Part shown: positions 1 through 64,000 of the stretch, one piece after another
Layout: each line of letters opens with the position of its first letter
Numbering within the stretch: position 1 is the first letter of the stretch
NCBI GenBank assembly: GCA_021287185.1
Contig: JAJTAZ010000030.1
Location: 57,607-121,606, forward strand
Origin: Burkholderiales bacterium
GTDB lineage: Bacteria > Pseudomonadota > Gammaproteobacteria > Burkholderiales > Burkholderiaceae
Direction: 5' to 3'
Length of the DNA stretch: 64,000 bases
Translations under genes and position numbers: made by a program
Notes under the pieces: generated by a model
Seen by the model: the letters and a program-made list of their open reading frames with translations, nothing else
Told to the model about the DNA's origin: nothing
The model's database searches: none

Positions 1-1197
1 TGCAAAGGTCGGATAGCCCAACCATGCCGCTTCCCAGAGCATCCAAATGGCTGCGGCGAGCAGTGAGAATGTGATGAGCGAAAACCAATCAATGATGTTG
101 GCACGGCCTCGGTTGAGGGTTGCCAGTCCAAAGGGAGCCAATATCAACAGACCAGGGGTAAAAATTAACAGTGTGGTAACAAACCTTTGTCCAGTGAGCG
201 CCAAGTGCAAAGAAGGCATCAGTATGAGTAAGAGTCCCAAAAGCATCATGGGGTTGCCCCATTGGGCGCGCCAACGCCAAATACAAACCATGGCTAAAGG
301 CCATAAAGGCCAAGTAAACACGAAAATATTTCTGATAAAGAAACGCAAGTTTGCGTTTGAAATGGGGGCGAAATGCTGTAGGCTCAGCCAGCCAGCATAG
401 AATTCTTCGTATTGGCTCATATTGGCAACCCACACCAATGGCAAACCCATGCCAAGTAACAGCGTCAGAGGAGCATTGTGCAAACTTTGTTCGCGCCAAT
501 GGGTAAAAAATAAGACCGCTAAAGTGATGAGCACAAACCCTATATATAAGGCAAAAGGTAGGCTCAAACCGATGCCAGCCAACCCCAACCCCCAAAACCA
601 ACGTGCTGAATTGGACGGCCCCAAGGCACGAGTAGCACCAAACAGCCATAACATGCAGACCATGAGCTGGGTCGCGCCGTTGCTGGTATCGTGTGTGTGT
701 GCGGCGATGCCATACGTGGCGATGAACAATAAAACCGCTGAGTCTGCAAGCATACGCCCATAGTCTTGGGGTGCAGGTTCACCGCCAAATGCCAAACGCT
801 GTGGTTGTAAATCAGGTAAAACGCCTAAACGGAATACCGCCTGCCACAAGAGCAGCATAGATAAAGCATCTTGACAAAAAATAGCCAGCTGTGCAGCACT
901 GAAAGAGCCTAAAAAGCCGCCAAAAACCTTGATGAAAATCGCGCCAATCCAGTACGGTAAAGGGCCGCTGTCAAAGACGTATGCGCCGATGACATTTGGC
1001 AACAACCAATCATTCTTTGCACCCTCTGCCATGGTGAGCATCACGCCAAAGCTTTCGGCTTCTTGTTTCCATAAACCACGCCATATCAGACCTGGAACGA
1101 TGTACGCTATGGCCAATAAAATAAAGTATCGGTAGGGCAATCGAGAGGTGTCTTGCTGATTCAGACGCAAGGGATTGGTGGTTTGGGTCGACTTCAT
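1..1197 (-). CDS. ArnT-like membrane glycosyltransferase, 3' end cut by window edge
   Basis: The minus-strand frame from the ATG at 1197 stays open for 399 codons to the edge of the window, so the gene is partial at its 3' end. The protein is very hydrophobic. A first membrane segment (YFILLAIAYIVPGLIW) is followed by a loop with WLLPNVIG and GPLPYWIGA, then repeated transmembrane helices. That layout matches the dolichyl-phosphate-mannose mannosyltransferase and ArnT superfamily (GT83/GT39), which moves sugars from a polyprenyl-phosphate carrier to lipid A or protein at the periplasmic face. The substrate cannot be read from the sequence. No strong ribosome binding site precedes the ATG. Several plus-strand open frames here are shadows. 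Confidence 0.72.
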   Translation of the reverse strand, partial: MKSTQTTNPLRLNQQDTSRLPYRYFILLAIAYIVPGLIWRGLWKQEAESFGVMLTMAEGAKNDWLLPNVIGAYVFDSGPLPYWIGAIFIKVFGGFLGSFSAAQLAIFCQDALSMLLLWQAVFRLGVLPDLQPQRLAFGGEPAPQDYGRMLADSAVLLFIATYGIAAHTHDTSNGATQLMVCMLWLFGATRALGPSNSARWFWGLGLAGIGLSLPFALYIGFVLITLAVLFFTHWREQSLHNAPLTLLLGMGLPLVWVANMSQYEEFYAGWLSLQHFAPISNANLRFFIRNIFVFTWPLWPLAMVCIWRWRAQWGNPMMLLGLLLILMPSLHLALTGQRFVTTLLIFTPGLLILAPFGLATLNRGRANIIDWFSLITFSLLAAAIWMLWEAAWLGYPTFA

Positions 1198-1344
1198 GGA
1201 GTCCGATTTGTTATTAAGATTTTGATTGAGCAACAGGCCTAATTCTAACTAACTGCAGGTGTATTTTTCAAGTTGTTTGGGATTTAATAGGCATTAATTG
1301 AAATTAATTGAAGCAAGATGCTTGAAAATTCAATTTGATAACAA

Positions 1345-1368
1345 AAAAGACAGCGATTGCTGTCTTTT
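1345..1368 (-). terminator. Intrinsic terminator of rpmE2
   Basis: A perfect 10-bp stem (AAAAGACAGC) with a GATT loop is followed on the minus strand by a T run. It lies just downstream of the L31 stop codon and closes that single-gene unit before the glycosyltransferase start. Confidence 0.8.
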
Positions 1369-1389
1369 CGAGTCCTAAAAGCCAAACGA

Positions 1390-1656
1390 TTACGCTTCTG
1401 TTTTTGCAGAAGATGCGCGTGTACCGTATTTGTTTTTGAATTTTTCCACACGACCCGCAGTATCGACGATTTTTTGCGTGCCGGTATAAAATGGATGTGA
1501 TTCAGAAGAAACCTCTAACTTGATTAAAGGATAGGTTTTGCCTTCAAATTCAATGGTTTCGCGTCCTTTTGCAGTTGAACGAGAAATGAATTTAAAGTCG
1601 CAAGAGATGTCGTGGAACACAACTTCTTGGTATTCTGGGTGAATGTTTGGTTTCAT
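1390..1656 (-). CDS. rpmE2: 50S ribosomal protein L31 type B
   Basis: The 88-residue protein begins [16 protein letters not shown] and contains [10 protein letters not shown], both hallmarks of bacterial L31. It has only one cysteine (ISCDFKF) and lacks the CxxC zinc site of the standard form. It is therefore the zinc-free type B paralogue (YkgM-like), which in many bacteria replaces zinc-binding L31 when zinc is scarce. An AAGGA ribosome binding site sits 8 nt before the ATG. The gene stands alone, with a terminator behind it. Control by the zinc repressor Zur is common in the family, but no operator was recognised here. Confidence 0.93.
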
Positions 1657-1958
1657 GATAAATCCTTAAAAATGGCAGCCAATTAAGCGGTGGAGGTATC
1701 TATCACTCAAACCGTCCACATAAAACCTAATCACACGCCGAAATAAAAAGCCCCAATGGGTCTAAGAAGACCGCAATTATCGTTGATTTTTCTTATTTTT
1801 GCAAGAATCTTTGACGGATTTGCCCAACTTTGAACCTGTGTTTCGCAAGGAATGTGTGTTTTTTATCCTTGATAAATGGGTATTTACGTTAAAATGCGCG
1901 GTTGCGATTATTTCATTGCTGTGCTGTTGCCTCGCACAGCGGATTGTTGATTTTTAAT

Positions 1959-3050
1959 ATGCCCCATCATTTTTCTCACCCATTGCCGACCGAGATTCAT
2001 CACGCAGATGATTTGAACCTCAGCCATTTTGATTACAATTTACCCGACGCGCTTATCGCTCAGATGCCCGCCAGTGAACGCACTGCGAGCAGGTTGTTGG
2101 TGGTCGGTGAGGTTTTGCAGGACAACTATTTTTCTGATGTACTGGCGCAGCTGCGCAAAGGGGATGTATTGGTTTTAAACAATACCAAGGTGATTAAAGC
2201 CCGCTTGTTTGGACACAAATCCACAGGCGGTAAAGTTGAAGTCATGCTTGATCGAGTGAGTGGTACACATGAGTGCATCGCGCAAATCCGCGCCTCTAAA
2301 ACCCCTCAAAATGGTAGTGTCATACAGATTACTGATGACTGCGCCTTGACCGTTTTGTCCAAAAATGAGCGTTTTTATCACCTACAAAGCAATCAACCGA
2401 TTTTAGAAATTTTAGATACACATGGACATTTGCCTTTGCCGCCATATATCAATCACGAGGCCGATGGCTTTGATGCGCAACGCTATCAAACGGTATTCGC
2501 GCAGAAAGATGGTGCGGTTGCCGCGCCAACGGCGGGTTTACATTTTGATGAAACCTTGCTCAAAAAAGCACAAGAAAAGGGCGTATTGCTTGCCTATGTG
2601 ACATTGCATGTCGGCGCGGGCACGTTTTTACCCGTGTCCACACAGGATTTGAGCGCGCACAGCATGCACGAGGAATGGTATGAAATTCCCGAACGTACTG
2701 CGCAGTTGATTAACCAAGCGCGCGCAGAAAAACGCCGAGTGGTGTCTGTTGGCACCACCTCATTGCGCGCCTTGGAGTCTGCTTATGTGCAACAAAATCC
2801 AAACAAACAAAGCGATTGGCAGATGCGTGCTGCAACCAACGAAACGCGTTTGTTCATTCGTCCACCTTACCAATTTGGCGTGGTGGACGCACTGATTACC
2901 AATTTTCACTTGCCACAATCGACCTTACTCATGTTGGTATCGGCATTCAGCGGGGTTCGCGCCATACGTGCTGCTTATGACCACGCAATTGATAAGGGCT
3001 ATCGGTTTTTCAGTTATGGCGATGCAATGTGGCTCAATCGAGCAAGTTAA
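1959..3050 (+). CDS. queA: S-adenosylmethionine:tRNA ribosyltransferase-isomerase QueA
   Basis: QueA transfers and isomerises the ribose of S-adenosylmethionine onto 7-aminomethyl-7-deazaguanine in tRNA, making epoxyqueuosine in the wobble position. The protein carries the family start (FDYNLPDALIAQMPASER), the central AAPTAGLHF motif and the C-terminal TNFHLPQSTLLMLVSAF segment, and is full length at 363 residues. The start is placed at ATG 1959; an earlier in-frame TTG at 1902 would add a 19-residue extension not typical of the family. folE2, whose product supplies an early queuosine and folate intermediate, follows 124 nt downstream. Confidence 0.95.
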   Translation: MPHHFSHPLPTEIHHADDLNLSHFDYNLPDALIAQMPASERTASRLLVVGEVLQDNYFSDVLAQLRKGDVLVLNNTKVIKARLFGHKSTGGKVEVMLDRVSGTHECIAQIRASKTPQNGSVIQITDDCALTVLSKNERFYHLQSNQPILEILDTHGHLPLPPYINHEADGFDAQRYQTVFAQKDGAVAAPTAGLHFDETLLKKAQEKGVLLAYVTLHVGAGTFLPVSTQDLSAHSMHEEWYEIPERTAQLINQARAEKRRVVSVGTTSLRALESAYVQQNPNKQSDWQMRAATNETRLFIRPPYQFGVVDALITNFHLPQSTLLMLVSAFSGVRAIRAAYDHAIDKGYRFFSYGDAMWLNRAS

Positions 3051-3174
3051 TTAATAGAGTTGAGTACACTCACTTTGATAAAACGAACGCACCAACGCTT
3101 GTAAAAATGGGTTGCGAGCAGGTTTTGAAAAACTGTGGCATAGTTCAATCTTCGCAAGTTAAGCACTGATTATT

Positions 3175-3972
3175 ATGACAAACAATATTATTCCAGACAT
3201 CCAAAGTAGCCACGATCCACGCAATATGGTGATTGCGCGCGTGGGTATTAAAGACGTGCGTTTTCCCATGTTGGTTAATTTGGGGGCGGGCGCGCAAGCC
3301 AGCATTGGTGAGTATATGCTCACCGTCAAATTGCCTGCGGACAAAAAAGGCACGCACATGTCGCGCTTTGTCTCTTTGCTCGAGGAGCATTCTGAAGCAT
3401 TCACCCTGGTGAATTTTAAAACCATGACTTTGGATATGCTCACGCGTTTGGAAGCTGAGCAGGGTGATATTGAGGTGCATTTCCCATATTTCATCAAAAA
3501 AACCGCGCCTGTTTCGGGGATTCAAAGTTTAATGGATTATGAAATCACCTTACGTGGTGTGGCGAAAAACGGTGTTGCGAATATTCGTCTGTCCGTATTG
3601 ATTCCCATGACCAGCTTGTGTCCGTGCTCTAAAGAAATTTCCGAATACGGCGCGCACAATCAACGCTCGCACGTCACTGCACACATGACTTTATCCAATG
3701 AAGCCTTGAATGCGTTTAATTTGCATGAATTGATTCGTGCGATTGAATTGCAAGGCTCGTGTGATTTGTATGGCTTGCTCAAACGCCCTGATGAGAAATA
3801 TGTTACCGAACGTGCCTACGATAATCCAAAATTTGTCGAGGACTTGGTGCGCGATGTGGCGGGCGTATTGCGGGCGCAAACTTCCGTGCAGGCGTTTACA
3901 GTTGAAGCTGAGAATTTTGAGTCTATTCACAACCACTCAGCGTATGCAGTGATTGAATCCGAGGATTTGTAA
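3175..3972 (+). CDS. folE2: GTP cyclohydrolase FolE2 (type IB)
   Basis: FolE2 converts GTP to dihydroneopterin triphosphate, the first step of both folate and queuosine synthesis. At 265 residues it is the usual size. The catalytic region [19 protein letters not shown] contains the metal-ligand cysteine of the family, and the N-terminus ([19 protein letters not shown]) is characteristic. Type IB enzymes can work with metals other than zinc, which fits the zinc-free L31 nearby, although that link is inference. One nucleotide separates its stop from the next start. Confidence 0.95.
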
Positions 3973-3973
3973 A

Positions 3974-4597
3974 ATGACTTGCCCCATTCTTGAAATTCAT
4001 CCTGAGTCACCGCAGCCGCGCTTGATTGCACAGGCGGTGGCTGTGTTGGAGAAAAATGGGGTGATTGTCTATCCGACCGATTCGGGTTATGCGCTGGGTT
4101 GTCGTTTGGGCGACCGCGCGTCCATGGAGCGGATTTTGCAGATTCGGCAAATTGATTTATCGCATCATTTGACCTTGGTGTGCCACGATTTATCCGAATT
4201 GGGACAATACGCGCGGGTGGACAATCAACAATACCGTTTGCTCAAATCCTTAACCCCTGGTGCGTTTACATTCATTTTACCTGCGACCAAAGAAGTACCG
4301 CGTCGTACCTTGCATCCCAAACGCGCCACGATTGGTTTGCGCGTGCCCGACCATAAGATTGTGCAGGCTTTGTTACGTGAATTGGGCGAGCCAATTTTAT
4401 CGTGTACTTTAATTTTGCCCGATGAGGATGTGCCTTTGAACGATGCGTATGAAATTCAAGAAAAAATTGGCAAACGGGTTGATTTAATCATTGATGGCGG
4501 CAAGTGTGACAACGTGGCGACCACGGTTTTGGACATCAGCGAGGAGGGTGTGCGACTGATTCGTCAAGGCAAGGGCGTGGTGCCCGATGTGTTGTAG
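3974..4597 (+). CDS. YciO/Sua5-family protein
   Basis: The protein of about 207 residues has the YrdC-like fold signature: VIVYPTDSGYALGC near the N-terminus, KSLTPGAFTFILPAT, TIGLRVPDH and a C-terminal STVLDI-like segment (ATTVLDISEEGVRLIRQG). This arrangement is typical of the YciO branch, relatives of threonylcarbamoyl-AMP synthase whose exact role is unsettled. A true Sua5-type TsaC is encoded separately at 43708, so this copy is probably not the essential t6A enzyme. The start is ATG 3974 with GAGGA 8 nt upstream. It is cotranscribed with folE2. Confidence 0.85.
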   Translation: MTCPILEIHPESPQPRLIAQAVAVLEKNGVIVYPTDSGYALGCRLGDRASMERILQIRQIDLSHHLTLVCHDLSELGQYARVDNQQYRLLKSLTPGAFTFILPATKEVPRRTLHPKRATIGLRVPDHKIVQALLRELGEPILSCTLILPDEDVPLNDAYEIQEKIGKRVDLIIDGGKCDNVATTVLDISEEGVRLIRQGKGVVPDVL

Positions 4598-4633
4598 CGC
4601 GCTTTAAACGTTCAGATTACCAAAACCCCACAC

Positions 4634-4660
4634 AACCCCACCGAATTGGCGGGGTTTTTG
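4634..4660. terminator. Bidirectional terminator between yciO-type gene and recJ
   Basis: A hairpin built on AACCCC and GGGGTT arms with an inner CC/GG pair is followed by a T run on the plus strand and an A-rich arm on the other. It lies between two convergent genes. Confidence 0.7.
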
Positions 4661-4662
4661 TT

Positions 4663-6384
4663 TTAATGTTCGCCGTGATGAATGGAGTGAGCGTACTCTA
4701 TCAATAATTGCACACTGGTTTTTCCATTCCAATCATTGCGCTGCATCTGATAAGCACAGTGTATGGGTGAATCCAGTTCGGTGGCGTGGAAAAACCAAAT
4801 TGCGCTGTAGGTGCCGTGTGGATTGCGCAGGGTCAATTTCAGGTGGGCATCCTTGAGCACACGCTGTTCGACAATCTCAAATTCACCCTCGAACAACGGT
4901 GGCGCAAAACCTTGCCCCCACACTTGAGCGTTGATGGCATCAATGTTCTCAACCGTCATGTCGGCAGGTAGGAGTTCACCATCGGTGGTGATTTGTTTGA
5001 TGAATACGTCGGGCTCGCTCATGGCAAGGACGGCTTGCTCAAAAGTGTTTTTGAACAATTCATACTGCGTGGCAACAATGGTCAAGCCCGCCGCCATGGC
5101 GTGTCCACCGAATTTAACGATGGTGTCGGGTGCGTGTTTGTTCACCCAGTCAAGTACATCGCGTAAATGAATGCCTGCGATGGAGCGACCTGAGCCTTTG
5201 AGAAATTCTTTGCCATCGGGCGCAAAAACAATGGTCGGGCGGTGGTATTTTTCTTTCAACCGTCCTGCGACGATGCCAATCACGCCTTGGTGAAATTCTT
5301 CGTGCACCACACAAATGCTGTTGTGCGCATCGACTTTAAGTGCAGAAAGGTTGATTTCAGCTTCTTCACGCATTTGTTTTTCAATCTGTTTGCGCTCGTT
5401 ATTCATATCGTTCAATTCATTGGCGATGTGTTCGGCTTCTGAATCGGAATCGGTCAGCAGGCAACGAATCCCCAAAGTCATGTCGTCGAGTCGTCCTGCC
5501 GCATTCAGGCGAGGGCCAACGGCAAAACCCAAGTCAAATGTCGAGGCTTTTGATCCATCGCGCCCAGCAATTTTAAGCAGTGCGCGAATGCCTGCACACA
5601 TTTTGCCTGCACGGATGCGCTGTAAACCTTGGGCGACAAGGATGCGGTTGTTGTGGTCGAGTTTGACCACGTCCGCAACAGTGCCGAGCGCGACCAAATC
5701 GAGCAATTCGGACAAGTTGGGTTCGGGTTTATCCGCATATGCACCGCGCTTGCGTAACTCAGCACGCGTGGCAATCAGCACATAAAACATCACGCCCACA
5801 CCCGCTAAATGTTTGCTTTCAAAATCACAACCCACTTGATTGGGATTGACGATGGACAGCGCATTGGGCAGCTCATCTGCGGGTAAATGGTGGTCGGTGA
5901 TAATCACATTCACACCCAATTGGTTGGCTCGTGCCACACCGTCAATACTCGCCATGCCGTTGTCCACGGTGATGAGCAGGTCGGGCTTGGGGTGTTGATA
6001 CGCCGCCAATTCAACGATTTCAGGCGATAAACCGTAGCCATAGTCGAAGCGATTCGGAACCAAAAAGTTCACGCATTCAGACAGTGCCCCCAATAGTTTT
6101 AATCCGCGCACCGCCACCGCACACGCGGTCGCGCCATCGCAGTCGTAGTCGGCAATGATGGTAATGTGGTGCCGAGCAGCAATGGCATCGGCGATGTGAT
6201 GTGCGGTGTGTTCGATATTGCGCAAGCCTGCTGGTGCGAGCAATTGTTTTATGGACAATTCAGCGTCTTCTCCGTCCTGCACCCCACGTGCTGCCAACAG
6301 ACGCGCCAGTAAAGCCGAGTAACCACTGGCTTGCAGTGTGTCGGCTGCCACCGTATCAAATCCGCGTTGAACGATGTCGGTCAT
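4663..6384 (-). CDS. recJ: Single-stranded-DNA-specific 5'-3' exonuclease RecJ
   Basis: RecJ degrades single-stranded DNA 5' to 3' in recombination and mismatch repair. The DHH-family motifs are all visible: IIADYDCDG near residue 78, LLITVDNG, ITDHHLP, and the DHHA1 motif KFGGHAMAAG toward the C-terminus. At 573 residues it is full length. Its start overlaps the stop of the upstream conserved gene by 4 nt, so the two are translationally coupled. A terminator follows. Confidence 0.96.
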   Translation of the reverse strand: MTDIVQRGFDTVAADTLQASGYSALLARLLAARGVQDGEDAELSIKQLLAPAGLRNIEHTAHHIADAIAARHHITIIADYDCDGATACAVAVRGLKLLGALSECVNFLVPNRFDYGYGLSPEIVELAAYQHPKPDLLITVDNGMASIDGVARANQLGVNVIITDHHLPADELPNALSIVNPNQVGCDFESKHLAGVGVMFYVLIATRAELRKRGAYADKPEPNLSELLDLVALGTVADVVKLDHNNRILVAQGLQRIRAGKMCAGIRALLKIAGRDGSKASTFDLGFAVGPRLNAAGRLDDMTLGIRCLLTDSDSEAEHIANELNDMNNERKQIEKQMREEAEINLSALKVDAHNSICVVHEEFHQGVIGIVAGRLKEKYHRPTIVFAPDGKEFLKGSGRSIAGIHLRDVLDWVNKHAPDTIVKFGGHAMAAGLTIVATQYELFKNTFEQAVLAMSEPDVFIKQITTDGELLPADMTVENIDAINAQVWGQGFAPPLFEGEFEIVEQRVLKDAHLKLTLRNPHGTYSAIWFFHATELDSPIHCAYQMQRNDWNGKTSVQLLIEYAHSIHHGEH

Positions 6385-7385
6385 ACATGCACCTCATCCA
6401 ATATTGGGAAAAGCCATGAAAATGGCTCAGGTGCATTGGAATGTCCACTGAATTGGGCGGTGAGTTTTTGCCACAGACTCGCGGGCATGAATTCAAATTG
6501 ATGCACACAGGCATTGGGTTGGTCAGTCAATACGTTGAGGACAGCCTTTTTACCAATGCGCAATTGTTCGGCAATGGGATGAAGTTGTTGTGCCAATTGA
6601 GCCAATGAAACCTCGTAATCTATCCGTTGAATCTTTGGTTCAGTCAAAACGGTTTGTGTCCACAACTCTGTTGAAAACTGTGCGGCTTGTGCGGTTTGAT
6701 CCAACCAAAAACTATTGATAGGCGGAGCACCTCGTTGTGCACGCGCGGCGTTCACGGGGTGACTGTGGAGTAACATTTGTAATTCAGTGAGCAGGGTTTG
6801 CCAAGTTTTCAAATCCGCACCTTGCGGCAAAAAACGCTCCAATATATCACTTTGCGCCAAAGTCAAACTCGGTGCACGGTAGTCGAAATTTGAGGCAATG
6901 CGGATGTAGGCTTGATGTGCCAATACAAACACCTCCCAGCCCAATTCATTTAGCCACGGGGTGACCGTCTGCGCGATGTGTCTCCAGTCAGACACATCCA
7001 TACTATCGCCATCGAGTTCGTGTAAATTCACATGGTCGCGTGCCGCCGCCCAGTGCACGGGGGTTAAGCGCATCCATGTGGCGGGTGAGTTGGTTTGTAC
7101 ATCCGTTTGTGCGGGCTCAATACCTGCTTGGCTGGCGAGTAGCGGAGCCAAACCCAAATCTGTCGGTAAACCTTGTTGTTGTAATGTCCAGCAAACATCG
7201 GCGGTGTGGATGGTCTGCGCGGATAAAGGGTATGTGTTGTACGTAACCCGTGCATGGTTCAGACGTTGTAAAGCAGCGCAGGTATTTTGTTCAGAAATTG
7301 TCGCGTTGCGCCACAATGCCTCAAAAAAACGCGCATCGGTGGCCGTCAAATAAACGGTAGGTGCAGAAAGGTTGTAATCAAACAT
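6381..7385 (-). CDS. Conserved beta-proteobacterial protein coupled to recJ (COG4255-like)
   Basis: The 334-residue protein resembles the family found upstream of recJ in many Burkholderiales, sometimes labelled a cofactor-independent phosphoglycerate mutase-like protein. The recognisable core is MRLTPVHWAAARDHVNL, followed by WLNELGWEVF and the segment GAPPINSFWL. No classical catalytic motif of alkaline-phosphatase-type mutases is obvious, so the enzyme label should not be trusted. It has no signal peptide or membrane segment. A 4-nt overlap with recJ suggests a shared transcript and perhaps a shared process. Confidence 0.7.
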   Translation of the reverse strand: MFDYNLSAPTVYLTATDARFFEALWRNATISEQNTCAALQRLNHARVTYNTYPLSAQTIHTADVCWTLQQQGLPTDLGLAPLLASQAGIEPAQTDVQTNSPATWMRLTPVHWAAARDHVNLHELDGDSMDVSDWRHIAQTVTPWLNELGWEVFVLAHQAYIRIASNFDYRAPSLTLAQSDILERFLPQGADLKTWQTLLTELQMLLHSHPVNAARAQRGAPPINSFWLDQTAQAAQFSTELWTQTVLTEPKIQRIDYEVSLAQLAQQLHPIAEQLRIGKKAVLNVLTDQPNACVHQFEFMPASLWQKLTAQFSGHSNAPEPFSWLFPILDEVHV

Positions 7386-7506
7386 GGAATCTGGGGTTTA
7401 CATTTCATTGGATAGGTAAGAATGATAAACTATTGCTTGCTTCGTGGGGTGGGCAAAACGGAACACAGTTGTCCAATACCCCATCAAAATAAAATATAAG
7501 GACAGT

Positions 7507-8790
7507 ATGAATTGGTCATTTGAATGGTTGCTGGGTTGGCGTTACACCAGCGTGTCGCGCGGTGCGCATAAAAACCGTTTTATTTCGTTTATCTCAATTC
7601 TCTCCATGGTCGGCATTGTTTTAGGCGTGGCGGCCTTAATCATTGTGTTGTCGGTGATGAATGGTTTTCAAAAAGAAGTGCGCAATAAAATGCTCTCGGT
7701 CATACCGCACATACAGGTGTACGCCTCACCAAATACACCTGCGGGCTGGCAAGCACCACTCACTCAAGTTATTCGTAAAAACCCTGAGGTACAGGGGGTG
7801 GCGCCTTATATGAGCAGTCAATCCATCATCCTACACCAAGGCGATATGCTCGGTGTGAAAGTCGAAGGTATTGATCCAACGCAAGAATCCGAAGTCTCAG
7901 ACGTGGGTAAAAAACTCATCGCAGGGCGATTGACCGATTTGACCGATGATGGTTTTAACATCGTGATTGGTGTGGAACTGGCGCGCACCTTGGGCTTGGA
8001 AACCGCACCCAATCAGTTTGCATTGGGACAAAGCGTGACTTTGCTTGCGCCTGAAGCCAATGTCACGGTGGCGGGCATGTTGCCACGCATGCGGGAATTC
8101 AATGTGGTCGGTATCCTCAACTCTGGGCACTTTGAAATTGATAATTCCTATGCCTATATTCATGTCAACGATGCCACGCGCTTGTTTCACGAAGGCAATC
8201 AAGGTCTGCGCGTGAAAATCAAAGATATGGATCAGGCACAAACAGTGGGTATGCAGATTGAAGCGGCGGCTGAGCGAGCAGGTATTAACGCGCTGGCGCG
8301 TGATTGGACCAGCATCAACCCTGCATGGTTCTCTGCGGTCAAAACCGAAAAAACCATGATGACGATTATTCTGCTCATTATTACGGTCGTGGCAGGTTTT
8401 AACTTGGTATCCATGTTGGTGATGACCGTGAATGAAAAACAAGCCGACATTGCCATCCTGCGCACGCAGGGCGCGTCGCGACGCAGCATCATGAAAATAT
8501 TCATGATACAGGGCGCATTGATTGGCGGCATGGGCACGCTGATTGGCGTGGGTTTGGGTATTTTGGTGGCGGCGAATATCGGCTCCATCGTTGCGGGGAT
8601 TGAGTCGGCGTTTGGCTTGGTATTGCTGCCCAAAGGTGTGTATTTTATCAACCGCATGCCTTCCGAAATTCGCTGGCAAGAAGTGGTGTTGATTGCGGTG
8701 GTCAGTTTTGGCTTGAGTTTATTGGCAACCATCTACCCAAGTCGTAAGGCGGCGGCGGTTGAGCCTGCGCGCGCGTTGCGTTATGAATAA
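7507..8790 (+). CDS. Lipoprotein-releasing ABC transporter permease LolC/LolE
   Basis: This inner-membrane permease extracts lipoproteins and hands them to LolA. It has an N-terminal transmembrane helix (residues about 23-50, [21 protein letters not shown]), a large periplasmic domain, and three C-terminal helices with [20 protein letters not shown] and the FtsX-domain ending [18 protein letters not shown]. Beta-proteobacteria usually have one such gene rather than separate lolC and lolE. The start is ATG 7507, preceded by AAGGA; an upstream in-frame extension from 7444 is non-coding. lolD follows. Confidence 0.93.
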
Positions 8791-8854
8791 AGCCGTCATT
8801 GTTCGCAATGATGCCCCGAATTTGAATCAAAATAGAACCCAACAAGGTTTAAAA

Positions 8855-9550
8855 ATGAACAACACCATCGTATTAAACGCCCGCAACATCAGCAAATCAT
8901 TCACCGACAATGTCTTGGATGTGAATGTGCTCCAAGGCGCGTCCATCGAAGTGGCGCGCGGTGAGTGCGTTGCGATTATTGGCGCGTCAGGCTCAGGTAA
9001 ATCAACCTTGCTGCACGTGTTGGGCGGCTTGGATTTACCCAATGCGGGTGAGGTCAGTTTGCTGGGCAAGCCGTATTCAATTTTGTCAGATGATGAGCGC
9101 AACGGTGTGCGCAATCAGCACCTTGGGTTCGTTTATCAATTTCACCATTTGCTGCCCGAACTCTCGGCCTTGGACAATGTCGCCATGCCACTGCTGATTC
9201 GGCGCATGAAACGTGCCGATGCGCACGAGAAAGCCCGTGCCATCCTTGAAAAAGTGGGCTTGGGTGAACGAGTCGAACATTTGCCCAGCCAACTCTCGGG
9301 CGGCGAGCGTCAACGCGTGGCGATTGCACGTGCATTGGTCACTGAGCCGAGTTGCGTGCTGGCGGATGAACCGACGGGCAATCTTGACCGCGAAACCGCC
9401 GAGCGCGTGTTTGCACTGGTGCGACAATTGGCACGCGAGTTGGGCATTGCGTTTATTTTGGTGTCGCACGATTTGGCATTGGCCAAAACAACGGACAGGG
9501 TGCTGGAGTTGAGAGATGGTTGCTTGCACACCGCTCAAATCAGTCATTAA
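8855..9550 (+). CDS. lolD: Lipoprotein-releasing ABC transporter ATPase LolD
   Basis: This ATPase powers the Lol extraction complex. Walker A is GASGSGKST, the Q-loop lies in [19 protein letters not shown], the ABC signature is [15 protein letters not shown] and Walker B is [11 protein letters not shown], with the switch histidine in VSHDLALA. The start is ATG 8855, with AAGG 6-7 nt upstream, giving the usual 231 residues. An alternative ATG at 8783 overlaps the end of the permease gene. recO begins inside its last 35 nt. Confidence 0.95.
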
Positions 9551-10433
9551 TAAGTGTGTGAATCACGTGGCGAGCCATCACTTGAACAATAACCTCGAAG
9601 ACCTCCCCATCGCATCGTTGGATGCACCGCTGGCCAAAGCTTTGAGCAAAGTCGTGGGCAGCAGTACGCGTGCGGGCGCGAAAATTTTGCACCAACCTGC
9701 TTATATCCTGCACAGTCAGCCATACTCTGAAACCAGTTTGTTGCTTGATGTGTTCACGCGCAATCACGGTCGTTTGCTGGTGATGGCCAAAGGTGCGTTG
9801 CGTCCCTATACGCGTTGGCGTGCGAGTATTTTTCAGACTTTTCAAACCTTGTCTATGGGCTTTTCGGGTAAAGGCGCGGTGCGCACCTTGCTCGATGCCG
9901 AGTGGGTCGGCGGGATTCCAATGTTGCAGGGCGGGGCGTTGATTTCAGGTTACTACATGAACGAATGGTTGATGCGCGCACTGGCGCGCGAGTATTCGTC
10001 TGACCATGCGCACGCGGGTTTGTTTGACGCGTATCAACATGGTTTGGCAGACTTGAGTTTAAACGCACACACCGCCAGCGAGCAGGCGCAAGTATTGCGT
10101 CGATTTGAATTGGCTTTGTTGTCCGAATTGGGTTTTGCCCCTGATTTGGCGGCTTTGGGTGAGATTGCTGTCGATGCTTCGATTGGTTATGATGTGGCGC
10201 AACAGCGTTGGTTCCACTTGCCATCAACCACAGCCAATGAAGATGCGCTCATCTGTTTGATGGGGCAAACCGTGCTGGATATTCGCGCAGGGGTGTTTGA
10301 GTCACCACGCACACAAACCGAAGCCAAAGCCTTGTTTCAAGCGATGTTGATGCAACATGTGACCGACAAGCCTTTGTTTACACGGCAGATTTTGCGCGAA
10401 CTTAAACAGTTGCAGACAAAGGACACAGCATGA
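9516..10433 (+). CDS. recO: DNA repair protein RecO
   Basis: RecO works with RecF and RecR to load RecA onto SSB-coated DNA. The core begins at [21 protein letters not shown], then [15 protein letters not shown] (OB fold) and a helical C-terminal half. The 305-residue form has an N-terminal extension of about 55 residues before the OB fold. The ATG at 9516 is supported by GGAG 7 nt upstream, although it overlaps lolD by 35 nt. The 3' end overlaps acpS by 4 nt. pdxJ, which often lies between recO and acpS, is absent. Confidence 0.9.
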
Positions 10434-10828
10434 TTTACGGCATTGGCACTGATTTATTGCGCGTGGCGCGCATACACAGTGCGTTTGAAGCACGCGGTAT
10501 GCGGTTTGTGCAGCGGATTTTGGGCGAGCGCGAGTTACAGATTTTTAATCGTCGGTTTGAGCGCAATCGTGAGCGCGGTTTGCTGTTTCTTGCCACGCGC
10601 TTTGCGGCCAAAGAGGCTTTATCTAAAGCAATTGGTTTGGGGATGCGTCAGCCCATGAGTTGGCGCAGGGCGGAGTTTGTCAATGCGCCCACGGGCAAAC
10701 CGACTGTTGAACTGAATGAGCCATTGAAATCGTGGTGTATCGAGCGCGGATTGAGCTTTCATGTGAGTGTGACCGATGAAGCGGATATGGTCTGTGCGTT
10801 TGTGGTGGCGGAGGTGACGACAGTATGA
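10430..10828 (+). CDS. acpS: Holo-[acyl-carrier-protein] synthase AcpS
   Basis: AcpS transfers 4'-phosphopantetheine from coenzyme A to apo-ACP. The N-terminal [14 protein letters not shown] holds the metal-binding aspartate, and RFAAKEALSKAIG holds the second metal-ligand glutamate. The C-terminal FHVSVTDEADMVCAFVVAE strand region is typical. The length of 132 residues is normal. It starts in an ATGA overlap with recO and ends in an ATGA overlap with nagZ, so three genes are tightly coupled. Confidence 0.95.
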   Translation: MIYGIGTDLLRVARIHSAFEARGMRFVQRILGERELQIFNRRFERNRERGLLFLATRFAAKEALSKAIGLGMRQPMSWRRAEFVNAPTGKPTVELNEPLKSWCIERGLSFHVSVTDEADMVCAFVVAEVTTV

Positions 10829-11928
10829 CGAATGCAAATTTATTGGGCCCGATGATTGTGGATTTAACGGGCTTGACCTTAACGAATAACGACAAACGTC
10901 GCCTCGCGCACCCGAACACAGGTGGGGTGATTTTGTTCGGGCGCAATTTTAAAACCCGCGCTCAGGTCACCAAACTCATAAAAGCCATTCGCGCCATTCG
11001 TCCGAACATCATCATTAGTGTGGACCACGAAGGTGGTCGCGTACAACGTTTTAAATCCGATGGTTTCACGCATTTGCCCTCGATGCGTGAATTGGGCGCG
11101 GCGTATGCGCACGATGCATTGCACGGCGCGCATTTGGCGACTGAAGTCGGGTTTGTCTTGGCGAGTGAATTGCGCGCGGTGGGCGTGGATTACAGTTATA
11201 CACCGGTATTGGATTTGGATTATGGTGGCAGTACGGTGATAGGTGATCGTGCGTTTGCGCCATCCGCGCAAGATGTGGCGGTGTTGGCAAAGGCTTTGTT
11301 GCACGGTATGTTGCAAGCAGGTATGGTCGGTTGTGGCAAACATTTTCCTGGGCATGGTTTTGTGGTGGCTGATTCGCACGTGGACATGCCTGTTGACAAA
11401 CGCAGTTTGAAAAAGATTTTGGCAGATGATATCGTGCCCTATGCGCATTTGGCGCAAGATTTGGGTGCGGTCATGCCCGCGCATGTGATTTACCCGAAAG
11501 TGGATAAACTGCCCGCAGGGTTTTCTAAAGTATGGTTGGATATGTTACGAGTGCAGTTGAACTTTACAGGCGCGGTGGTCACCGATGATTTGAGCATGGC
11601 AGGCGCGGCGATGATTTATCCCGATGTGGTGCAACGGGTGCGCGCGGCTTTGGACGCGGGCTGTGACATGGCGATGGTGTGCAATCGTCCGAATGATTTG
11701 GATACGGCGTTGGCAGGTTTGCCGAAAAACTATGCTCGTCGTGCGCATCAAAAAGCTGCACAAGTCCGAATTCAAAGTTTGCGGGCGCGTGGTCTGGCGT
11801 TCAACTGGAATGAATTGCAAAAATCACCGCGTTATCAAAACGCTTTGAATGCCGTGCGCCCATATTGTCGCAATCTGGTTCAAGCAACTCCAGCCATCGA
11901 CCCAACCGAAGTGATGTTGCTAAAATAA
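10825..11928 (+). CDS. nagZ: Beta-N-acetylhexosaminidase NagZ (GH3)
   Basis: This cytoplasmic enzyme removes N-acetylglucosamine from recycled anhydromuropeptides. The GH3 motifs are VDHEGGRVQRF near residue 71, KHFPGHG with the catalytic histidine in the following loop (VVADSHVDMP), and VTDDLSMAGA with the aspartate nucleophile. The 367-residue length is right for the Gram-negative form. The gene is coupled to acpS and its last 9 nt overlap the convergent DUF167 gene. Confidence 0.95.
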   Translation: MTNANLLGPMIVDLTGLTLTNNDKRRLAHPNTGGVILFGRNFKTRAQVTKLIKAIRAIRPNIIISVDHEGGRVQRFKSDGFTHLPSMRELGAAYAHDALHGAHLATEVGFVLASELRAVGVDYSYTPVLDLDYGGSTVIGDRAFAPSAQDVAVLAKALLHGMLQAGMVGCGKHFPGHGFVVADSHVDMPVDKRSLKKILADDIVPYAHLAQDLGAVMPAHVIYPKVDKLPAGFSKVWLDMLRVQLNFTGAVVTDDLSMAGAAMIYPDVVQRVRAALDAGCDMAMVCNRPNDLDTALAGLPKNYARRAHQKAAQVRIQSLRARGLAFNWNELQKSPRYQNALNAVRPYCRNLVQATPAIDPTEVMLLK

Positions 11929-12240
11929 ATTTTTCTGTGGTGGTTCAATCCCAGTAGGCAATTGGCTCAAATTTTTAAAGCGCAATTGTTTGTGAATGCT
12001 CTCGCGCCCATACACCACCTCAATGTCTTTGACTGAAATCCCAAACTCTTTGGCCAAAAACCGCACCATGTGGTCGGTGGCTTTGCCCGCCACAGGCGCG
12101 GCGGTCACGCTGACTTTGAGTTGATTGCCTTTGGGTTTGCCGATGGCATCCCGCTTGGCACTGGGCGTGCCAAGGATGTTGAGCACCAGCACATCACCGT
12201 CCCACTCATAAAACACATTGGCTAAATTTCGGGCTTTCAA
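11920..12240 (-). CDS. DUF167/YggU-family protein
   Basis: The 106-residue protein shows the DUF167 signature: GTPSAKRDAIG followed by LKVSVTAAPVAGKATDHMVRFLAKEFG and IEVVYGRESIHKQLRF. The family is widespread and of unknown biochemical function. Its 3' end overlaps nagZ by 9 nt in convergent orientation. It lies 22 nt downstream of the lytic transglycosylase gene and is probably on the same transcript. Confidence 0.88.
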   Translation of the reverse strand: MKARNLANVFYEWDGDVLVLNILGTPSAKRDAIGKPKGNQLKVSVTAAPVAGKATDHMVRFLAKEFGISVKDIEVVYGRESIHKQLRFKNLSQLPTGIEPPQKNLF

Positions 12241-12262
12241 GTTCTTAACCTTTATGACCAGA

Positions 12263-14176
12263 TTAGTACGGGCTGACCGTGCCCATCAAATCTTTGAGTT
12301 TCGGTGGTCGTTGTTTCATGGCGAGGTAATAGAATACCGTGTTGGCCATGACGTTTTTCACATAACCACGGGTTTCTGCAATCGGAATGGTCTCAGCATA
12401 AATCGCACCATCGACGGTGCGCGTGAGGGTGCTTTTCCATTGCGGTGGACGACCTGGGCCTGCGTTGTAACCTGCAGATGCAAGTGGAAACGATCCATCC
12501 AATTTGTCCTTGGTCTGTGCCAAATAAGCCGTGCCGAGTTGAACATTGGTATCAATATCGCCCAACTGGTCTAATGTGAAATTGTTCAATCCCAATGAAC
12601 GCGCAACAATGCGTGCAGTGCTTGGAATCAGTTGCATTAAACCATTGGCGTTGGCGGATGATTGTGCCAACGTCACAAAACGCGATTCTTGACGAATAAT
12701 GCCATACGTCCACGCAGCAGGAATCCCCGCTTGTGCAGAGCGATTCTCCATGATGTTCAAGTAAGGCGTGGGGTAGCGTTGATTGAAATTATATAAAGTT
12801 TGTGTACGCTCGGAGGTGTTGATCATACGGTCGAGCAAGCCAACGCGACGACCGTACTCGGCGGCAGCGAGCAGTTGTTTGTCGTCCATTCGGCGCAACG
12901 GAAAGTTCCACTCACGGTTGCCTTCAAACGTCATGTTCATGGCATAGAATTTGCGCGCGCGGTCAAAGCCATCGGTGCGGCTGATGGCATCTACTTCTGA
13001 GTCGGTCGGTACAGATTTTTTGGGTAAGGAGAGTGCCTGTCCCAATTCTTCACGCGCTAAGATGCCATAAAAATCGTAACCCCCTTTGTTGGTGGCTGCT
13101 TGCTCGTAAAACATATTCGCCTGCGTGTTTTGATTTTGTGCGGCATACGCCCGTCCTCGCCAGTATTGCCAAACGGAAGTGTTGCGCTCAGCATCCGACA
13201 TATTGTCAATCGCTTTGGCGACCAAAGCCCAATCGCCTGCGCGCATGCCCGCACGGGCTTGCCAACCGAGTACATCATCGGGCAATTGTAATTTTGGGTA
13301 TTGATTGTAGGCATTGTTAAAATAACTCGCCGCATCGGACGCGGCGCGGCGCGCTTGGGCATAGCCAAAATACGCTTGGTACAACGCGCTTTGTTGTGCA
13401 CTCATACTGGCACTTTGAAAACTACCATTGTTGTTCGCTTGATTGATGAGGTTGCTCATTAAACTGCCTGTACTTTGGCGGCTGGCGGCGGCGATTTTTT
13501 GACCCTGAGCCGCGCTGTTGTAAGCCGAAAGTGCGGCAAAATAGTTGATGTCTTCTTCAGATGCGCCACGGTCAACAATTTGTTGTACCAATTGTTGACA
13601 GGCTTTGGTATTGGCGGCTTTGCTGTCAATCAGGATTTTTTTGGTATTGGCGATGACGTTTTGTCCGTTATCAAGCATGCCCATTTGCTCGTAGCATTTG
13701 GCGGACACATCATCTTTGAGTTCAAACTGAGCGTATTGAGTATTAAAATTATTCCAATCGCGGCGAGCGGCAAGCACGTATAAATAATCATTGCGCAAAC
13801 GATCGGCAATTGCCTGACCTTTGTAGGTGTTTAAAAATTGCAGCACTTCGGCATCGGGCGCATAGATATTGCCTGTACCATCGCTGTTGTACAATTGCGG
13901 CTTGATGCGGTAGTATTCAACATAAGAGGGAATTGGGTAATCGCTCAACTGTGCAGCCAATTGCGCGGCGCGTTCGACATTGTTGGTTTTGGCGGCGGCT
14001 TGAAGTTGTTTGAATGTTTCATCTTGATAATGCGGTGCGATTTTGAGCGCGCTGTAGGCGTTGGTTGAACCAACAGGGGTCGATTCCTGTGCAAAGGCAT
14101 TTAAAGTGGCACTGCTGATAATCGCGGAAACAGTTAGACTCACGGCACTGACACGAACTTGATTCAGACGCAACAT
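12263..14176 (-). CDS. Soluble lytic murein transglycosylase (Slt70-like)
   Basis: This periplasmic enzyme cleaves peptidoglycan glycan strands to form 1,6-anhydro ends. An N-terminal signal peptide runs to ATLNAFA (about residue 29). A long helical superhelix follows, and the C-terminal SLT domain has the catalytic glutamate in YGIIRQESRF, then ANGLMQLIPSTAR and ASAGYNAGPGRPPQWKS. At 637 residues it is close to the E. coli enzyme. Its anhydromuropeptide products feed the NagZ pathway, and nagZ lies just beyond the DUF167 gene. Confidence 0.93.
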   Translation of the reverse strand: MLRLNQVRVSAVSLTVSAIISSATLNAFAQESTPVGSTNAYSALKIAPHYQDETFKQLQAAAKTNNVERAAQLAAQLSDYPIPSYVEYYRIKPQLYNSDGTGNIYAPDAEVLQFLNTYKGQAIADRLRNDYLYVLAARRDWNNFNTQYAQFELKDDVSAKCYEQMGMLDNGQNVIANTKKILIDSKAANTKACQQLVQQIVDRGASEEDINYFAALSAYNSAAQGQKIAAASRQSTGSLMSNLINQANNNGSFQSASMSAQQSALYQAYFGYAQARRAASDAASYFNNAYNQYPKLQLPDDVLGWQARAGMRAGDWALVAKAIDNMSDAERNTSVWQYWRGRAYAAQNQNTQANMFYEQAATNKGGYDFYGILAREELGQALSLPKKSVPTDSEVDAISRTDGFDRARKFYAMNMTFEGNREWNFPLRRMDDKQLLAAAEYGRRVGLLDRMINTSERTQTLYNFNQRYPTPYLNIMENRSAQAGIPAAWTYGIIRQESRFVTLAQSSANANGLMQLIPSTARIVARSLGLNNFTLDQLGDIDTNVQLGTAYLAQTKDKLDGSFPLASAGYNAGPGRPPQWKSTLTRTVDGAIYAETIPIAETRGYVKNVMANTVFYYLAMKQRPPKLKDLMGTVSPY

Positions 14177-14237
14177 AGATTCTCCAAGTATGGTTGTTGT
14201 AATTTGATACAGGTTATCAAATTCATGTGGACATAAT

Positions 14238-14867
14238 ATGATTATTGTACCGACAAATCACAGAATAGACCTCAGTTCACCACAAGAAACTGCGGTGTCG
14301 ATTTCTCGTGTAGCTCTGCGAGCGTCTTTGCTTGAACGCAGACAAGCGATGACCGCCAGAGAGCACGAAGCACGCAATGCACAAATGACTGGAGAGTTGT
14401 TGGACTGGTTGCGTCAAAATATACCAACCGATGGGGGCATAGCTTTGTATCACGCCTTCAAAGGTGAGCCCGATTTGAATGGGCTGGCAAACGCGTGGCG
14501 CGCCCAAGGTGGCACGGTGTTGTTGCCAATTGTGCGAGAAAAAAACGCGCCTTTGGTGTTTGCGCGGGATGACGGTGTAGAACCGTTGATTAAAGGCGCG
14601 TATGGGATTTTAGAACCACGCTGTGTGCCTGATGAATGGATTGTAGCGCCTACACAGATTCACGCAATGATTATACCGTGTGTTGGATTTACCAGAGATG
14701 GTTGTCGTTTGGGTTATGGTGGTGGTTACTATGACCGCACCTTGGCGCATTGGCAGGCGCAGGGTTGGGGGTTACCCACATTGATTGGCGTGGCGCACAA
14801 AGAGGGGCAAGTTGATTTTGTCCCTGAAGCGCATGATATGGCGATGGATTTGATTTGTGCAGTGTGA
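14238..14867 (+). CDS. 5-formyltetrahydrofolate cyclo-ligase
   Basis: The enzyme converts 5-formyltetrahydrofolate plus ATP to 5,10-methenyltetrahydrofolate. The N-terminal RVALRASLLERRQAM and the C-terminal CRLGYGGGYYDRTLA loop are diagnostic. The length of 209 residues is normal. It is divergent from the transglycosylase gene with a 61-nt shared promoter region, and convergent with rsuA, whose stop lies 6 nt away. Confidence 0.92.
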   Translation: MIIVPTNHRIDLSSPQETAVSISRVALRASLLERRQAMTAREHEARNAQMTGELLDWLRQNIPTDGGIALYHAFKGEPDLNGLANAWRAQGGTVLLPIVREKNAPLVFARDDGVEPLIKGAYGILEPRCVPDEWIVAPTQIHAMIIPCVGFTRDGCRLGYGGGYYDRTLAHWQAQGWGLPTLIGVAHKEGQVDFVPEAHDMAMDLICAV

Positions 14868-14873
14868 AATCAA

Positions 14874-15590
14874 TCAGCCAAGTTCTAAAAACACCCATTC
14901 ACCGACTGTTAAATCAGCAGGTAAACTAAATTCGCCCACACGCACACGGTGTAGTTTTTCGACATGATTGCCCGCTGCAGCAACCATGCGTTTGACTTGA
15001 TGGTACTTACCTTCTCTGAGCGTCAACTCTAAAACGTTTTCACCCACATCACTGAGCACACGTGCGTCCACCGCTTTAAGGGTTTCATTCTCATCGTGCA
15101 ATAAAACCCCTGTTTTCAAAGCATTGAGCATCTCGTCGGTTAAGGCTTGAGCACAGGTGGCGTGATAGACTTTATCAACGTTTTTCTTGGGCGAGGTGTT
15201 TTTGTGAATGAATTGACCATCGTCTGAGAGCAGCAATAAACCTGTGGTATCGACATCCAAGCGCCCCACGCATTGCACATCACGCGCGCGCAACTCAGGC
15301 GGTAGAATTGAGAGTACGCTCAAATGGTGCTGCGGTTTTTGCGAGCATTCGTAGGGCGCTGGTTTGTTCATCAGTAAATAAACATGCTCACGGTAACGCC
15401 ACGTCTGCTCGCCAATTTGCCAATGCAAACCATTTAAATCAAAAAACGCGTCGGGATTGACACATGGTTCACCATTGACCAACACATCACCTGACTCAAT
15501 CAACGCATAACAATACGCCCGTGTACCAAAGCCTTGATTTTGCAGGATTCTACCAATCGGCAGTGGTTTGGCTTTCTTTGCTTTTGCCAT
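14874..15590 (-). CDS. rsuA: 16S rRNA pseudouridine(516) synthase RsuA
   Basis: The enzyme makes pseudouridine 516 in 16S rRNA. An S4 RNA-binding domain (about residues 10-50, containing GDVLVNGE) precedes the catalytic domain, which has VGRLDVDTTGLLLLSDDG with the active-site aspartate and REGKYHQVKRM near the C-terminus. ATG 15590 gives 238 residues. A longer in-frame start at 15653 would run into proC and is not expected. The basic N-terminus (MAKAKKAK) is a common tail. Confidence 0.92.
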   Translation of the reverse strand: MAKAKKAKPLPIGRILQNQGFGTRAYCYALIESGDVLVNGEPCVNPDAFFDLNGLHWQIGEQTWRYREHVYLLMNKPAPYECSQKPQHHLSVLSILPPELRARDVQCVGRLDVDTTGLLLLSDDGQFIHKNTSPKKNVDKVYHATCAQALTDEMLNALKTGVLLHDENETLKAVDARVLSDVGENVLELTLREGKYHQVKRMVAAAGNHVEKLHRVRVGEFSLPADLTVGEWVFLELG

Positions 15591-15604
15591 AATGTTTTTT
15601 AAAT

Positions 15605-16435
15605 TTAACCTGCACTCAATTTTTGAGCCAACTCTTCTGCACGTGCTTTGCACGCGGCAACGCCTGCATGAATCGCGCTGTCCAAACCATGCTCTGCAAA
15701 ACTTGCCAAGGCAGCTGCGGTTGTGCCGCCTTTGCTGGTCACGCGCTCGCGCAATGTGGCAATGCTCTCAGTCGATTCACCTGCGAGTTGCACCGCCCCT
15801 GCGAAGGTCGCTTGCACCAATTGCTTGGCGGTGGCGGCATCAAAACCCAAATCCACCGCCGCTTGAGTCAGTTGTTCCATCATATAGAACACATAAGCTG
15901 GCCCCGAACCTGAAATTGCAGTAATTGCGTCAATTTGTGATTCCTCTTGTACCCATACCATTTGCCCTATGGATGCCAAGATTTTTTCGACCAAGGCATG
16001 TTCGTTGGGATTGAGGTTCGGCGCAAATACGCCTGTCATGCCTTGACCCACCAAAGCAGGTGTGTTCGGCATGGTGCGCACGATTTTGCGGTGTCCATTG
16101 AGCCAGCTTTGTAGGGTTGCCATCGGTAAACCTGCGGCGATGCTCAAGGCGATTTGCTCAGCAGTAATGTGTTGCGCCAATTCTGCCAGTGCTTCGTGCA
16201 TGTTTTGTGGCTTGACTGCGAGTACCCAAACATTCGGTGGGCTACTCATTTGCGCGTGGGCGAAAGCAATGTTTTCAAAACACTGAGCGTCCAAGTCACG
16301 GCTGAGTAAGTCACGCTGCGCTTCGTTGTGTTCAACCACCGAAATTTGAGTGGGTAAAAATCCACCTTTTTGAATCATGCCAGTGATGATGGCAGTGGCC
16401 ATATTGCCACCGCCCAGAAATGCGATGTGGTTCAT
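15605..16435 (-). CDS. proC: Pyrroline-5-carboxylate reductase
   Basis: ProC catalyses the last step of proline synthesis, using NAD(P)H. The Rossmann motif is IAFLGGGNMATAII at the N-terminus. The dimerisation and substrate region carries AITAISGSGPAYVFYMMEQL and REVTSKGGTTAAAL-like residues (ERVTSKGGTTAAALASF). It has the typical length of 276 residues. Its start overlaps the stop of the yggS-type gene by 4 nt. Confidence 0.96.
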   Translation of the reverse strand: MNHIAFLGGGNMATAIITGMIQKGGFLPTQISVVEHNEAQRDLLSRDLDAQCFENIAFAHAQMSSPPNVWVLAVKPQNMHEALAELAQHITAEQIALSIAAGLPMATLQSWLNGHRKIVRTMPNTPALVGQGMTGVFAPNLNPNEHALVEKILASIGQMVWVQEESQIDAITAISGSGPAYVFYMMEQLTQAAVDLGFDAATAKQLVQATFAGAVQLAGESTESIATLRERVTSKGGTTAAALASFAEHGLDSAIHAGVAACKARAEELAQKLSAG

Positions 16436-17187
16436 TGTGTTTCCAATTCATTAGAGTAATGGCGTGCGCCGAAAATTGCCGTGCCGACGCGCACGATGGT
16501 GCTGCCCGCAGCGATTGCCAATTCGTAATCGTCGGACATGCCCATCGAAAGTGTATCAAAAAAACTTGCCTGTTCAGGCGGTAATTGCGCTTTGATGCGC
16601 TCAAATAAAACACGCAACGCATCAAATGGTGCGCGTTGTTGTGCCCAACTGTCCGCTGAATTCATCGGCGCAGGAATTGCCATCAAACCGCGCAAACGCA
16701 GATTTGGCAATTGTGCGATGCTCAACGCCAATGCGGTGGCTTCATCGGGTGCGCAACCACTTTTGCTGTCCTGTTGACTGATGTTCACTTGTAAACACAG
16801 ATTCAATGGTGCACGTGAAGCGGGACGCTGTTCGCTCAAACGTTGGGCAATTTTCAAGCGATCCACACTGTGTACCCAATCAAAGTATTCGGCAACCAAA
16901 CGGGTTTTATTGCTCTGCAACGGTCCAATGAAGTGCCAAATCGCTTGATTGTCGGGCATGAGCGCGTCCAAGGCTTCGATTTTATCCACGGCTTCTTGCA
17001 CATAATTTTCACCAAAATCGCGTGCGCCAGTTGCATAAGCCGCCGTAACCAGTTCAACAGGATGGGTCTTGCTCACTGACAGCAGTAACACATCACCTGC
17101 AGCACGTTGGTTGCGTTGACACGTCTGTTCAATGGCTTTTAGGGTACGTTGGTAGTTCTCGGCGATGGTACTGTTCATATACGGCAT
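16432..17187 (-). CDS. Pyridoxal-phosphate homeostasis protein (YggS/PROSC family)
   Basis: The single-domain TIM-barrel protein binds PLP and buffers free vitamin B6. The PLP lysine is in LLLSVSKTHPVELV, and GARDFGENYVQEAVDK, WHFIGPLQSNKTR and the C-terminal LSMGMSDDYELAIAAGSTIVRVG follow the family order. Pairing with proC is widespread and is seen here with a 4-nt overlap. The start could be ATG 17187 or ATG 17178; neither has a clear ribosome binding site. Confidence 0.94.
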   Translation of the reverse strand: MPYMNSTIAENYQRTLKAIEQTCQRNQRAAGDVLLLSVSKTHPVELVTAAYATGARDFGENYVQEAVDKIEALDALMPDNQAIWHFIGPLQSNKTRLVAEYFDWVHSVDRLKIAQRLSEQRPASRAPLNLCLQVNISQQDSKSGCAPDEATALALSIAQLPNLRLRGLMAIPAPMNSADSWAQQRAPFDALRVLFERIKAQLPPEQASFFDTLSMGMSDDYELAIAAGSTIVRVGTAIFGARHYSNELETQ

Positions 17188-17533
17188 TGGAGCGAGTTTT
17201 GATAAGGCGTTAGGATACCATGGACTGGCTCAAACCAAGGAAAAATCCCGAACTCGACTCGAAATGTAAGGAAATTTTTTGAGCATTCTGCTGTCATCAA
17301 ATCAATACAATTGTATGGAATATCGCAATGGTTGTACCTATTAAACGCTAATTGAATTCAACGGATGTTAAAAGTCAAAAACACGTTTGCGTTGGGTGCG
17401 AGATAATGGTTTATAGTCAGGCTCAATGGGTGATAAAACCGAGCCAGTGGTGGCATAATGCCGCAGGTTTGCGATCTGAAACGAGTGACAGGATAGACGC
17501 AGTTGTGCCAATTCAACATTAAGAGGTTTTCCA
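17188..17533. other. Intergenic region upstream of acyl-CoA synthetase gene
   Basis: This 346-nt spacer separates divergent genes and should hold promoters for both. An AAGAGG ribosome binding site lies near its right edge, 7 nt before the synthetase ATG. No RNA gene, repeat or credible small open frame was found. The short minus-strand open frame here has no family resemblance. Confidence 0.5.
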
Positions 17534-19237
17534 ATGAGTTCAAATCCAATGCTCAGTCACGTGGTCGGCAATATCGATGTTCCTTTGATTGAAAAAACCA
17601 TCGGTGCGTATTTTGACGAGATTGTGGCGCAGTATCCGCAGAAACCCGCGCTCATCGTGAATCACCAAAACATTCGTTACAACTACGCACAATTACAAGA
17701 GCAGGTGAATCATCTCGCGGTTCAGTTGCACAAATTGGGCTTGAAAAAGGGTGATCGGATTGGCATTTGGTCACACAACTGCGCCGAGTGGGTGTTGACA
17801 CAATTTGCCACGGCAAAACTCGGTTTGATATTGGTCAACATCAATCCTGCCTATCGCAGCACCGAATTGTCATTTGCTTTAAAGTCAGTCGGTTGCAAAG
17901 CCCTTATTCTCGCACCACATTTTAAAACCAGTCATTATGTGGATATTTTGGGCTCGCTCGCGCCCGAAATCGCCAATACACCAACGGGTCAAGAACTGAA
18001 CTTAAAAAATCTGCCCGATTTAAAAATCGCGATTCACTTGGGTACGGAAACCTTTGCAGGGTTAATACCGTTCGACAACTTGCTCGTGCCGAGCACTGCC
18101 GAAGAATTAGCCGAACTGGCGGTCATCCAATCGCAACTTTTGCCCACCGATCCCATTAATATCCAATTCACCTCAGGGACGACGGGGCTGCCCAAAGGCG
18201 CAACCTTGAGTCACCGCAACATCATCAACAATGGTTACTACATCGGCGAGAGCATGCGTTTGACCCCTGATGACAAATTGTGCATTCCCGTGCCCTTATA
18301 TCATTGTTTTGGTATGGTGTTGGGCAATTTGGCTTGCGTGACTCATGGCGCGGCGATGGTGTACCCGAGCGAAGCATTCAACCCGCAGGATGTGTTGGAA
18401 ACCGTGCAACGTGAGCGATGCACCGCTTTGCATGGTGTTCCAACGATGTTCATTGCCATATTGGATTTACCTAATTTTGCTGATTATCGGTTGGACTCGT
18501 TGCGCACGGGCATTATGGCGGGCTCGCCGTGTCCCATCGAAGTGATGAAAAAAGTCATTGCGCGCATGCACATGAACGAAGTCACCATTGCCTATGGCAT
18601 GACCGAAACCTCACCCGTGAGTTTCCAAAGTGCAGTGGATGACCCGATTGATGTGCGCGTGTCCACAGTGGGACGCATACAGCCGCACATCGAAGCGAAA
18701 ATTATCAATGAGCAAGGTGAGACTGTCCCCCGTGGCGAAAAAGGCGAAATTCTTGTCAAAGGCTATTGTGTGATGTCTGAGTATTGGAATGGCGCGTTAC
18801 AAACCGAAGCAGCGATTGATGCGGATGGTTGGATGCACACGGGTGACTTGGGCGTGCTCGATGAAAACGGCTACTGCACCATCACAGGGCGTGCCAAAGA
18901 CGTGGTCATCCGCGGTGGTGAAAACATTTATCCGCGCGAAGTTGAAGAATACCTCTACCAACATCCAAAAATCCAAGACGTGCAATGTGTTGGCGTACCC
19001 GATGTCAAATTTGGTGAGGAGCTGTGCGCCTGTGTGGTGGTGCGCGCGGGCGAAACCTGCACCGAAGAAGACGTGCGTAGTTTTTGCCGTGGGCAAATCG
19101 CCCACTATAAAGTACCGCGCTACGTGCGCTTTGTTGAAAGTTTTCCCATGACAATTACAGGAAAAATCCAAAAATACATACTGCGCGACATGATGGCGAA
19201 AGAACTGGGTTTGGTAACTGAACCTGCCAACGACTGA
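17534..19237 (+). CDS. AMP-dependent acyl-CoA synthetase (fatty-acid CoA ligase)
   Basis: This is an ANL-superfamily enzyme that activates a carboxylic acid through an acyl-adenylate to the CoA thioester. The AMP-binding motif is [18 protein letters not shown] near residue 214. [36 protein letters not shown] and the C-terminal lysine motif [11 protein letters not shown] complete the set. At 567 residues it resembles medium-chain or broad-range acyl-CoA ligases used in fatty-acid degradation. The chain length is not predictable from the sequence. It stands alone on its strand. Confidence 0.9.
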
Positions 19238-19282
19238 TGTGGCTGACGTGCAGCCGTCACAAGCCTTGGTTAAACCGTTGTG

Positions 19283-19606
19283 TTACGTTCGTTGATTGGG
19301 TGTGATGTGCGGGTAGTTGCCGTCGCCGTAGCTCTTAATGATTTCTGCCAAAACGATTTGATAGCCTTGGTACCAACGTTTGTATTGGCGTTTGGCTTCA
19401 ACATGGCGTGGATGACGCGCGAAGGCGCGCAAGTCGTCTAAATTATCCCAGTAATAGACAGCATTGACGCGGTTGTCTTTACCATGCCAAACCTCGCCGC
19501 CCAAAAAGCCTGCATAACTTTTGGCAATCGCGGTGAGTTCTGTATTCAAAGCGTAGAACTCATCGTCGTACTCGCCTTTGATAAACATAAATGATGCGCT
19601 GTACAT
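19283..19606 (-). CDS. Antibiotic-biosynthesis-monooxygenase-like (ABM fold) protein
   Basis: The protein of about 107 residues has the small ferredoxin-like layout of ABM proteins: MYSASFMFIKGEYDDEFYALN, then LGGEVWHGKDNRVNAVYYWDNLDDLRAFARHPRHVEAKRQYKRWY, where the WDNLDDLRAFARHP segment is typical. Such proteins act as small monooxygenases, heme-related enzymes or stress proteins; none of these can be chosen here. ATG 19606 is preferred over an upstream TTG. It is the last core gene before the island. Confidence 0.65.
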   Translation of the reverse strand: MYSASFMFIKGEYDDEFYALNTELTAIAKSYAGFLGGEVWHGKDNRVNAVYYWDNLDDLRAFARHPRHVEAKRQYKRWYQGYQIVLAEIIKSYGDGNYPHITPNQRT

Positions 19607-19711
19607 AATGTGCCCCAATCAGTTAAAGTGCAGTTGGTGAGTCTATCAGATACGCTTGGTAAGAACCGAAGCAATTTCAATTTGTCATTTTGTGTTGATG
19701 TTGAAAAATAA

Positions 19712-19746
19712 CAAGGGCTTACAGATTAAAAGACTGTAAGCCCTTG
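19712..19746 (-). terminator. Host terminator left behind at the island's left edge
   Basis: A 13-bp perfect stem (CAAGGGCTTACAG) with an A-rich loop directly follows the tRNA 3'-end fragment on the minus strand. It is closely related to the hairpin at 32695-32727 behind the intact tRNA. It is probably the original terminator of the tRNA-Pro gene, separated from it by integration. Confidence 0.7.
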
Positions 19747-19753
19747 ATTTTAT

Positions 19754-19798
19754 TGGTCGGAACGGTGGGATTCGAACTCACTACCCCTTGCACCCCAT
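19754..19798 (-). repeat. attL: 45-bp duplicate of the tRNA-Pro 3' half
   Basis: This stretch matches 32735-32779 in 44 of 45 positions; the mismatch is T at 19782 against G at 32763. It holds the CCA end, acceptor 3' strand, T arm and part of the anticodon side of tRNA-Pro, but the 5' half is missing, so it is not a working tRNA. It marks the left boundary of the integrated element. Confidence 0.92.
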
Positions 19799-19934
19799 TT
19801 TTATTATTGAGTGTTTCACAAAATTCAAAAAAGTGTGCTATTTGAATTAAAATCAATATAAATCAAATAATTACATTCTCTTTTATTAAAAACGATGTAC
19901 AATGACATCCAACGAAATTCTATAAAATCTCGTT

Positions 19935-19964
19935 TTGCGGTGGGGGCAAAAGTGGGGGCAATTT
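19935..19964 (+). repeat. Integrase arm-type site, left copy
   Basis: Two tandem GTGGGGGCAA units form a 30-bp block that is identical in sequence and orientation to 32642-32671 at the other end of the island. Paired direct repeats just inside both att sites are what arm-type binding sites of a tyrosine integrase look like. The block sits 15 nt before the integrase start and could also affect its expression. Confidence 0.6.
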
Positions 19965-19979
19965 TAGGGTGTTTTTTAT

Positions 19980-21362
19980 ATGGCGAAAAACCAATATACC
20001 ACAGTGATGCAGTTAAACGCTTTGAGTGCCAGTGACCACGGGCGCAGAATCTCAATGGGTTTGAATATGCGCGGCGATGTGCGTGTGACCAAAGATGGTT
20101 TGGTGCGGGTGTATGTGGGGTATCGTTTTAAGGTGAATACTAAAATCCGTGAGGTGCGTTTGGGCGTTTACCCTGCTGATTCGCTCACTGATTTACGGGC
20201 AAAGCGCAAAGCAATTCAAGACCAATTAGACGTTGGCATTGACCCGATTGAGCAAACTAAAATCACCAAAGAAGATAAAGCTGCTAAGAATCTGGAAACT
20301 TTGGCAGAGTTAGAGCGACGCAAACAAGCAGCAATTGCAGAAAAAGAACGTATCAAATTAGAAATGGCGACCAAACAAGCGAGAATGACCGTTAGACGTT
20401 TTTTTGATACGTGGCAAAGTCTTGAGTTGAGACGGCGCAAAGATGGCGGTGCAGACGTTTTGCGGATGTTTACCAAGGATGTTTTCCCGCTGATTGGTGA
20501 AATGGCTTTGGAGGATGTCAAGCGTGCCCATATTCAAGAGATTGTTGACAATGTCACTATGCGAGGCGTGGTACGCATGAATAAAGCAGTTTTATCCGCC
20601 ATGCGACAAATGTTTAACTTTGCCATGGATAGAGAAATCATCGAAGCCGATCCGACAGCACGGATAAAAAAAGCATCACTGGGCAAAGACAATGAGCGTG
20701 ACCGCGTTTTGTCCTCACAAGAAATCATAGAACTATTCAAAAAAATGCCGATGAGTGGTTTAAGTGAAATGGCACAGCTCGCACTACTCGTGCAATTTGC
20801 CACCATGACACGCATATCCGAGGTGTTGGCGGCAAAATGGAGTGATGTCAATGTGCAAGAACGGGTTTGGCACATCCCCGAAACCAAAAACGGCAAAACC
20901 CATGACGTGTATTTGAGTGACTATGCTTTGAGTAAAATGGCACAATTGCGTGAGCATACAGGCATAACGCCGTATTTATTTCCATCCGCACGATTGGACA
21001 GCGGCGTGTGTAGCAAAACCATCACCAAGCAAGTGGCAGACCGTCAGCGTGGTGAAAATAGCCCGATGAGCAACCGCACCAAGCAAACAGACTCATTGAT
21101 GCTTGCAGGTGGGCAATGGCGACCGCATGATTTGCGCCGAACAGGAGCAACGATTGCCGTGGAATTGGGCATATCGCCCGAAGCGGTGGAGCGGTGTTTG
21201 AACCATACCGAGCAATCCAAAATCAAACGCATTTACCAACGCGCCAGCTATGCAAGTGAGAAAAAACGGGCGTGGCAAATGCTTGGGGATAAATTGGCGC
21301 GATTGGAGCAAGAAGCCTTGACAAGTGAAACCAGCAAAGTGATACCATTGCGCAGAGCATAA
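19980..21362 (+). CDS. P4-type tyrosine recombinase (island integrase)
   Basis: The integrase catalyses insertion and excision at the tRNA-Pro site. The N-terminal DUF4102-type arm-binding domain (about residues 1-95, EVRLGVYPADSLTDLRAKR) precedes a SAM-like core-binding region and the C-terminal catalytic domain. The catalytic residues are visible: Arg in TRISEVLAAKWSDV, His and Arg in RPHDLRRTGAT, a second His in CLNHTEQSKIK and the nucleophilic Tyr in RIYQRASY. The 460-residue length is normal, so it is probably intact. The Fic gene follows after 16 nt. Confidence 0.95.
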   Translation: MAKNQYTTVMQLNALSASDHGRRISMGLNMRGDVRVTKDGLVRVYVGYRFKVNTKIREVRLGVYPADSLTDLRAKRKAIQDQLDVGIDPIEQTKITKEDKAAKNLETLAELERRKQAAIAEKERIKLEMATKQARMTVRRFFDTWQSLELRRRKDGGADVLRMFTKDVFPLIGEMALEDVKRAHIQEIVDNVTMRGVVRMNKAVLSAMRQMFNFAMDREIIEADPTARIKKASLGKDNERDRVLSSQEIIELFKKMPMSGLSEMAQLALLVQFATMTRISEVLAAKWSDVNVQERVWHIPETKNGKTHDVYLSDYALSKMAQLREHTGITPYLFPSARLDSGVCSKTITKQVADRQRGENSPMSNRTKQTDSLMLAGGQWRPHDLRRTGATIAVELGISPEAVERCLNHTEQSKIKRIYQRASYASEKKRAWQMLGDKLARLEQEALTSETSKVIPLRRA

Positions 21363-21378
21363 TTTACCTTACGACCCC

Positions 21379-22458
21379 ATGACAACACATCATTTACCAA
21401 CATTGCCGAATTTGGGTGATATTGAAACCAAAGTCATTCTAAAAAAAGTAGCCCTTGCCCATAAAGCATTGGCTGAATTAAAGGGTGTGGCGGCGTCTAT
21501 GCCCAATCAAAGCATTTTAATTAACACACTGTCATTACAAGAAGCCAAAGACAGTTCGGCAATTGAAAACATCATCACTACGCACGATGATTTGTATCGT
21601 AGCGATAGCGCACAACGTCATTTTGTGACGATAGCCGCTAAAGAAGTACACAACTACGCCGAAGCATTGCGTGCAGGTTTTGAGCGTATCCGTCAAACAG
21701 GCTTGTTGACCAATAATGACATTTTAGACATACAGGCAGGCATCGAGCAAAATCAAGCGGGTTATCGAAAACAGTCAGGCACTGCGCTGAAAAATGACCA
21801 AACAGGCGAAGTGGTGTATCTACCTCCTCAACACCCCGATGAAATCGTTGCATTGATGAACAATTTAGAGCAGTTCATCAATCAGCCTGAATTATGTGAC
21901 TGGGATGTATTGGTCAAAATGGCAGTGATACACCACCAATTTGAAAGCATCCACCCCTTTTATGACGGCAACGGGCGCACAGGGCGGGTCATCAACATTT
22001 TGTATTTGGTACAGCAAGGTTTACTTGATACGCCGATATTGTACCTATCGCGTTATATCAATCAAAACAAAGCGGATTACTATCGACTGCTGCAAACCAC
22101 GCGAGACACCAAAGACTGGACAGAATGGTTGATGTATATGCTTGATGCCGTTGAGCAAACCGCAGTGCAAACTACCGAATTGATTCGGGCGATTAAAGCC
22201 TTGATGCAACAATACAAACACCGCTTGCGAGACGAAAAGCCAAAAATTTACAGCCAAGACCTCATCAATAATATTTTTCGTCATCCCTATACCAAGATTG
22301 ATTTTGTTGCCGATGAACTGAAAGTGACCCGTCAAACAGCAAGCAAGTATTTGGATGAGTTGGTGACTACTAAAATTTTGAGCAAACACCGATTGGGCAA
22401 AGAGAATTATTACCTCAACGATGGTTTATTTGAACTGCTTTTCAATGTGGGACGTTAA
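21379..22458 (+). CDS. Fic-family protein (putative AMP transferase) with C-terminal HTH
   Basis: Fic proteins usually transfer AMP from ATP to target proteins. The active-site motif HPFYDGNGRTGR fits HPFx[DE]GNGRxxR exactly, so the catalytic histidine is kept. The N-terminal segment SSAIEN fits the inhibitory-helix consensus [ST]xxxE[GN], which suggests self-inhibition (class II). The C-terminal part (VADELKVTRQTASKYLDELV) looks like a winged helix-turn-helix, a common partner domain in Fic proteins. It follows the integrase by 16 nt, probably on the same transcript. Its target is unknown; a role in defence or element stability is inference. Confidence 0.9.
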   Translation: MTTHHLPTLPNLGDIETKVILKKVALAHKALAELKGVAASMPNQSILINTLSLQEAKDSSAIENIITTHDDLYRSDSAQRHFVTIAAKEVHNYAEALRAGFERIRQTGLLTNNDILDIQAGIEQNQAGYRKQSGTALKNDQTGEVVYLPPQHPDEIVALMNNLEQFINQPELCDWDVLVKMAVIHHQFESIHPFYDGNGRTGRVINILYLVQQGLLDTPILYLSRYINQNKADYYRLLQTTRDTKDWTEWLMYMLDAVEQTAVQTTELIRAIKALMQQYKHRLRDEKPKIYSQDLINNIFRHPYTKIDFVADELKVTRQTASKYLDELVTTKILSKHRLGKENYYLNDGLFELLFNVGR

Positions 22459-22774
22459 CATGGCGGTCATAGCGAACGTGTCAACAAAATGTTTTTAATT
22501 TAACATGAGTCCTTTTTGATGTTAACAAAATTGTATTTTGTTAACACGTATTTTATTGTATGTTAGAAATAGTATTCACAAGGCAACTATTCGAAAAAAT
22601 CGAATAGTTCAAATTTGAAACAACACCCCACAAGAAACCCTTGTGCGTTCAAAGAAAATTAACCTACCCACGCCCGCAAAATAAAAAAGAAATAAGCCTT
22701 CATCATGCTTATTCATATCCGCTAAAATATGGGCTATCTAATACGTCTTTGCACATTAAACAACAAAGGGCACT
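22459..22774. promoter_or_regulatory. Palindrome-rich control region between fic and the R-M gene
   Basis: This 316-nt AT-rich spacer holds two strong inverted repeats. One spans 22520-22546, with 11-bp arms (TGTTAACAAAA) around a 5-nt centre. The other spans 22585-22609, with 10-bp arms (AACTATTCGA). Neither is followed by a T run, so they look like operators rather than terminators. Related GTTAACA and GTCAACAAAAT words occur near 22454 and 22491. The region probably carries the restriction-modification promoter and binding sites for a regulator, perhaps the Fic protein's own HTH domain. Confidence 0.5.
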
Positions 22775-25700
22775 ATGAGCGCGTTACAAGACCTACTGAG
22801 CCAATACCGTGAATTATCCAAAGAGCAGCGTGGCAAAGGCACGTTGTTTGAGTTGCTGATAAAAGATTTTTTGCAAAATGACCCTACGTTTGCACCGCAG
22901 TTTAGTGAGGTGTGGACATTTGCCGAATGGGCAAAATTGGAGGATAAACCTCAAAATGATGATGGCATAGACTTGGTAGCCAAGCGTGTTGATGAAGAGG
23001 GATTTTGCGCCATTCAGTGTAAATTCTATGCCGAAGATTATCGGATGCAAAAGGGTGATATTGATTCGTTTTTCACCGCATCGGGTAAGAAAGAATTTAC
23101 CAGTCGTTTGATTTTTGATACCACTCGCAGCGAGTGGAGCAAAAATGCGGAAGTAGCCTTAGAGGGGCAATCCAAGCCCGTACAACGCATCGGTTTGGTT
23201 GATTTAGAAAATAGCGCAATTGACTGGAGTGCATACACGCCCAATAAACCTGTGCAACTCAAAAGCAAAAAATCACTGAGACCTCACCAAGTTGCCGCAT
23301 TAAAGGCGGTGGCTGATGGTTTAGAACACGCTGACCGTGGCAAACTGATTATGGCGTGTGGCACGGGCAAAACATTTACCGCGCTAAAAATGGCTGAGAA
23401 AATGGCGGGCGTGGGCAAGCGTGTCTTGTTTTTAGTGCCGTCATTGTCCCTCATGTCTCAAACCATCACTGAATGGACAGCCGAGACCGAAACGCCATTA
23501 CATTCATTTGCCGTGTGTTCGGATGTACAGGTGGGCAAACGCAAAGAGTCCGATGATTTAGCCGACATTACCATTCACGACTTGGCATATCCTGCCACCA
23601 CCGATGCGCAAAAGTTAGTGACAAAATGCACCTCGCATGATGATGCCATGACCGTGATATTTTCCACCTATCAATCCATACAGGTGATTGCAGATGCACA
23701 AAAACTGGGTTTACCTGAATTTGATTTAATCATCTGTGACGAAGCCCACCGCACCACGGGGGCAACCTTAGCGGGTGCGGATGAATCCAATTTTGTCAAA
23801 ATCCATGACAATGGCTTTATCAAAGGCACAAAACGCGTGTATATGACTGCCACGCCCCGTATTTTCTCGGATACGGTCAAGAGCAAAGCCAATGAAGTCG
23901 ATGCCACGCTGGCTTCTATGGACAATTCTGAGTTATACGGTGAAACCCTGTTTGAACTCAATTTTTCATACGCGGTGCGAAATGGCTTATTGACCGATTA
24001 CAAAGTGATTGTGTTGGCAATGGATGAGTCCATCGTCAGTGAATCCATGCAAAAGCGATTTACCGATATGGACAATGAATTGATTTTGGATGACATGACC
24101 AAAATTATTGGTTGCTATCGGGCATTGAATAAATTGGATGTCAAAGAGGATGTGGTAGCAGACCCCACGCCCATGAAACGCGCCGTGGCGTTTTGTCGTG
24201 ATATTAAATCCTCAAAACGTATCAAAGAAGATTTTAGCAATGTGGTCAATGACTACCTCACCCACCAAGCGATTGATAATACCCAAGGACTAATTCAATG
24301 TGAAACTGAGCACGTGGACGGCACATACAATGCCACAGCCCGTAATGCACGCCTATCATGGTTAAAAGCCGACACACCTGATAACACCTGCCGTATATTG
24401 AGCAATGCCCGTTGTTTATCCGAGGGTGTGGATGTACCTGCATTGGATGCGATTTTATTTTTGCACCCGCGTAAATCTCAAATTGATGTGGTGCAATCGG
24501 TGGGGCGCGTCATGCGCCGTGCAGAAGGTAAAAATATGGGTTATGTGATATTGCCCATTGGTGTACCTGCGGGTGTGCCTGCTGAGGAAGCCCTCAATGA
24601 CAACGAAAAATACAAAGTCGTGTGGCAGATACTCAATGCACTGCGGGCGCATGATGACCGCATGGATGCCACAATCAACAAAATTGATATGGGCGTGGAC
24701 ATCAGCGGACAAATTGAAATTGTTGCCGTGGGCAATATCCTACCCGAACAACAAACCAAAGCCGAAAGCGCGGGCATTGGTCAAGGCGGTGGCGACAATG
24801 GTGACAATGGGGACGAATTTGAAACAGAGGGCGGCAAAAAACCCACCCAAACCAGTTTTGATTTTGATGAATTTCAGAAAGCCATATTGGCACGCATAGT
24901 TAAAAAATGCGGCACACGCGAGTATTGGGGCGATTGGGCAAATGGCATTGCACGCATAGCACAGACGCACATCACACGCATCACCGCTGCATTAGCCGAC
25001 CACAGCAGCCCTGCTTATCAGTCATTCAGTGCGTTTTTGGACGAATTGCGTGATGATTTGAACGAATCCATCACCGAGACCGAAGCGGTGGAAATGTTGG
25101 CACAGCACATCATCACCAAACCGATTTTTGATGCCTTGTTTGAGGGTTATAGTTTTACCGCTCATAATCCTGTCTCAAAAGCCATGCAAGGCGTATTAGA
25201 AACCTTACAAGGGCAAAATCTTGAAAAAGAACAAGAAGAGTTACAAGACTTCTATGACCGCGTGAAACGCCAAATAGGCGACATCAAAACCGCCGATGCC
25301 AAGCAAAAAATCATCTTGGATTTATACGACAAATTCTTTAAAAACGCCTTTCCCCGCATGACCGAACGCTTAGGGATTGTTTACACACCTGTGCAAGTGG
25401 TGGATTTCATTATTCACAGTATCAATGACGTATTGCAAAGCGAATTTAACAAAACCTTGGGGGATAAAGACGTACACATCATCGACCCATTCACAGGCAC
25501 AGGCACATTCATCACACGACTATTGCAAAGCGGTTTAATCAGCCGTGAGCAACTCGCGTATAAATACCAAAACGAAATCCACGCCAATGAAATTGTATTG
25601 TTGGCGTATTACATAGCCGCGATTAACATCGAATCGGTGTATCACGACCTGATGAACGCCAAAGACGGTGAATATCAGCCGTTCAACGGGATATGTTTGA

Positions 25701-27106
25701 CCGATACATTCCAACTCTACGAAAAAGACGACTTGGTGAGCAATATGCTGGAAGCCAACAGCAGCCGTCGCAAACGGCAAAAGAAACTCAATATCAAAGT
25801 GATTATGGGTAATCCTCCGTATAGTGCTGGGCAAGACAGTGCCAATAGCGATAACGCAAACATTGACTACCCTTGTTTGGACCAAAGAATTGCAGATAGT
25901 TATCTAACAGCTTCTCAAACCAAGGGCGGGAAGCGTTCATCATACGACTCATATATACGCGCAATTCGTTGGGCAAGTGACCGTTTAGCGGGTGAGGATG
26001 GAAATGGCACGGGGGTAATTGGTTTTGTCAGCAATGCTGGATTTATAGATTCAGCCTCAGCCGATGGACTGCGCAAATGCTTGGCAGAAGAGTTCGCCAG
26101 TATCTATGTGTTTCATTTGCGGGGTAATGCACGCACCTCAGGTGAATTACGCCGTCAAGAAAAGGACAATGTTTTTGGGCAAGGCACACGCACCCCCATC
26201 GCCATTAGCATCTTGGTACGTAACCCACAAGCCACCGAGCACGGGCGCATTGTCTTGCACGACATAGGCGACTATCTCACCCGTGAGGAAAAATTAGCCA
26301 AAATCGCCGCGTATCAAAGTATCAACGGCATCACAGCGGTCAATGGCTGGCTACCGATTAACCCCGACAAACACGGCGATTGGGTCAATCAGCGTGATGA
26401 TAGTTTTGGGGAGTTTATCAGCCTTGGTGATAAAAAAGATAAAAGCAGTGTGACGGTGTTTAGCCTATTTTCTAACGGGGTTGTTAGTAGCCGTGATGAG
26501 TGGGTATTTAACTATTCGGGTGTAAAAATGCGTGATTATTTGCCACGAATGATTGATTTTTATAACGCGGAAGTGAACAGATATGAGCAGCATTGTGCTG
26601 GATTAGACCCAAAAGAATTTCCAGAGGTTAAAACATTTGTCAAAAAGGATGTAACTAAGATTAGTTGGGGTGGGGGTAATTGGCAAGCAAGTTTTAAGCG
26701 ATTCGAGAAGCCAAGTTTTGAAAGAGAAAGGATTAGGCAATCGTTGTATAGACCGTTTACAAAAATTTGGCATTATGGCTCAAAAACCTTTAACCATAGT
26801 TTCTATTCTATGCCCAAGATTTTCCCCAATGCAATAGCAGAAAATCGGGTGATTAGTGTTACAGGGCGTGGTGCGACTAAGGAGTTTAGTGCTTTGATGG
26901 CGGATACTATACCCGATTTAGAGATGATTTCTAAAGGACAGTGTTTTCCACTGAGTACCTATGAAAGCGAGAATATAGCAACCGAACCGAACCGAACCGA
27001 ACCGAACCGAACCGAACCGAACCGAACCGAACCGAACCGAACCGAACCGAACCGAACCGAACCGAACCGAACCGAACCGAAATTATACCTCAAACGAGCA
27101 GCATAA
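22775..27106 (+). CDS. Type ISP-like restriction-modification enzyme, truncated form at current repeat number
   Basis: This is a single polypeptide with all R-M activities. An Mrr-like nuclease lies at the N-terminus (GIDLVAK at 64-70, QCK at 81-83). A superfamily 2 helicase follows (Walker A ACGTGKT at 194-200, DEAH at 322-325, MTAT at 357-360, VGRVMRR near 577). An N6-adenine methyltransferase comes next (DPFTGTG at 904-910, NPPY at 1013-1016), then the start of a C-terminal target-recognition region. This is the LlaGI/LlaBIII-type order. From about residue 1402 a 20-copy ACCGA tract encodes a TEPNR repeat and the frame stops 9 codons later (stop at 27104-27106). The missing C-terminal part is encoded downstream, so the enzyme is probably in an altered or OFF state. 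See the phase-variation finding. Confidence 0.92.
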   Translation: MSALQDLLSQYRELSKEQRGKGTLFELLIKDFLQNDPTFAPQFSEVWTFAEWAKLEDKPQNDDGIDLVAKRVDEEGFCAIQCKFYAEDYRMQKGDIDSFFTASGKKEFTSRLIFDTTRSEWSKNAEVALEGQSKPVQRIGLVDLENSAIDWSAYTPNKPVQLKSKKSLRPHQVAALKAVADGLEHADRGKLIMACGTGKTFTALKMAEKMAGVGKRVLFLVPSLSLMSQTITEWTAETETPLHSFAVCSDVQVGKRKESDDLADITIHDLAYPATTDAQKLVTKCTSHDDAMTVIFSTYQSIQVIADAQKLGLPEFDLIICDEAHRTTGATLAGADESNFVKIHDNGFIKGTKRVYMTATPRIFSDTVKSKANEVDATLASMDNSELYGETLFELNFSYAVRNGLLTDYKVIVLAMDESIVSESMQKRFTDMDNELILDDMTKIIGCYRALNKLDVKEDVVADPTPMKRAVAFCRDIKSSKRIKEDFSNVVNDYLTHQAIDNTQGLIQCETEHVDGTYNATARNARLSWLKADTPDNTCRILSNARCLSEGVDVPALDAILFLHPRKSQIDVVQSVGRVMRRAEGKNMGYVILPIGVPAGVPAEEALNDNEKYKVVWQILNALRAHDDRMDATINKIDMGVDISGQIEIVAVGNILPEQQTKAESAGIGQGGGDNGDNGDEFETEGGKKPTQTSFDFDEFQKAILARIVKKCGTREYWGDWANGIARIAQTHITRITAALADHSSPAYQSFSAFLDELRDDLNESITETEAVEMLAQHIITKPIFDALFEGYSFTAHNPVSKAMQGVLETLQGQNLEKEQEELQDFYDRVKRQIGDIKTADAKQKIILDLYDKFFKNAFPRMTERLGIVYTPVQVVDFIIHSINDVLQSEFNKTLGDKDVHIIDPFTGTGTFITRLLQSGLISREQLAYKYQNEIHANEIVLLAYYIAAINIESVYHDLMNAKDGEYQPFNGICLTDTFQLYEKDDLVSNMLEANSSRRKRQKKLNIKVIMGNPPYSAGQDSANSDNANIDYPCLDQRIADSYLTASQTKGGKRSSYDSYIRAIRWASDRLAGEDGNGTGVIGFVSNAGFIDSASADGLRKCLAEEFASIYVFHLRGNARTSGELRRQEKDNVFGQGTRTPIAISILVRNPQATEHGRIVLHDIGDYLTREEKLAKIAAYQSINGITAVNGWLPINPDKHGDWVNQRDDSFGEFISLGDKKDKSSVTVFSLFSNGVVSSRDEWVFNYSGVKMRDYLPRMIDFYNAEVNRYEQHCAGLDPKEFPEVKTFVKKDVTKISWGGGNWQASFKRFEKPSFERERIRQSLYRPFTKIWHYGSKTFNHSFYSMPKIFPNAIAENRVISVTGRGATKEFSALMADTIPDLEMISKGQCFPLSTYESENIATEPNRTEPNRTEPNRTEPNRTEPNRTEPNRTEPKLYLKRAA
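26981..27080 (+). repeat. Pentanucleotide tract, 20 perfect copies of ACCGA
   Basis: Exactly 100 bp of uninterrupted ACCGA lie inside the 3' part of the R-M gene. Because 5 is not a multiple of 3, gain or loss of one unit changes the downstream frame. All three frames through the tract are free of stops and read the same five residues (N, R, T, E, P in rotation). Tracts of this length are typical contingency loci that mutate by slipped-strand pairing. The same unit is, from memory, the one found in the phase-variable modD gene of Neisseria meningitidis. Confidence 0.97.
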
Positions 27107-27239
27107 CCAATCGGGTGATTTGCCTGAGTGTGACGGGCAACAAGGGCTTCTCAGTCCTGATGACAGACCAGATTCCCGACCTGCACTTGATAGGGGATGC
27201 TCAGTGCTTTCCTCTGTTTCTGTTCGAGGAGGAGGCAAT

Positions 27240-27953
27240 ATGAGCCAAGCGAATTTATTTGCCGATGATGTGGCAATGAACCCTCCCGAGCAAAGCGGTG
27301 AAAAGACCTTGGTACGACGTGATGGCATTACTGATGCTGGGCTGGCACATTTTGCTAAAGCCTACCCGACTGAAACCATCACCAAAGAAGATGTGTTTTA
27401 TTACATCTATGGATTGCTGCACTCAGAGGACTACAAAAAACGCTATGCCGATAACCTCACCAAAGAATTGCCGCGTATCCCTTGCGTGAAAAAATCCACT
27501 GACTTTTGGGCATTTAGCCGTTCGGGGCGTGTACTGGCAGATTTGCACGTGGATTATGAAAGCGTGGCAATGTACCCCGTGACCTTTGAGGGTGGCGAAT
27601 TGCTGATGAGCGCATTATCTGATGCGGATTACCGTGTGGAGCAGATGAAGTTTGGTAAAAAAGGTAAAGTGACCGATAAAACCACGGTGATTTATAACCA
27701 CAAAATCACGATGACGGGCATCCCATTAGAAGCCTATGACTACGTGGTCAATGGCAAGCCTGCATTGGAATGGGTGATGGAACGGCAAGCCGTGACCACA
27801 CATAAAGACAGCGGCATTGTCAATGATGCAAATGACTGGGCAATCGAGACTATGGGTAATGCCAAATACCCATTGGAGTTGTTTCAGCGAGTAATTACCG
27901 TGTCGATTGAAACCATGAAAATTGTGCGGGCGTTACCACGGTTGGATATTTGA
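27240..27953 (+). CDS. C-terminal recognition part of the Type ISP-like enzyme, separate frame
   Basis: The protein of about 237 residues starts MSQANLFADDVAMN. The middle, DAGLAHFAKAYPTETITKED then VFYYIYGLLHSEDYKKRYAD, and the FWAFSRSGRVLADLHVDYE segment resemble the C-terminal end of Type ISP and related helicase-methyltransferase enzymes, normally part of one long chain. The ATG overlaps a TGA in another frame (ATGA), and the GAG-rich stretch before it is a strong ribosome binding site, so it could be made separately. The same frame is open upstream through the ACCGA tract, so one more repeat unit would fuse it to the large protein. A label as a stand-alone protein is uncertain. Confidence 0.8.
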   Translation: MSQANLFADDVAMNPPEQSGEKTLVRRDGITDAGLAHFAKAYPTETITKEDVFYYIYGLLHSEDYKKRYADNLTKELPRIPCVKKSTDFWAFSRSGRVLADLHVDYESVAMYPVTFEGGELLMSALSDADYRVEQMKFGKKGKVTDKTTVIYNHKITMTGIPLEAYDYVVNGKPALEWVMERQAVTTHKDSGIVNDANDWAIETMGNAKYPLELFQRVITVSIETMKIVRALPRLDI

Positions 27954-27974
27954 GATTTTTAAAAGGTGTGCGTG

Positions 27975-28211
27975 ATGTCAGTGATTCAATTCCCAAAATT
28001 TAACCCCGCCGCCGCAAAGTTGTGGGCTAAGTTATCTGCTGATGACAAAATCGCTTTGCTTGAAAATGTGTGGTGTATGCAATGCCGTGATGAAACTACA
28101 ATCACCCACATCAATGGCAAGGCAGAGCGTGGCAGTTTAATTCTCAATGGACAGTGTATCAGGTGCGGCAGCCCTGTGGGGCGTTTGATTGAAAAAGAGT
28201 GGTTTGAGTAA
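27975..28211 (+). CDS. Small zinc-ribbon-like protein of unknown function
   Basis: The 78-residue protein has two CxxC pairs, CMQC near residue 34 and CIRC near residue 60, spaced like a small zinc ribbon. Its N-terminus (MSVIQFPKFNPAAAKLWAKL) is mildly hydrophobic with no signal peptide. ATG 27975 is preceded by AAAAGG at 8 nt; the in-frame GTG at 27966 is a poorer choice. It follows the R-M C-terminal gene by 21 nt and leads a run of three unknown genes. No family is recognised with confidence. Confidence 0.7.
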   Translation: MSVIQFPKFNPAAAKLWAKLSADDKIALLENVWCMQCRDETTITHINGKAERGSLILNGQCIRCGSPVGRLIEKEWFE

Positions 28212-28242
28212 GGTGCAAAAATAAACTTTATCAGGAGTTGTT

Positions 28243-29439
28243 ATGAATAAAAATTATAGTCCGCAGGATTTTTTTGCTTGTGTACCCAAGGTGTTTTTAA
28301 AGCAATATTTTGACAGTCACAGCGTGATGCGAGATGTGGATTTTGAAAGCGCGGATGATGATTTAACTGAAAAAATCCTTGCCAATTGGGCAGTATTGGA
28401 TGAAGTGCAACGCGATGAAATGGAAACGCATTTTCAAGAAATCCACGCCCTATCCAACGAAAAAGGTATGAACGCGCTGATAGATGAAGCCTTGTTTCAC
28501 GGTGAAGCCCTCAATGATACATTTGATAAAAATGAATTGGTGGGGTTTGAAGCGCGGGCTTTTTGGTCATTTTTAAATCGTGAGTCACTGTGGAAAAATG
28601 CCTTGTCATTGAATTATGCGGATAACTTAACTCATTGGAAAAAGCGCAGTGAGTTGGGCGATTACCCTGCCAAAGTAGATGAGCCAAGTGTTCAGCGTTT
28701 TACGATGGCACTGGGCGAGTATTTCGGCAGTGATTTGTATATGGGAAAAAACTGCCAAGTAGAATGTTTGAAGCGTGTGGTGGATGGCAAAAAATATGAT
28801 TACTTTTTTGCTTATCCTGAGGATTATGCGCGGGTGTATCGTAACTGGGAAAGCGGCAAAACCAAAAATCATGTGCAACGTAAAGTATTGGAAGTGATTT
28901 TTGTTTATTGCCGTGAGCAGCAGTCATTAGATGTGTGGTGTCAGTTTAAATCTGAGGTGGTCAAGGCATTGCAAAAAATCTTTGCCAGCGAAATATTGGG
29001 CATTGATTTACCGAAGCCCGTTAGAGTTAAAAAAGAATATGAATTGGATGCGTTCAAGCAATCCATGCCTAATTTAATTTATGCCCCACAAACAGGTATT
29101 GAGCACATCCGCGTGAATAAGTTGCGTATTATGATGTCGCACAGCAAGGATAAAATCACTTTAGAAGCCAATCCCCATGACGACCCGCAGGCGGTATATA
29201 AACTCTTTGAAAAATTAAAAAATAGTGTCAGTGGTGATGTGATGAATATCACGCAAGTGGGGCTTGTCGCACAATTTGTACCTGCTGAAAATGGCAAGCC
29301 ACAAACGCGCAAATTTTCAATGTCATACCCTGATAGTTGTAGTTTGAAGCATACAGGGCAAGATGCCATATTACGGCAAATGCTCATAGATTCGGGCATA
29401 CAGCCTAAGCCAACAATTAAGAACACTGATAAGCAATGA
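28243..29439 (+). CDS. Hypothetical island protein, 398 aa
   Basis: The protein is soluble, acidic at the N-terminus (FESADDDLTEKIL) and mixed helical. It contains an aromatic cluster (GKKYDYFFAYPEDYARVYRNWESG) and a C-terminal part with KLRIMMSHSKDKITLEANP. No nuclease, ATPase or helix-turn-helix motif was found by eye. AGGAG lies 6-7 nt before the ATG. The gene sits between the zinc-ribbon-like gene and the 277-residue gene with short spacers, so the three are probably cotranscribed. The role is unknown; its position beside the R-M system makes a defence or control role possible, but that is inference. Confidence 0.75.
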   Translation: MNKNYSPQDFFACVPKVFLKQYFDSHSVMRDVDFESADDDLTEKILANWAVLDEVQRDEMETHFQEIHALSNEKGMNALIDEALFHGEALNDTFDKNELVGFEARAFWSFLNRESLWKNALSLNYADNLTHWKKRSELGDYPAKVDEPSVQRFTMALGEYFGSDLYMGKNCQVECLKRVVDGKKYDYFFAYPEDYARVYRNWESGKTKNHVQRKVLEVIFVYCREQQSLDVWCQFKSEVVKALQKIFASEILGIDLPKPVRVKKEYELDAFKQSMPNLIYAPQTGIEHIRVNKLRIMMSHSKDKITLEANPHDDPQAVYKLFEKLKNSVSGDVMNITQVGLVAQFVPAENGKPQTRKFSMSYPDSCSLKHTGQDAILRQMLIDSGIQPKPTIKNTDKQ

Positions 29440-29449
29440 GTGGGCGTGT

Positions 29450-30283
29450 ATGAGTATCACCAGTGTGATTGATTATTTAAGTTTGTTGTTACGGCAATTG
29501 GCTGCCGTAGATGACGATAAATTTTTAATCAGCCATGAGGAGCGTGTTGAAGTCCCTGATGATGTTTGGGCAACGATGGCACAACTCAAAATTGTGCAAC
29601 AGGTTCAATACGCAAAATCCATTATCTGCGATGGGTGTGAGGAAAATTGTGTAAGACCCGTTGTCATTTACCAAGCCAATGCCAAAAGCCCAGCACGGGC
29701 TTTTATCGTTTGTGATGTCCGTGAGGATGGGGGGCGCGTCAATGTTGAATTTGAGCGATTAAATCAATGGCTGATGTCAAAGCGACAATTGGCAGAGATG
29801 GTGCGGGAATTATTAGGAAATTCTACTCAGTCAGTGGCTAAAGATGTGGCATTGTGGCGTTTGGGCATGGTGGATGGAGGCAAACATAAATCACAGGTGT
29901 CTTTGAAATTTGACAGTGATGTGATGGTGTTGGCAGGTGGACATAAAGTACCATTGATGGAGTTATTATCTTTTGAAAAAGATGCGTTGAAAATCGACCT
30001 CAAAAAAATTAAAAAAATGGTCAATGAATCTACGGGATTTTCTGATGATGTTGAAAGTACTAAGGCAAGAAACGCACGGATGTTAAAACGTAAAAATGAA
30101 TTGAAATCCCAAAAAGTTAGAAATTTCAATCAACAAATTGCCAATGAAGAAAATTTATCATTGGCGACGGTCAAAAATGCTATTTCAAGCGCAGAAAAAG
30201 AACAAAATGCGCAATCGACCCCACAATCAAGCAATAAATTCAAAAATATATTTCCAACTCAAAGTAGCCAATCAAAAAATTAA
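29450..30283 (+). CDS. Hypothetical island protein with CDGCEENC motif, 277 aa
   Basis: The N-terminal half carries a cysteine cluster (IICDGCEENCVRPV, about residues 59-72) that could bind a metal. The C-terminal third is strongly basic (ARMLKRKNELKSQKVRNFNQ) and ends in a Ser/Gln/Asn-rich tail. The segment ENLSLATVKNAISSAEK could be a recognition helix. Similar proteins, as recalled, occur on other proteobacterial islands without an assigned function. It starts 10 nt after the 398-residue gene, so the two are probably translated together. Confidence 0.75.
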   Translation: MSITSVIDYLSLLLRQLAAVDDDKFLISHEERVEVPDDVWATMAQLKIVQQVQYAKSIICDGCEENCVRPVVIYQANAKSPARAFIVCDVREDGGRVNVEFERLNQWLMSKRQLAEMVRELLGNSTQSVAKDVALWRLGMVDGGKHKSQVSLKFDSDVMVLAGGHKVPLMELLSFEKDALKIDLKKIKKMVNESTGFSDDVESTKARNARMLKRKNELKSQKVRNFNQQIANEENLSLATVKNAISSAEKEQNAQSTPQSSNKFKNIFPTQSSQSKN

Positions 30284-30357
30284 TCCCACTGTTTATAAGG
30301 CTTATCGCGTGGTCAAGTGGCTACATTGCAGGCTACCCCAGTAGCCAGTGCCCAATG

Positions 30358-30379
30358 ACGTTGTTTTAATCAACAACGT
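30358..30379. promoter_or_regulatory. Inverted repeat upstream of the AlpA-like gene
   Basis: Perfect 8-bp arms (ACGTTGTT and AACAACGT) flank a 6-nt centre, 17 nt before the regulator's ATG. Upstream, GTGGCTAC and GTAGCC form another partial inverted pair near 30317-30346. This is a candidate autoregulatory operator; no T run follows, so termination is unlikely. Confidence 0.45.
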
Positions 30380-30395
30380 ACAGAAAGGTACTTTT

Positions 30396-30659
30396 ATGAC
30401 TACTAAAATTCAACGCTTGCCAATGCTTCAATCTGAAGTGGGCTTATCACGCTCATCGGTGTATGGGCATATCGCTAAAGGCTTGTTACCCAAGCCCATT
30501 CAAATTTCATCCCGTGTAGTCGCTTGGCTGAGTCATGAGACAGACGCAATTATCGCTGCCCGCATTGCGGGTAAATCGGATGATGAGATTCGTGAATTGG
30601 TCATTGAACTGATGAGCCAACGTTCAAAAGTTCAAACACAAATGAATGGGGGTGCGTAA
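30396..30659 (+). CDS. AlpA-family DNA-binding regulator
   Basis: The 87-residue protein has the short MerR/excisionase-type helix-turn-helix of AlpA: LPMLQSEVGLSRSSVYGHIAKGLLPKPI, then VAWLSHETDAIIAARI. AlpA proteins switch on excision or integrase genes of cryptic prophages and islands. ATG 30396 is chosen because AAAGG lies 8-9 nt upstream. Its stop overlaps the next start (TAATG). It is probably the island's excision regulator. Confidence 0.88.
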   Translation: MTTKIQRLPMLQSEVGLSRSSVYGHIAKGLLPKPIQISSRVVAWLSHETDAIIAARIAGKSDDEIRELVIELMSQRSKVQTQMNGGA

Positions 30660-31054
30660 TGAATCAGCACCTTTTGACCCACGCCCCTATCATTCCAAAT
30701 GAAAGCCCCTCAATCGCGCCAACGAATGAGGGGGTAGAAAACTGTATTCCTGAGCAAGCAATACAGCCACATCATATCGCAAATAACGCCACGATTAAAG
30801 ACATGAGTAATAACTCTACAAAGGCACAGCGTGCGCGATTATTGGCATATCTGCGATTGCACGGTTCGATTACCACTGCCCACGCCCGTGAGCATTTAAA
30901 TATCTATGACCCACGGGTGCGCAAATGCGAATTGGTTAAACAAGGTTACAACATTGTAATGACTTGGGTCACGGCGGTTACTGCACAGGGTTATGTGCAT
31001 AAGGTGGGTTTGTACACCTTGATTGAGCCTGAAAATGTGGAGGAGCAATCATGA
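30659..31054 (+). CDS. Helix-turn-helix domain protein
   Basis: The 131-residue protein has a disordered N-terminal half. The C-terminal domain KAQRARLLAYLRLHGSITTAHAREHLNIYDPRVRKCELVKQ has the look of the HTH_39-type winged helix found in phage and island proteins. It starts in a TAATG overlap with the AlpA-like gene and ends in an ATGA overlap with the next small gene, so the set is one operon. Its DNA target is unknown. Confidence 0.75.
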   Translation: MNQHLLTHAPIIPNESPSIAPTNEGVENCIPEQAIQPHHIANNATIKDMSNNSTKAQRARLLAYLRLHGSITTAHAREHLNIYDPRVRKCELVKQGYNIVMTWVTAVTAQGYVHKVGLYTLIEPENVEEQS

Positions 31055-31206
31055 GTACGTCTAATTGGTTGTGCGAGTTGGAATGTTTGTGTATCCGCTA
31101 TTCTGAGTTGGGCGTGGTGCATGATTTGGGTGAGATGAGTGACATTGAAAAATGGGGCTTGTATCGGTTTTTGAAACGCTATGGAATCATTCATGGAACC
31201 GACTAA
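31051..31206 (+). CDS. Small coupled protein, 51 aa
   Basis: This short frame (MSTSNWLCELECLCIRYSEL to GIIHGTD) is supported by a GGAGG ribosome binding site 7 nt upstream and an ATGA overlap with the stop of the HTH gene. It overlaps the start of the next gene by 26 nt. Three cysteines and an acidic middle are the only visible traits. The function is unknown. Confidence 0.6.
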   Translation: MSTSNWLCELECLCIRYSELGVVHDLGEMSDIEKWGLYRFLKRYGIIHGTD

Positions 31207-31642
31207 GACACGGTACAAGAAAGGCAATCATGGGCGGGATGGTGGGCAGTTTGCCGCTATCCCACACAATGTGCTCAATAGTCATGCGTATTTGAGTTTG
31301 GGCGCGTATGCGGTCAAATTGCTCATTGATATGTTGGTGCAGTTTCGTGGCTCAAATAATGGCGATTTATGCGCATCATTCAGTGTGATGCAAAAGCGTG
31401 GTTGGAAGTCAAAAGAGACTTTGCACAATGCAAAAAAAGAGTTGATTGAAGCCTGTCTCATCGTTGAAACCCGTAAGGGTATGCGCCCAAATAAAGCGAG
31501 TTTGTACGCAGTGACGTGGCATCCATTGGATACCTGCGGCGGCAAGTTGGATATGTCACCGCAAGCATTTCCACGCGGCGGATACAAGCAATATCAGCCA
31601 ACCGCACCACCCGAAAACATTGTGAAAAAACGCGAGCCTTAG
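31181..31642 (+). CDS. Winged-helix-like island protein
   Basis: The 153-residue protein contains FAAIPHNVLNSHAYLSLGAYAVKLLIDMLVQF, then SFSVMQKRGWKSKETLHNAKKELIEACLI, a pattern like replication-initiator or regulator winged helices on small elements. The start may be ATG 31181 or ATG 31196. Its stop codon touches the first of four 17-bp palindromes, which makes it a candidate protein for binding them. That link is inference from position only. Confidence 0.65.
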   Translation: MESFMEPTKTRYKKGNHGRDGGQFAAIPHNVLNSHAYLSLGAYAVKLLIDMLVQFRGSNNGDLCASFSVMQKRGWKSKETLHNAKKELIEACLIVETRKGMRPNKASLYAVTWHPLDTCGGKLDMSPQAFPRGGYKQYQPTAPPENIVKKREP

Positions 31643-31775
31643 TACGGTAGCCGTACTCAAAGACTTATTTTAGGTACGGGATTCGTACCAATAGCATTAA
31701 AAGGTGAGGTTATTGGTACGGCAATCGTATCTATCAAGGCTGGTTTTCATGACCTGCTGGTACGGTAGCCGTACA
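31641..31775. repeat. Four copies of a 17-bp palindrome GTACGGnAnnCGTAC
   Basis: Imperfect palindromes of the form (G/A)GTACGGnAnnCGTA(C/T)n occur at 31641-31657, 31673-31689, 31715-31731 and 31759-31775, all in one intergenic region of 190 nt. The spacing is 32, 42 and 44 nt. The first and last share the core TACGGTAGCCGTAC. They could be iterons of a cryptic origin, a relaxase or partition site, or operators for a dimeric regulator. Confidence 0.8.
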
Positions 31776-31832
31776 CCTCTATAGAATTACCATATACACA
31801 GCGCAATGCGCGGATAAGTAAGGATAGTCAAG

Positions 31833-32510
31833 ATGAATAAACCCAAGAAACAAACTCAGGCAGAGAAAAACGCTCAAGCCAAACAAGAATTGGATAAGCG
31901 TAAAAATCGAGATTCTGCTTTTGTAAGCAGTGCAGCCATTGCCAACGCGGCAATTACTGAAACATTTGGCAAGGATTTATTTCCTGATGTGGATGTTTTG
32001 GCAATCACTGAGAATCTCAATAAAAGCGTGGAAATGGTACATGATGGTGACTTGAAAGAATTGGAGGCAATGTTAGTGGGTCAAGCCAAAGCACTACAAG
32101 TGATGTTTGCAAGTTTAGCAAGACGTGCCAGTGCTCAACAATATCTAAAATATTATTCAACGTACATGAATTTAGCACTCAAGACACAATCCCAAAGCCG
32201 CGCCACCATCCAAGCCATTGTAGAACTGAAATACCCGCGTCAAGTTGTGGTGACTCAGCAAGCAAATTTTAGTGCAGGACACCAACAGGTCAACAATGGT
32301 GCAACACAAAGAAATCTTGATAGCAATACACACGTGCCCACGCACGCGGGAAAAAATCAAAATGAACCAAACAAACTAATGGAATCACATCATGAAAACA
32401 TCATCGAAGCACAAACCAAACGGCTGGACACCCGAACGACGGGCACAGCAATCAACAGCAATACACCGCTGGAAACCGTGGCAAAAGTCCACAGGGGCAA
32501 AAACACCTGA
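31833..32510 (+). CDS. Conserved island/phage-type protein of unknown function, 225 aa
   Basis: The protein starts with a Lys/Gln-rich tail. Its central helical region (ITENLNKSVEMVHDGDLKELEAMLVGQAKALQVMFASLARRA) and the KTQSQSRATIQAIVELKYPRQ segment followed by AGHQQVNNG resemble a family often found on proteobacterial prophages and islands beside the next gene. No function is established. The ATG lies 57 nt after the last palindrome. The last 119 nt overlap the next gene in a different frame. Confidence 0.7.
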   Translation: MNKPKKQTQAEKNAQAKQELDKRKNRDSAFVSSAAIANAAITETFGKDLFPDVDVLAITENLNKSVEMVHDGDLKELEAMLVGQAKALQVMFASLARRASAQQYLKYYSTYMNLALKTQSQSRATIQAIVELKYPRQVVVTQQANFSAGHQQVNNGATQRNLDSNTHVPTHAGKNQNEPNKLMESHHENIIEAQTKRLDTRTTGTAINSNTPLETVAKVHRGKNT

Positions 32511-32622
32511 GGGGAAAAACATAGTGTCACAGAACGCTTTTAAGGGTGGCATGAAAGCGCAGTTAAAAGAATTTCGTCAAATTTTGCGCGAGCAGAAAGA
32601 GTTGTTGGAAAAATTAAGATAA
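32392..32622 (+). CDS. Small conserved island protein (GWTPERRAxQ family), 76 aa
   Basis: The start MKTSSKHKPNGWTPERRAQQ is followed by IHRWKPWQKSTGAKTPEGK. This recurs, from memory, in short proteins paired with the preceding gene on islands. It is basic and lacks membrane segments. It begins inside the 225-residue gene and overlaps it by 119 nt in another frame. It is the last gene before the right arm repeat and attR. Confidence 0.65.
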   Translation: MKTSSKHKPNGWTPERRAQQSTAIHRWKPWQKSTGAKTPEGKNIVSQNAFKGGMKAQLKEFRQILREQKELLEKLR

Positions 32623-32641
32623 ATACCTTTCAAAGGATTGC

Positions 32642-32671
32642 TTGCGGTGGGGGCAAAAGTGGGGGCAATTT
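32642..32671 (+). repeat. Integrase arm-type site, right copy
   Basis: This is identical over 30 bp to 19935-19964 and in the same orientation, again with two GTGGGGGCAA units. It lies 63 nt inside the attR core. Confidence 0.6.
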
Positions 32672-32694
32672 GCCAGTTTTTAAAAAGCAAGAAA

Positions 32695-32727
32695 AAAGGG
32701 TTTACAGTCAAAAACTGTAAACCCTTT
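32695..32727 (-). terminator. Terminator supplied by the island behind tRNA-Pro
   Basis: A 13-bp perfect stem (AAAGGGTTTACAG) with a TCAAAAA loop lies directly behind the tRNA 3' end on the minus strand. It resembles the hairpin at 19712-19746 but differs in several paired bases, so it came with the element and gives the rebuilt tRNA gene a new terminator. Confidence 0.75.
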
Positions 32728-32734
32728 ATTTTAC

Positions 32735-32814
<80 letters not shown>

Positions 32815-32946
32815 GCCGACATTATATCGGGATTTGTGCTGTAAAGCAAAGCGCTACGCTTTATAATGTTGGCTGTGAATGTGGACTCCACACGGAGTTT
32901 TAATTAACACATTGATTTTTCAGTGTTTTTAGATGGTTTGAGGAAT

Positions 32947-33723
32947 ATGACGCGAATTTTGGTGAGCAACGACGACGGTTATCATGCCCCTGGGATTGAG
33001 GCTTTGTACGAGGCCATTAAGGATTTAGGGGATGTGGTGGTGGTTGCACCCGATCAAAATCGTTCAGGTGCATCCAATTCTTTGACATTGAGTCATCCAT
33101 TGTCGGTGCGCCAGACTTCCAATGGCTTTTATTCGGTCACAGGCACACCCACAGATTGCGTGCATTTGGCGGCAACAGGCTTGTTTGATGTGAAGCCAGA
33201 CATTGTGGTCTCTGGTATTAACAACGGTCAAAACATGGGGGACGATACCTTGTATTCGGGTACGGTGGCCGCAGCGATGGAGGGCTTTATGCTTGGTGTG
33301 CCATCCATTGCGTTCTCTCAGGTTGAGCGTGGTTGGGCGCACATTGAGGACGCGGCACAGGTGGCGCGCGTAATTGTGCAACAGGTGTTGGCGATGAATG
33401 TGCGTCGAGCCATGCTGTGGAATGTGAATATTCCGAATTTGCCCATTGAGCAGTTGAATCGCTTGGAGGTGACGCGTTTGGGTCGCCGTCATTGGGCGCA
33501 AGATTTGCATCGGGTGCACAATCCGCGTGGTGAAACAATGTATTGGATTGGCGCGGCGGGTGAGGTCAAGGATGGTGAGTCAGGTACAGATTTTCATGCG
33601 GTGGCCAGTGGTGCGGTGTCGCTCACGCCATTGCAAGTGGATATGACGGGTTTTAATGAAATGACGCAGGTACGTGAGTGGTTCAATGCGGTGGCGTTGA
33701 ATCCCCACATTTCGCCGACATAG
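32947..33723 (+). CDS. surE: 5'/3'-nucleotidase SurE
   Basis: SurE removes phosphate from nucleoside monophosphates and is linked to stationary-phase survival. The metal-site motif [13 protein letters not shown] is at the N-terminus, followed by [17 protein letters not shown] and [25 protein letters not shown] 32947 has GAGGA close upstream. It heads the surE-pcm-nlpD-rlmD run, with 1 nt to the next start. Confidence 0.96.
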
Positions 33724-33724
33724 G

Positions 33725-34582
33725 ATGTTCATGCAAAAGATGAAACCCAAGTTTGAGCATTTGAGTCAAGTGCAACGGACTTTGCAAGCAGCGCAGGACG
33801 AGGTGGTGCAAAAACCGCCGATTTCCTTTGCGCCCAAGCAAGCGCGTCCATTGTATTCAATTGCGCAAGAAGGTACGTTGAAAAACATGGCGAATGATTG
33901 GCGTGCGCATCCTGAGATTTTGACCAAGTCACGTGCGTTGATGGTGGACGCATTGCGTCATTTAAAACTAAGTGATGAAGTGGTATTGGCGGCCATGGCG
34001 CGCGTGCCACGTCATGTGTTTGTGGATGAAGCGTTTTACTTTAGGGCGTATGACGACGATGCCTTGCCGATTGGTCATCAGCAGACCATTTCGCACCCAT
34101 CGACTGTGGCGCGGATGTTGAGTTTGATGCGCATGGGGGCCGAGCGTTTGGGTGGCTCGTGTCATCGGGTATTGGAGATTGGCTCAGGTTGTGGCTACCA
34201 AGCCGCTGTGTTAGCATGTTTCGTACCTGAGGTGCACAGCATTGAGCGTATTGAGCCCTTGTACCATTTGGCAAAGATAAATTTGAGCAAGGTTCAAGGG
34301 GTTTTGCCATACCAACCAATGATTCGCTTTGGCGATGGTTTGTTGGGCTGGCCCGAGGTAGGTGGGTTCGATGGTATTGTCTTGGCTGCGGCTGGGATGT
34401 CCATACCACAAGGATTATTGGAACAGTTGCGCGTGGGCGGGGTCTTGGTCGCGCCCTTGGTGGTCAACGAAAAAGGCGCGCAACAATTGGTGCGGGTGAT
34501 TCGAGTCTCTTTGCGTGAATGGCAAACAGAGCACTTGGACGCAGTGCATTTTGTGCCCTTGTTGGGTGGCACACGAAGTTAA
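33725..34582 (+). CDS. pcm: Protein-L-isoaspartate O-methyltransferase
   Basis: The enzyme repairs isoaspartyl residues in aged proteins by SAM-dependent methylation. Motif I is VLEIGSGCGYQAAVLA (about residue 150), preceded by the family segment AMARVPRHVFVDEAF and PIGHQQTISHPSTVARM. At 285 residues it has an N-terminal extension of about 65 residues relative to E. coli Pcm, which is common in Burkholderiales. Several in-frame ATGs (33725, 33731, 33740) are possible starts. Confidence 0.94.
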   Translation: MFMQKMKPKFEHLSQVQRTLQAAQDEVVQKPPISFAPKQARPLYSIAQEGTLKNMANDWRAHPEILTKSRALMVDALRHLKLSDEVVLAAMARVPRHVFVDEAFYFRAYDDDALPIGHQQTISHPSTVARMLSLMRMGAERLGGSCHRVLEIGSGCGYQAAVLACFVPEVHSIERIEPLYHLAKINLSKVQGVLPYQPMIRFGDGLLGWPEVGGFDGIVLAAAGMSIPQGLLEQLRVGGVLVAPLVVNEKGAQQLVRVIRVSLREWQTEHLDAVHFVPLLGGTRS

Positions 34583-34592
34583 GGAGTTTGAA

Positions 34593-35330
34593 ATGTTTTT
34601 AAATCGTTGGTGGGTGAAGTTGGGTTTGGTGATTTGTTTGGGTGCGACCATGTCTGCCTGTGTGACCACGCCGAGCAATGTGACAAAATCGCGTAAAGCA
34701 GATGCGCAAGGCATGTATCGAGTGAGATCAGGCGATACGCTGAGTTTGATTGCGCAAGCCAATGGCGTGAGTTATGCCGATATTATGGCGTGGAATGGCT
34801 TGACCAATCCGAATTACCTTGAGGTTGGCTGGGTTTTGCGCGTCAAACCCAATGCCAAAAACAGCCCTTCGTTGGGTGGCACAAGCAATGTTGCTGTTGG
34901 GCCGAAACCAACGCAGACCACGGTGACTGACCCTGAAATCAAGAGCAATACGGTGATTGCCAATACTGTGAATTGGATTTGGCCGCACAGTGGTTCAGTG
35001 GTGCGCAATTTCGATGGCAATTTGACCAAAGGGATTGTGTTTGGTGGCGACAAAGGCTCGCCTGTGCTGGCAGCGTCTGCAGGTGAGGTGATTTATGCGG
35101 GCAATAGTTTGCGCGGTTACGGCAATATGGTGGTGATACGCCACAACGATACTTGGAGCAGTGTGTATGCCAATAATCAAACGTTGTTGGTCACCCAAGG
35201 TCAACGGGTCGCAGCAGGGGATAAAATTGCCACCATGGGCAACACCGATGCCTCACGCGTGCAATTGTATTTTGAGGTGCGCCAAAATGCCAAACCGATT
35301 GATCCGATGCGGGTTTTGCCCAAACGTTGA
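34593..35330 (+). CDS. nlpD: NlpD-like LysM/M23 lipoprotein, probably an amidase activator
   Basis: The signal peptide ends in the lipobox ATMSAC, so the mature protein is lipid-anchored. A LysM domain follows (YRVRSGDTLSLIAQANGVSYADIMAWNGL), then a C-terminal M23 domain (GGDKGSPVLAASAGEVIYAGNSLRGYGN). The usual metal-binding histidines are replaced: YANN stands where YAHN is expected, and LYFEVR where LHFEVR is expected. It is therefore catalytically dead, as in E. coli NlpD, which activates amidase AmiC. ATG 34593 has AAGGAG 6 nt upstream. Confidence 0.92.
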   Translation: MFLNRWWVKLGLVICLGATMSACVTTPSNVTKSRKADAQGMYRVRSGDTLSLIAQANGVSYADIMAWNGLTNPNYLEVGWVLRVKPNAKNSPSLGGTSNVAVGPKPTQTTVTDPEIKSNTVIANTVNWIWPHSGSVVRNFDGNLTKGIVFGGDKGSPVLAASAGEVIYAGNSLRGYGNMVVIRHNDTWSSVYANNQTLLVTQGQRVAAGDKIATMGNTDASRVQLYFEVRQNAKPIDPMRVLPKR

Positions 35331-35412
35331 TTGAGTCGTTGGGATATGGTTGAGGTGAGGGCGCGACTGAGTGTGGTTGCTGATGCCCAGTAAAAATAGT
35401 TTTAGGAAAGCC

Positions 35413-36777
35413 ATGCGCAAGCGCAGATTAAGAAAAGAACAAGGTTTACTCAAACCAATGATTCGTCCAGTGGATACTTACGAGATAGAATCTTTGGGCA
35501 TTGAAGGGCGTGGGATTGCCCACCGTGATGGCAAGGTGGCGTTTGTCGAGGGCGCATTGCCTTTTGAAACGGTGCGTGCTGAGTTAATGGGCGGTAAAAA
35601 AAATTACGATATCGCCCGTACCACCGAAGTGCTGCGTGCCTCACCGTCACGGGTTCAGGCGGAATGCCCCTATTTCGGGGTGTGTGGCGGTTGTGCCATG
35701 CAACACCTACACCCGCGCTCACAAGTGGCGATTAAGCAACGGGTGTTGGAAGACAACCTCCAAAGGATTGGTCGGGTGAAACCCGAATCCATGTTGCGCC
35801 CGATTATGGGGCCGACGTGGGGCTACCGCTATCGTGCGCGCATGTCGGCGCGTTATGTCGAGAAAAAAGGCGGTGTGCTGATTGGCTTTCACGAAAAACA
35901 CACACGATTTCTCGTTGATATGACTTCGTGCAAAATCCTACCGCCCCATGTGTCCAATGCCTTACCCGCATTGCGCGAATTGGTCGGTAGCCTGAGTATA
36001 CGCGACAAAATGCCGCAGATTGAGGTGGCGGTGGGTCAAGCGAACACAGTTTTGGTGTTCCGTAATATGGAAGCCTTGACCGCGCAAGATGAGGCGTTAT
36101 TGCGTGCGTTTTCAGACGCACACCAGTTTGATATTTGGTTGCAACCCAAAGGGCCCGATACCGTTCAACCGTTTTACCCCACGACTGAAAATCTGTATTA
36201 CGATTTGCCCGAATTTGGCGTGCGCATGCCGTATCGACCGACCGATTTTACGCAGGTGAATTTTCACATCAATCGAGTGTTGGTTGGGCGGGCGGTGCGT
36301 TTGTTGGATGTGCAGTCGAACGAGCGCGTGGCGGATTTTTTCTGCGGTCTGGGTAACTTTACGCTGCCTTTGGCAACCCGCGCAGCCTACGTCATTGGCG
36401 TGGAAGGCTCGACGCAATTGAATCAGCGTGCTTTGCAAAATGCCGTGGTCAATCAGCTCGAGCATAAAACCGAATTTCATTGTCAAAACCTATTTGAAGC
36501 CACCGCTGATGGTCTGCGTGCTTTGGGTCAAATCGATAAATACCTTGTTGATCCACCGCGCGAGGGTGCAGATGCGCTGTGCAAAGCCTTGGCTGAATTG
36601 ACACCCAATGAACGCCCGACGCGCATTGTCTATGTGTCGTGCAACCCAAGCACCTTGGCGCGCGATGCCGACACCTTGGTCAACACCGTTGGTTATCGAT
36701 TGGTCAGCGCGGGCGTGGTCAATATGTTTCCACACACCGCGCATGTTGAATCCATCGCAGTGTTTGAGAAAGTTTGA
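35413..36777 (+). CDS. rlmD: 23S rRNA (uracil-1939-C5)-methyltransferase RlmD
   Basis: The enzyme methylates U1939 in 23S rRNA and carries a [4Fe-4S] cluster. An N-terminal TRAM-like region (YEIESLGIEGRGIAHRDGKVAFVEGALP) is followed by the cluster cysteines in CPYFGVCGGCAMQH and a later Cys in MTSCKIL. The SAM motif is VADFFCGLGNFTLPLA, and the catalytic region is YVSCNPSTLARD. ATG 35413, after AGGAAAG, is preferred; ATG 35383 is also in frame. In related bacteria rpoS normally lies between nlpD and this gene. Confidence 0.94.
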   Translation: MRKRRLRKEQGLLKPMIRPVDTYEIESLGIEGRGIAHRDGKVAFVEGALPFETVRAELMGGKKNYDIARTTEVLRASPSRVQAECPYFGVCGGCAMQHLHPRSQVAIKQRVLEDNLQRIGRVKPESMLRPIMGPTWGYRYRARMSARYVEKKGGVLIGFHEKHTRFLVDMTSCKILPPHVSNALPALRELVGSLSIRDKMPQIEVAVGQANTVLVFRNMEALTAQDEALLRAFSDAHQFDIWLQPKGPDTVQPFYPTTENLYYDLPEFGVRMPYRPTDFTQVNFHINRVLVGRAVRLLDVQSNERVADFFCGLGNFTLPLATRAAYVIGVEGSTQLNQRALQNAVVNQLEHKTEFHCQNLFEATADGLRALGQIDKYLVDPPREGADALCKALAELTPNERPTRIVYVSCNPSTLARDADTLVNTVGYRLVSAGVVNMFPHTAHVESIAVFEKV

Positions 36778-36983
36778 TGGACGCAATACATAAGCACGAT
36801 CAATTCGAATCAATTGAAATCTAATTGATGTTGGGGTTGAGCCAGCGTATGATGAACAAGGAATCTTTGAGTTCAAATGATGTAATCGAATATTGAATTG
36901 TATCGTTTGGATTGGACGTGGTTATGAGAAGAAATAGCAGTTTCAAACGGTTTGAATGAATTTTTAATTGAGGAGAAAAAGCA

Positions 36984-38177
36984 ATGACAGTAAAAACCTT
37001 GGCGCAGTTGGTCGAACAAAATGCTTTGCAAGGCAAACGTGTGTTTATTCGTGCGGACTTGAATGTACCGTTTAACGATGCGGGCGCGATTTCAGACGAC
37101 ACGCGCATTCGTGCATCGATTCCAGCGATTCAAATGGCACTCAAGGCAGGTGCGGCGGTCATGATTACCTCGCATTTGGGTCGTCCAACCGAAGGTGAAA
37201 TGAAGCCTGAGGACTCACTCAAACCCGTTGCGGATCGCATCAGCGAATTGCTCGGTGGCAGTGTGCCCGTGCATTTACAAGCCAATTGGGTCGATGGTGT
37301 GAGCGCGCCCGTGGGTGAAGTGGTGGTTTTGGAAAATTGTCGTGTGAACAAAGGCGAGAAAAAAGACAACGATGAACTGGCGCAAAAAATGGCGAAGTTG
37401 TGCGATGTGTATGTGAATGATGCTTTCGGTACTGCGCACCGCGCCGAGGCGACCACCCACGGGATTGCCAAATACGCGCCTGTGGCGGTGGCAGGGCCTT
37501 TGCTTGCCGCAGAATTGGACGCTTTGGGCAAAGCCCTGCACGCACCGAAAAAACCTTTGGTGGCGATTGTCGCGGGCTCGAAAGTTTCGACCAAACTCTC
37601 GATTCTCAACAGTTTGGCAGACAAAGTGGATCAACTCATTGTTGGCGGTGGGATTGCCAACACCTTCATGCTCGCGGCGGGGCTGGCGATTGGTAAATCT
37701 TTGGTCGAAGCCGATTTGGTTGAAGAAGCGAAAAAAATCATGGCAAAAATGACCGCTCGTGGCGCGACGGTACCGATTCCCACCGATGTGGTCTGTGCCA
37801 AAGAGTTTGGTAAAGACGCGGTGGCGACTGTGAAAAAAGCCACTGAAGTGGCGGCTGACGATATGATTCTCGACATCGGACCTGAAACTGCGGCAGCACT
37901 CGCGGCACAGCTTAAATCCGCAGGCACGATTGTGTGGAATGGCCCTGTGGGCGTATTTGAATTTGATCAGTTTGGCAATGGTACGAAGGTACTGGCACAG
38001 GCGATTGCCGATTCGGATGCATTCTCGATTGCAGGCGGCGGCGACACTTTGGTGGCAATTGCCAAATACGATATTGCCGATAAAGTCAGTTACATTTCTA
38101 CGGGCGGCGGTGCGTTCCTCGAATTCCTCGAAGGTAAAGAATTGCCCGCAGTGGCGGCCTTGAAAGCCAAAGCCTAA
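36984..38177 (+). CDS. pgk: Phosphoglycerate kinase
   Basis: This glycolytic enzyme makes ATP from 1,3-bisphosphoglycerate. It shows [15 protein letters not shown] at the N-terminus, [26 protein letters not shown], and the ATP-binding C-terminal part with [20 protein letters not shown] and [12 protein letters not shown]. It has the normal length of 397 residues, and GAGGAG precedes the start. A terminator follows, so it is separate from the aldolase genes. Confidence 0.97.
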
Positions 38178-38229
38178 TTGTTTGCGCGGCGGGTTTAGAA
38201 CCCTTTATCACGGGCATTGAATGTAGCAT

Positions 38230-38263
38230 CAAGCACGGAGCAATCCGTGCTTGTTTGTTTTTT
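38230..38263 (+). terminator. Intrinsic terminator of pgk
   Basis: A 10-bp perfect stem (CAAGCACGGA) with a GCAA loop is followed by TTTGTTTTTT. The rest of the 309-nt spacer to the first aldolase gene shows no RNA or repeat and should hold that gene's promoter. Confidence 0.88.
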
Positions 38264-38486
38264 AAGCAAGATATTGCATGGATTCACTTATTCATCAAAA
38301 TAAACGACAGTTTTTAGGGAAAATGCAGTTTTTCCTAATAGGTTTGTTTGGATAAGTGATGATTCAGGATGTTTTTCGGGCATAAAATTAAAAAACGCCC
38401 AATCAGATCCACTCAAACCAAGATGTTTTACGGCGTCTGATGGTGTTTTAATGATTCAACTTTGCACATAAAAAAAGGAGCATTTC

Positions 38487-39551
38487 ATGGCACTCGTATC
38501 CATGCGTCAATTACTCGATCATGCGGCAGAACACAACTATGGGATTCCCGCTTTTAACGTCAATAACTTGGAGCAAGTGCAGGCCATCATGATGGCGGCT
38601 GATGAGGTCAACGCACCCGTGATTTTGCAAGCCTCTGCGGGTGCGCGCAATTACGCAGGTGAGGCGTTTTTGCGTCATTTGATACAGGCAGCGGTGGAAA
38701 TGTACCCGCACATTCCTGTGGTGATGCACCAAGACCACGGTGCCACCCCAGCGGTGTGTCAGCAAGCGATTCGCAGTGGTTTTTCATCGGTGATGATGGA
38801 TGGCTCACTTGAGGGCGATGGCAAAACCGTAGCGAGTTTTGAGTACAACGTTGCCATCACTCAAGAAGTGGTGAAATTTGCCCATGCCGTAGGGGTGTCG
38901 GTCGAAGGGGAACTTGGGGTGCTCGGTTCGCTTGAAACCATGCAGGGTGATAAAGAAGACGGTCACGGCGCAGATGGGGCAATGACGCGTGAGCAATTGT
39001 TGACCGATGTCAATCAAGCGGCAGAATTTGTGCAACTCACGCAGTGCGATGCATTGGCGATTGCGATTGGCACCAGTCATGGTGCGTATAAATTTTCGCG
39101 CAAACCCACGGGCGATATTTTGGCGATTGACCGCATTCGCGAAATTCACGAGCGCATTCCGAATTGCCATTTGGTCATGCACGGCTCATCGTCCGTACCG
39201 CAAGAGCTGCTCGCAGAAATTCGTGAGTTTGGCGGCGACATGAAAGAAACCTATGGCGTACCCGTAGAGGAAATTGTCCAAGGTATTAAATACGGTGTGC
39301 GTAAGGTCAATATTGATACCGATATTCGTTTGGCAATGACCGCTGCGGCGCGTCGTTTCTTAGCCGAAAACCCCAGCAAGTTTGATGCGCGGGATTGGCT
39401 CAAACCCGCACGCGAAGGTGCGAAACAAATCGCCAAAGCGCGTTACTTGGCATTTGGTTGTGAAGGTCAAGCCGATAAAATCAAACCCATCAACTTAGCG
39501 GTGATGACGGCGCAATACGCATCGGGTGCTTTGAATCAAAAAGTCAATTGA
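38487..39551 (+). CDS. Class II fructose-bisphosphate aldolase (CbbA-like)
   Basis: This zinc-dependent aldolase cleaves or forms fructose 1,6-bisphosphate. Metal-site and catalytic residues appear in [36 protein letters not shown] and [14 protein letters not shown], and the C-terminal part has [17 protein letters not shown]. At 354 residues it matches the class IIB (Calvin-cycle) subgroup common in Burkholderiales. It sits where that group's fba normally lies, downstream of pgk and upstream of purC, but pyk is missing and a second, different aldolase follows. Confidence 0.93.
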
Positions 39552-39571
39552 CAGACATAGATTTACCAGCA

Positions 39572-39602
39572 ATGAGGCAGGCATTCCTGCCTCATTTTTT
39601 TG
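39572..39602 (+). terminator. Terminator after first aldolase gene
   Basis: An 11-bp perfect stem (AATGAGGCAGG) with a 4-nt loop is followed by a run of eight T. Confidence 0.92.
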
Positions 39603-39769
39603 CGCTGATGAGTAAGAGAAAGTGTCTAAAGCAATTGGTTAAAAAATCAGGTATGGTTTTCTCGGACAAGAAAACCCCTACACCCACAGTGTGGGTGAGT
39701 AAATGACAAATCCCGCCTACAATGCGTTACAATTCCACTGATTAATTCAATTTTTACTGAGGAGTTGTG

Positions 39770-40846
39770 ATGACTAAAATTTTAGACGTGGTACCAGCAG
39801 GTGTGATTTCAGGTGATGACGTGCAAAAGGTATTTGCGCTGTGTAAAGAGGGTGGTTTTGCACTGCCTGCGGTGAATGTGGTCAATACCGACACGATTAA
39901 TGCGGTGATTGAAGCCGCAGCCAAAGCCAAAGCCCCCGTGATTGTGCAGTTCTCTAATGGTGGTGCGAGCAACTTTGTCGGTAAAGGTTTGAAACTCGAA
40001 GGTCAGCAAGCCGCGATTTTGGGCGCGGTGGCTGGCGCGAAATACGTGCATGCGGTGGCGGCAGCCTACGGTGTGCCCGTGATTTTACACACCGACCACG
40101 CGGCGAAAAAACTCTTGCCTTGGATTGATGGTTTGTTGGATGCGGGGGAGAAATTTTTTGTTGAAACAGGCAACCCCTTGTTTTCATCACACATGCTGGA
40201 TTTGTCTGAAGAATCTTTACAAGAAAACATCGAAATTTGTGAACAATATTTACGGCGCATGGACAAAATGGGCATGACGCTCGAAATCGAACTCGGCTGC
40301 ACAGGCGGTGAAGAAGATGGCGTGGACAACACGGGCATGGACGCATCGGCTCTCTACACCCAGCCCGAAGATGTGGCGTATGCCTACGAAAAACTCTCAG
40401 CGATTAGCCCGCGTTTCACCATTGCCGCTTCGTTTGGCAATGTCCACGGTGTGTACAAACCTGGTAATGTCAAACTGACCCCACAAATTTTGGACAACTC
40501 ACAAAAATACGTGTCCGAAAAATTTGGTTTGCCCGCCAAATCATTGGACTTCGTCTTCCATGGTGGTTCAGGTTCAACTGAAGCGGAAATCAAGGAATCG
40601 GTCAGCTATGGCGTGGTCAAAATGAATATCGATACCGATACGCAATGGGCGAATTGGCAAGGTGTTTTGAACTACTACAAAGAAAAAGAAGCCTATTTGC
40701 AAGGTCAACTCGGCAACCCAGAGGGTGACGACAAGCCAAACAAAAAATACTACGACCCACGCGTCTGGTTGCGCAAAGGTCAGGAGTCTATGGTGGCGCG
40801 TTTACAGCAGGCTTTTGCCGAATTAAACGCCGTGGATGTTCTGTAA
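39770..40846 (+). CDS. Class II fructose-bisphosphate aldolase (FbaA-like)
   Basis: This is a second class II aldolase of the E. coli FbaA (IIA) type. It shows PVILHTDHAAKKLLPWIDG, EIELGCTGGEEDGVDN, FGNVHGVYKPGNV, FVFHGGSGSTEAEI and VVKMNIDTDTQWA. It shares only the fold-level motifs with the gene just upstream, so this is not a recent tandem duplication. ATG 39770 has GAGGAG upstream; an overlapping GTG at 39767 is a poorer start. It has its own terminator, which suggests separate control. Confidence 0.94.
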   Translation: MTKILDVVPAGVISGDDVQKVFALCKEGGFALPAVNVVNTDTINAVIEAAAKAKAPVIVQFSNGGASNFVGKGLKLEGQQAAILGAVAGAKYVHAVAAAYGVPVILHTDHAAKKLLPWIDGLLDAGEKFFVETGNPLFSSHMLDLSEESLQENIEICEQYLRRMDKMGMTLEIELGCTGGEEDGVDNTGMDASALYTQPEDVAYAYEKLSAISPRFTIAASFGNVHGVYKPGNVKLTPQILDNSQKYVSEKFGLPAKSLDFVFHGGSGSTEAEIKESVSYGVVKMNIDTDTQWANWQGVLNYYKEKEAYLQGQLGNPEGDDKPNKKYYDPRVWLRKGQESMVARLQQAFAELNAVDVL

Positions 40847-40914
40847 TGCAGGGCAAAAACCAAGCCTAAACGCTTGAAATTACGATAAAATATCGCCTGT
40901 TTCGATATTTGGCT

Positions 40915-40953
40915 CGCCCAATGAGAACCTCCCTCATTGGGCGTTTTACTTTT
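40915..40953 (+). terminator. Terminator between the FbaA-like gene and purC
   Basis: An 11-bp stem (CGCCCAATGAG) with a 7-nt loop is followed by TTTTACTTTT. It ends 13-20 nt before the purC start, so it could also act as a purC leader hairpin. Confidence 0.75.
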
Positions 40954-40965
40954 GGATAATTCTCT

Positions 40966-41859
40966 ATGACCGCACTGTACGCCACCTCCATCCAATCTCT
41001 GCCTTTGCTGGCCAAAGGTAAAGTTCGTGACACCTACATCATTGATGACGAGCATCTGCTGATGATTACCACCGACCGTTTGTCTGCGTTTGATGTGGTG
41101 ATGAATGAACCGATTCCCGAAAAAGGCAAAGTGCTCAATCAAATGAGTAACTTTTGGTTCGCTCAGTTGCACGATGTTGTGCCCAATCATTTGACAGGGA
41201 TTGACCCAACGACAGTGGTGGCGCCTGATGAAGTCGAACAGGTCAAAGGGCGTTCTGTGGTGGTTAAACGCCTCAAACCGATTTTGGTCGAAGCCGTGGT
41301 GCGCGGCTACATCATTGGCACGGGCTGGAAAGATTATTTGGCAACGGGCAAAGTCTGCGGCATCGAATTGCCCGCAGGTTTGCAATTGGCCGAAAAACTA
41401 CCGCAACCCTTGTTCACCCCAGCCGCCAAAGCCGATGTGGGCGAGCACGATGAAAACATCTCGTTTGATGAAGTGGTTGAACGCATTGGCGAGCCATTGG
41501 CAAAGCAAATCCGCGAAGTAAGTTTTGCCCTGTACCAAAAAGCCGCGGATTATGCTGCGAGCAAAGGCATTATTATCGCCGACACCAAATTTGAATTTGG
41601 CTTGGACAAAAACGGTGTGTTGCATGTGATGGACGAGGTTTTGACGGCCGATTCATCGCGTTACTGGCCAGCGGACGAATACAAGGTTGGCATTTCGCCA
41701 CCGAGTTATGACAAACAATACGTGCGTGATTATTTGGAAACCCTCGATTGGAACAAAACCCCGCCCGCGCCCGCATTGCCACAAAATGTGATTGATGCCA
41801 CTGCGGCGAAGTACCGTGAGGCTTTGGTGAAAATTACGGGACAAGATTTGTTGGCATGA
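40966..41859 (+). CDS. purC: SAICAR synthetase
   Basis: The enzyme joins aspartate to CAIR in purine synthesis. The N-terminus [30 protein letters not shown], then [17 protein letters not shown] and [11 protein letters not shown], are diagnostic of the longer (about 297-residue) form. It begins the purC-purE-purK-tsaC run. The next gene is separated by a 158-nt spacer with an inverted-repeat element. Confidence 0.96.
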
Positions 41860-41877
41860 GGGAATAATGCGTTTTTC

Positions 41878-41976
41878 CGTCATTGCGAGCAGGTTCACCG
41901 CGAAGCAATCCATATGATGTCAACCCAGCGAATTTTGTTGGATTGCTTCGCTGATCAATCATCGCTCGCAATGACG
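41878..41976. repeat. REP-like inverted repeat between purC and purE
   Basis: Outer arms CGTCATTGCGAGC (41878-41890) and GCTCGCAATGACG (41964-41976) are perfect complements. Inner arms GCGAAGCAATCCA (41900-41912) and TGGATTGCTTCGC (41939-41951) also pair perfectly. The whole can fold into a long two-part hairpin. Related copies are at 59084 and 59713. Confidence 0.85.
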
Positions 41977-42017
41977 AAATCAAAAATTGAATAGTACCCA
42001 TTAAACAAGGGAAAAAC

Positions 42018-42509
42018 ATGAACAACACAACCCCCATCATCGGCATCCTCATGGGCAGTAACTCCGACTGGCCGATTATGCAAAAAGCTGCCGAGATTTT
42101 AGAGCAATTCGGCGTGGCGTTTGAAGCCAAAGTCGTATCAGCCCATCGAATGCCCGATGATATGTTTGCTTATGCCGAAACCGCGCAAAGTCGTGGCATC
42201 CGCGCCATCATCGCGGGTGCTGGTGGTGCGGCGCATTTGCCAGGGATGCTTGCGGCGAAAACCATCGTTCCTGTGTTTGGTGTGCCCGTGCCGACCAAAA
42301 ACTTGGGTGGGCAGGATTCTTTATATTCGATTGTGCAAATGCCCAAAGGCGTGCCCGTGGCGACCTTCGCTATTGGCGAAGCAGGCGCGGCGAATGCGGC
42401 GTTGCACGCGATTGCGAATTTAGCGATGACGGATGCGGTTTTGGCGCAAAAATTACACGATTTTCGTGCACAACAATATGCCCATGCGGCGGGGATGGTG
42501 TTGGGGTAA
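42018..42509 (+). CDS. purE: N5-carboxyaminoimidazole ribonucleotide mutase
   Basis: PurE moves the carboxyl group of N5-CAIR to C4, giving CAIR. The motif [25 protein letters not shown] and [14 protein letters not shown] are typical of class I PurE, which needs PurK, encoded next. The length of 163 residues is normal. Only 3 nt separate it from purK. Confidence 0.97.
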
Positions 42510-42512
42510 GTC

Positions 42513-43697
42513 ATGAAAGTTTTAAATCAGTCGATAAATCCCCCCGCCGCCCTCGGCGTACTCGGTGGTGGTCAACTCGGTCGGATGTTTGCCCAATCCG
42601 CCCAAGCCATGGGTTACGCAGTTTGGGTGCTGGACCCTGACCCAAATAGTCCTGCAGGGCAATTGGCGAACCGCCATATCTGCGCACCGTATAATGATGC
42701 TGAAGCCTTGAAATTACTCGCCGACAACTGCGCGGCAGTGACCACCGAGTTTGAAAACGTACCCGCCGATGTGTTGCGTCAATTGGGTCAAGTCGTACCC
42801 GTTGCGCCATCGGGCGATGCGGTGGCGATTGCGCAGGATCGCATTGTTGAAAAAGAGTTTTTACAAAAAGGTGGCGTGGCTGTTGCGCCGTATGCTGTGA
42901 TACGCACAACGGATGAATTGCATGTAGCGCAAAGCCGTGCAGAATTATTCCCCGCAATTTTAAAAACCGCGCGTTTGGGTTATGACGGTAAGGGACAGGT
43001 TTCGGTGAAAACAGCCGATGAATTGGCACAAGCATGGCAAGGTTTGAATGCTGTACCCTGTGTGCTTGAAAAACGTTTGCCTTTGCAATTTGAAGTATCC
43101 GCCTTGCTCGCGCGTGGCTGGGATGGCGAAGTGGCGCATTATGCTCTGGCGCAAAATGTACATCGTGAGGGGATTTTGCACACCTCAACTGTGCCCGCGC
43201 CGAGCGCGTCCAATGAATTGACCGCGACCGCGCAACAAGCGGCACAAAAAATCGCTGAATCAATGGATTACGTGGGTGTGCTCTGCGTAGAATTTTTCAT
43301 CTTGCAAGACGGCTCACTCGTCGCCAATGAAATGGCTCCGCGCCCGCATAATTCTGGGCATTACACGCAAAATGCAACCTTGACCAGTCAGTTTGAACAA
43401 CAAGTGCGCACCATGACAGGCTTGCCTTTGGGCGCGACGCACCAACACAGCCCAACGGTGATGTTGAATATTTTGGGTGATGTGTGGTTTGATGAAAATG
43501 ACCAACAGCGCAATCCCGACTGGGCGGGCGTTTTGCGCCAAGTCGATAGTTTTGTGCATCTGTACGGCAAAGCCGAGCCACGCAAAGCGCGCAAAATGGG
43601 GCACGTGAATTTCGTCGGTAAACGCATGGAAAAAGTGGTGGAACGCTGCGAAGAGGCGATGAAAACACTGGGATTATCTGGTGGTGTGAATGATTGA
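42513..43697 (+). CDS. purK: N5-carboxyaminoimidazole ribonucleotide synthase
   Basis: This ATP-grasp enzyme carboxylates AIR with bicarbonate to N5-CAIR. The N-terminal GVLGGGQLGRMFAQSA, KTARLGYDGKGQ and the ATP-grasp metal site near EFFILQDGSLVANEMAPRPHNSGH are all present. It has the usual 394 residues. It is coupled to purE and followed 10 nt later by tsaC. Confidence 0.96.
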   Translation: MKVLNQSINPPAALGVLGGGQLGRMFAQSAQAMGYAVWVLDPDPNSPAGQLANRHICAPYNDAEALKLLADNCAAVTTEFENVPADVLRQLGQVVPVAPSGDAVAIAQDRIVEKEFLQKGGVAVAPYAVIRTTDELHVAQSRAELFPAILKTARLGYDGKGQVSVKTADELAQAWQGLNAVPCVLEKRLPLQFEVSALLARGWDGEVAHYALAQNVHREGILHTSTVPAPSASNELTATAQQAAQKIAESMDYVGVLCVEFFILQDGSLVANEMAPRPHNSGHYTQNATLTSQFEQQVRTMTGLPLGATHQHSPTVMLNILGDVWFDENDQQRNPDWAGVLRQVDSFVHLYGKAEPRKARKMGHVNFVGKRMEKVVERCEEAMKTLGLSGGVND

Positions 43698-43707
43698 GAG
43701 CGATTGA

Positions 43708-44706
43708 ATGAGTTCACAGATTCACACCGCAGCACATAAACTCGCACAAGGCGAAGTCATTGCACTGCCGACCGAAACGGTCTATGGTTTGGCGGCGGAT
43801 GCGAGCAATCCATCGGCGGTCGCGCAAATTTTCGCGCTCAAAAATCGCCCGACCCATCATCCGCTCATCACGCACATTGCCGCGGATGCGGATATTCGTT
43901 ATTGGATTGATGAGTCGCGTATGACGGACGAGATTTGGCGACTGACCCACGCGATGATGGCGGCGTTCTTCCCTGGACCTTTGACTTTGGTGTTGCCAAA
44001 ACATCCGCAGATTGATGCGTGTGTGACGGGTGGGCAAGATACCATCGCATTGCGCTCGCCCAATCACACAGTGTTTCAAGATGTTTTGGGCGAGTTGGCG
44101 CGCATCAAAAACACCCCAAACGTAGGCATTGCCGCGCCGTCTGCGAATAAATTTGGTCGTGTCAGCCCGACCCGTGCCGAGCATGTGCGCGCAGAGTTTG
44201 GGGATGCGGTGTGGGTGCTCGATGTACCTGAGGGTGATGCAGCGAACATTGGCATTGAATCGACCATTGTCGATTTGACCACGGGTGTGCCGCGCATCTT
44301 GCGTTTTGGGCACATTACTCCGAATGACATTGAGCGTGTAACAGGGGTTGCGCCCGTTCTTCCCCATCAGACGGACAATAATGCGCCACGTGTTTCAGGC
44401 AGTTTGCTGGCACACTACGCGCCAACAACGCCGATGGTGTGGTCAAATGCAGCAAGTGCGGATAAAACACCACGTGTGGCCTTGTGTCATTCGTATGATT
44501 TTGTGGTGCAGGATTACGCACACGCGATTCGTTTACCCGATGATGCCATTGGCTTTGCGCGCGGTTTATACCATGCTTTACGTACCTTGGATGGGTATGC
44601 GGCACATCAGATTGTGGTCGAGGCTTTACCCGAGGACGAGGCATGGCACGCGGTGCGTGACCGACTGAATCGAGCCATTGTGGGTTCTAACTTAGGTTCA
44701 AAATAA
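43708..44706 (+). CDS. Threonylcarbamoyl-AMP synthase (Sua5 type)
   Basis: The enzyme makes threonylcarbamoyl-AMP for the t6A tRNA modification. The YrdC domain has IALPTETVYGLAADA, KNRPTHHPL, FFPGPLTLVLP and IAAPSANKFGRVSPT. Beyond about residue 215 lies the Sua5 C-terminal domain (RVSGSLLAHYAPTTP, then a Rossmann-like part), so this is the long Sua5 form (332 residues), not the short TsaC. The position after purK is usual in Burkholderiales. Confidence 0.93.
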   Translation: MSSQIHTAAHKLAQGEVIALPTETVYGLAADASNPSAVAQIFALKNRPTHHPLITHIAADADIRYWIDESRMTDEIWRLTHAMMAAFFPGPLTLVLPKHPQIDACVTGGQDTIALRSPNHTVFQDVLGELARIKNTPNVGIAAPSANKFGRVSPTRAEHVRAEFGDAVWVLDVPEGDAANIGIESTIVDLTTGVPRILRFGHITPNDIERVTGVAPVLPHQTDNNAPRVSGSLLAHYAPTTPMVWSNAASADKTPRVALCHSYDFVVQDYAHAIRLPDDAIGFARGLYHALRTLDGYAAHQIVVEALPEDEAWHAVRDRLNRAIVGSNLGSK

Positions 44707-44716
44707 GCGAATAGAA

Positions 44717-45217
44717 ATGAGAAGAGACATGGATTATCCGACTTTAGATCAGCGCACCGATAAAGCCATCAGCGTATGGGACGATGAAATGTTGACGCAT
44801 AACGCGCAGTTGGACGCGGTGCATCATGAAATGAGTGACTTGCTCAATGTTTTGGCACAAACGCCTGAAGCGGAGTTACTGACAGTTTTGGATGAATGTA
44901 TCGCGCATACCCGTGCGCATTTCGACCTCGAAGAGGGTTGGATGGCGCGTTTAAGTTTCCCTGCGGCGGGCTGTCACATCAGTGAGCACAATCAAGTGTT
45001 TGGCGTGATGAAACAGGTGCGTGATGCAGTGGCGCAAGGTGACACGAAATATGCCTATATCCTCGCTCAGGAGTTGGCGACGTGGTTGCGCATTCATGCG
45101 GGTACGATGGATTATGCGTTGACCTACTTTATTGAGTCCACCCACGGCGATGTGTCACAACCCGCAACCCCAGAGCAAATCAAAGCCATCATGGGGCATG
45201 ATGGGTGCGGGTGTTAA
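44717..45217 (+). CDS. Bacteriohemerythrin-type protein
   Basis: This four-helix di-iron oxygen-binding protein shows the family ligand pattern in order: LDAVHHEMSDLL, HTRAHFDLEEGWM, CHISEHNQVF and WLRIHAGTMDYAL. The length of 166 residues is slightly longer than usual, and it ends in GCGC, which may add a metal or redox site. The start may be ATG 44717 or ATG 44729. Roles in oxygen sensing or storage are known for the family; none can be assigned here. Confidence 0.9.
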   Translation: MRRDMDYPTLDQRTDKAISVWDDEMLTHNAQLDAVHHEMSDLLNVLAQTPEAELLTVLDECIAHTRAHFDLEEGWMARLSFPAAGCHISEHNQVFGVMKQVRDAVAQGDTKYAYILAQELATWLRIHAGTMDYALTYFIESTHGDVSQPATPEQIKAIMGHDGCGC

Positions 45218-45227
45218 AGCGCGATAA

Positions 45228-45261
45228 AAATAAAGGCGGGAATAATATCCCGCCTTTATTT
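45228..45261. terminator. Bidirectional terminator between hemerythrin gene and guaA
   Basis: A 14-bp perfect stem (AAATAAAGGCGGGA) with a 6-nt loop has A and T runs on both sides. It lies between two convergent genes and directly abuts the guaA stop. Confidence 0.92.
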
Positions 45262-46866
45262 TTATTCCCACTCAATCGTTGCTGGTGGCTTGCCCGACAC
45301 ATCATAGACCACGCGGTTGATGCCGCGCACTTCGTTGATGATACGGTTGCTTACGGTACCGAGCAAATCATACGGCAGATGCGCCCAGTGCGCGGTCATA
45401 AAGTCGAGTGTCTGCACCGCACGCAAGGCGACCACGTATTCATACGTGCGCCCATCGCCCATCACGCCGACCGATTTCACAGGTAAAAACACCGCGAACG
45501 CTTGGCTGGTTAAATCGTACCAATTTTTACCCGTTTCAGGGTCTATGGTTTTACGCAATTCTTCAATGAAAATCGCATCAGCACGGCGCAATAAATCCGC
45601 ATATTCTTTTTTGACTTCACCTAAAATCCGCACGCCCAAACCTGGGCCGGGGAAGGGGTGACGATATACCATTTCATGTGGCAAGCCCAAGGCCACGCCG
45701 AGTTTGCGAACTTCATCTTTGAATAACTCGCGTAACGGTTCAAGCAATTTCAAGTGCATGTCTTCGGGTAAACCGCCGACATTGTGGTGCGATTTAATCG
45801 TGTGCGCGCCTTTTTTGCCTTTGCCTGCTGATTCAATCACATCAGGGTAAATCGTGCCTTGCGCCAACCATTTCGCGCTGGTGAGTTTGGCAGATTCGGC
45901 ATTGAACACTTCAACGAATTCTTTGCCAATGATTTTACGTTTGGCTTCAGGGTCGGTCACGCCCGCGAGTTGTCCCATAAATTCGTTCACCGCATCCACG
46001 CGGATGACTTTCACGCCGAGGTGGTTGGCGAACATGTCCATCACCAGATCGCCTTCGTTCAAGCGCAACAAGCCGTGGTCAACGAATACACAGGTGAGTT
46101 GGTCGCCAATCGCGCGGTGTATCAACGCCGCGGCGACCGATGAGTCCACGCCACCCGACAAACCGAGAATAACTTCTTCATCACCGACTTGTGCGCGAAT
46201 ATTCGCCACTGCTTCAGAGATATAATCGCCCATCGCCCAGTCGGCTTTTGCACCGCAAATCTCTTTAACAAAGCGCGACAAAATCGCTTCGCCCTGAATC
46301 GTGTGTGTGACTTCAGGATGGAACTGTACGGCGTAGAATTTGCGTGTTTCGTCCGCCATGCCTGCGATTGGACACGCATCGGTTTCCGCCATTAACGAAA
46401 ACCCATCTGGTAACTTGGACACCGAATCGCCGTGGCTCATCCATACATTCAACAAACCATGCCCATCGGCATTGGTTTCATCTTGGATATTGTTAAACAA
46501 AGCCGTGTGCCCGCGCGCACGAATTTTCGCAAAGCCAAATTCGCGTGGTTTGCCGAGGGCTTCGGCGGTTTCGACTTTTCCGCCCAACTGCTCAGCCATC
46601 GTCTGCATGCCGTAGCAAATGCCGAGCACAGGCACGCCGAGTTCAAACACAATTTGTGGCGCACGTGGTGTATCGCCCTCAGTGACTGAGTTCGGGCCAC
46701 CCGAGAGAATGATGCCTTTCGCGCCATAGTTGGCTACGAACTCAGGCGTAACATCGTAGGGGTAAATTTCAGCAAAAACACCTGCATCGCGCACACGGCG
46801 GGCGATGAGTTGGGTCACTTGTGAGCCGAAATCGATGATGAGGATTTTATCGTGGTGGTTAGACAT
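45262..46866 (-). CDS. guaA: GMP synthase (glutamine-hydrolysing)
   Basis: GuaA aminates XMP to GMP. The N-terminal class I amidotransferase has [17 protein letters not shown], the nucleophile cysteine in [14 protein letters not shown], and QFHPEVTHT. The ATP-pyrophosphatase domain has [17 protein letters not shown], and the C-terminus ends in KPPATIEWE. It has the normal length of 534 residues. guaB lies nearby on the same strand with two unrelated genes between. Confidence 0.97.
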
Positions 46867-46914
46867 GGTGTTTGTAAGTAAAAAATAATGAAGTGGACGG
46901 TGTACTGCAGTAAT

Positions 46915-47982
46915 TTAATTAAAAGCCTGAATCAATTGTTGGGTTAAATCAAAAGCACCCATACTTTGACAACCTTGAGTGTTTTGCCCTGCCCATAAAG
47001 GCGTGAAATCAGTCAGGCCTTGTTTCTCGGCAACGGTTCTGAGTGGTGCAATCCATGTGCTGGCGTGTGGGAAACTCGGTACATCATTGCGAATCGAGCC
47101 GAGTTCACGCATGACACGATTGACGATTCCACGAGCGGGGCGGCCTGAAAATAGATTGGTCAAAGCGGTGTGTTGCGCGGTTTCGCTTTGCAAGGCAACT
47201 CGATGAAGTGGTGAGGTATTGGCTTCATCACACAATAAATAAGCCGTGCCGATTTGTACGCCAGCCGCACCAAGACTCATCGCGGCGCGTATGCCGTCAA
47301 TCGTTGCAATACCACCCGCGGCAATCACAGGGATGCGGACTGCGGTCACAATCTGAGGTAACAACGCAAAAATCCCCATCTGTTCGCTCAAATCATCGGA
47401 TAAAAAATGTCCCCGATGTCCACCTGCCTCTAAACCCTGAGCAATAATGGCGTCTACACCCTGTTGCTCAAGCCAAACTGCTTCCCGCACAGTTGTCGCC
47501 GAGGAGATGATTCGTGCACCTGTCGCTTTAACCCGTTGTAACAATGTTGTCTCAGGTAAGCCAAAATGAAAACTGACCACTTGTGGTTTGAAATGTTCGA
47601 CAACATCCGCCATTGCCGCGCTGAACGGTGCACGGCTGGCACCTGATTGAATCTCTTGAGGATTGATGCCAAACTCATCGTAGTACGGCGTAAGTACTGT
47701 CAGCCAACGTTCTGTTTGTTCAGTATCCGCCTCAGTGGCGTGATGGGCGAAAAAATTCACATTCACAGGCAGTGTTGGGGCGTGGGCGTATGCTTCGTTA
47801 GATGCTTTAAAACGATTCAATTGTTCACTCAACTGTTCTGGCGTCAGCATTGCGGCAGGAATAGAACCCAAACCACCCGCACGTGCCACGGCGATGGCAA
47901 GACGCTCGTCTTGCGCGCCTGCCATGGGTGCCTGAATTAGGGGATATGTGATACTTAGGTTAGGAAAAAAAATTGATTCCAT
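46915..47982 (-). CDS. Nitronate monooxygenase (2-nitropropane dioxygenase family)
   Basis: This FMN-dependent enzyme oxidises alkyl nitronates. It shows YPLIQAPMAGAQDERLAIAV, VVSFHFGLP, AIIAQGLEAGGHRGHF with the catalytic histidine, and PVIAAGGIATIDGIRAAMSLGAAGVQIGTAYLLCDEA, as in class I enzymes. ATG 47982 gives 355 residues. A TTG at 48024 would overlap the upstream gene by 4 nt, but the hydrophobic extension it adds is not typical of this soluble family. Confidence 0.9.
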   Translation of the reverse strand: MESIFFPNLSITYPLIQAPMAGAQDERLAIAVARAGGLGSIPAAMLTPEQLSEQLNRFKASNEAYAHAPTLPVNVNFFAHHATEADTEQTERWLTVLTPYYDEFGINPQEIQSGASRAPFSAAMADVVEHFKPQVVSFHFGLPETTLLQRVKATGARIISSATTVREAVWLEQQGVDAIIAQGLEAGGHRGHFLSDDLSEQMGIFALLPQIVTAVRIPVIAAGGIATIDGIRAAMSLGAAGVQIGTAYLLCDEANTSPLHRVALQSETAQHTALTNLFSGRPARGIVNRVMRELGSIRNDVPSFPHASTWIAPLRTVAEKQGLTDFTPLWAGQNTQGCQSMGAFDLTQQLIQAFN

Positions 47983-48020
47983 TAAGTTTATGCTAGCTAT
48001 AATAAGTAAAAATAATAAGG

Positions 48021-48794
48021 TCAATAAGCATCAACATTAGATAAAGAGACAATATCTGGTTCGGGTGAATATTTAACTGCTGGCTTTCTTAATGCCCATA
48101 TATATTTGGTCAGAAAAAAAACGACTATGGCACACAAAGAAGCAATAGAGACTGTTTGTATTTCAACATCAGAAAAAGATAGCTTATGAATCTCACCGGC
48201 AATTAACTCTTTTATCAAAAAAAAATATGAGTCAAAAAAATTTAGTTTTGATTTAATCTGAGTATTTCCGATTTGGCAAACTCCTAATCCAATTAACCAT
48301 GCTATGAATGCGAGAAGGTATGCTTGAGCATTTACAATTGCTTTATTAAAAGACTCCCACTGTAAATAGGGTTGTATCTCTAACTCAGATAATTGTGATC
48401 TCAAATATAGTTCTTTCGGTTGGTTTTCTTTCAAAACTCGATTGATTTCTTTTCCTAAGTTGCTACGTTGAGAAAAAGAACCATCCTTATTTATTGATAT
48501 ACCAGCCGAATAGCCTTTATTCTTAAATGAATTAATAGTATGGACAGTTTGCTCAAGGGATGTGTTTAATTGTTTAAAGTGTTTTTTTTCGGTTTCATTC
48601 AACCAAAAATCAGACATTGAGCCTCCGATGGCTTTTTTTGTAGAGTCTACTTTTATGCTTTTTAAGGCATAGCCAGCAACCAATACAAAAGGCAGTAAAA
48701 CCATTAAAAATGATAGAAGATAAATCAAGAGAAAAAATGCAACTCCTAAAAGAATAAATAAAAAGCTCCCACTGTTATTATTACGCTTGGACAT
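48021..48794 (-). CDS. Membrane protein of unknown function, 257 aa
   Basis: An N-terminal hydrophobic hairpin (about residues 10-42, FLFILLGVAFFLLIYLLSFLMVLLP) is followed by a soluble region. Two further membrane segments lie near residues 162-178 and 213-231. The base composition is clearly more AT-rich than in guaB and the nitronate monooxygenase gene on either side, which suggests recent acquisition. No family is recognised. It follows guaB by 88 nt on the same strand. Confidence 0.65.
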   Translation of the reverse strand: MSKRNNNSGSFLFILLGVAFFLLIYLLSFLMVLLPFVLVAGYALKSIKVDSTKKAIGGSMSDFWLNETEKKHFKQLNTSLEQTVHTINSFKNKGYSAGISINKDGSFSQRSNLGKEINRVLKENQPKELYLRSQLSELEIQPYLQWESFNKAIVNAQAYLLAFIAWLIGLGVCQIGNTQIKSKLNFFDSYFFLIKELIAGEIHKLSFSDVEIQTVSIASLCAIVVFFLTKYIWALRKPAVKYSPEPDIVSLSNVDAY

Positions 48795-48882
48795 TATTAT
48801 TTATCTCCTATCATTCCGAAAGTGATTTGGTTTACCGTCTTTAACCTTAAATCAATAGTTAAGGATGTTTACCTGAGATATG

Positions 48883-50370
<1,488 letters not shown>

Positions 50371-50419
50371 TTATACGGTATTTTAAATACTTGCGTGTTA
50401 GAATGTGAACTTGCATATA

Positions 50420-50449
50420 CCCGTAGAATGGTCTTCTGCGGGCTTTTTT
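50420..50449 (+). terminator. Terminator-like hairpin upstream of guaB, plus-strand orientation
   Basis: Arms CCCGTAGAA and TTCTGCGGG (one G-U pair) enclose TGGTC and are followed by CTTTTTT on the plus strand only. No plus-strand gene precedes it, since both neighbours are on the minus strand. It may stop antisense transcription leaving the guaB promoter region, or be a relic. Confidence 0.45.
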
Positions 50450-50476
50450 ATGGGCGTTGTTCGGGAAGTACAGGTT

Positions 50477-51349
50477 TTATTTGAGGGAAAACGCCTGTCC
50501 CAAGCATTCAATTAAATCACTTGGCAACATGGCGATTTGCCCAAATTTTTGTGCGGCAATATCACCCGCCACACCATGCACATACACCCCGATGCATGCC
50601 GCGTTTTCGGCGGTATAACCTTGTGCCAATAAGGCCAAAATAATCCCCGTGAGCGTGTCGCCGCTGCCGCCTTTGGCCATGCCTGCATTGCCCGTGGTGT
50701 TGGTGTAGGTGGCACCATTGGGTAGGGCGATGCGGGTGTGCGCGCCTTTGAGCACGACAATCACGTTGTATGTTTGCGCCAGAATCATTTGGGCTTGCGC
50801 GCGGGCATCATCAGTTGGTATCTCTAAATTGAGGTGCTTGACCAAGCGTTCAAATTCTTTGGGATGCGGCGTGAGGATGGTGTGTGCAGGCAGTTGTGTG
50901 AGTAAATCAGGCTCGTTCGCCATGATGTTGAGTGCATCGGCATCCATGACCATGGGTTTGCCCGCGTGGACATTGAGCTCGATGAGTGTGTGCAGTGCTG
51001 TACGCGTGTTGGTTGCTTGACCGATGCCACAGCCCACGCCAATCGCGGAATATTTTTTAATATCAAAAGCATCCGTCCATATGCCCTCGTCCGAATCCAT
51101 ACTGACCATGGCTTCAGGTGCAGCCATTTGTAGTGGCGTGTATGCGCACTCAGGCGCGTGCACCGTGAGCAAACCCACACCTGAACGCAGGCATGCCCGC
51201 GCGGCGAGGATGCTCGCGCCCACCGTGCCACGCGCCCCCGCAATCAGCAGGGCGTGACCATAATCGCCTTTGTGCGAATCGGTTGCACGCGGCTGGATGT
51301 GGGATTGAATCCAATCCGCGCTCAGAAGTATGTTTTGCGACATGCTCAT
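50477..51349 (-). CDS. nnrD: ADP-dependent NAD(P)H-hydrate dehydratase
   Basis: The enzyme repairs damaged NAD(P)HX. The ribokinase-like domain shows KGDYGHALLIAGARGTVGASILAARA, VMDADALNIMA, HTILTPHPKEFERL and the nucleotide-site motif GNAGMAKGGSGDTLTGII. It has only the dehydratase half; the NnrE epimerase domain found in fused enzymes is absent. The start (ATG 51349 or 51343) overlaps the stop of the upstream gene by 4 nt. Confidence 0.92.
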   Translation of the reverse strand: MSMSQNILLSADWIQSHIQPRATDSHKGDYGHALLIAGARGTVGASILAARACLRSGVGLLTVHAPECAYTPLQMAAPEAMVSMDSDEGIWTDAFDIKKYSAIGVGCGIGQATNTRTALHTLIELNVHAGKPMVMDADALNIMANEPDLLTQLPAHTILTPHPKEFERLVKHLNLEIPTDDARAQAQMILAQTYNVIVVLKGAHTRIALPNGATYTNTTGNAGMAKGGSGDTLTGIILALLAQGYTAENAACIGVYVHGVAGDIAAQKFGQIAMLPSDLIECLGQAFSLK

Positions 51350-52620
51350 GACCCAGAGGTTTTGGTCGATTTGCGTACGCGGGTGGTTGTAGGTGCTTTA
51401 GCCGCTGGTGCCGTTCGAGTTTTGGTTGCAGGCAGTTTAATGGTAGCCGTTGTGCGAGCGGTTACGTTTGCCTTGGTTGTCGGTGTTGCACGCGTGGTTA
51501 CACTGGGTTTGGTTGCTGACGTTGTACGGGTCTTGGGGCTGACTTTAGCGGTTGGCGTTGTATGTGTGGTTGCACTGGGCTTAGTTGTCGACGTTGTGTC
51601 GGTTGTTGGACGGGCTTTGTTTACAGGCGCAGCCTTAATGGCAGGAGTGTTTTTAGAAAACAACAATTGGCTGAAGACTTTGTCATTTTGCATTTGCAAT
51701 ATCAATCCACGTGCTGTGTTGAGCAAATCATCGACCGATGGCTGTGTTGTTCCCAACATGGTTTGCGCGTTTTTGAGTGCTTCGGCTTCCGAGCATTTTT
51801 GGTGTGCTTGCAGACGTTGTGCCAGTGCCAGCAGACGCAAGCCTGAATCTTTGAGCACACCCAATTGTGCAATCAGCCAACTCATGGCGTAATAAGCGGA
51901 TGTGTTTAAATACAAAACTTTGTTGACATTTGAAACACTCGGCAATTGGTTGTAAGGCGATTGAACAATTTCGGGGGTTGCGTATTTGAGCAAAGCCTCG
52001 GGTGTGGGCTCAATGGCTTGTAGGTTAATCAAACCTTTGAATGCTTGAGGGTAAATCGACAACCAACGCACATCGCGGCGCAATTCGTGCACATCGCGCT
52101 CGATTTCTTCGAACGGTTGTTTCATACGGTGCGTGATGCTGTGCACATCGCTTTGATAACGCTGTTTCAATGCGGCGTGTAGGTTCTTTTGTCCGAGCCA
52201 ATCCATTTGGCGACTGTATTGGTGAATTTTGCGCACACGGTCTGCTTTTTCACCCAACCAACCCAATTCAATCAGCAAAGTGTTTAAATTTGTTGTGGCC
52301 GATTTGAGTTCTTCAATCAAGTCTTGTTTGATGATTTGGGGAATTTTGCGATTGCCTTTAAAATCATTAATGAGTCCTGCGTAATAATCCATCAAGCCGA
52401 GTGCGTCTTCCATTTTTTTGAACCACTCATTCAAGCGGCGCATTTTCTTGGGATTGTGTTCGTGCATCAACACCCGCGTCATCGCCTCTAAGTAAAACAA
52501 AGGCGTGCGCGCATCGTGGCTCAATAGATACGCTGCTGGATCGGTTGTGCCAGCGGCTTGCTGGAGCAAGCGTGCCCAAATGCTCATGTAATGTGTGAAT
52601 AGTTGTTTGCTGTATTTCAT
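51346..52620 (-). CDS. Unknown helical protein with Thr/Lys/Pro-rich tail
   Basis: Residues 1 to about 320 are predicted helical, with MTRVLMHEHNPKKMRRLNEWFKKMEDALGLMDYYAGL resembling loosely a CHAD-like or similar charged helical domain. That comparison is weak. Residues about 330-420 are a low-complexity tail of imperfect repeats around TTKPS and TTRATPTTK, rich in Thr, Lys, Ala and Pro, like histone-H1-type or nucleic-acid-binding tails. There is no signal peptide. It is coupled to nnrD by a 4-nt overlap. Confidence 0.6.
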   Translation of the reverse strand: MKYSKQLFTHYMSIWARLLQQAAGTTDPAAYLLSHDARTPLFYLEAMTRVLMHEHNPKKMRRLNEWFKKMEDALGLMDYYAGLINDFKGNRKIPQIIKQDLIEELKSATTNLNTLLIELGWLGEKADRVRKIHQYSRQMDWLGQKNLHAALKQRYQSDVHSITHRMKQPFEEIERDVHELRRDVRWLSIYPQAFKGLINLQAIEPTPEALLKYATPEIVQSPYNQLPSVSNVNKVLYLNTSAYYAMSWLIAQLGVLKDSGLRLLALAQRLQAHQKCSEAEALKNAQTMLGTTQPSVDDLLNTARGLILQMQNDKVFSQLLFSKNTPAIKAAPVNKARPTTDTTSTTKPSATTHTTPTAKVSPKTRTTSATKPSVTTRATPTTKANVTARTTATIKLPATKTRTAPAAKAPTTTRVRKSTKTSGS

Positions 52621-52704
52621 GGTCTAATCCTCAGGTGATGACATGCTGCGATTATACGCCATGCGGATTGGATTTCAATTGGGGATATTGGCGTGCGCAT
52701 CCTA

Positions 52705-52713
52705 TGCTACAAT
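52705..52713 (+). promoter_or_regulatory. Extended -10 promoter for the VUT transporter gene
   Basis: TGCTACAAT fits the extended -10 pattern TGnTAnAAT, with no good -35. Transcription would begin near 52720, leaving a leader of about 68 nt. The leader includes a small hairpin (CCGTA/TACGG) followed by six T and then the GGAG ribosome binding site. The hairpin could regulate the gene, but it does not match a known aptamer. Confidence 0.4.
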
Positions 52714-52787
52714 GGAGTCGCCTTTGGACTGTTTCCATCGGGCATTCGTTATCCGCCGTACTGTTTACGGATTTTTTGGAGATTTCT

Positions 52788-53330
52788 ATGGTATTTCTTT
52801 GGACTGCTTTATACGTCTGTGCGATTTTATTCGCGAATTTAACCTTAAATAATTTTATTCCCTTGCCTGTGTTTGGTTTACTCAGTGTGGGAACTTTGTT
52901 TTTTGGCGCGGTATTTACCTTGCGTGACCGTTTGCACGATTTTGGTTTAAAGGCCGTTTATCGGGCGATTGCTTTGGCTTTGGTGGTGAATTTTGTCATG
53001 GGATGGGTATTGATGGAATCTGAACCGAACCGCATGCGTTTTATCATCGCTTCGTTTACGGCGATTTTAATCAGCGAGTTGACCGATACAGCCGTGTTTC
53101 AATCATTCATGGAAAAATCATGGTTGTACCGTGCGCTGTCAAGCAATGTGGTGAGCATTCCTTTGGACACTTTTTTGTTTAACATCATGGCGTTTTACGG
53201 CATCATGTCTTGGCGTGACATCGGTCAGATTATTTTTGGTGATTTGGTGTTTAAAGCCGTGATTGCGACTGTGGTGGCGTTTGCGATTTATTATGGTTTG
53301 AAAAAGCCCAAGCAAATATTGAATGCGTAA
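52788..53330 (+). CDS. VUT-family transporter (queuosine precursor transporter-like)
   Basis: The protein of about 180 residues has five to six hydrophobic segments. The VUT/YhhQ signature region ASFTAILISELTDTAVFQSFM is followed by SSNVVSIPLDTFLFNIMAFYG. YhhQ relatives import preQ0 or preQ1, which would feed QueA, encoded at 1959. ATG 52788 is supported by GGAG 6 nt upstream and by the lack of a membrane-compatible sequence in the longer upstream frame. Confidence 0.82.
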   Translation: MVFLWTALYVCAILFANLTLNNFIPLPVFGLLSVGTLFFGAVFTLRDRLHDFGLKAVYRAIALALVVNFVMGWVLMESEPNRMRFIIASFTAILISELTDTAVFQSFMEKSWLYRALSSNVVSIPLDTFLFNIMAFYGIMSWRDIGQIIFGDLVFKAVIATVVAFAIYYGLKKPKQILNA

Positions 53331-53334
53331 AATA

Positions 53335-53367
53335 AAAAAGGGACAAACATTGATTTGTCCCTTTTTT
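53335..53367. terminator. Bidirectional terminator between transporter gene and pta
   Basis: A 13-bp stem (AAAAAGGGACAAA) with a 6-nt loop lies between convergent genes and has A and T runs on both sides. Confidence 0.92.
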
Positions 53368-53387
53368 AGTATGATGCTCAAGCCAGT

Positions 53388-54890
53388 TTATTTCGCCATT
53401 TGCGTCGCTTGAATGGCTGTCAAGGCAATTGTGAACACGATGTCGTCAACCAATGCGCCGCGTGACAAGTCGTTCACTGGTTTGCGCAAGCCTTGCAGCA
53501 TCGGGCCGACCGCAATCACGTTGGCAGAGCGTTGTACGGCTTTGTAGGTGCAGTTGCCCGTGTTCAAATCAGGGAACACATAAACCGTCGCTTGACCCGC
53601 CACTTTTGAGTTGGGGGCTTTGGATTTACCGACCGATTCGACTGAGGCTGCGTCGTATTGCAAAGGACCATCAATCGCCAAATCAGGACGCAGGCTTTGC
53701 GCCAATTTGGTGGCTTGATCCACTTTCTCAACTTCTGGCCCTGCACCTGATGTACCTGTTGAGTAAGAAATCATCGCCACGCGTGCAGGAATGCCAAAGG
53801 CTTTGGCGGAATCAGCAGATTGAATCGCGATGTCGGCGAGTTGTTCGGCTGTTGGGTTCGGATTGATGGCGCAGTCACCGTACACCAAAACTTGGTCGGG
53901 CATGAGCATGAAGAACACCGATGAGACGATATTTGAACCTGGCGCGGTTTTGATGATTTGCAATGCGGGACGCACCGTATTGGCAGTGGTATGTACCGCG
54001 CCTGAAACCAAACCATCAATTTCGTCCAAAGCCATCATCACGGTGCCTTGCATCACCGTGTCTTCCAACTCTTTTTCGGCTTGCTCAGGTGTCATACCTT
54101 TGGCTTTGCGCATTTCACACAGCGGCGCAACGTAATTTGCGCGGGTCAACGCTGGATCCATGATTTCGAGTTCGGCAGGCACGGTTAGGCCTTGTTCAGC
54201 AGCAACGCGCTCAACGTCTTCGCGTTTGGCCATCAACACGCAACGAGCGATTTTTTTCTCAGTACAGATGATGGCGGCCTTGACCGTGCGTGGCTCGTCA
54301 CCCTCTGGCAATACGATGCGTTTGTTGGCTTTGCGTGCCGCGTCAATCAATTGGTAACGGAAAGCAGGGGGTGAAAATTTTGCTTCGCGTTCTGTGGTTG
54401 CGCGGGCTTTAATGTCGGCAATATTCAATGCGCTGGCAACGTTTGCGTCTTGCGATACCGAACCGACGACTTTAGCAGGCGCGATTTTGAAACTTTGTAC
54501 GGCCAAATCGGTACAAATCGTTTGCACGTGTTCGGCTTTTGCCGCAACAAACACCACATCCGCTTGTAAATTGCGCACCAATTCTGCGTTCAATGGTGCC
54601 GCGTAGGGCGCGAGCGCGCCCGATTGTGCAAAATCACTGACCACGCCTTCAACCACCACCACTTGTGCGCCATCCGCTGCGGTGTAGTATGCACTGATGA
54701 TGTCTTCCATCAATTGATCGTTGCCACCTTTGGACAACAGTTGTGCTGCAGCCTCAGCGGTCACACCGTCGCCGATGGGTTTGAATGACACGGTTTTTAA
54801 ACCCGCATTATTTAATTCTGCGACCAAACCTGTTACAACTTTGCTCATGTCCGAGCCTGCACCCATGGGGCTGACGTATAAAGCGTACAT
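53388..54890 (-). CDS. pta: Phosphate acetyltransferase, compact form
   Basis: Pta interconverts acetyl-CoA and acetyl phosphate. The C-terminal catalytic domain runs from about residue 175 ([29 protein letters not shown]) through [35 protein letters not shown] and IQATQ at the end. The N-terminal part is a shortened P-loop-like domain ([22 protein letters not shown]), and the DRTGG domain of the 700-residue E. coli type is missing, giving 500 residues. ATG 54890 is preceded by AAAGGGA. It lies downstream of ackA. Confidence 0.93.
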
Positions 54891-54937
54891 GCTGTTCCCT
54901 TTCATATTGGTATATTTTTGCTATTTAGAAATTTAAA

Positions 54938-54960
54938 AAAGGCGAGCCAAGCCCGCCTTT
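54938..54960 (-). terminator. Terminator or attenuator between ackA and pta
   Basis: On the minus strand AAAGGCG and CGCCTTT arms are followed by a T run, directly behind ackA and 47 nt before the pta start. It may reduce read-through so that pta is expressed less than ackA, or pta may have its own promoter. Confidence 0.7.
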
Positions 54961-54973
54961 CGTGTGGTTCGGT

Positions 54974-56257
54974 TTAGTAGTTTTCGAAACTCACTGATTT
55001 GACTGCGCCCGAAGTGCGGGTCAATTGGTGGGTATCCATCGCAATCATCAACTCTTCGTTGGTGTTGACCACCATCGCGCGGGTTGAACCAGCGGTGGTG
55101 ATGACGGTGGTTTTACCACCGTAGGTTTTGTCATTGACCGCTGGATCAACGATAAAGCCCAAGAAGCGCAAGTGCGCCAAGACTTTTTCACGCACAATGG
55201 CCGAGTTCTCGCCAATCCCGCCTGTGAACACCAAAGCGTCCAAGCGTTGCAATGGAACCATGTATTCAGCCACGTATTTCGCCACGCGATAGCAGAACAT
55301 TTCCACCGCCAATTGCGCGCCTTCGTGCCCTTTGGTCGCGGCTTCGGTCAATTCACGCATGTCGTTGGTGAGTTCTGATACGCCGAGCAAACCGCTTTTC
55401 TTGTTCAAAATGTCAATTACGCCTTGCGCATCGGTATTTAAGCGTTCTGCCATATAGGTAATCAAGGCAGGGTCAATGTCACCTGAGCGCGTGCCCATAA
55501 TCAAACCGGGCAGTGGTGTGAAGCCCATGGAGGTGTCCATAGATTCACCACCTTTAATCGCGCAAATCGATGAGCCATTGCCCATGTGCGCGCAGATGAT
55601 GTTCAAATCAGACAGCGGCTTGTTCAACAATTCAGCGGTTTTAATCGCAATGAAGCGATGGGACGTACCGTGGAAACCGTAGCGACGCACATGGTGTTCT
55701 TTTTCCCAAGAGCGTGGCGTTGCATACAGATATGAGTAATCGGGCATGGTTTGGTGGAACGATGTGTCAAACACGGCCACTTGCGGTAAGTTTGGTAATT
55801 GTTGGGTTGCTACTTCGATGCCGAGTAAGTTTGCAGGATTGTGCAAAGGCGCAATCACATTGCATTCGGTGACTTTTTCGATGATTTCTGGGGTAATGAC
55901 TGCGGAGTCAGAGAAGTACGAACCACCATGCACCACGCGGTGACCCACCGCAGTCAACTCATTGAGCAAGCCATGCGCTTTGAGCACTTCAACCAATTTG
56001 GCCAGAGCTTCGGTGTGGCCGCCATTACCCAGTTGATAGACTTCTTTTTGATAATCTTCAATTTTGATGAGCGAGCCTGAAGCGTCTTTCCAAGAACGAC
56101 GTGGGGTCGGGTTTTTTTGCACGCCAATTTTGATGGCGATTTCCGCACCATCGCTGCCCAATTTTTCTGCCAAGCCACTGACAAGCATGACTTGCTCAAG
56201 CGGTTCCATCACCGCAAATTTGACCGATGAACTGCCACAGTTGATGACTAAAATCAT
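54974..56257 (-). CDS. ackA: Acetate kinase
   Basis: AckA makes acetyl phosphate and ADP from acetate and ATP; with Pta it gives acetate overflow or activation. MILVINCGSSSVKFAVM (phosphate 1), VGHRVVHGGSYF, VFDTSFHQTMP, YGFHGTSHRF, CAHMGNGSSICAIKGG and FTGGIGENSA are all in place. The 427-residue length is slightly long because of a C-terminal extension. AGGAGAT lies 5-6 nt before the ATG. Confidence 0.97.
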   Translation of the reverse strand: MILVINCGSSSVKFAVMEPLEQVMLVSGLAEKLGSDGAEIAIKIGVQKNPTPRRSWKDASGSLIKIEDYQKEVYQLGNGGHTEALAKLVEVLKAHGLLNELTAVGHRVVHGGSYFSDSAVITPEIIEKVTECNVIAPLHNPANLLGIEVATQQLPNLPQVAVFDTSFHQTMPDYSYLYATPRSWEKEHHVRRYGFHGTSHRFIAIKTAELLNKPLSDLNIICAHMGNGSSICAIKGGESMDTSMGFTPLPGLIMGTRSGDIDPALITYMAERLNTDAQGVIDILNKKSGLLGVSELTNDMRELTEAATKGHEGAQLAVEMFCYRVAKYVAEYMVPLQRLDALVFTGGIGENSAIVREKVLAHLRFLGFIVDPAVNDKTYGGKTTVITTAGSTRAMVVNTNEELMIAMDTHQLTRTSGAVKSVSFENY

Positions 56258-56456
56258 ACTTATCTCCTATTTAAATGAAATGACGCGCGATACAAAAATT
56301 ATTTTAATCACTGAAAATGGTAGCACGCAGATACTTACGGTGCACTTACTAAAGGAAACACGGAACACGCCATGCCAATTGCGCTGACTTGTGTGCGGCA
56401 TGAGGTGCAAGGGTAACCGACAGTTCTCTCAATGAATCAGCAGCGGACAGACCGTT

Positions 56457-57215
56457 TTATAATTCAAAGTGTCGCGCGTATTTTTTGGACAAACCATTCA
56501 TCGGCAGATAAGTGAAAAAATCCGCGCAATGAAAATCCGCATCGTAGGTTGGCTCGCCGCAGAATTTACCCCCCAAGCGCAAATAGCCTTTTAATAGAGC
56601 AGGCAGGGCGATTTTGACCCCTGCATTGACAGGCACTTGCATTTCAGGCGTAAAGGGAATGCGTGGTGTGACAGAAAAATCATTGCTAAACGCGCCCGAT
56701 TGCACCAACAATTCTTTTACGTCAAAAACTGCGGGAGCATTGGGGTTGACTGGGACGCTGGTGCAGCCAATGATACAGGTGTAGTTGTTTTGTTTGGCGT
56801 AGTGCAAAACCGCTTTCCACAACATCAATACCACTGCACCGTTGCGAAAATCTTTATCCACACAGGCGCGTCCGACTTCTAAAACCTTCTGCCCTGAGGC
56901 AAGTAAATCAGAAATATTAAATTCAGACGCGGTGTACCAACCAATCAATTCTGCGACATCAGGGGTGATGAGGCGGTATGTGCCGATGACTTTACCTGTT
57001 TGGGTGTTGCGCACGTATAAGTGCTTGGACAATTCGTCGTATTGGTCACAATCGATGCCATCTTGTCCATGTAGGGTGACGCCCAATTCTTCTGAGAATA
57101 CGCGAAAGCGCAAACGTTGAACTTCCTCAATTTCAGATGCGGTCTGTGCCCAATGAATCGAAAATGGCTCCAATGCGTCAAGTGGTGCTTCTTGTCTCAT
57201 CTGTAAAGGAACCAA
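56457..57215 (-). CDS. OlsB-like N-acyltransferase (GNAT fold)
   Basis: Proteins of this family transfer an acyl chain from acyl-ACP to ornithine or a similar amino group, making lyso-ornithine lipid. EEVQRLRFRVFSEELGV, DQYDELSKHLYVRN, GTYRLITPDVAELIGWYTASEF and VLEVGRACVDKDFRNGAVVLMLWKAVLHYA follow the family order. A TTG at 57215 has a perfect AAGGAG 6 nt upstream, while the in-frame ATG at 57200 has none, so the TTG is chosen. No olsA gene was seen nearby. Confidence 0.82.
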   Translation of the reverse strand: MVPLQMRQEAPLDALEPFSIHWAQTASEIEEVQRLRFRVFSEELGVTLHGQDGIDCDQYDELSKHLYVRNTQTGKVIGTYRLITPDVAELIGWYTASEFNISDLLASGQKVLEVGRACVDKDFRNGAVVLMLWKAVLHYAKQNNYTCIIGCTSVPVNPNAPAVFDVKELLVQSGAFSNDFSVTPRIPFTPEMQVPVNAGVKIALPALLKGYLRLGGKFCGEPTYDADFHCADFFTYLPMNGLSKKYARHFEL

Positions 57216-57659
57216 AGTTCACTCCTTAATTTTTTAAAATCATCTGCGTGTGGGCAAATAATATGGTGTGGTTTTGTGTGCGCGTATAAAAATGCTATTT
57301 GACTGCGCATTTTAACAGTTCCCATCAATTCTCACTTCGTATTTCACGAACAAAACCATGGGCATGGATTAGAAAGTCTAAGTGAAAACCCGCATTGCAT
57401 AATCCACATGATGAAAAACCAAGGGCCAAGCGAGGTGGGCGAATCAATGATAATAGTCGCAAAATAGCAACACCTCTGTGAGCATTGCGACAACACCATT
57501 GCCTGATTTTGATGATCAAGACTTAATTCCCTGTGGATAAAACCAAATAAAGATTGATACAAGTACAGTTGACATCGAATGCGTCAGGTTTGCTGAGTGA
57601 GTGCGCAAATACCGAGATGTTGTTTGACAAATTGACACAGAATAGCTACAGTAGCGCAC
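57216..57659. other. Intergenic region upstream of the glycine riboswitch
   Basis: This 444-nt stretch should hold the gcvT promoter and the start region of the OlsB-like gene. It contains several short minus-strand open frames with no family resemblance. A segment at about 57340-57560 has the patchy look of old insertion-sequence debris, but no clear motif supports that. Confidence 0.35.
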
Positions 57660-57870
57660 CTGCTGGGAGAGCGTTAAAAAATTTTTAACCGCCGAAGGTG
57701 TACCCCAAAAACTCTCAGGCAAAAGAACTGGCAGGCGATGATGGTTGATTAAATAATCAAAACTCATCAATTTCTGGAGAGCGTTTTTCATTGCAAAAAC
57801 CACCGAAGGGGCGCGAATGCTGCGGCGTTTGCACTAATCTCTCAGGTATCAAGGACAGAATAGGGACTGA
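57660..57870 (+). ncRNA. Tandem glycine riboswitch (gcvT element)
   Basis: Two aptamers lie in series. The first (about 57664-57738) has GGGAGAGCGTT, then GCCGAAGG and CTCTCAGGCAAAAG. The second (about 57774-57870) has TGGAGAGCG, ACCGAAGGGGC and CTCTCAGGTATCAAGGAC. These are the conserved parts of glycine aptamers, joined by a short linker. It sits directly ahead of gcvT and should switch on the glycine cleavage genes when glycine is abundant. Confidence 0.95.
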
Positions 57871-57873
57871 TTT

Positions 57874-57912
57874 CACTGAACGCGCGTCAAGTATTCGCTT
57901 CAGTGGTTTTTT
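57874..57912 (+). terminator. Riboswitch expression-platform terminator
   Basis: CACTGAA and TTCAGTG form a stem with an 18-nt loop followed by GTTTTTT, immediately after the second aptamer and before gcvT. This fits a transcriptional ON switch in which glycine binding prevents the hairpin. Confidence 0.75.
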
Positions 57913-57937
57913 GCTGACCCATATGACGATTGATACC

Positions 57938-59032
57938 ATGTCCAATTTAAAACAAACACCACTCCACGCCACCCACATTCGCGCAGGCGCGCGCATGGTC
58001 GATTTTGGCGGCTGGGATATGCCAGTGAACTACGGTTCGCAAATCGAAGAACACCACGCCGTGCGCACCGATGCAGGGATTTTTGATGTCTCGCACATGC
58101 GTGTCGTGGACATTGTTGGCGACAAAGCCCGCGATTTTTTGCGTTATGTTTTGGCAAACAATGTTGATAAATTACAAGTGTCTGGCAAAGCGCTGTACTC
58201 GTGTATGTTGCGCCCGAATGGCGGTGTGATTGACGATTTAATTGTCTATTTTTTCACAGAAGATTTTTTCCGCTTGGTGGTCAATGCGGGTACTGCCGAC
58301 AAAGACATCGAATGGTTAAACGAACAAAACACAGTGGGCGATTTTGGCTTGACCATCACCCCGCGCCCTGATTTCGCACTCATCGCAGTACAAGGGCCGA
58401 ATGCCCGCGCCAAAGTTTGGCAAGCCTTGCCCTTTACTCAAACCGCTTCTGAACCGCTCAAAGCATTCAACGCGGCGCGCATTGAGCACGAGGGCGCAGA
58501 ATGGATGGTCGCACGCACAGGTTACACAGGCGAAGATGGTTTTGAAATTGCATTACCAGCCACTTTGGTAGCACATACTTGGGACACTTTGGTTGCCAAT
58601 GGCATTGCACCAGCAGGTTTGGGCGCGCGTGACACTTTGCGCTTAGAAGCGGGTATGAATTTATACGGGCAGGACATGGATGAAACCGTGTCGCCTCTGA
58701 ATGCGGGGCTTGCATGGACGGTGGACTTGAAATCCGAACGTGACTTCATCGGCAAAACCGCTTTGCTCAAAGACGGTGCGACTGCACAAGTGGTGGGCTT
58801 GATTTTGCAAGACAAAGGCGTATTGCGTGCGCATCAGGTGGTGAAAACTGCTGATGGTGAAGGTGAAATCACCAGTGGTACCTTTTCCCCAACCATGCAA
58901 CAATCCATTGCCATGGCGCGTGTACCGCTGAAAGTGGCATTGGGCGATACAGTGAGTGTGCTCATCCGCGACAAAGCATTGAACGCCAAAGTGGTCAAAC
59001 TACCATTTGTACGCAATGGACAGATTTTATAA
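57938..59032 (+). CDS. gcvT: Glycine cleavage system T protein (aminomethyltransferase)
   Basis: GcvT releases ammonia from the H-protein-bound aminomethyl group and passes the carbon to tetrahydrofolate. [56 protein letters not shown] and [14 protein letters not shown] are typical. ATG 57938 gives 364 residues. ATG 57923 is also possible, while the longer open frame from 57791 runs into the riboswitch and is not real. No strong ribosome binding site precedes either ATG. Confidence 0.94.
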
Positions 59033-59083
59033 AAACTTTGTTTCGCCTGTTTTGGTTGAATGCCAAGCGATCAAAGTAAACCG

Positions 59084-59161
59084 CCGTCATTGCGAGCAGA
59101 TTGACCGCGAAGCAATCCATCGGCACAACGTCATTCCCGCATGATTTTAGCGGGAATCCAG
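59084..59161. repeat. REP-like half element plus ATTCCC palindrome between gcvT and gcvH
   Basis: The segment at 59084-59120 matches the left half of the purC-purE repeat (CGTCATTGCGAGCAG then CGCGAAGCAATCCA). A second palindrome follows at 59129-59161: ATTCCCGC and GCGGGAAT arms around a 9-nt centre, like the ATTCCC-N-GGGAAT repeats known from Neisseria (dRS3). The remaining 263-nt spacer has no gene. Confidence 0.75.
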
Positions 59162-59295
59162 CTTTTTACTCTAACTAAGGTTTTAAAATCTAATTAGAAT
59201 GACAAACTGGTTACCTGCTAAAAACTTGCGGGTATGACGACCTAAACATTTCATGTACACAAATAAACCCTATTTAACAAACAAGGAGAAAAACC

Positions 59296-59673
59296 ATGAC
59301 CACACCAACCGAACTCAAATTCGCCCCATCACACGAATGGGTCAAAATCGAAGCCGACGGCACCGTTGCCGTGGGCATTTCTGACCATGCACAAGAAGCC
59401 TTGGGCGACATTGTATTCCTCGAATTTCCCAAAGTCGGTCGCGTGGTTGCTGCCGAAGAAGCCGTTGCTGTGGTTGAATCGGTCAAGGCCGCCAGCGATA
59501 TTTACGCACCCGTAGCGGGTGAAATCGTTGCGGTGAATGACGCACTCGCCGATACCCCAGAAGCGGTCAACAGCGAACCCTACACCAGCTGGATGTTCAA
59601 AATCAAACCTGCGAATGCAGCGGATGTCGATGGCTTACTCAGCGCGGCGGATTACGACGCAGCGAATGTCTAA
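59296..59673 (+). CDS. gcvH: Glycine cleavage system H protein
   Basis: GcvH carries the lipoyl arm that shuttles the aminomethyl group between P, T and L proteins. [37 protein letters not shown] is the family core, and the lipoylated lysine is in [16 protein letters not shown]. The length of 125 residues is normal. AAGGAGAAAAACC directly precedes the ATG. Confidence 0.97.
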
Positions 59674-59712
59674 TTAACCCCATCCGTAGCCGTAAGGCGC
59701 GTGCCTTGCGAA

Positions 59713-59798
59713 GTCATTGCGAGTGGTTTCATCACGAAGCAATCCATATCGTTGTCCATACAATGAGCCTCACTGGATTGTTTCGCCATCTCTCGCAA
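59713..59798. repeat. REP-like inverted repeat between gcvH and gcvP
   Basis: GTCATTGCGAGTGG and CGAAGCAATCCA (59713-59747) are followed by the degenerate reverse halves TGGATTGTTTCGCC and TCTCGCAA (59774-59798). It is a diverged copy of the element at 41878, occupying most of the 166-nt spacer. Confidence 0.75.
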
Positions 59799-59839
59799 GG
59801 GCTCTTGACTGACTCGTCGTTACCATTTATTTCAAAATC

Positions 59840-62668
59840 ATGACCTCCACCACCTTCACCTCCCGCCACATCGGCCCCAATTCTGCTGAACAGCAACGTA
59901 TGCTCAAAACTTTGGGCTATGACAATCTCGACACCTTCATCAACGCGGTGATACCGAGCAATATTCGCCGCACGGATTTCAACGTCGGCGCGTTTACCCA
60001 AGGTTTGTCCGAAGAGTCCGCTTTGGCAAAATTGCGTGCGCATGCCCAACAAAACACGGTGAACACCAGCCTGATTGGGCAGGGTTATTACGGTACGCAC
60101 ACCCCAACGGTTATCCTCAGAAATATTTTAGAAAATCCAGCGTGGTACACGGCTTACACGCCGTATCAACCTGAGATTTCACAGGGTCGTTTGGAAGCGT
60201 TATTGAACTTCCAACAGATGATTATGGATTTGACAGGCATGGACATTGCCAATGCGTCCATGCTCGATGAAGCGACGGCAGCGGCGGAAGCCATGACGCT
60301 CGCGCACCGCCAATCCAAACTCGATTCGAATGTGTTTTATGTCGCTGAAAATGTGTTTCCACAAACCCGCGAGGTGATTGAGACGCGCGCCAAACCGCTC
60401 GGCATCGAGGTGCGTACTTGCATCACTGGCGAGGAAAGTTTGGCGAATGATTGCTTTGCCATCCTTGTGCAGTATCCATCTGCCAATGGTGCGGTAATCG
60501 ATTACAGTGATTGGGCGGCTAAAGCCCACGCGCAGGGCAAGACGGTGATTGCCGCTGCGGATTTGCTCGCGCTCACGGTTTTAAAATCACCTGCCGAATG
60601 GGGTGCGGACATTGTGATTGGCAATACCCAACGTTTCGGTGTGCCATTTGGTTTCGGTGGTCCACATGCCGCCTACATGGCGACGCGCGACGCGTATAAA
60701 CGCAATATGCCGGGGCGTTTGGTCGGTGTGTCGGTCGATGCGCAGGGCAACAGCGCATTGCGCTTGGCTTTGCAAACCCGCGAGCAACACATTCGCCGTG
60801 AAAAAGCGACTTCAAATATTTGTACTGCGCAGGCATTGTTGGCAATTATGGCGAGCATGTATGCAGTGTATCACGGTCCAGCAGGCTTGAAGAAAATTGC
60901 CGAACGTGTGTATGGCATCACCACCGCGGTGGCGAATAGTTTGACTAAAGCAGGTGCGCACGTTGTTAACAGCACGTGGTTCGACACCCTCACGCTTAAA
61001 GTCACTGACGCGGACAATATCCATCAAGCTGCCCACGCCAAAGGCATCAACTTGCGCGCGATTGACGCGAATCATGTCGGCATTTCGTTTGATGAGACCA
61101 CGACTTTGGACACCGCCAATGCAGTGTTGAGCCTGTTCAATGCCAACGTGTTGAGTGAAATTTCAACAGCAAGTATTGATGCGAATCTGCGCCGCACCAG
61201 CAGTTACTTAACGCATCCTGTGTTTAACAGCCACCATTCTGAGCACGCCATGCTGCGCTATTTGCGCGAATTGGCGGACAAAGATTTGGCACTCGATCGC
61301 AGCATGATTCCACTCGGCTCATGCACCATGAAACTCAATGCCACCAGTGAAATGCTGCCAATCACTTGGCCAGAATTTGCCAATATTCATCCTTATGCAC
61401 CGACTGCGCAAACCGCAGGTTATCGCAGCATGATTGCGGAGATTGAGCAAATGCTGTGCGACGCCACGGGCTACGCGGCGGTGAGTTTGCAACCCAATGC
61501 GGGTTCGCAAGGCGAATATGCAGGTTTGCTGATTATTCAAAAATACCATGCCACACGTGGACAGGCGCACCGCAATATTTGCCTGATTCCATCCTCAGCG
61601 CATGGCACCAATCCTGCATCGGCGAGCATGGCGAATATGCAAGTCGTGGTGGTGGCGTGTGATGAAAAAGGCAATGTCGATGTGGATGACTTGAAAGAAA
61701 AAGCGGAGCAATACTCAGCCAATTTAGCCGCTTTGATGATTACCTATCCATCGACCCATGGTGTGTTTGAAACCCGCATCACTGAAATTTGTGACATCGT
61801 GCATCAGCATGGTGGACAAGTGTATATCGACGGCGCGAATATGAACGCAATGGTCGGTTTGTGTGCACCAGGTCAGTTTGGCGGCGATGTCTCGCATTTG
61901 AATTTGCACAAAACCTTTGCCATCCCGCATGGCGGCGGTGGGCCAGGTGTGGGGCCTGTGTGTGTCGCCGCGCATTTGGCTGAATTTTTACCGAATTTGA
62001 CCAGTGTCGGCTACCAACGCGACGCACATGGCATCAGCGCGGTATCGGGTGCGCCGTATGGCAGCGCGAGTGTCTTGCCGATTACATGGATGTATATTGC
62101 CATGATGGGTGCGCAGGGCTTGGCAGATGCGACCAAAGTCGCGATTCTCAACGCGAACTACATTGCCCACGCGCTCAAGGACGATTTCCCCGTGTTGTAC
62201 AGCGCGGACAATGGATTGGTGGCGCATGAGTGTATTCTCGATACACGCGGGGTCAAAGACACCGCAGGCATTACCGTGGACGACATCGCAAAACGCTTGA
62301 TGGACTTTGGTTTTCACGCGCCGACCATGAGTTTCCCTGTTCCAGGGACGTTGATGATTGAACCGACTGAATCCGAGCCGATTGAGGAACTCGATCGATT
62401 CATTACAGCGATGAAAACCATTCGTGCCGAAATCCGCGCAGTGGAGCAGGGTATTGCAGATAAAGAGGACAACCCACTCAAACACGCGCCGCACACCGCA
62501 CAGGCAGTGAGTGCCGATGAGTGGACACATGCTTATACGCGTGAACAAGCCGCGTATCCTGTGGACAGTCTGCGCCGCACCAAATACTGGATGCCTGTCG
62601 GGCGCATTGACAATGTTTATGGTGATCGAAACTTATTCTGTGCTTGCGTGCCAATCAATGAGTACTGA
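59840..62668 (+). CDS. gcvP: Glycine dehydrogenase (decarboxylating), P protein
   Basis: This PLP enzyme decarboxylates glycine and loads the aminomethyl group on GcvH. It is the long single-chain form (942 residues). The N-terminal half has [20 protein letters not shown] and [21 protein letters not shown]; the C-terminal half has [12 protein letters not shown] and the PLP-lysine motif [20 protein letters not shown]. It is third in the riboswitch-controlled set; the L protein is not nearby. Confidence 0.97.
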
Positions 62669-62703
62669 ATAACAATGTAATTATCAAAAATCATCCAATA
62701 ATC

Positions 62704-62735
62704 AGGGCAAACTCGCAGAGTTTGCCCTTTTTTTA
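62704..62735 (+). terminator. Terminator of the gcv genes
   Basis: An 11-bp perfect stem (AGGGCAAACTC) with a GCA loop is followed by eight T. Confidence 0.93.
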
Positions 62736-62779
62736 TTCGAATTGAGTTGGTTGAGGTGGATCTGAGTAGAACAAAGTGA

Positions 62780-63478
62780 GTTGCTGAGGACTCAGCCCAG
62801 CAGTTTCCAGATCCCAAACATTCATACATGCCAGAGGGGGATTTTGTCAATCCTCAGTCTGTCGCGCGTATGAATCAAGGGTTAACCAAAGATCAAGTGG
62901 CTTTATTATTAAGCAATCCTCACTTTAGTGAGGGGATGAACGCATTGACTTGGAATTACTTGTTTAACTTTTACGTTGGTTCTGGCAAAGAGTACATTCA
63001 ATGCCAATATCAAGTTAAATTTGATAACAAAGGGCTGGTTGAGCAAACAGCATGGCGCACGGGTCAGTGTGCTGATTTAGTCAATCCCCAAGCCAAACCT
63101 GTGATTGCCAAAATGACCTTGGCAGCAGATGGTTTATTTGCCTTTGGCAAAGGGCGGCTTGCTGATATGGATTCTGCAGGTGTTCAAGCGTTGGATGGTG
63201 TTGTTGAAAAAATTAAATCTGCGGGTCATGACGTTCGTCAAATCACCATCACGGGTTTTACAGACCGCTTTGGTTCTCAGCAATCCAATGAGACACTGTC
63301 ACGTCAGCGTGCGCAGTCGGTAAAAGACCATTTGGTTGCAAAAGGAATCAACGCAGCACTGATTAAGGTTGTGGCTAAAGGTTCAACAGAGCCTGTGGTT
63401 TATTGTGCGGGTCCTCAAACACCCTCTGTGATTGATTGTTTGAAACCCAATAGACGCGTATCTATCGTGGTTGAATAA
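62780..63478 (+). pseudogene. OmpA/BamE-like outer-membrane lipoprotein gene, 5'-truncated
   Basis: The C-terminal OmpA peptidoglycan-binding domain is clear (ITITGFTDRFGSQQSNETLSRQRAQSVKDHL, then KPNRRVSIVVE). Before it lies a BamE/SmpA-like domain (MNQGLTKDQVALLLSNPHFSEG and YLFNFYVGSGKEYIQCQYQV). Family members begin with a lipoprotein signal peptide, but none is present. The protein-like frame extends upstream of the first ATG (62828) through residues such as FPDPKHSYMPEGDF and then meets a TGA at 62777. The 5' end therefore looks lost or replaced just after the gcvP terminator. A cytoplasmic product from ATG 62828 is possible but unlikely to work. Confidence 0.75.
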
Positions 63479-63500
63479 ATTCGAATTGATACATCGATAC

Positions 63501-63526
63501 AGGTCGCCGATGGCGACCTTTTTTAT
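63501..63526 (+). terminator. Terminator after the OmpA-like gene
   Basis: An 8-bp stem (AGGTCGCC) with a GAT loop is followed by TTTTTT. Beyond it, 63527-63727 is very AT-rich and shows no gene. Confidence 0.85.
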
Positions 63527-63727
63527 ATTCAAAAATCGATGAAAAATTCGTTAAGTAAAAAATCAAATGATTTGAGTGAAAAAAGTGTAAACAACGCGCT
63601 AATTTTTTTATATTTAAAACAATCAAATTTTGTTGCTTAAAAGAAACCGATAATAAATAAAAACACATATAAAATATATACATTGATTAAATAAAATCAT
63701 TTTTATTCTATATATAAATTATGAAAT

Positions 63728-63756
63728 TTGACTTTTTATTATCTTTTAGTTAAGAT
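63728..63756 (+). promoter_or_regulatory. Sigma-70-type promoter of the ESPR adhesin start
   Basis: TTGACT at 63728-63733 and TAAGAT at 63751-63756 are spaced by 17 nt, close to consensus. An AAGGG ribosome binding site lies 7 nt before the ATG at 63793. The AT-rich upstream stretch may act as an UP element. Confidence 0.6.
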
Positions 63757-63792
63757 ATAACAGTTGTATTAAACAGATAGAAAGGGTAAAAA

Positions 63793-63864
63793 ATGAATAA
63801 AATTTATCGTACAGTATGGAGTGAAACTACACAATCGTGGGTTGCTGTTAGTGAAGCTAGGTAA
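63793..63864 (+). pseudogene. ESPR signal-peptide start of a Type V secreted adhesin, interrupted by IS
   Basis: The 23 codons read MNKIYRTVW then SWVAVSEAR and stop. This is the extended signal peptide region (MNKIYRxxW...WVAVSE) used by large autotransporters, trimeric adhesins and two-partner secretion exoproteins. The frame breaks exactly where it should continue into the hydrophobic core. Next comes sequence ending in the C-terminus of an IS3-type transposase, so the adhesin gene has been cut by an insertion. The rest of the gene, if present, lies outside the window. Confidence 0.85.
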
Positions 63865-64000
63865 TACCCCCTAAAAGGGCGGCATCTAAAAGTAGAATCA
63901 ACACAAGTCCTGCGTTTAGTGCAGGACGCGTGAGTTTGTTAAAGCCATCATACGCGTTTGCGCTGGAGTGAATCCACCGAGCGACATATGAGGACGGTTG
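63862..64000 (-). mobile_element. IS3-family insertion sequence, partial at window edge
   Basis: The element begins near 63860-63865, right after the ESPR codons, with TAATACCCCC and a short CCCCCTAAAAGGG inverted motif. It contains the 3' end of a transposase on the minus strand. The exact end and target duplication cannot be fixed because the other end is outside the window. Confidence 0.75.
63916..64000 (-). CDS. IS3-family transposase (OrfB), C-terminal fragment
   Basis: The minus-strand frame reads NRPHMSLGGFTPAQTRMMAL and ends VLH followed by TAA at 63916-63918. NRPHMSLGGxTPAQ is the usual C-terminal ending of the rve/DDE integrase domain of IS3-family OrfB. The rest of the gene is beyond the right edge. 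Confidence 0.88.
   Translation of the reverse strand, partial: NRPHMSLGGFTPAQTRMMALTNSRVLH

What the first reader, a model, noticed from the sequence alone, without database searches (positions are those of the whole stretch)
22775..27953. Three-state phase-variable switch in the recognition region of a Type ISP-like restriction-modification enzyme
Seen directly: 20 perfect ACCGA units (26981-27080) lie inside the long R-M gene. Its reading frame (coordinate mod 3 = 2) ends at 27106, nine codons after the tract. The mod-0 frame is open from the tract to 27953 and includes the whole C-terminal domain. The mod-1 frame runs from the tract to TGA 27241-27243, where it overlaps the ATG of that domain (ATGA). 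Arithmetic: 21 units give a fusion of about 1727 aa; 19 units give about 1487 aa coupled to the domain; 20 units give 1443 aa lacking it. Known: Type ISP enzymes use the C-terminus for DNA recognition, and phase-variable R-M genes usually carry the tract near the 5' end and toggle ON or OFF. A tract at the 3' end that selects among three C-termini is unusual. Inference: cells in a population would differ in restriction, methylation or both.
Basis: partly seen in the sequence, partly recalled or inferred. Interest (0 to 1): 0.94.

Follow-up and report, generated by a model that had tools for sequence, protein, structure and literature searches.

The report
Three-way repeat switch swaps DNA reader
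A run of twenty identical five-letter DNA units sits inside a bacterial gene for a predicted DNA-cutting and DNA-marking defence enzyme, between two different copies of the part predicted to read the DNA target, so gaining or losing units would pick one of three enzyme endings and likely change which DNA the cell attacks; relatives in several bacterial groups show the same layout with different repeats.

Summary
Observation confirmed: 20 perfect ACCGA units at 26981-27080; 19, 20 or 21 units give 1487, 1443 or 1727 aa. The gene has Type ISP domains; the tract splits its recognition domain before the 'guide' part.

Copy 1 precedes the tract; copy 2 follows it in a second frame and ends in ATGA at the start of the guide ORF; the guide is in the third frame. 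The module aligns with LlaGI's base-reading Loop VI; at LlaGI His1368, copy 1 has Glu and copy 2 His.

Relatives share the layout with other tracts: 18 repeat peptides imply units of 4, 5, 7, 8 or 10 nt, 14 of them seen with two modules. The copies differ at that residue in 68 of 70 proteins. Three Neisseriaceae loci have three copies, each frame giving another ending. Proteins identical over 1401-1441 aa occur in two frames.

So this is likely a slipped-strand, three-state specificity selector; precedent: the H. pylori Type IIG C-terminal switch. Slippage, specificity change and guide assembly in trans are inferred. New variant of a known kind.

The parts
22775..27106 (+). Type ISP restriction-modification gene as assembled (20 units): Mrr nuclease, SF2 helicase-like ATPase, coupler, N6 methyltransferase, first half of the recognition domain; 1443 aa
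   Evidence: Pfam PF13156, PF04851, PF22240, PF02384, PF18135 model positions 2-169
26795..26962 (+). Recognition module, copy 1 (frame mod 2); ends NRVISVTGRGATKEFSALMADTIPDLEMISKGQCFPL plus a few residues
   Evidence: module HMM hit; aligns with LlaGI and LlaBIII TRD
26921..26923 (+). Glu codon (GAG) of copy 1 in the column of LlaGI His1368 / LlaBIII Asn1360 (predicted +3 base reader)
26981..27080 (+). 20 perfect ACCGA units, predicted slipped-strand switch; encodes TEPNR repeats in every frame
27082..27243 (+). Recognition module, copy 2 (frame mod 1, read with 19 or 22 units) and its TGA stop
   Evidence: own-frame conservation among seven loci
27184..27186 (+). His codon (CAC) of copy 2 in the LlaGI His1368 column
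27226..27235 (+). Shine-Dalgarno-like GAGGAGGAGG inside the copy 2 codons, just before the guide ATG
   Evidence: GGAGG before the guide ATG in 8 of 8 loci compared
27240..27243 (+). ATGA: stop of copy 2 overlapping the start of the guide ORF
   Evidence: TAATG or ATGA in 8 of 8 loci compared
27240..27953 (+). End of the recognition core plus guide subdomain (frame mod 0), 237 aa from its ATG; fused to the enzyme with 21 or 18 units
   Evidence: PF18135 model positions 164-342; LlaGI chain 1227-1404; length
19754..32779 (.). 13-kb integrative element carrying the gene: 45-bp repeat with one mismatch at 19754-19798 and 32735-32779, the latter at the 3' end of tRNA-Pro(ggg); integrase 19980-21362

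Best explanation
This is a Type ISP-like restriction-modification gene in which a 20-unit ACCGA tract sits between two copies of a ~45-residue module that aligns with the base-reading Loop VI of LlaGI, so that slippage would select one of three C-termini and likely switch the enzyme's target sequence. Shown by the sequence: with 21 (or 18) units the gene would encode one chain with copy 1 (reader Glu) and the guide, copy 2 being read out of frame as a stop-free linker. With 19 (or 22) units it gains copy 2 (reader His) and stops at ATGA, where the guide ORF starts behind a Shine-Dalgarno-like sequence. With 20 units it stops soon after the tract with copy 1 only. Inferred: units are gained and lost by slipped-strand mispairing; copy 2 displaces copy 1 in the recognition core, as proposed for the extra C-terminal domain of H. 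pylori JHP1272; the guide made as a separate chain docks to complete the fold; the base at target position +3 changes (His reads G in LlaGI); the 20-unit state is probably weak or OFF. Methylation and restriction should switch together because one recognition domain serves both.
For: Same three-frame layout in six Neisseriaceae loci with long upstream ORFs and other tracts (L131, L132, L102, L133, L134, L135; 10 of 83 genomes of that family have any match). Three of them have three copies: the frames after the tract give copy 2, copy 3 or guide fusion, readers N/H/Q, E/H/Q, N/H/E. 18 repeat peptides, each encodable by exactly one nucleotide unit of the same length (4, 5, 7, 8 or 10 nt; random peptides at most 0.34%); unselected scan of 260 linkers: best peptide period 4, 5, 7, 8 or 10 in 81 of the 82 with a repeat. 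Reader differs between copy 1 and copy 2 in 68 of 70 proteins. Open frames: the frame two bases on from copy 2 is stop-free in 7 of 7 loci against 10 of 81 single-copy modules of GC below 0.56 (13 of all 92); the frame one base on, also needed in three-copy loci, in 3 of 3 against 1 of 81 (3 of 92) (Fisher 3e-6 and 4e-5, loci related). Unneeded frames hold 4-8 stops. Copy 2 differences fall on own-frame codon positions 1/2/3 as 147/83/414 over 21 pairs. GG-x-M before the guide in 23 of 25 fused repeat-type proteins, 1 of 145 canonical. Natural state pairs without mismatch: P0118/P0169, P0097/P0128, P0082/P0121; window against P0001, 95.9% identical upstream, copy 2 frame, about 7 units by peptide.
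Against: No reads, methylome or activity data. Many database proteins come from metagenome assemblies, where long tracts can collapse, so single states there are unsafe. The host draft may miscount its own tract. AlphaFold2 of a copy 2-ending protein without guide gave low confidence for both copies (blocks about 38-57), a canonical protein with guide did better there (about 64-86): the two-chain form may fail unless the guide really docks. In-frame repeats do occur at this linker in single-copy genes: a 6-nt unit in L047 and a doubled 3-aa unit in P0224. No other locus with two copies showed in 249 genomes of the window's family or 369 of its class with the copy 2 query.
Confidence: 0.68

Rival explanations
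1. Plain ON/OFF phase variation: only the fused state (21 or 18 units) is active because the guide must be covalently attached; copy 2 is a leftover duplication and both other frames are OFF.
For: Canonical Type ISP enzymes are single chains. The recognition region was modelled better in the protein that has the guide. Two other Type ISP genes in the set have homopolymer tracts of 10 at the same linker without a second copy (L075 poly-G, L058 poly-C).
Against: Copy 2 is conserved in its own frame, its reader differs from copy 1 in 68 of 70 proteins, three-copy loci keep a third module in the remaining frame, and the guide keeps a Shine-Dalgarno-like sequence and start codon of its own.
Confidence: 0.18
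2. Uncoupling switch: the states keep one specificity but differ in restriction, because the guide steers DNA to the ATPase; detached-guide states would methylate without cutting.
For: The guide takes no part in target recognition but steers upstream DNA towards the ATPase (PMC4872093, passages). The guide is fused in one frame only.
Against: Does not explain why the duplicated piece is the base-reading region, nor why its reader residue differs between copies.
Confidence: 0.1
3. A decayed gene or an assembly error: the tract and split are damage to a Type ISP pseudogene.
For: The gene is split as assembled; the host genome is a draft; one Neisseriaceae locus (G349, L101/L175) is indeed a relic without its N-terminal part.
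Against: Long upstream ORFs, the same layout with many different repeat units, conservation of copy 2 and stop-free linker frames.
Confidence: 0.02
4. Neutral elongation of a flexible linker, with no regulatory meaning.
For: The linker between module and guide is predicted disordered in a canonical relative (residues 812-840 of P0017), so insertions may be tolerated; an in-frame 6-nt repeat lies there in L047.
Against: 81 of 82 repeat-bearing protein linkers have periods that imply a frame-shifting unit, and the frames needed for three products stay open.
Confidence: 0.02

Closest known systems
H. pylori Type IIG enzymes JHP1272 (Hpy99XIV) and HP1353-HP1354 (HpyAXVI); PMC3936762, passages seen
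   Same: A frameshift at a repeat near the 3' end adds an extra C-terminal recognition piece resembling part of the regular recognition domain and changes the methylated motif (GGWTAA to GGWCNA; CRTTRA to CRTCNA).
   Different: Type IIG; homopolymer; two outcomes at that tract. Here: Type ISP domains with helicase, multi-base units, three outcomes, the extra piece lies between tract and guide, and the guide is fused or separate according to frame.
LlaGI and LlaBIII, structurally solved Type ISP enzymes (PDB 5ffj, 4xqk; PMC4872093, abstract, passages and section 18 seen)
   Same: Same domain order; the module aligns with the stretch that holds Loop VI; copy 2 has His as LlaGI does.
   Different: One chain; no repeat tract reported in what I read.
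NgoAV Type I HsdS homonucleotide switch (Adamczyk-Poplawska 2011; paper not held; known only through PMC5953494)
   Same: Tract-length change alters recognition.
   Different: Separate Type I specificity subunit.
Campylobacter jejuni Cj0031 (PMC4889913, passages)
   Same: Fused R-M enzyme with a tract inside the gene that can split it into two reading frames.
   Different: Type IIG, poly-G, reported as ON/OFF.

Membership tests
Type ISP restriction-modification enzymes | Mrr-type nuclease domain, SF2 helicase-like ATPase, coupler, N6-adenine methyltransferase in this order | tested here: met
   PF13156, PF04851, PF22240, PF02384 above cut-off in order; query 4-1399 aligned to LlaBIII 15-1377, E = 0
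Type ISP restriction-modification enzymes | C-terminal recognition domain in the same single polypeptide | tested here: inconclusive
   PF18135 positions 2-169 in the assembled ORF and 164-342 in the next ORF: not met as assembled; one chain with 21 or 18 units
Type ISP restriction-modification enzymes | ATP-driven translocation and cleavage between head-to-head sites | not testable with these tools
   biochemical
Slipped-strand phase-variable genes | Long tandem tract in the ORF whose unit is not a multiple of 3 | tested here: met
   20 x 5 nt
Slipped-strand phase-variable genes | Natural alleles with other tract lengths and frames | tested here: met
   P0001, 95.9% identical upstream, about 7 units by peptide, copy 2 frame; zero-mismatch pairs in relatives; assembly collapse not excluded for single cases
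Slipped-strand phase-variable genes | Reversible switching within one clone | not testable with these tools
   no reads or colonies
H. pylori-type C-terminal specificity switch (Type IIG) | Frame change adds a second, different recognition piece | tested here: met
   copy 2 with a different reader residue
H. pylori-type C-terminal specificity switch (Type IIG) | Type IIG architecture (no helicase; recalled) | tested here: not met
   helicase and Type ISP coupler domains present; so it works like one but is not a member
H. pylori-type C-terminal specificity switch (Type IIG) | Measured change of methylated motif | not testable with these tools
   no methylome

The most novel reading that the evidence does not exclude
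A frame-encoded module selector: one repeat tract in a single-chain restriction enzyme uses the reading frames productively, each frame delivering a different base-reading loop or the guide fusion, with overlapping out-of-frame copies serving as linkers; a recurrent family with many different repeat units, with named members from Neisseria, Acinetobacter, Rhodanobacter, Pseudoxanthomonas, Cardiobacterium and Methylococcales besides the window's host.
Probability: 0.6. Interest if true: 0.88.

Novelty: new variant of a known kind. Interest (0 to 1): 0.82.

Why it matters
Phase-variable restriction and methylation are mostly described as ON/OFF or as recombination between specificity genes. Here one tandem repeat would shift a single enzyme among alternative target readers in one slippage step, giving mixed populations with different methylomes and phage barriers. 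Because the swapped residue maps onto a base contact seen in a crystal structure, it offers a natural test of the Type ISP recognition code at target position +3. Annotation reads such genes as truncated or frameshifted, so the family is easily overlooked; the Neisseria phasome section that I read (PMC5953494 section 14) names modA, modB, modD and a Type I S subunit, not this gene.

Tried and rejected
AlphaFold2 of P0011 (copy 1, tract, copy 2, no guide) was too uncertain in the recognition domain to say which copy docks; with the same 44 sequences the canonical P0017 modelled better (one result collected four times), with a disordered linker where the tract sits in repeat-type genes. That is one protein each, so only a hint. 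No fold search was run.

Searches for more DNA examples mostly failed. Viral contigs: P0058 gave five single-copy genes, P0128 the same five contigs, P0051 one of them plus L168, which was not scored, P0031 and P0152 nothing. 369 genomes of the class and 249 of the family gave no second two-copy locus; this rests on matches to the window's copy 2 at E up to 0.001, so divergent copies could be missed. Plasmid and phage searches were read only as their best listed rows and not scored for copies or tracts. Among the 78 genome-contig loci I saw no second module copy and no period-5 tract; some of these loci end before the module.

Correction found on checking: a 6-nt repeat (CGACAC, 26 nt) in L047 lies in the linker of a single-copy gene, and P0224 has a doubled 3-aa unit there; so in-frame repeats at this place exist, but not among the 18 units that I tested. 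Three of the 18 units were seen in DNA (ACCGA, CGAA, AACGC); the rest are inferred from peptides. 14 of the 18 occur in proteins with two modules, the other four (ANSEQRT, NSEQQRATAS, AAQRS, ANSQQPT) in proteins with one.

Neighbours: none of the window's neighbouring genes that I tested has a full relative beside the Neisseriaceae genes, only a distant integrase match in L174, so I take the gene as stand-alone. Further copies in the host genome: only the two known matches.

First counting of reader residues by a text pattern mis-parsed several rows; the alignment-column count replaces it. The 25 fused and the 113 repeat-type proteins were picked with text patterns written after looking at the listing, so these are counts of a chosen set; the scan of 260 linkers used no such patterns. 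G349 (L101) was first taken as an example; it is a relic and is left out of the 7-of-7 count. The synonymous shuffles used the codon usage of the window gene for all loci. The GC cut of 0.56 in the control was chosen after the fact; figures for all 92 are given too. Internal control: copy 1 of the same eight loci (window, relic included) is stop-free two bases on in 1 of 8 (L135) and one base on in 0 of 8. Protein searches listed only the best 120 of 761, 551 and 686 hits, 261 distinct proteins in all.

Literature: nine searches; passages of PMC4872093, PMC3936762, PMC12707154, PMC5953494, PMC3874165, PMC10073500 and PMC4889913 were opened, none in full. In these I saw no Type ISP gene with a repeat switch; subscription journals are mostly not held, so this is not proof of absence.
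Full report
Observation. The window holds one tandem array, 20 perfect ACCGA units at 26981-27080, inside a long ORF 22775-27106. Because 5 is not a multiple of 3, the tract encodes the same TEPNR peptide in all frames and each unit shifts the downstream frame.

What the gene is. Pfam finds an Mrr-like nuclease, ResIII/DEAD helicase, Type ISP coupler, N6 methyltransferase and the first half (model 2-169) of the Type ISP specificity domain; the ORF after the tract holds the second half (164-342). The best solved relatives are LlaBIII and LlaGI. The downstream ORF matches LlaGI chain residues 1227-1404, that is, the end of the recognition core and the guide subdomain as described in PMC4872093 (abstract, passages and section 18 seen).

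The missed duplication. A profile of the 56-residue module before the linker, built from 75 relatives, hits the window twice: 26795-26962 in the frame of the gene and 27082-27225 in another frame, followed by a stop that overlaps the guide ATG as ATGA; the guide lies in the third frame. So copy 1, copy 2 and guide occupy three frames.

What the module does. In the alignment to LlaGI, His1368, Gly1372 and Gln1373 fall in this module if chain numbers are shifted by 164; that shift is my inference from all three residues fitting. The paper reports that these residues read position +3 and places Loop VI at 1365-1374; Asn1360 of LlaBIII is the equivalent of His1368. In a joint alignment LlaGI His1368 and LlaBIII Asn1360 share one column. 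Window copy 1 has Glu there, copy 2 His. Among 70 proteins with two in-frame copies the residue differs in 68; exceptions are P0094 and P0204. The 70 are not independent: they fall into 15 clusters at 70% N-terminal identity, two of which hold a protein with identical readers.

The family. Three protein searches listed 261 distinct proteins. By module count, 69 have two modules and no guide, 166 one module plus guide, 24 one module and no guide, 1 two modules plus guide, and 1 no module. With text patterns written by hand, 113 of 262 (window included) look repeat-type: 69 end after a second in-frame module, 27 are fused to the guide, 17 end early. A scan without such patterns finds a repeat (two or more full copies, at least 6 aa) in 82 of 260 linkers, with best peptide period 4 in 38, 5 in 33, 7 in 7, 10 in 2, 8 in 1 and 3 in 1. 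Eighteen repeat peptides, the window's included, were tested; each can be encoded by exactly one nucleotide unit of the same length (4, 5, 7, 8 or 10 nt), random peptides in at most 0.34% of cases. Fourteen of the 18 occur in proteins with two modules. Named members include Neisseria dentiae, Neisseria sp. HMSC077D05, Acinetobacter tjernbergiae, Rhodanobacter panaciterrae, Pseudoxanthomonas broegbernensis, Cardiobacterium hominis (partial) and a Methylococcales MAG; an N. lactamica record is partial and ends before any tract.

DNA of relatives. In the order sample (399 genomes) two genomes besides the window, G292 and G349, show two adjacent copies. In their family (83 genomes, 10 with any match), two-copy loci are G292, G443 and G468, three-copy loci G438, G451 and G455, and G349 is a relic without the N-terminal part. 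Tracts are CGAA x 9, 22, 30, 33 or 68, or ACGCA x 11. In three-copy loci the three frames give copy 2, copy 3 behind an out-of-frame copy 2, or guide fusion behind both out-of-frame copies. The fused Acinetobacter protein P0128 seems to pass two out-of-frame copies as well; I read this by eye from its linker.

Selection on the layout. In two-copy loci the guide frame lies two bases on from copy 2. Under synonymous shuffling it should hold about 3 stops; it holds none in the window (P = 0.008) or in L131, L132, L102 and the relic L101 (P = 0.013-0.023), while the unneeded frame holds 6-8. In three-copy loci both other frames are needed through copy 2 (two bases on for copy 3, one base on for the guide) and both are stop-free (P = 0.0002-0.021); copy 3 is stop-free only in the guide frame (P = 0.02-0.11) with 4 stops in the unneeded one. 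Control: of 81 canonical modules with GC below 0.56, 10 are stop-free two bases on and 1 is one base on (13 and 3 of all 92); copy 1 of the same eight loci is stop-free in 1 of 8 and 0 of 8. Fisher P = 3e-6 for 7 of 7 and 4e-5 for 3 of 3, to be read with care: the loci are related and the two counts overlap. Copy 2 differences over 21 pairs of seven loci fall on own-frame codon positions 1/2/3 as 147/83/414; amino acids differ at 0-13 of 40 in the own frame and 4-28 of 39 in the frame two bases on. So copy 2 looks like a selected peptide whose out-of-frame reading only needs to stay open. All eight loci compared have GGAGG just before the guide and a stop overlapping its start. Fused repeat-type proteins keep GG-x-M before the guide in 23 of 25 (the other two have RGEQLM), canonical ones in 1 of 145.

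Evidence of switching. Three protein pairs share 1401, 1441 and 1438 residues without mismatch and then diverge by frame at the tract (P0118/P0169, P0097/P0128, P0082/P0121); P0137/P0155 differ once in 1443 residues before diverging. The window gene has a relative, P0001, 95.9% identical upstream, in the copy 2 frame with about 7 units by its peptide. Metagenome assembly may collapse long tracts, so single states are less safe than the pattern.

Mechanism. I favour a three-state specificity selector. Shown: layout, three encoded products, duplication, reader difference, conservation of copy 2 and open frames. Inferred: slippage, displacement of copy 1 by copy 2, docking of a separate guide chain, change of base at +3, low activity of the early-stop state. 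H. pylori JHP1272/HP1353-54 show that frame-dependent addition of a partial recognition domain changes the motif. The modelling contrast warns that the recognition region may not fold without the guide; the retained Shine-Dalgarno-like sequence and start of the guide are the counter-argument. The main rival is ON/OFF control with activity only in the fused state. Homopolymer runs of 10 at the same linker in two single-copy genes (L075, L058) could be such a simpler form.

Setting. The gene sits in a 13-kb integrative element between a 45-bp repeat with one mismatch (19754-19798, 32735-32779) at tRNA-Pro, with integrase, Fic, AlpA-like and unknown genes. The neighbours that I tested are not shared with the Neisseriaceae loci apart from one distant integrase match.

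Verdict. Observation confirmed, interpretation supported and extended; a new variant of a known kind, found here as a recurrent family.

Noticed in passing
window 19754-32779: 13-kb integrative element at tRNA-Pro(ggg): integrase, Fic protein, Type ISP gene, AlpA-like regulator, HTH_39 protein and several unknown ORFs.
   Followed up: partly
L075:1603-1612: A single-copy Type ISP gene of an uncultured betaproteobacterium has ten G at the linker before the guide, with module and guide in different frames: possibly a simpler ON/OFF form of the same switch site.
   Followed up: partly
L058:10331-10340: A deltaproteobacterial Type ISP gene has ten C at the same linker, again with module and guide in different frames.
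   Followed up: partly
L047:10202-10227: A single-copy Type ISP gene has an in-frame 6-nt repeat (CGACAC) at the same linker, which would change linker length but not frame.
   Followed up: partly
window 28243-29439 and 29450-30283: Two ORFs after the R-M gene without Pfam or NCBIfam match at E 0.001; the first matches a PHROG of unknown function (phrog_37634).
   Followed up: partly
L101, L175 (G349): A relic Type ISP locus: only the last part (an open frame of 364 codons) remains, yet both module copies and the guide are still recognisable.
   Followed up: yes
L038:5739-5798, L053:5753-5799, L063:5753-5799: Repeats of period 4 or 8 (AGCC, TGATTGGC) about 200 bases upstream of the matched Type ISP genes of Pseudomonas: possible promoter-region tracts.
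   Followed up: no
P0207: The one listed protein in which a second module is in frame with the guide and no tract is seen: perhaps a switch locked by loss of its repeat.
   Followed up: no
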